A stretch of DNA of 14,574 nucleotides. Source: Halobacteriales archaeon SW_5_68_122. GTDB taxonomy: Archaea; Halobacteriota; Halobacteria; Halobacteriales; Haloarculaceae. Positions 1 to 14,574 of the stretch are shown in pieces (position 1 is the stretch's first letter; every line of letters begins with the position of its first letter). The position numbers and the translations under genes were made by a program. The stretch covers positions 1 to 14,574 of the forward strand of contig PXSL01000029.1 in assembly GCA_003022815.1 (NCBI GenBank), read 5' to 3'. The notes below the pieces were generated by a model. It was not told where the DNA came from. It searched no databases and saw only the letters and a program-made list of their open reading frames with translations.

Positions 1-225
1 CTGGCCTTCCCGTTCCGGCGGGTCCGCCGGCGAAGCCTCCACATGGTCTGTGTCCCGTTCGACATCGACGCCGTCTGGCTGGTCGACGGCGAGGTCCGGC
101 AGGTGCGTCGGCTCCCGGCGTGGACCGGACTGGACTGGGCGCGAGCCGACACCGTCGTCGAGCTGCCGGCCGGGGCCGCCGACGGCGTTGAGACCGGCGA
201 TACCGTTCGCGTCGAGGGGCTGTGA
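1..225 (+). CDS. DUF192 family protein, C-terminal part (partial at window start)
   Basis: The reading frame is open from base 1 and ends at TGA 223-225, so only the last 74 residues are present and the real start lies outside the window. Seen: the stretch HMVCVPFDIDAVWLVDGEV followed by LPAWTG, then RADTVVELPAGAAD and a closing GDTVRVEGL. This order (Met-x-x-V-x-F-x-I/L-D-x-V-W, then a Glu-Leu-Pro-Ala-Gly turn) is the usual C-terminal half of DUF192 proteins, small single-domain proteins of unknown biochemical role that are common in haloarchaea. No signal peptide can be judged because the N-terminus is missing. The ATG at 43 is internal to the domain and is not the likely start. The gene is separated from leuA by about 90 nt of non-coding DNA and is probably a separate transcription unit. 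Confidence 0.8.
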   Translation: MAFPFRRVRRRSLHMVCVPFDIDAVWLVDGEVRQVRRLPAWTGLDWARADTVVELPAGAADGVETGDTVRVEGL

Positions 226-291
226 CCGCTCAGAGCCGGGGCCGAGCGCGGACTGGGACGATTCCTGCGCCAACCCGCAGGTTCATACGTC

Positions 292-297
292 CCCCCG
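292..297 (+). promoter_or_regulatory. TATA-like element upstream of the leader ORF and leuA
   Basis: TTCATA lies about 21 nt before the ATG at 316 and about 110 nt before the leuA GTG, in otherwise GC-rich DNA. With usual archaeal spacing, transcription would begin close to position 320, at or just inside the short ORF. That would leave leuA with a leader of nearly 90 nt, unusual for haloarchaea. The match to a TATA box is weak, so this is an inference from spacing and composition. Confidence 0.3.
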
Positions 298-315
298 TCG
301 TCGTGTGTGGTACCC

Positions 316-396
316 ATGCAACCCGATGCCGACGAGGATAGAGTAAGTCGCCGCGAGGCGGCTGGTCGAGAAATCCGACCGCTCGTCACGCACTGA
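316..396 (+). CDS. Putative 26-residue leader peptide upstream of leuA
   Basis: An ATG at 316 opens a 26-codon frame ending at TGA 394-396, ten bases before the leuA GTG. The peptide is charged (start MQPDADEDRV, end REIRPLVTH) and contains one Ile, one Leu and one Val close together near its end. The frame begins near the predicted transcription start, as a leaderless haloarchaeal mRNA would. Its stop codon overlaps a GAGGA ribosome-binding sequence for leuA, so translation of the short ORF could be coupled to leuA. No protein family is recognised. It could equally be a chance ORF: at this length in GC-rich DNA that is quite possible. Conservation upstream of other haloarchaeal leuA genes would be the deciding evidence. 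Confidence 0.3.
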   Translation: MQPDADEDRVSRREAAGREIRPLVTH

Positions 397-399
397 GGA
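395..399 (+). promoter_or_regulatory. Shine-Dalgarno sequence that fixes the leuA GTG start
   Basis: GAGGA at 395-399 lies seven bases before the GTG at 407, the normal spacing for pairing with the 3' end of 16S rRNA. It overlaps the stop codon of the short upstream ORF (TGAGGA). Most other genes here appear leaderless, so a spaced GAGGA is notable and supports GTG 407 as the start. Confidence 0.45.
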
Positions 400-406
400 T
401 TCTCCC

Positions 407-1999
407 GTGGCCGACCTGTTCGGTGACCATCCAGCGACGGCTCCCCTCGACGACCGCGACGTACGGTTCCTCGACACCACCCTGCGCGATGGCGAACAGG
501 CGCCGGGCGTCTCGCTTTCGCCCGACGAGAAGGCAGACATCGCCCGCGAGCTCGACGCCGCCGATATCGACGTCATCGAGGCCGGCAGCGCCTGCACCGG
601 TCCCGGCGAGCGGAAGACCATCTCCCGGGTCACCGACCTCGGCCTCGAGGCGCGGGTGACAAGCTTCGCACGCGGCGTCGAAGACGACATCGACCTCGCC
701 GTCGAGTGCGACGTCGACGGCGTGAACCTCGTGGTGCCGGCCAGCGACCGCCACGTCGAGCGGAAGGTCGGCACCACCCGCGAGGCGGTCGTCGAGCGGA
801 CGGTCGAACTCGTCGAGTACGCTAAGGAGTACGGCCTGTGGGTCGAGGTGCTCGGCGAAGACGGCTCCAGGGCGGACCTCGGCTTCCTTGAGGAACTGAT
901 GGGCGCCGCCGTCGACGCGGGCGCCAACCGGATATGCGCGCCGGACACCGTTGGCCATGCCACCCCTGACCGGACGCTGGAACTCTACTCGCGGCTCTCG
1001 GAGCTGGGGCCGACGTCGACCCACACCCACGACGACCTCGGCCTGGCCGTGACGAACGCGCTGGTCGGGGTCGCCGCCGGGGCCGACCTCGTCCACGGCA
1101 CCATCAACGGCATCGGCGAGCGGGCCGGCAACGTCGCCCTCGAGGAGGTCGCAATCACCTTAGAGCACGGCTACGGCGTCGAGACGGTCGACACCGGAAA
1201 GCTCTACGACCTCGGGCAGCTGGTATCGACGACGACCGGCGTGCCGCCCGCGCCGAACAAGGCCGTCGTCGGCGAGAACGCCTTCACCCACGAGTCCGGC
1301 ATCCACACCGACGGCACCCTGAAGGACGACGCGATGTACGAGCCGTACCCCCCGGAGAAAGTGGGCAGACAGCGCCGGCTCGTCCTCGGCAAGCACGCGG
1401 GCCGGGCCGGCGTCGAGGCCGCCCTCGCCGAACACGGCGTCAACGTCGACGACGAGAAACTGGGCGAGGTGGTCGCCCGGGTCAAGGAGTTGGGCGAGCG
1501 GGGCAAGCGTGTCACCGACGCCGACCTGCTGACGGTCGCCGAGGAGGTCCAGGGCCGCGAGCGCGAGCGCCGCGTCAAACTCCTCGATCTGACCGCCGCC
1601 TCCGGCAGCGGCACGCCGACGGCGTCGGTCCGACTGGCGGTCGACCGCGAGGCGCTGGGCGCCTCGGGACGGTCGAACGGCGCGTCGTCGGAGCCGCGAG
1701 GCACGGAGGAGCGGGTCGCCTCCGGCACCGGCAGCGGTCCCGTCGACGCCGCCATCGCGGCCGTCCGGTCGGCGCTCGGCGCCACTGCCGACGCGCAACT
1801 CGACTCGTATCACGTCGACGCCATCACCGGCGGCACCGACGCCGTCGTCACCGTCGAGGTGGAGATGTCCCGCGACAACCGCACCGTCACCGTCACGGCC
1901 TCCGACTCCGACATCACTACCGCCTCCGTGCGCGCGATGGTCGACGCGCTGGACCGTCTGCTCGCCGACGAGGCGACGCCCGCCCTCGCCGACGACTGA
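407..1999 (+). CDS. leuA: 2-isopropylmalate synthase / (R)-citramalate synthase family protein (LeuA type)
   Basis: A 530-residue protein starting at GTG 407, with GAGGA seven bases upstream. It condenses acetyl-CoA with a 2-keto acid (2-ketoisovalerate for leucine, or pyruvate for isoleucine via citramalate) in the cytoplasm. Seen: the catalytic-domain signature [12 protein letters not shown] at residues 23-34, the metal-binding HTHDDLG at 206-212, NGIGERAGN at 234-242, and the [11 protein letters not shown] motif of the post-barrel region. The C-terminal part (roughly 380-515) looks like the LeuA dimer/allosteric domain, which in this family binds the feedback inhibitor. A Ser/Gly-rich insertion of about 20 residues near 415-440 looks like a disordered linker. 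The residues do not let me choose between isopropylmalate and citramalate synthase. No ilvBNC or leuCDB genes follow, although in Haloferax, as I recall, leuA heads that cluster. It converges on the methyltransferase gene, with 18 bases between the two stops. Confidence 0.88.
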
Positions 2000-2017
2000 T
2001 GGGCCATTAGTTCGAGG

Positions 2018-3043
2018 TCAGAGCGGTTCGTGGGTCGCCGACAGTCGGAGCGGCTCCTCGCCGACCCGCTCGAGGCTCTCGACCGTTGGGAGCCGTATCT
2101 CCCGCTCGCTTTCGGTCACGACGCGGGTGTCGTAGTGTCGCGCCTCGTAGTTGACCGTCTCCCCGTTGTCGGCGACGAACTCGCGGTGCCGTTCGAGCCG
2201 CTGGCGTGCACGCTCGGCCGACAGCGCCGGCGCCTCGGCCGCCCGTTCGGCGAAGGCCGCCGCCAGCTCGGGGTCCTGCTCGACGCCGAGCGAGGACCGT
2301 CCCTCGAAAAGCGCCGCCAGCGAAGTGGTGCCGGTGCCGACGAACGGGTCGAACACCGTGTCGCCGCGGACGGAGTACATCCGTATGAGCCGCAGCGGCA
2401 CCTCTAGCGGGAACGCCCCCGAGCGCTCCCGGCGGCCGTCGTCGATGTCCTGTCCGGTGCCGCGAATCTCCCAGCAGTCGGAGAACCACTCGTTGCGCTC
2501 CTCCCAGAAGAACGCCGACGCGTAGCGGTCGGCGTCGTTCGGCGGGAACGCGCGGGTGCCGCCCTTCCGGAATAACAAGACGTGCTCGTGCTCCAGGGTC
2601 GCGTAGGCGTTGGTCGGCAGCGTCCCCGACCCCATGAACTTCGCGGTGCTGTTGGTCGGCTTCCGCCAGACGACCCCCGGCAACTGCTGGAGACCGAGCG
2701 CGGACAGCGCCTCGACGACGCGGGCGTGGTTGGGGTACAGCCGGAACGCCCCGTCGAGGCGCCGGGTGGCGTCGCCGACATTGACCGCGACGATGCCGCC
2801 CTCCCGGAGGGCGTCGACGACCCGCTCCCAGACGTCGTCTAGGAGGGTGTGCATGGCCTCGAAGGCGGTCTCGCCGTCGCCCGTCGAGAGCGCCTCGGCG
2901 GCCGCGGGGCTCCGGGCGGCGAACGTCTCGTCCCACATCTCCACCATCGGGTACGGCGGCGAGGTGACCACGAGGTCGACGCTCCCGGTGTCGACGCCGG
3001 CCTCGCGGGCGTCCCCGACCCGTATCTCGTGGGTCGTCCTCAC
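2018..3043 (-). CDS. zim: DNA methyltransferase, probable N4-cytosine CTAG modification methylase (Zim type)
   Basis: I place the start at GTG 3043 (VRTTHEIRVGDARE), giving 341 residues. The open frame extends further upstream, but that sequence is non-homologous and antisense to the divergent gene. Seen: the catalytic motif TSPPYP near residue 25, and the AdoMet-binding DPFVGTGTT motif in the C-terminal third. Catalytic motif before AdoMet motif, with SPPY rather than DPPY, is typical of beta-class amino-methyltransferases of the N4-cytosine type. The overall sequence (PMVEMWDETF, NVGDATRRLDG, WRKPTNSTAKFMGSG, FFWEERNEWFSD) matches what I recall of the orphan haloarchaeal CTAG methylase, HVO_0794 in Haloferax volcanii. 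No restriction endonuclease gene is adjacent, which fits an orphan methylase. In H. volcanii the aglD gene (HVO_0798) lies close to HVO_0794, and an aglD homolog is divergent from this gene here. CTAG specificity is inferred from family resemblance. Confidence 0.8.
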   Translation of the reverse strand: MRTTHEIRVGDAREAGVDTGSVDLVVTSPPYPMVEMWDETFAARSPAAAEALSTGDGETAFEAMHTLLDDVWERVVDALREGGIVAVNVGDATRRLDGAFRLYPNHARVVEALSALGLQQLPGVVWRKPTNSTAKFMGSGTLPTNAYATLEHEHVLLFRKGGTRAFPPNDADRYASAFFWEERNEWFSDCWEIRGTGQDIDDGRRERSGAFPLEVPLRLIRMYSVRGDTVFDPFVGTGTTSLAALFEGRSSLGVEQDPELAAAFAERAAEAPALSAERARQRLERHREFVADNGETVNYEARHYDTRVVTESEREIRLPTVESLERVGEEPLRLSATHEPL

Positions 3044-3133
3044 AGGAAGTGGTGTTCCGGACGGGTAAGGTGTCTTGCGGTCCGTTCCCGGAAGACAGAA
3101 ACTTGATACGCGGGCCTGCCCGACACACGGCCG
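3044..3133. promoter_or_regulatory. Divergent promoter region between zim and aglD
   Basis: Ninety bases separate the two divergent starts. On the plus strand an AT-richer stretch at 3099-3109 (AACTTGATACG) is centred about 28 nt before the aglD ATG. On the minus strand the complement of 3061-3070 (CCTTACCCGT) lies about 23 nt before the zim GTG. Both fit leaderless haloarchaeal transcripts. I see no Shine-Dalgarno sequence before either start. Confidence 0.4.
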
Positions 3134-4817
3134 ATGACCGACCGGGAGGTGAGCGTCGTCCTGCCCGCCTACAACGAGGCGGACACCATCGAACACACCG
3201 TCGAGGTGACGCTCGAGACGCTCGCTTCCTTCCTGCCCGCAGGCGCCTTCGAGATCATCGTCGCCGAGGACGGCTGCAACGACCGGACGCCCGACATCGC
3301 CGACCGGATGGCCGACGCCGACGACCGGATTCGGCACGTCCACAGCGACGAACGGCTCGGCCGGGGCGGCGCCCTGGAACGGGCCTTCCGCGAGAGCCAC
3401 GGCGACGTGCTGGCCTACTTCGATACGGACCTCGCGACGGAGATGAAGCACCTCGAGAAACTAATCGAGTCCGTCCGCACCGAGGGGTACGACATCGCCA
3501 CGGGGTCCCGGCGGATGCCGGGCAACGAACAGGAGCGAAACCCCGAGCGGGGCGTCGCCTCTACCGGATTCAACTCGCTGGTCCGGCTGTTCCTCCGGTC
3601 GCCGATGTACGACCACCAGTGCGGGTTCAAAGCGTTCGACCGCGGGGCGCTATTCGCGCTACTCGAAAACGTCGAGGACGACCACTGGTTCTGGGACACC
3701 GAGGTGTTGGTCCGCGCTCAGCGGGCCGGCTACGACGTCCGGGAGTTCCCCGTCGAGTGGGCGCCGAAGGGTGACACGACGGTCGACCTGGTCCGGGATG
3801 TCTTCGGGATGGGCAGTCAGATACTCCGGCTGTGGTGGCAGGTGGCCGTCAGTCCGCGCCTCGACCGCCGGGTGACGACGGCCGCGGGGACGCTGCTCGT
3901 TCTCGTCGCCGTCGCGCTGATGACGGTGTATCTGGACCCCTCGGCGGTACTCGACGCCGTGGGCAGTGCCGACCCGGCGCTGGTCGGCCTCGCAACGCTC
4001 GTGTACCTGCTGTCGTGGCCGCTCCGGGGCCTCCGGTACCGGGACATCCTCGCGGAGCTCGGCTACCGCGAGCGGGTCGGCTTCCTCACTGGGGCGGTGT
4101 TCATCAGTCAGACGGGCAACCTCGTCTTCCCGGCCCGACTCGGCGACGGGGTCCGAGCCTACGTGGTGAAGGCCCGCCGCGACATCCCCTACCCGTCCGG
4201 ATTCGCGTCGCTGGCCATCGAGCGGGTATTCGACCTGCTGACCATCGCGGCGCTTGCGGGCGGGACGTTCATTGCGCTCGCGGTCGCCGGCGTCGACGTG
4301 ACCGCCATCGGCGCGGCCGGGGAGTCGGGCGGCGCCGAGCGGAGCGGCCGGACGGCCGTCTACGTCGCCGGCGGCGTCGGGGCCGCCGCCGTCGCCGCCG
4401 TCGGCCTCATCGTGGCGACGGCCCGCTCGGACCGGAACCTCGTGCGGGCCACGCTCGGCCGGGTCAGCGACGACTCCTACGTCGAGTACGTCGCGGGCGT
4501 CGTCGAGCGGTTCGCCGGCGGCCTGGGAACTCGTCGCCGTCGGCTTCTTCGCCGTCAGCGTCGGCAACCTGGCGAAGGTGCTGCCGCTGTCGCCGGGCGG
4601 CATCGGCCTCTACGAGGGGGCGTTCACGCTCATCGTGGTGGCGCTGACGCCGGTGCCGGCGGCCGTCGCGCTGTCGGCGGCCGTCGTCGACCACGCCGCC
4701 AAGAACGTCGTCACCGTCGTCGGCGGCGTCGCCTCCACGCTGCTGTTCAACATCTCGCTGACCGCGGCCGTCGAGGAGTCCCGCGACGTCGAGGATGAGA
4801 CGGCCGCTTGCGAGTGA
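3134..4817 (+). pseudogene. aglD: AglD-like dolichol-phosphate glycosyltransferase with flippase-like membrane domain, frameshifted
   Basis: The N-terminal 230 residues are a GT2 (dolichol-phosphate mannosyltransferase-like) domain: SVVLPAYNEADTIE at 7-20, AEDGCNDRT at 44-52 and the metal/nucleotide-binding DTD at 97-99. Hydrophobic segments from about residue 255 onward form a lysylphosphatidylglycerol-synthase/UPF0104-type membrane domain. This is the AglD architecture; in Haloferax volcanii AglD charges dolichol phosphate with the mannose that ends the S-layer N-glycan. The frame from ATG 3134 stays homologous to about 4523 (VERFAGGL), then becomes an Arg-rich nonsense tail. The true C-terminus continues in another frame from TGG 4524 (WELVAVGFFAVSVGNLAKV, then LPLSPGGIGLYEGAFT) to TGA 4815-4817. 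From memory of the family, about 45-50 residues including a membrane segment are missing at the join, so this looks like a deletion rather than a one-base slip. The recoverable sequence is about 560 residues; I recall 626 for AglD. An assembly error is possible. Confidence 0.75.
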
Positions 4818-4989
4818 GTGTATAAACTGACCGCACATCGTCGGAGATTCCGGCGCGAGAGGGGTTCTCCCGAATCGACGCGCGGAAATAACGAAAAGAT
4901 TAAACAACTTTCGTACGTTCGTTTAATATCGATAGCTGACCGGGTCTTTTCGGGGTGTCCCCCCTGCCTGGTAGCACCCGCCCAGTAGC
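4818..4989 (+). promoter_or_regulatory. AT-rich tfb promoter region with inverted repeat
   Basis: This 172-base gap is the most AT-rich part of the window. TTAAAC at 4900-4905 and GTTTAA at 4921-4926 form a six-base inverted repeat with a 15-base spacer containing CGTACG. TTTAATAT at 4922-4929 is the best TATA candidate and would start transcription near 4952, giving a leader of about 40 nt. A second TATAAA at 4821-4826 lies just after the aglD stop. The repeat overlaps the TATA candidate, so a repressor or TFB itself could act here; this is inference. Confidence 0.45.
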
Positions 4990-5887
4990 ATGAACAAGCA
5001 CACACGAACGCGAACGACCGATGAGGAAACGGAAACCGAACGAGACGAGCGTGCCGGCTGTCCGGAGTGCGACGGCGACCTCGCCGCCAGCGGCGCCGAG
5101 ACCGTCTGCCAGAGCTGTGGCCTCGTGGTCGAGGCCGACGAAATCGACCGGGGGCCGGAGTGGCGGGCCTTCGACAGCGCCGAAAAGGACGAGAAGTCCC
5201 GCGTCGGCGCCCCAACGACCAACATGATGCACGACAAGGGACTGTCGACGAACATCGATTGGCGCGACCAGGACGCCTACGGCAACTCGCTGGATGCCCG
5301 CCAGCGCCAGAAGATGCAGCGCCTCCGGAAGTGGAACGAGCGCGCTCGGCCTGCCGGAGAACGTCCGCGAGACCGCCAGCGTCATCTACCGGCGCGCGCT
5401 CGACGAGAACCTGCTGCCCGGACGCTCCATCGAGGGCGTCGCCACGGCGTCTGTGTACGCCGCCGCCCGGCAGGCCGGCGTCCCGCGGAGCCTCGACGAG
5501 GTGTCGGGCGTTTCCCGCGTCGAGAAGAGCGAAATCGCCCGCACCTACCGGTACGTCATCCGGGAACTCGGCCTGGAGGTCAAGCCGGCCGACCCCGAGA
5601 GCTACGTGCCGCGGTTCGCCAGTGACCTCGAACTGTCCGACGAGGCCGAGAACCGCGCCCGGAAGCTACTCCGGAACGCCAAGGAGCAGGGCGTCCACTC
5701 CGGGAAGTCGCCGGTCGGACTCGCGGCCGCCGCGGTGTACGCCGCCTCGCTTCTGACCAACGAGAAGACCACCCAGGCGGCCGTCTCCGAGGTGGCCGAC
5801 ATCTCGGAGGTCACCATCCGCAACCGGTACCACGAACTGCTGGAAGCCGAGCAGGGCCTCGCGGCCGGAGCGAACTCCAGGTGTTGA
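4990..5887 (+). pseudogene. tfb: Transcription initiation factor TFB, internally deleted and frameshifted
   Basis: TFB is the archaeal TFIIB homolog that bridges TBP-bound promoter DNA and RNA polymerase. Seen in the first frame (ATG 4990): a zinc ribbon with C24, C27, C40 and C43 (CPEC and CQSC), then the linker EWRAFDSAEKDEKSRVGAPT and RQKMQRLRKWNER up to about 5343. After that the frame is nonsense. From about 5339 a different frame carries the cyclin core: SALGLPENVRETASVIYRRA, SIEGVATASVYAAARQAG, and a second repeat with SPVGLAAAAVYAA and SEVTIRNRYHELLEAE. In intact haloarchaeal TFBs about 20-25 residues stand between KWNER and the ALGLPENV block, forming the first helix of cyclin repeat 1; they are absent here. 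The join sits at the perfect palindrome GAGCGCGCTC (5338-5347). The last residues (GLAAGANSRC) run into pcc1 on the other strand. Haloarchaea usually carry several tfb genes, so losing one could be tolerated, but an assembly error is also possible. Confidence 0.8.
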
Positions 5888-6083
5888 GGCCGGCCCGCAG
5901 CGCCACCAGGTCGTCGGCGCCGACATCGACCCGGACCGCGGCGCCGTCGCGGAAGACCGCCGCCGCGGACCTGTCGCCGTCTATCTCGCCGACCTCCTGG
6001 GAGACGGCCGCGGCGACGAGGCCGGCGGCGTCGCTGTCGGGGTAACGGAAGGTCAGCGTGGCCGCGTGCGGACGGTCAGTCAC
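5811..6083 (-). CDS. pcc1: KEOPS complex subunit Pcc1, with an abnormal C-terminus
   Basis: A 90-residue frame from GTG 6083. Pcc1 is the small dimerisation subunit of KEOPS, the complex that installs threonylcarbamoyl on A37 of ANN-decoding tRNAs. Seen: ATLTFRYPD near the start, VGEIDGDRSAAAV at 31-43 and the conserved LRAGLNTW at 62-69. Family members normally end with a short hydrophobic helix soon after LNTW. Here the remaining 21 residues are Arg/Pro-rich (start SSLRPRGPARLP) and are simply the antisense of the tfb 3' end, with which the gene overlaps by 77 bases. The natural last residues therefore appear to be replaced, probably by a deletion joining the two 3' ends near 5865-5885. It follows rpoP by 13 bases and is the last gene of the rpl37ae-rpoP-pcc1 unit. 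Confidence 0.75.
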   Translation of the reverse strand: MTDRPHAATLTFRYPDSDAAGLVAAAVSQEVGEIDGDRSAAAVFRDGAAVRVDVGADDLVALRAGLNTWSSLRPRGPARLPAVRGTGCGW

Positions 6084-6096
6084 GAGAAGAACGGCG

Positions 6097-6231
6097 CTAC
6101 TGTACGTTGACTTCCTTGATGTCGCGGCTCCGCTCCTTCAGCAGGACGCGGTGGCCGCAGTACGGACAGCGGACGCCGCCGTATTCGTCGAGTTCGACGT
6201 CGCGCTTGCAACGGGAGCACTTGTAGCTCAT
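6097..6231 (-). CDS. rpoP: DNA-directed RNA polymerase subunit P (RpoP/Rpb12)
   Basis: A complete 44-residue protein from ATG 6231 to TAG 6097-6099. RpoP is the small zinc-ribbon subunit of archaeal RNA polymerase, corresponding to eukaryotic Rpb12. Seen: [19 protein letters not shown], then [18 protein letters not shown], giving the metal-binding cysteines C5, C8, C22 and C25. Length and motif spacing are normal for the family. It lies three bases after the L37Ae stop and 13 bases before pcc1, so the three genes are almost certainly co-transcribed from the promoter upstream of rpl37ae. Confidence 0.95.
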
Positions 6232-6234
6232 GTC

Positions 6235-6498
6235 TTACGCCTCGTCTTCGCCGAGGGCGGCGCGAATCGACCGCGTGACGGTCTTGCCGGCCGGCGTCTC
6301 CGGACGGTAGGCGCCGCCGGTGAACGTCTCGCCGGTCTTCTCGTTGACCCAGATGCCCGTGCCGACGCGCTTGACGTCGTCGCCGTCGACCTGTGCGTTC
6401 TCGGTGTCCTCCTCGATCTCGGCGACGCGGCGGCGGGCGACCCGGCCGTATCGGGCCCCGAACCGCCCGGCGCTACCGGTCGAACCTCGTTCGGCCAT
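6235..6498 (-). CDS. rpl37ae: 50S ribosomal protein L37Ae (eL43), variant lacking zinc-binding cysteines
   Basis: An 87-residue protein from ATG 6498 to TAA 6235-6237. L37Ae (eL43) is a large-subunit ribosomal protein normally built around a CxxC...CxxC zinc ribbon. Seen: the typical start [20 protein letters not shown], then [24 protein letters not shown] and an acidic end. Where family members carry CPxCG and CxxC, this protein has AQVDGDD and [12 protein letters not shown], so there is not one cysteine in the sequence. The flanking motifs are well aligned, so this is substitution rather than deletion. It may be a zinc-independent version of the kind known for other ribosomal proteins. It heads the rpl37ae-rpoP-pcc1 operon. 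Confidence 0.9.
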
Positions 6499-6524
6499 AG
6501 TATTGTATTATCGGCCCAGCGGAT

Positions 6525-6531
6525 GGATAAA
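6525..6531 (-). promoter_or_regulatory. TATA box of the rpl37ae-rpoP-pcc1 operon
   Basis: Read on the minus strand this is TTTATCC, centred about 30 bases before the rpl37ae ATG at 6498. Standard archaeal spacing puts the transcript start near 6502, so the mRNA would be nearly leaderless. A further AT-rich stretch (ATAATACAATA) lies between the box and the start. Confidence 0.6.
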
Positions 6532-6590
6532 CCCCACGTTTCCGCCTGCTCGGGCGACATCCATTTGTCGCCGGCCGCTAAACCTCGGGC

Positions 6591-6854
6591 ATGGCATCGA
6601 GCGGCACGGCCGACCGACTCGTGGTGTCGTACCCGGCCGACCTCAGCGACTGGGGCCGGATGCAGGTCGAGAAGCCCTCATTCCGGGCGTTCCTCCGGAA
6701 GACCCGCGAGCGCGCCGACCCCGGCGACGTCTGGGAGGAGTTCGTCGGCGTCGGCTGTTGTGGCGACACCCTCGACGTGCCGCTGCGGGTCGAGTCCGTC
6801 GAGAGGCCGCCCCGGACTAGTCGCGGAACCCCGCCTTCGCCAGCGCGTCGTTGA
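6591..6854 (+). CDS. Small conserved-looking haloarchaeal protein, C-terminus probably replaced
   Basis: An 87-residue frame from ATG 6591. Seen: RLVVSYPADLSDWGRMQVEK, then SFRAFLRKTRERADPGDVWE and EFVGVGCCGDTLDVPLRVES with a Cys-Cys pair at about 59-60. This resembles small uncharacterised haloarchaeal proteins with a GVGCCGDTLD signature; I know no function for them and assign none. No signal peptide or membrane segment is visible, so it is probably cytoplasmic. After VERPP the remaining dozen residues are Arg/Pro/Ser-rich and antisense to the end of the DUF2103 gene, which it overlaps by 38 bases. Family members that I recall are longer, so the natural C-terminus may have been lost by a deletion near 6810-6820. 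It is divergent from rpl37ae. Confidence 0.6.
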   Translation: MASSGTADRLVVSYPADLSDWGRMQVEKPSFRAFLRKTRERADPGDVWEEFVGVGCCGDTLDVPLRVESVERPPRTSRGTPPSPARR

Positions 6855-7539
6855 GGTCCGCCCGGACGTGCTCGCCGAGCTTCCGCTCGCCGGCGGTCGT
6901 GACCACGCGGTTCTCCTGGACGCTGGAGCCGTCTCGTATCAGCAGCCGGACGTTACCGGTGTCGTCGGCGCGGGTGGCCTTCGCGCGCACGCCGGTCTGT
7001 GACCCGGAGCCGCCGGCGTCGATTGGCCCGGGAACGATCTTCTTGACGTGGGGGTGATCGGCGACAGTCTCGAGGACGCGTCGGCCGTCCCGGTCGCCGA
7101 TGAGCGTCGAGTGGCTGCCGCCGAGTTTCTCGGCGACGGACGCCTCCACCACCTCGAGGGCCGGTTCGCCGCGCCGGCGCCGGACCGCCTCGACCGGGTC
7201 CTCGTCGCCGACCCGGTAGAAGGGGTAGCGCAGCTCCCCACGGACCGCCCGGAGCACCTCGCGGTCGCCGGCGGCGTACACCTCCTCGGGGCGCTTCCGG
7301 CGCACCTCGTCGGCGACCCGGCCGGCGTAGTTGCGAAGTTCGGTCGGTGCCCACCGCTCGTCGTTCTCGACGGCGGTCGTGACCGTCCGCTGGCCGACGA
7401 CCTCGTCCTCGAGCAGGGTGGTGACGGTCGCCCGCTCGCGCTCGCAGTCGACGACCACGGTGTCGGCGTTTTCGCTCCGGCAGACCAGACAGTAGTCGCC
7501 CGGCCGCTCGAGCGCGCTCGCACAGCACCGACACTCCAT
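6817..7539 (-). CDS. Zinc-ribbon DUF2103 family protein
   Basis: A 240-residue protein; I choose ATG 7539 because it begins with the zinc-ribbon motif and has a well-placed TATA box. The open frame continues upstream only as antisense of the methyltransferase gene. Seen: C3-x2-C6 and C17-x2-C20 (MECRCCASAL, YCLVC), a charged middle region with RPEEVYAAGDREVLRAV at about 83-99, and a C-terminal DUF2103 domain (about 138-235) with KLGGSHSTLIGDRDGRRVLE, VKKIVPGPID and TGVRAKATRAD, then VRLLIRDGSSVQENRVVTT. DUF2103 proteins are archaeal and of unknown role; the zinc ribbon and basic patches suggest nucleic-acid or ribosome contact, which is inference only. It lies 37 bases downstream of the methyltransferase gene on the same strand. 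Confidence 0.78.
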   Translation of the reverse strand: MECRCCASALERPGDYCLVCRSENADTVVVDCERERATVTTLLEDEVVGQRTVTTAVENDERWAPTELRNYAGRVADEVRRKRPEEVYAAGDREVLRAVRGELRYPFYRVGDEDPVEAVRRRRGEPALEVVEASVAEKLGGSHSTLIGDRDGRRVLETVADHPHVKKIVPGPIDAGGSGSQTGVRAKATRADDTGNVRLLIRDGSSVQENRVVTTAGERKLGEHVRADLNDALAKAGFRD

Positions 7540-7561
7540 ACCGTCGGAAGGCGTCTGCGTC

Positions 7562-7568
7562 GGATAAG
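7562..7568 (-). promoter_or_regulatory. TATA box for the DUF2103 gene
   Basis: On the minus strand this reads CTTATCC, centred 26 bases before the ATG at 7539. This is the expected distance for a leaderless haloarchaeal transcript. It suggests the gene has its own promoter although the methyltransferase gene lies just upstream. Confidence 0.5.
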
Positions 7569-7576
7569 TCGGCCGG

Positions 7577-8296
7577 TTACGGCCGGAGGACGCCGACGTA
7601 GTCGCCGTTCTCGTCGCCGATGGTCTCCTCGAGAGTCCAGGGCGTGTCGGCGACGAGTTCGCGCATCTCCTCGGGGCCGGCCAGCAGGTAGTCGAACCAC
7701 GGCGTGACGTACCGGCGGTAGCGCGCCCGGATACGGAGCGCGCCGGGCAGTCGCCCGCGCTCCCGGTTGCGCTCGTGGTACGCGAGGTGGTCTTCCTCGT
7801 CCGTCTCGGTCGGGTTGCGGCTCTCGGCGAACAGGACCGCGTCCTCGCTCGCAACGGCCGCGAGCGCCCCGAGCACCTCCGGGGCGCGCTCGCGGGTGCC
7901 GACCAGCCCGAAGTTGTTGCCGAACATGAGCAGGGTGTCGAAGCCGCTGTCGAGGGCGGCCGCGTCGGCCACATCGAGTTCGCGGGCGTCGAGCCCGCGG
8001 CGGCGGCACACCTCGACGGCGCCCGGCGAGACGTCGATGCCGAGGACATCGTGGCCCTGCGGCGCGAGATGGGCCATCGCGCGCCCGGCGCCACAGCCGA
8101 TGTCGAGGACGCGCCCCTCGGCGCGGTCTGCGGCCGTCTGCAGGCGGTCGGGCCACTCGGGGTACGGCTCGAAGTAGAGGTCATTCCCCCGGGAGGTGCC
8201 GAACCAGCCGTCGTCCCGTTCGAGTATCTCCCAGGTCTGCCGGCCCTCGTAGTGGTCGACCATCGCCTGCCCGTAGGCGTCTTCGTCGGCGTCCAT
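7577..8296 (-). CDS. Class I SAM-dependent methyltransferase
   Basis: A complete 239-residue protein from ATG 8296. Seen: the AdoMet-binding motif I VLDIGCGAGR at 63-72, the acidic end of strand 2 in GIDVSPGAVEVCRRRG (D88), FDTLLMFGNNFGLVG in the motif IV region, and a C-terminal WTLEETIGDENGDYVGVLRP. The fold is the seven-strand Rossmann type used for small molecules, RNA or proteins. The substrate cannot be told from the sequence. The N-terminal YGQAMVDHYEG and EILERDDGWFG segments resemble ubiE/tellurite-resistance-type methyltransferases in general, without pointing to one function. No truncation is seen. An AT-richer stretch at 8318-8326 (CAAAAGTC on the plus strand) lies about 25 bases before the start and may be its promoter. 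Confidence 0.85.
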   Translation of the reverse strand: MDADEDAYGQAMVDHYEGRQTWEILERDDGWFGTSRGNDLYFEPYPEWPDRLQTAADRAEGRVLDIGCGAGRAMAHLAPQGHDVLGIDVSPGAVEVCRRRGLDARELDVADAAALDSGFDTLLMFGNNFGLVGTRERAPEVLGALAAVASEDAVLFAESRNPTETDEEDHLAYHERNRERGRLPGALRIRARYRRYVTPWFDYLLAGPEEMRELVADTPWTLEETIGDENGDYVGVLRP

Positions 8297-8562
8297 GTGA
8301 AGTGGTCGAGAGAGGGAGTCAAAAGTCGGGCGGTGGCGTGCGAACCGTTGACAGGGTCAGCGCCGCGGAAGCTCGAAGGCCCTCGCGAGCCGGATCGACA
8401 CGGGATGTGGGGTCAGTTCGTTCCCGGCCCCGCCACACGGCTCGTTAACGCGGCGAGGGCAGGCTGTACACGGTGCCCCGTGGGTCAGGGCGGCCGGTCG
8501 AGGTCGACCTTGCGGGTTAGGCCAGCAGGTCGAGGGCGGCCGGTCGAGGTCGACCTCGCGGG
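8297..8562. other. 266-base intergenic region between truD and the methyltransferase gene
   Basis: I see no convincing gene here. It contains the probable methyltransferase promoter near 8318-8326 and a small hairpin at 8469-8482 (five-base CACGG/CCGTG stem, four-base loop, no T-run). Its truD-proximal end carries the first copy and part of the second copy of a 46-bp tandem duplication. No tRNA-like cloverleaf was found by eye. Confidence 0.5.
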
Positions 8563-8578
8563 TTAGGCCAGCAGGTCG
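8487..8578. repeat. 46-bp tandem duplication covering the 3' end of truD
   Basis: Bases 8487-8532 and 8533-8578 are two adjacent copies of the same 46-base unit, beginning AGGGCGGCCGGTCGAGGTCG and ending GCCAGCAGGTCG. They differ at one position (T at 8511, C at 8557). The copy at 8533-8578 contains the real last codons of truD and its TAA; the other carries a duplicate of those codons downstream of the stop. Each copy includes the ten-base palindrome AGGTCGACCT or a one-base variant. This looks like a recent slippage or unequal-exchange event. Confidence 0.9.
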
Positions 8579-9810
8579 GGGTCGACCTTCAGGAACTCCC
8601 GTGCCAGCGCCGTCGCGTAGCTTCCCTTCGGGAGCGAGAACGACAGCGTCAGTGGGTCCTCGGCGAGTTCGAGGTCGGTCGCCACCCGGACCGCGCGCCG
8701 CGTGCCCGTCGAATCGAACTCCCCCGACAGCGCGAAGTCCGCCGGCTCGATTCCAAGGTCGTCGAGGACGCCGCGGGCGATGTCTTCGGGGTCGCCGCCG
8801 CCGAACTCGGTGTCGGTGCCGACAAGCGGCGCGGCCACGAACGCCCGCCCGCGCTCGCAGTGACGGGCCACCGTCTTGATGCGGCCCTCGTCGACGACCT
8901 GTGTGCGGTTGGGGTCCGGCAGGCCATCGTCGTCGGTAAAGCAGACCACGTCGCCGGCGACCGGTCGATCGAACGGGAGCCCCCGCTCCAGCCGCGCCGA
9001 GCACATCAGGTTGAACGCGTACGACTGGGCGGCGTTGACAAACATCGACTGAAGGTTGGTCGGCAACCGCTCCAGGGCCGCCCGGTAGTCGGCGGGGTCG
9101 TCGGCGCTCTCGGCGAGCCGTGAGGCGATGGCCCGCTCGTACCGCAGGTGACCGGGTAGCCGCTCGACGGCCGCGTCCCAGTCGCGGGTCTCGCCGATCT
9201 CCTCGCGGGCTCGTCGAGTCCGCTTCGGTTCGTGCTCACTGGCCTCGCAGACGTAGCGGACGGTCGCCGATTCCCAGTCACCGGCGACGATGTCGAGGCC
9301 GACCCGGTGGGTGATGGGCCGTCGGGAGCCGAACCGCTGTTGGCCGAACCAGTTGGGGACCGCCACCTCGTCGCCCCGGCCGTCGCCGTCGGCCGCGAAG
9401 GCGCGCAGTTCCTCGGCGATTCCCTCGGCGTTCTCCGGCCGTTCGGCGTCCCGAACGACGATTTCGAACTCGTTGCCGGCCAGGTCGCCGAACAGCACCG
9501 GCCGGCCGGCCCGGCCCAGCACCTCGATGTCGGCGTCCCCGAGGGCCGGCAGTTCCGACGCCTCGAGCCGCACGGAGAACAGCTGGGTCGTCACCGCGTG
9601 CTTGTCCTTGGTGCCGGCCCACGACACCCGCTCGCGGCTCACGCCCAGTTCGTCGGACAGCGCCGCCGCGAAGTCGTTGGTGTCCCACCCGGCGAGCGTC
9701 GCCCGGAAGAAGTCGCCGGGCCGGTCGCGCAGGCGGCCGCCGACGCCGGCACCCTCGGAGACGTAGTACTCGATGCCGACGGCGCGCTCGACGGGGTGGG
9801 CCTCGCGCAT
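8563..9810 (-). CDS. truD: tRNA pseudouridine(13) synthase TruD, with an apparent in-frame N-terminal deletion
   Basis: A 415-residue protein from ATG 9810 to TAA 8563-8565. TruD converts U13 of some tRNAs to pseudouridine. Seen: [18 protein letters not shown] at the start, the catalytic GTKDK at 66-70 (Asp69) in [30 protein letters not shown] at 153-164, and the TRUD-domain stretch [20 protein letters not shown]. The region [23 protein letters not shown] is short. In other TruD proteins the phrase equivalent to 'DF' is followed by a conserved strand (V-x-E-x-x...) and about 25 further residues before the xATLxxWxTNDFA block. Those residues seem to be missing at 9706-9711, where two TTC codons meet, without loss of frame. 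Whether the protein remains active is unclear. It is separated from pth2 by an inserted toxin-antitoxin pair. Confidence 0.88.
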
Positions 9811-9857
9811 ACCCGCCCTGGGTGCCGGCGCGTGAAGCGTCTTGCGAGAGCCTCATA

Positions 9858-9935
9858 GTGATTACGCCCCGGGTCGCCGAGGAACTGGGCCGCGACGCGC
9901 CCGTCCCCTGGCAGTACCGGCGCGGGTCCGACTGA
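9858..9935 (+). pseudogene. Orphan 3' coding fragment or short ORF
   Basis: A 25-codon frame (GTG 9858 to TGA 9933-9935) reads VITPRVAEELGRDAPVPWQY followed by RRGSD. It has the composition of a haloarchaeal protein C-terminus (AEELGRD, PVPWQY) rather than of shadow ORFs, which are Arg-rich here. No start codon with promoter lies upstream, because truD begins only about 50 bases away on the other strand. It may be the remnant of a gene deleted between truD and the toxin-antitoxin pair. I do not recognise the parent family. Confidence 0.3.
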
Positions 9936-9944
9936 GTCGGGTCG

Positions 9945-10400
9945 CTACGCAACCTCGTGAAACCGCTCTAGAACCTCCGTCGGCACCGGGTTCCGGTACT
10001 CGAACGGTTCCCCCGAGCACAGCGCTTCGAAGTCCGTGTCGGTGGTACAGATGACGTCGGCGTCTACCTGCCGCGCCACCGCGAGGTAGAAGCAGTCGTA
10101 GACGTCGTGGTTCTTCGCCGCGCTAATTTCGTACGCGTCCCGGACCGTTTCGTCGTCGACGTCGACAAACTCCATCGGGTACTCGAGGAGGGACGACACG
10201 GCGTTCCTCGCGGCGACGGTCTCGAAGCCGAGGTCCTCGAGTACCCACTGCACCCGGAGCGGGAGGTATCCGAACGCGACGAGGGTGTCCGACCCGGTGA
10301 GCGCCGGCACCAGCGCCTCGGCCACGTACGGGTGGCCGGGGTGGTCGTCGACGAGCTGGATGGACAGCGCGTTGAGGTCCGGCAGAATCCGACGCCCCAT
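9945..10400 (-). CDS. PIN-domain protein, probable VapC-type toxin
   Basis: A 151-residue protein from ATG 10400, whose first base overlaps the stop of the AbrB-type gene upstream (TAATG). PIN-domain VapC toxins are Mg-dependent RNases. Seen: the first acidic residue D8 in LPDLNALSIQ, a FGYLPLRVQWVLEDLGFE segment in the middle, NHDVYDCFYLAVA with D102, and the C-terminal DADVICTTDTDFEAL with D121 and D123. The usual central Glu of VapC is not obvious in its standard place; E55 is the nearest candidate. The end (EYRNPVPTEVLERFHEV) is typical of a haloarchaeal PIN subfamily that I recall. Coupling to the AbrB gene and its location between two housekeeping genes support a toxin-antitoxin module. 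The open frame extends 18 codons further upstream but inside the antitoxin gene. Confidence 0.82.
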   Translation of the reverse strand: MGRRILPDLNALSIQLVDDHPGHPYVAEALVPALTGSDTLVAFGYLPLRVQWVLEDLGFETVAARNAVSSLLEYPMEFVDVDDETVRDAYEISAAKNHDVYDCFYLAVARQVDADVICTTDTDFEALCSGEPFEYRNPVPTEVLERFHEVA

Positions 10401-10657
10401 TAGGACCCCCCGAACGTCGCCTCGCCCGCGTCCCGGAAGGCCTCCTCGCCCCACTCCTCGTCCCGGGTGAGCGTCTCGAGGTCGGGAAGCTGGCGTATCA
10501 GCCTGATGTCGCCGCCCTCGCGGACCACCACGAACTCCGTCCCGCCCTCCAGCTGGAGGTCATCGCGTAGCTCCTTGGGGATCGTGAGCCGGCCGCGGTC
10601 GTTCAGTTCGGCCGTCCCGTACTCGGACGCGTCCCCGGACTTTTCGCTCGTGTCCAT
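10400..10657 (-). CDS. AbrB/SpoVT (swapped-hairpin) DNA-binding antitoxin
   Basis: An 85-residue protein from ATG 10657. A longer frame could begin at ATG 10690, but the TATA-like TTTAT lies at that point, so transcription would start downstream of it and the 10657 ATG fits better. Seen: the AbrB core TAELNDRGRLTIPKELRDDL at about 15-34, followed by EGGTEFVVVREGGDIRLIRQ. The C-terminal acidic tail (TLTRDEEWGEEAFRDAGEAT) is the sort that usually wraps the toxin. AbrB-type antitoxins repress their own promoter and neutralise the partner PIN RNase. The gene overlaps its partner by one base (TAATG), which ties their expression. No other AbrB-like gene is in the window. Confidence 0.82.
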   Translation of the reverse strand: MDTSEKSGDASEYGTAELNDRGRLTIPKELRDDLQLEGGTEFVVVREGGDIRLIRQLPDLETLTRDEEWGEEAFRDAGEATFGGS

Positions 10658-10683
10658 CGGTTCGTCGTATTGAACGCCCTCTA

Positions 10684-10702
10684 TCACCATAAATCGTGGT
10701 GA
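10684..10702 (-). promoter_or_regulatory. Inverted repeat over the TATA box of the toxin-antitoxin operon (candidate operator)
   Basis: TCACCA at 10684-10689 and TGGTGA at 10697-10702 are perfect inverted arms around the seven-base spacer TAAATCG. On the minus strand the spacer region reads CGATTTATGG, the likely TATA box, about 35 bases before the chosen ATG at 10657. A symmetrical site over the promoter is what an autoregulating AbrB dimer would bind. A CTAG, rare in this window, lies beside it at 10703-10706. Confidence 0.5.
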
Positions 10703-10727
10703 CTAGTTCGTTCTGATTGCCGGGCTA

Positions 10728-11066
10728 TCAGTAGAGACTCAGCTCGCCGGTCACCTTGTCGACGACGTTCTCCGAGCCTGGGCCGACCGCCAGTGCCGTC
10801 ACGGTGCCCGGCTCCAGTTGCGTGTGGCCGGCGTCCCGTATCAGCGAGAAGGGCAACCCCTCTCGGCGGGCCTGGTCGGCCAGCTCCTGGAGCTGTGACT
10901 CGCCGGACCCCTTCAGCACGACCTTCTTCTGGCCGCCGGACTTCCACTCGCTTTGGGCCGAGTCGTCGGCCGACTCGTGAGCCGAAAGCGAGGCGTGGGC
11001 GACCTGTGCGGCGAGTTTGCCCTGCCCCATCCCGAGGTCCGTGCGGGCGACGATTGCCTGTTTCAT
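10728..11066 (-). CDS. pth2: Peptidyl-tRNA hydrolase, archaeal/eukaryotic type (Pth2)
   Basis: A complete 112-residue protein from ATG 11066; the frame upstream is promoter DNA. Pth2 releases the peptide from peptidyl-tRNAs that have dropped off the ribosome. Seen: [20 protein letters not shown], then VAHAS, giving the family residues K17, Q21 and H24, followed by [35 protein letters not shown] and [20 protein letters not shown]. Length and motif order are normal. It is divergent from dcd. In many haloarchaea, as I recall, pth2 and truD are adjacent; here the toxin-antitoxin pair lies between them. Confidence 0.93.
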
Positions 11067-11090
11067 GCCCGGTAGTGGGCGGGACGTGCG

Positions 11091-11097
11091 GAAAAAG
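11091..11097 (-). promoter_or_regulatory. TATA-like box for pth2
   Basis: The minus strand reads CTTTTTC here, the only AT-rich run between the two divergent starts on that strand, about 28 bases before the pth2 ATG. This distance fits a leaderless transcript. Confidence 0.4.
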
Positions 11098-11132
11098 CCG
11101 CTGGAGTCGCGGTACCGTCCCACTGCTACCGC

Positions 11133-11146
11133 GGGCATTTAAGCCC
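11133..11146 (+). promoter_or_regulatory. TATA box of the dcd-thiR-methyltransferase unit, inside a short inverted repeat
   Basis: GGGCATTTAAGCCC places the AT core ATTTAA between GGGC and GCCC arms. The core is centred about 29 bases before the dcd ATG at 11169, as expected for a leaderless haloarchaeal gene. No other promoter-like sequence is obvious in the downstream overlapping genes, so it probably drives all three. Confidence 0.5.
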
Positions 11147-11168
11147 CTGTCGGCCTCCTTGTCGGGGT

Positions 11169-11762
11169 ATGATACTCTCCGATGCGGACATCCGCCGCCG
11201 GCTGGCGGACGGCGAGCTGGTCGTCGAGCCACTCGACGACCCCGAGTTGCAAGTTCAGCCGGCGAGCATCGACCTCCGACTGGGTCGGAAGTTCCTGGAG
11301 TTCCAGCGCACCAACATCCCCTGCATCCACCCCGACAGCGAGCAGGAGGTCGACGAGTACGTCGAGGAGACCCACGTCGAGGCAGGCGATGACTTCATTC
11401 TCCACCCGGGCGACTTCGTGCTCGGGACGACGAAGGAGCGCGTCGAGATCCCGCCGGACCTCCTCGGGACGGTCCAGGGACGGTCGTCGCTCGGCCGGCT
11501 CGCGGTTGTCATCCATGCGACAGCAGGTATCGTCGACCCGGGTTATGAAGGACAGATAACGCTTGAGCTGTCGAATCTCGGCACCGCACCGGTATCTCTG
11601 AATCCTGATATGCGGATCTCACAGCTCATTTTTACCGAACTGAAAAGCCCTGCCGAGCGGCCGTACGGCGCCGAACGCGGCTCGAAGTACCAGGGCCAGT
11701 CGGGTCCACAGGCCTCCCGCATTCAGTCCGACGAGGAGTTCGGGGGCGACCAGCGCTCATGA
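11169..11762 (+). CDS. dcd: dCTP deaminase
   Basis: A complete 197-residue protein from ATG 11169. It deaminates dCTP to dUTP on the route to thymidylate (some archaeal members go on to dUMP). Seen: PASIDLRLG at 31-39, the substrate-site motif GRSSLGRL at 104-111, [14 protein letters not shown] at 116-129 and ITLELSN at 130-136, which supplies the general-base Glu133. The C-terminus has [12 protein letters not shown], the triphosphate-binding tail. Codons 113-162 (about 11505-11655) are only about 50% G+C, against about 70% just before them, and use codons such as ATA, CTT, AAT, TTT and AAA that are rare in neighbouring genes. The protein sequence there is nevertheless normal, so it looks like a patch exchanged with a lower-GC relative. 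The stop overlaps the thiR start (ATGA). Confidence 0.95.
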
Positions 11763-12655
11763 AGTTCATCGAGGAGATGGTCGTCGAGGAGTTCCTGCCG
11801 ACGTTCCGGTCGCTGTTGGCGGGCGAACTCCGGGAGCGGGACCTCACCCAGAGCGAGGTGGCGGACCTGCTCGGTATCAGCCAGAGCGCCGTCTCGAAGT
11901 ACGCCCACGGCGAGGTGGAGGCCAATGACGAGTTGGCCGGTGACGAGCGGGTCCGGGAACTCGTCGAGACGCTGGCCGACGGCCTCGCCTCCGGGGAGAT
12001 GAGCCGGGTGGCCGCCCTGGTGGAGGCCGAGGTACTGATCCGCCGCCTGGAGCGCGGCGACACCCTCGCGCGCCTCCACGAGGCGGCCTTCCCGCCGCTG
12101 GCGGAGTTCGAGGGTACCTTCGACGTCCACGACCCGGAGGGCGAACTGCGAACGACCGAGCGGGTTCGCTCGTCGGTCGGCCGCGGCGTCCGGACCCTGG
12201 AGAACACGAGCGGGTTCGCCTCGCTCATCCCGGCGGTCGGCGCCAACCTCGTCGAGGCGCTCCCGGACGCGACCACCATCGACGACGTGGCGGCCGTCCC
12301 CGGCCGCATTCTCGACGTCAAGGGCAAGGCCGCCGTCCCGGGCGAACCGGAGTTCGGCGTCTCCGAGCACGTCGCCTCGGTACTGCTCGCGGCGCGCGCG
12401 GCCGGCAACTCCGCCCGGGCGGCGCTGAACGTCCGCTACGACGAGGACCTGCTCGCAGACCTGGAGGCGGCCGGCCTTGAGACCGCCGAGTTCGACGCCG
12501 AGGCGGACCTCGATGACGCCATCGAGGCGGCGCTGGCCGATGACCCCGCCGTCGACGTGCTCTACCAGACCGGCGGCTTCGGCGTCGAACCGGTCTGCTA
12601 CCTGCTCGGCGCCGACGCCGCCGAAGTGGTGGCGACCGTCCGGGACGTCCGCTGA
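11759..12655 (+). CDS. thiR: HTH/ThiN-domain transcriptional regulator of thiamine genes (ThiR type)
   Basis: A 298-residue protein whose ATG overlaps the dcd stop. Seen: an N-terminal helix-turn-helix of XRE type at about 27-50 ([20 protein letters not shown]), a helical linker ([20 protein letters not shown]), then a ThiN domain from about 128 to the end ([72 protein letters not shown]). ThiN is the archaeal thiamine-phosphate synthase fold; fused to an HTH it is known in haloarchaea as ThiR, which represses or activates thiamine biosynthesis genes in response to thiamine phosphates. I infer a regulatory rather than enzymatic role from the HTH fusion. No thiamine biosynthesis genes lie in the window. 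Its stop overlaps the next start by one base (TGATG). Confidence 0.85.
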
Positions 12656-13311
12656 TGTCGATACGCTCGTTCTACGGTCGCTGGGCCGCGCTGTACGACC
12701 GCGTGGCGACCGCACCCGGGGTCGGCCGGTGGCGCCGGGCGGCGGCCGACCGGGTCACCGGCCCTGGCGACACCGTTGTCGAGATGGGGTGTGGCTCCGG
12801 CGCGAACCTGCCGTACCTCCGCGAGCAGGTCGGCGCCGCCGGCCGCGTTGTCGGCGTCGACATCACCGGGCCGCTGCTGGAGCGGGCCAGGGCTCGTGCC
12901 CCCGACGCGAACGTCGCGGTGGTCCGCGGCGACGCGACCGACCCGCCGGTCCGGGAGGCCGACGCCGTCCTCGGGGCGTTCGTCTGCGGCCTCTTCGACG
13001 ACCCCGAAGCCGTCGTCGAGGAGTGGTGCGACCTGGTCGGCCCCGGCGGCCGGGTGACGCTGATGGATGCGACGGCGTCCGACGACCCGGTTGGCCGGCC
13101 GCTGAACCCCCTGTTCCGCGCGTTCGTCGCGGCGGGCGCGCCGGGAGAGGGTCCGGCCGATGTCCTCCGGGCGCCGTTCGGGAACGCCGACGCCCTGCTC
13201 TCGCGCCGCGTCGGGGCCGCCCGGCAGGCGCTGGCCGACCGGACCGAGGAACGCCGCTACGAGGCGTTCGGCCGCGGGTTCGTCGGCCTGCTGTCCGGCC
13301 GCATCCACTAA
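12655..13311 (+). CDS. Class I SAM-dependent methyltransferase (UbiE/methyltransferase-11 type)
   Basis: A 218-residue protein translationally coupled to thiR through TGATG at 12653-12657. Seen: FYGRWAALYDRVATAPGVGR at 6-25, the AdoMet motif I VVEMGCGSGANLPYLRE at 41-57, GVDITGPLLERARARAP with the ribose-binding Asp69, VVRGDATDPPVREADAVLGA in the motif II-III region, and GPGGRVTLMD in the later strand. These are standard for methyltransferase-11/UbiE-like enzymes acting on quinones, lipids or other small molecules. The substrate cannot be deduced. Membership of the dcd-thiR unit may simply reflect compact gene packing. Confidence 0.87.
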   Translation: MSIRSFYGRWAALYDRVATAPGVGRWRRAAADRVTGPGDTVVEMGCGSGANLPYLREQVGAAGRVVGVDITGPLLERARARAPDANVAVVRGDATDPPVREADAVLGAFVCGLFDDPEAVVEEWCDLVGPGGRVTLMDATASDDPVGRPLNPLFRAFVAAGAPGEGPADVLRAPFGNADALLSRRVGAARQALADRTEERRYEAFGRGFVGLLSGRIH

Positions 13312-13341
13312 CGTTTTCGCGGCGCCGGTCGACCGGCCGGT

Positions 13342-13737
13342 GTGCAACGACGGGTTCTCGCCGGCGCCGCGGTGACGGCCGCCGCGGTCGTTGGGTCGGT
13401 CGTGGTCGACTTCCTGACCGACGCGGACCTCCTAGTTGCGGTGCTGCTGGCGGGCGTGGCCGGCGGCCTCGTCGCCGGCGCGCTCTCGGGGCGGGCGGGC
13501 CACGTCGGTGCCGGCGCCCGGGCGGGCGCGCTCGGCGGCGCCGCCGGGTTCGTCGGCTTCGTTGTCGTCGGCGTCGCCCAGTCGGCGACCGCCGGCGAGC
13601 TCTCGCTTCTGATTCTCGGCGTCCAGAACCTGCTTCTGGGACTGCTGGTCGTGCCGTTCCACGCGCTGTCGGGCGCCGCCGGGGCGGCCGTCGGCGTCAG
13701 GGCGCGGCGTTTGACGGGCGACGGGGCGGGGTCCTGA
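13342..13737 (+). CDS. Small integral membrane protein (DUF5518-like)
   Basis: A 131-residue protein starting at GTG 13342. Hydrophobic stretches at about 6-25, 29-48, 58-85 and 92-122 suggest four membrane segments rich in Ala, Gly and Val. A glycine-rich core (LLAGVAGGLVAGALSGRAGH, then GARAGALGGAAGFVG) resembles the DUF5518 membrane proteins of haloarchaea, of unknown role. No signal peptide cleavage site is seen. An AT-richer TTTTC at about 13313-13317 lies 27 bases before the GTG and may be its promoter; the gap to the preceding methyltransferase is only 30 bases, so read-through is also possible. The family assignment is tentative. Confidence 0.65.
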   Translation: MQRRVLAGAAVTAAAVVGSVVVDFLTDADLLVAVLLAGVAGGLVAGALSGRAGHVGAGARAGALGGAAGFVGFVVVGVAQSATAGELSLLILGVQNLLLGLLVVPFHALSGAAGAAVGVRARRLTGDGAGS

Positions 13738-13746
13738 CCCGGGCCG

Positions 13747-14574
13747 TTACGGCACTTTGCCCTCGGGCGTCGGCAGCGCCCGCAGTTCCCGCGGCGGGAC
13801 GAGGAAGTTGCCACGGTGTTTCACGAAGACATACCGGAGGATGCCGTTGTTGACCCGCTGGCGGATGGCGGGCGTCTCCTCGACGACGTCCGTCGCGTTC
13901 ATCGCCTGCCGTATCTCCTCGAACGTCGATATCTCCCGCTGGAGACTCGGGAAGTGGAGGCTGGCGATGCCTTGGTCGGTCGATTCGACGTGGCGGCGCA
14001 GCGTCCGGAAGTTGCCCTCGTCGTCGCGGTTGGCCCGAGCCATCTTCTGGGCGTGACCGATGGCGCCGTGCTCGCGGGCCGCCTCGACCAGTTCCTCGGC
14101 GTCGGCCGGCGTGACGCCGCTGTTCGCGCCGACGTTGTCGCCGACGCCCTCGATGTCACCGGCCCGGTCGGTGCTGAACAGCTTCTTCACCATCTCCTCG
14201 TGGTTGTTGTCCTCGTACCAGCGGTCCAGGCGCTGCTGGAGGGTCGAGACGTGCTTGGTTGTGCCGCCCTCGAAGGGGCCCGAATCGAGCGTGACGAACG
14301 CCTCGCTGGCCTGGTTGCCGGCAAAGCCGGCGTTGAAGCCCACGAACAGTTTCGAGGCGTCGGGCACCTCGGCGTCTTCGGGGATGCCGTCCACCTCGTC
14401 GGCCCGCTCGGCGGGCATGCCGCGGCCGATGAAGCCGGTCCGTCGGTGGTCGACGCGGCCGGGAAAGGCCGTCGCCTCGATGCCGTTGGCCGCCTCCCGG
14501 TCGCCGAACAGCGCCTCCTCGGCCTCCAGCACCACGTCGGCGCGGTCCGAGGTCAGGTGCAACAGCGCGTCCTG
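13747..14574 (-). CDS. Dyp-type peroxidase-related haloarchaeal protein (DUF7405-like), C-terminal part, partial at window end
   Basis: The frame is open at the right edge, so the N-terminus lies beyond 14574; 275 residues are present, ending at TAA 13747-13749. Seen: LTSDRADVVLEAEEALFG, RRTGFIGRGMPAE, LFVGFNAGFAGNQASEAFVT, FEGGTTKHVSTLQQRLDRWY, and IGHAQKMARANRDDEGNFRT followed by LRRH. The last resembles the haem-ligand region of Dyp-type peroxidases (His, basic pair, then LRR). The ending LVPPRELRALPTPEGKVP is also characteristic of this haloarchaeal group. The usual Dyp GxxDG motif is not clearly present; FNAGFAGNQ lies where it would be expected. Full-length relatives that I recall begin with a Tat signal peptide, which cannot be checked here. 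Activity is unproven. Confidence 0.7.
   Translation of the reverse strand, partial: QDALLHLTSDRADVVLEAEEALFGDREAANGIEATAFPGRVDHRRTGFIGRGMPAERADEVDGIPEDAEVPDASKLFVGFNAGFAGNQASEAFVTLDSGPFEGGTTKHVSTLQQRLDRWYEDNNHEEMVKKLFSTDRAGDIEGVGDNVGANSGVTPADAEELVEAAREHGAIGHAQKMARANRDDEGNFRTLRRHVESTDQGIASLHFPSLQREISTFEEIRQAMNATDVVEETPAIRQRVNNGILRYVFVKHRGNFLVPPRELRALPTPEGKVP

What the first reader, a model, noticed from the sequence alone, without database searches (positions are those of the whole stretch)
4520..9860. Cluster of short apparent deletions in conserved genes within about 5 kb
Six places show a conserved stretch missing or two 3' ends run together: aglD (about 4520-4526), tfb (5338-5347), tfb/pcc1 (about 5865-5885), the 6591 gene/DUF2103 (about 6810-6820), truD (9706-9711) and an orphan 3' fragment (9858-9935). 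Two cause frameshifts. One sits at the palindrome GAGCGCGCTC and one at a TTC-TTC repeat, suggesting slippage or short-repeat recombination, or the same event as an assembly artefact in GC-rich DNA. The genes further right (pth2, dcd, thiR) and to the left (leuA, zim) look intact. If real, this would be a genome eroding in a local region, including normally essential-looking genes.
Basis: partly seen in the sequence, partly recalled or inferred. Interest (0 to 1): 0.7.

Follow-up and report, generated by a model that had tools for sequence, protein, structure and literature searches.

The report
Assembly gaps closed without their DNA
Several genes in this salt-loving archaeon's sequence lack short pieces that the relatives compared still have, including a near-identical one for one of the genes, so the losses are most likely an assembly fault rather than a decaying genome.

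Summary
The pieces are really absent from this sequence. Against Natronomonas-type relatives five short stretches are lost: aglD (125-128 bp), tfb (71), tfb/pcc1 (80), the 6591 gene (86-89 in five of six relatives) and truD (78). A sixth join drops about 1.3 kb, leaving the 3' end of an FMN-oxidoreductase gene. A seventh, weakly supported, may have removed a histidine-kinase gene.

Slippage is not supported: joins share 0-4 bp, near chance, and the palindrome and TTC-TTC are made by the joins.

Erosion is not supported: an AglD 97.0% (447 of 461) and 97.9% (95 of 97) identical on the two sides keeps the stretch between. Of listed homologues compared, 118 of 120 TruD, 119 of 120 AglD and 118 of 119 TFB keep it; the four others look truncated. 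The out-of-frame tfb half has dN/dS 0.05.

The lost tfb stretch is 93-100% identical between tfb copies of one genome, which can break an assembly. Best reading: gaps closed without their DNA. Reads were not available, so this remains an inference.

The parts
3134..4520 (+). aglD-like glycosyltransferase/flippase, left part
   Evidence: Pfam PF00535 and PF03706; 447 of 461 residues identical to P0121, which is full length (602 aa)
4520..4524 (.). join 1, aglD: 125 bp (L083) or 128 bp (L002) missing, frameshift
4524..4817 (+). aglD right part, out of frame with the left part
   Evidence: 95 of 97 residues identical to P0121
4990..5341 (+). tfb 5' part (zinc ribbon)
   Evidence: PF08271
5340..5342 (.). 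join 2, tfb: 71 bp missing, frameshift, in a stretch nearly identical between tfb paralogues
5342..5865 (+). tfb 3' part (cyclin folds), out of frame with the 5' part
   Evidence: PF00382; dN/dS 0.05 against L083
5865..5868 (.). join 3, tfb/pcc1 convergent 3' ends: 80 bp missing against L083
   Evidence: L091 has about 600 bp more here
5868..6083 (-). pcc1 without its 3' end
   Evidence: PF09341; 91-aa orthologue in L083
6591..6803 (+). small conserved gene (6591), left part
   Evidence: 113-aa orthologue in L083; no Pfam match in the window's version
6803..6811 (.). join 4: 86-89 bp missing against five relatives, 148 bp against L002; frameshift
8380..8480 (.). possible further join: short flanks of a histidine-kinase gene with about 1 kb absent
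   Evidence: short, weak alignments
8563..9810 (-). truD lacking 26 residues near its N-terminus
   Evidence: PF01142; 118 of 120 listed homologues have the segment
9708..9710 (.). join 5, truD: 78 bp missing, in frame
9850..9868 (.). join 6: 1,291 bp (L083) or 1,636 bp (L085) missing
9869..9935 (+). orphan 3' end of an NADH:flavin oxidoreductase gene
   Evidence: L083 orthologue matches PF00724; 81.5% DNA identity over 65 bp; stop at 9933

Best explanation
The window is a draft chromosomal sequence of a Natronomonas-type haloarchaeon whose 4.5-9.9 kb part was put together from short pieces. Stretches that the assembler could not cover or resolve were closed end to end without the missing bases and without N's. 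The tfb gap lies in a stretch shared between tfb paralogues; the other four short gaps lie in especially GC-rich stretches. In the cell the genes are most likely whole. Shown: the pieces are missing, the joins are near-blunt, and the relatives compared keep the pieces. Inferred: that the loss happened during assembly or record processing rather than in the cell.
For: None of the relatives that could be compared shares a gap: aglD 2, tfb 1, tfb/pcc1 1, 6591 gene 6, truD 13 relatives. P0121, 97-98% identical on both sides of the aglD join, has 44 residues between the two pieces compared, of which about 42 are missing from the window. 118 of 120 TruD, 119 of 120 AglD and 118 of 119 TFB listed homologues for which both pieces aligned have the missing segment; the four others give negative spacings, as truncated proteins would. 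Microhomology at four joins was 0-4 bp by script and about 1 bp at the 6591 join by hand; chance mean 0.83. The tfb 3' half, out of frame here, has dN 0.023 and dS 0.456. The lost tfb stretch is 93-100% identical in five pairs of tfb copies within three genomes, against 79-89% in the flanks, N's left out. In G001 a contig ends inside tfb about 27 bp from the join position. Two tfb copies of G004 carry N-runs of 122 and 111, upstream of the deleted segment. Four of five deleted segments fall at GC percentiles 84-96 of the region. L002, titled a MAG, has two private frameshifting deletions of like size, 61 and 116 bp.
Against: No reads, coverage, gap table or source record was available. The deleted tfb segment is not GC-rich (percentile 16) and is not the only paralogue-identical stretch: 19-28% of equal-sized stretches along tfb are as alike. 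The G004 N-runs lie upstream of it, not at it. The truD segment is no more conserved than the rest of the gene and I did not test whether it, or the segments of aglD, pcc1 and the 6591 gene, is repeated elsewhere. Fifteen of the 16 loci that I grouped as MAG or draft showed no such deletion by the same script, so this is not usual for such assemblies. Gaps of about 1.0 and 1.3 kb are large for a short-insert library and may be real gene losses. Apart from aglD, no comparison with a same-species sequence was possible: the closest TruD is 88% identical.
Confidence: 0.8

Rival explanations
1. The deletions are real and very recent in this strain: several near-blunt small deletions struck one 5-kb region, damaging aglD, one tfb, pcc1, the 6591 gene and truD.
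For: The sequence reads cleanly on both sides of each join. Relatives hold several tfb genes (9-14 DNA matches per genome in four genomes, some of them pieces of one copy), so losing one may be tolerated. Remnants of a histidine-kinase gene and an oxidoreductase gene suggest that real losses may also have occurred nearby.
Against: Five private short deletions lie within 5.3 kb here, while among 296 gene hits in 66 relative loci only L002 has frameshifting deletions of 30-400 bp, two of them. Parts that are out of frame show no clear decay. pcc1 (KEOPS complex) is widely considered important (recalled).
Confidence: 0.15
2. Replication slippage or recombination between short direct repeats removed the segments.
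For: The join at truD reads TTC-TTC and the join at tfb reads as a palindrome.
Against: Shared sequence at the joins is 0-4 bp against a chance mean of 0.83. The relatives shown have neither the palindrome nor TTCTTC at these places. The same palindrome at 7510 has no deletion. Breakpoints were read from relatives at about 80-90% identity, so a few bases of homology could be missed.
Confidence: 0.03
3. The gaps are ordinary natural variation shared by close relatives.
For: leuA shows one such in-frame 57-nt indel in L087, L089 and L090.
Against: None of the relatives compared shares any of the window's gaps.
Confidence: 0.02

Closest known systems
Scaffold gaps and collapsed repeats in short-read draft assemblies (general knowledge, recalled)
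   Same: Loss of about 70-130 bp in a paralogue-shared stretch and in GC-rich stretches, near-blunt joins, intact orthologues; assemblies of relatives end or hold N-runs within tfb
   Different: Here no N's mark the gaps, and there are several in a row
L002, record titled MAG Halobacteriales archaeon QS_1_69_70 (PXRI01000006.1)
   Same: Two private frameshifting deletions of 61 and 116 bp in aglD and thiR
   Different: Other positions, fewer events; whether its deletions are artefacts was not tested either
Pseudogene erosion in reducing genomes (recalled)
   Same: Frameshifts and truncations in several neighbouring genes
   Different: No clear follow-on decay; a near-identical relative has aglD whole

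Membership tests
Assembly artefact (gap closed without its DNA) | Missing segments present in very close relatives | tested here: met
   P0121 at 97-98% identity keeps the AglD segment; the other joins could be tested only against less close relatives
Assembly artefact (gap closed without its DNA) | Joins fall where assemblies break (repeats, extreme GC) | tested here: inconclusive
   tfb segment is paralogue-shared, but so are 19-28% of stretches along tfb; four of five segments GC-rich, tfb not
Assembly artefact (gap closed without its DNA) | Reads or coverage contradict the join | not testable with these tools
   No reads held; no whole genome held for the window
Slippage or short-repeat deletion | Direct repeats flank the deleted segment beyond chance | tested here: not met
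   0-4 bp by script at four joins, about 1 bp by hand at the fifth; chance mean 0.83
Eroding region or pseudogenes | Relaxed selection and further lesions after the break | tested here: not met
   tfb 3' half dN/dS 0.05; aglD 3' part 0.42 against L083 but 95 of 97 residues identical to P0121; a valid upstream aglD control was not obtained
Shared natural indel | Same gap in related genomes | tested here: not met

The most novel reading that the evidence does not exclude
A real, very recent burst of at least five near-blunt microdeletions confined to about 5 kb of one haloarchaeal chromosome, perhaps carried on only some copies of a polyploid chromosome, so that core genes are broken in those copies but not lost to the cell.
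Probability: 0.07. Interest if true: 0.55.

Novelty: not a real feature. Interest (0 to 1): 0.1.

Why it matters
It matters mainly as a warning: joins without N's can look like gene erosion or frameshifted core genes in draft and metagenome sequences. Near-blunt joins, an intact very close relative and undecayed out-of-frame parts are quick tests. If the deletions were real they would point to an unusual local mutational burst.

Tried and rejected
Slippage or microhomology: rejected. Hairpin-driven deletion: only the 6591 segment folds unusually stably (2nd percentile); the other four lie at percentiles 34-89. A break at an unusually conserved stretch in truD: not supported. A broad stop-to-stop ORF screen for base rates was too noisy, because it includes antisense frames, and is not used; the 14-gene screen replaces it. 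That screen sees three of the window's five short joins (aglD, tfb, truD), the other two sitting at gene ends, and counts only 30-400 bp; one-base and other small frame changes seen in relatives (in L041, L084, L085 and L089) are outside it. Its first version also missed tfb and the L002 aglD event. The grouping of 16 loci as MAG or draft is mine, from record titles and contig lengths. Flank identities for tfb counted N's and are replaced. An upstream aglD control for dN/dS was misaligned and is discarded. Script anchors at the 6591 join were poor; its length comes and its overlap from the alignments by hand. A viral-contig scan for a window 34-mer found nothing. The three plasmid matches were transcription initiation factor IIB genes. 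Literature: one search found one paper, PMC5532433, of which I saw passages on assembly and sampling; two searches were seen as search listings only and gave nothing that bears directly. I made no literature search on whether such joins have been described.

Full report
What the window is. The window is chromosomal DNA of a haloarchaeon close to Natronomonas. The best collinear match is L083, from a genome with a contig of 3,846,278 bases, a length that one search lists for Natronomonas marina (identity inferred from that length). Matched blocks are about 80-90% identical. No whole genome is held for the window itself.

Are the gaps real in the sequence? Yes. Comparing DNA with L083 and other relatives gives five short losses: aglD 125 bp (L083) or 128 bp (L002) at 4520/4524, tfb 71 bp at 5342, tfb/pcc1 80 bp at 5865/5868, the 6591 gene at 6803-6811 (86, 87, 87, 87 and 89 bp in five relatives, 148 bp in L002), and truD at 9709 (78 bp in 11 of 13 relatives, 76 and 79 in the other two). 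The aglD, tfb and tfb/pcc1 gaps rest on two, one and one relatives. At tfb/pcc1 a further relative, L091, has about 600 bp more than the window. A sixth join at 9850-9868 removes 1,291 bp against L083 or 1,636 bp against L085 and leaves the end of a gene whose L083 orthologue matches Oxidored_FMN. A possible seventh lies between truD and the methyltransferase gene: a 22-bp motif that in L001 lies just upstream of a kinase-like gene, and a short tail resembling the end of the L083 histidine-kinase gene, are present without the roughly 1 kb between. These alignments are short and this call is weak.

What happens at the joins? By best-split scoring, the sequence that could belong to either side is 2-4 bp (aglD), 1-2 bp (tfb), 0 bp (tfb/pcc1) and 2 bp (truD), and about 1 bp at the 6591 join, read by hand. 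Random joins in this window share 0.83 bp on average. The same palindrome at 7510 is not at a join.

Do relatives share the gaps? None of those compared does. Among the best 120 listed homologues per protein, the segment missing here is present in 118 of 120 TruD, 119 of 120 AglD and 118 of 119 TFB proteins for which both pieces aligned; the four exceptions give negative spacings, as truncated proteins would. The strongest single item is P0121: 447 of 461 residues identical to the left AglD piece and 95 of 97 to the right piece, with 44 residues between the two pieces compared, about 42 of them missing from the window. So a near-identical relative has the whole gene. For TruD the closest listed protein is 88% identical, so the other joins lack an equally close comparison. 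TFB has paralogues, so orthology of its best hits is not certain.

Has decay followed? The tfb 3' half, out of frame in the window, has dN 0.023 and dS 0.456 against L083 (ratio 0.05). The aglD 3' part has ratio 0.42, which by itself is not a sign of strong constraint, but 95 of 97 residues match P0121. Any real break would have to be very recent.

Why these places? For tfb there is a plausible reason. The deleted 71 bp is 93-100% identical between tfb copies of one genome (five pairs from G001, G003 and G004), while the flanks are 79-89% identical. It is not the only such stretch: 19-28% of equal-sized stretches along tfb are as alike. Assemblies of relatives falter in tfb: G001 contig C257 ends within tfb about 27 bp from the join position, and two G004 tfb copies hold N-runs of 122 and 111, upstream of the deleted segment. 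For the other four short segments the GC percentile within the region is 84-96, against 16 for tfb. That is suggestive only. The truD segment is no more conserved than the rest of the gene.

How unusual is it? A 14-gene screen over 66 relative loci (296 gene hits, 221.5 kb of matched coding sequence) found five events of 30-400 bp: two frameshifting deletions, both in L002 (aglD 61 bp, thiR 116 bp), and one shared in-frame leuA indel counted in L087, L089 and L090. The same screen on the window (13 hits, 10.0 kb) sees three. L002 is titled a MAG of the QS series. The paper PMC5532433, of which I saw passages, names a driest site Qs and describes 100-base paired Illumina reads assembled with IDBA_UD; that L002 belongs to that study is inferred from its name. 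Whether the window comes from such a study is unknown. Fifteen of the 16 loci that I grouped as MAG or draft show no such event, so the fault is not a general one.

Verdict. The best-supported reading is a draft sequence in which unresolved or uncovered stretches were closed without their DNA. The mechanism is inferred, since no reads or gap table were available. The two larger losses (about 1.0 and 1.3 kb) may be genuine and are the least certain part. A real, recent burst of near-blunt deletions is not excluded.

Noticed in passing
L083:2756-4798 (similar inserts in L002, L005, L018, L046): dCTP deaminase (dcd) carries an in-frame insert of 1,437 or 1,446 bp; in L083, the only one scanned, it matches intein-splicing, LAGLIDADG and helix-turn-helix families. 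The window's dcd (11169-11762) has no such insert.
   Followed up: partly
window 8483-8578: A 46-bp unit repeated 2.1 times (96% match) runs across the truD stop codon; not seen by eye at that place in L083, L084, L085, L001 or L002.
   Followed up: partly
window 9945-10690: PIN-domain and MazE-antitoxin-type genes (a VapBC-like pair) lie between the oxidoreductase tail and pth2; L085 matches this stretch at about 90% DNA identity, L083 lacks it.
   Followed up: partly
tfb copies in G001, G003, G004 (L060, L061, L064, L065, L067, L068, L092): tfb paralogues within one genome are nearly identical over some stretches, including the one missing here, but diverged elsewhere, as gene conversion could give.
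   Followed up: partly
window 4817-4867 against L083 12922-13487: Between aglD and tfb, L083 has about 515 bp more than the window, overlapping a 174-aa open frame; unclear whether this is a further gap or ordinary variation.
   Followed up: no
L002:15363 and L002:5567-5602: Two private frameshifting deletions (61 bp in aglD, 116 bp in thiR) in a record titled MAG, with a few bases at the joins matching neither side well.
   Followed up: partly
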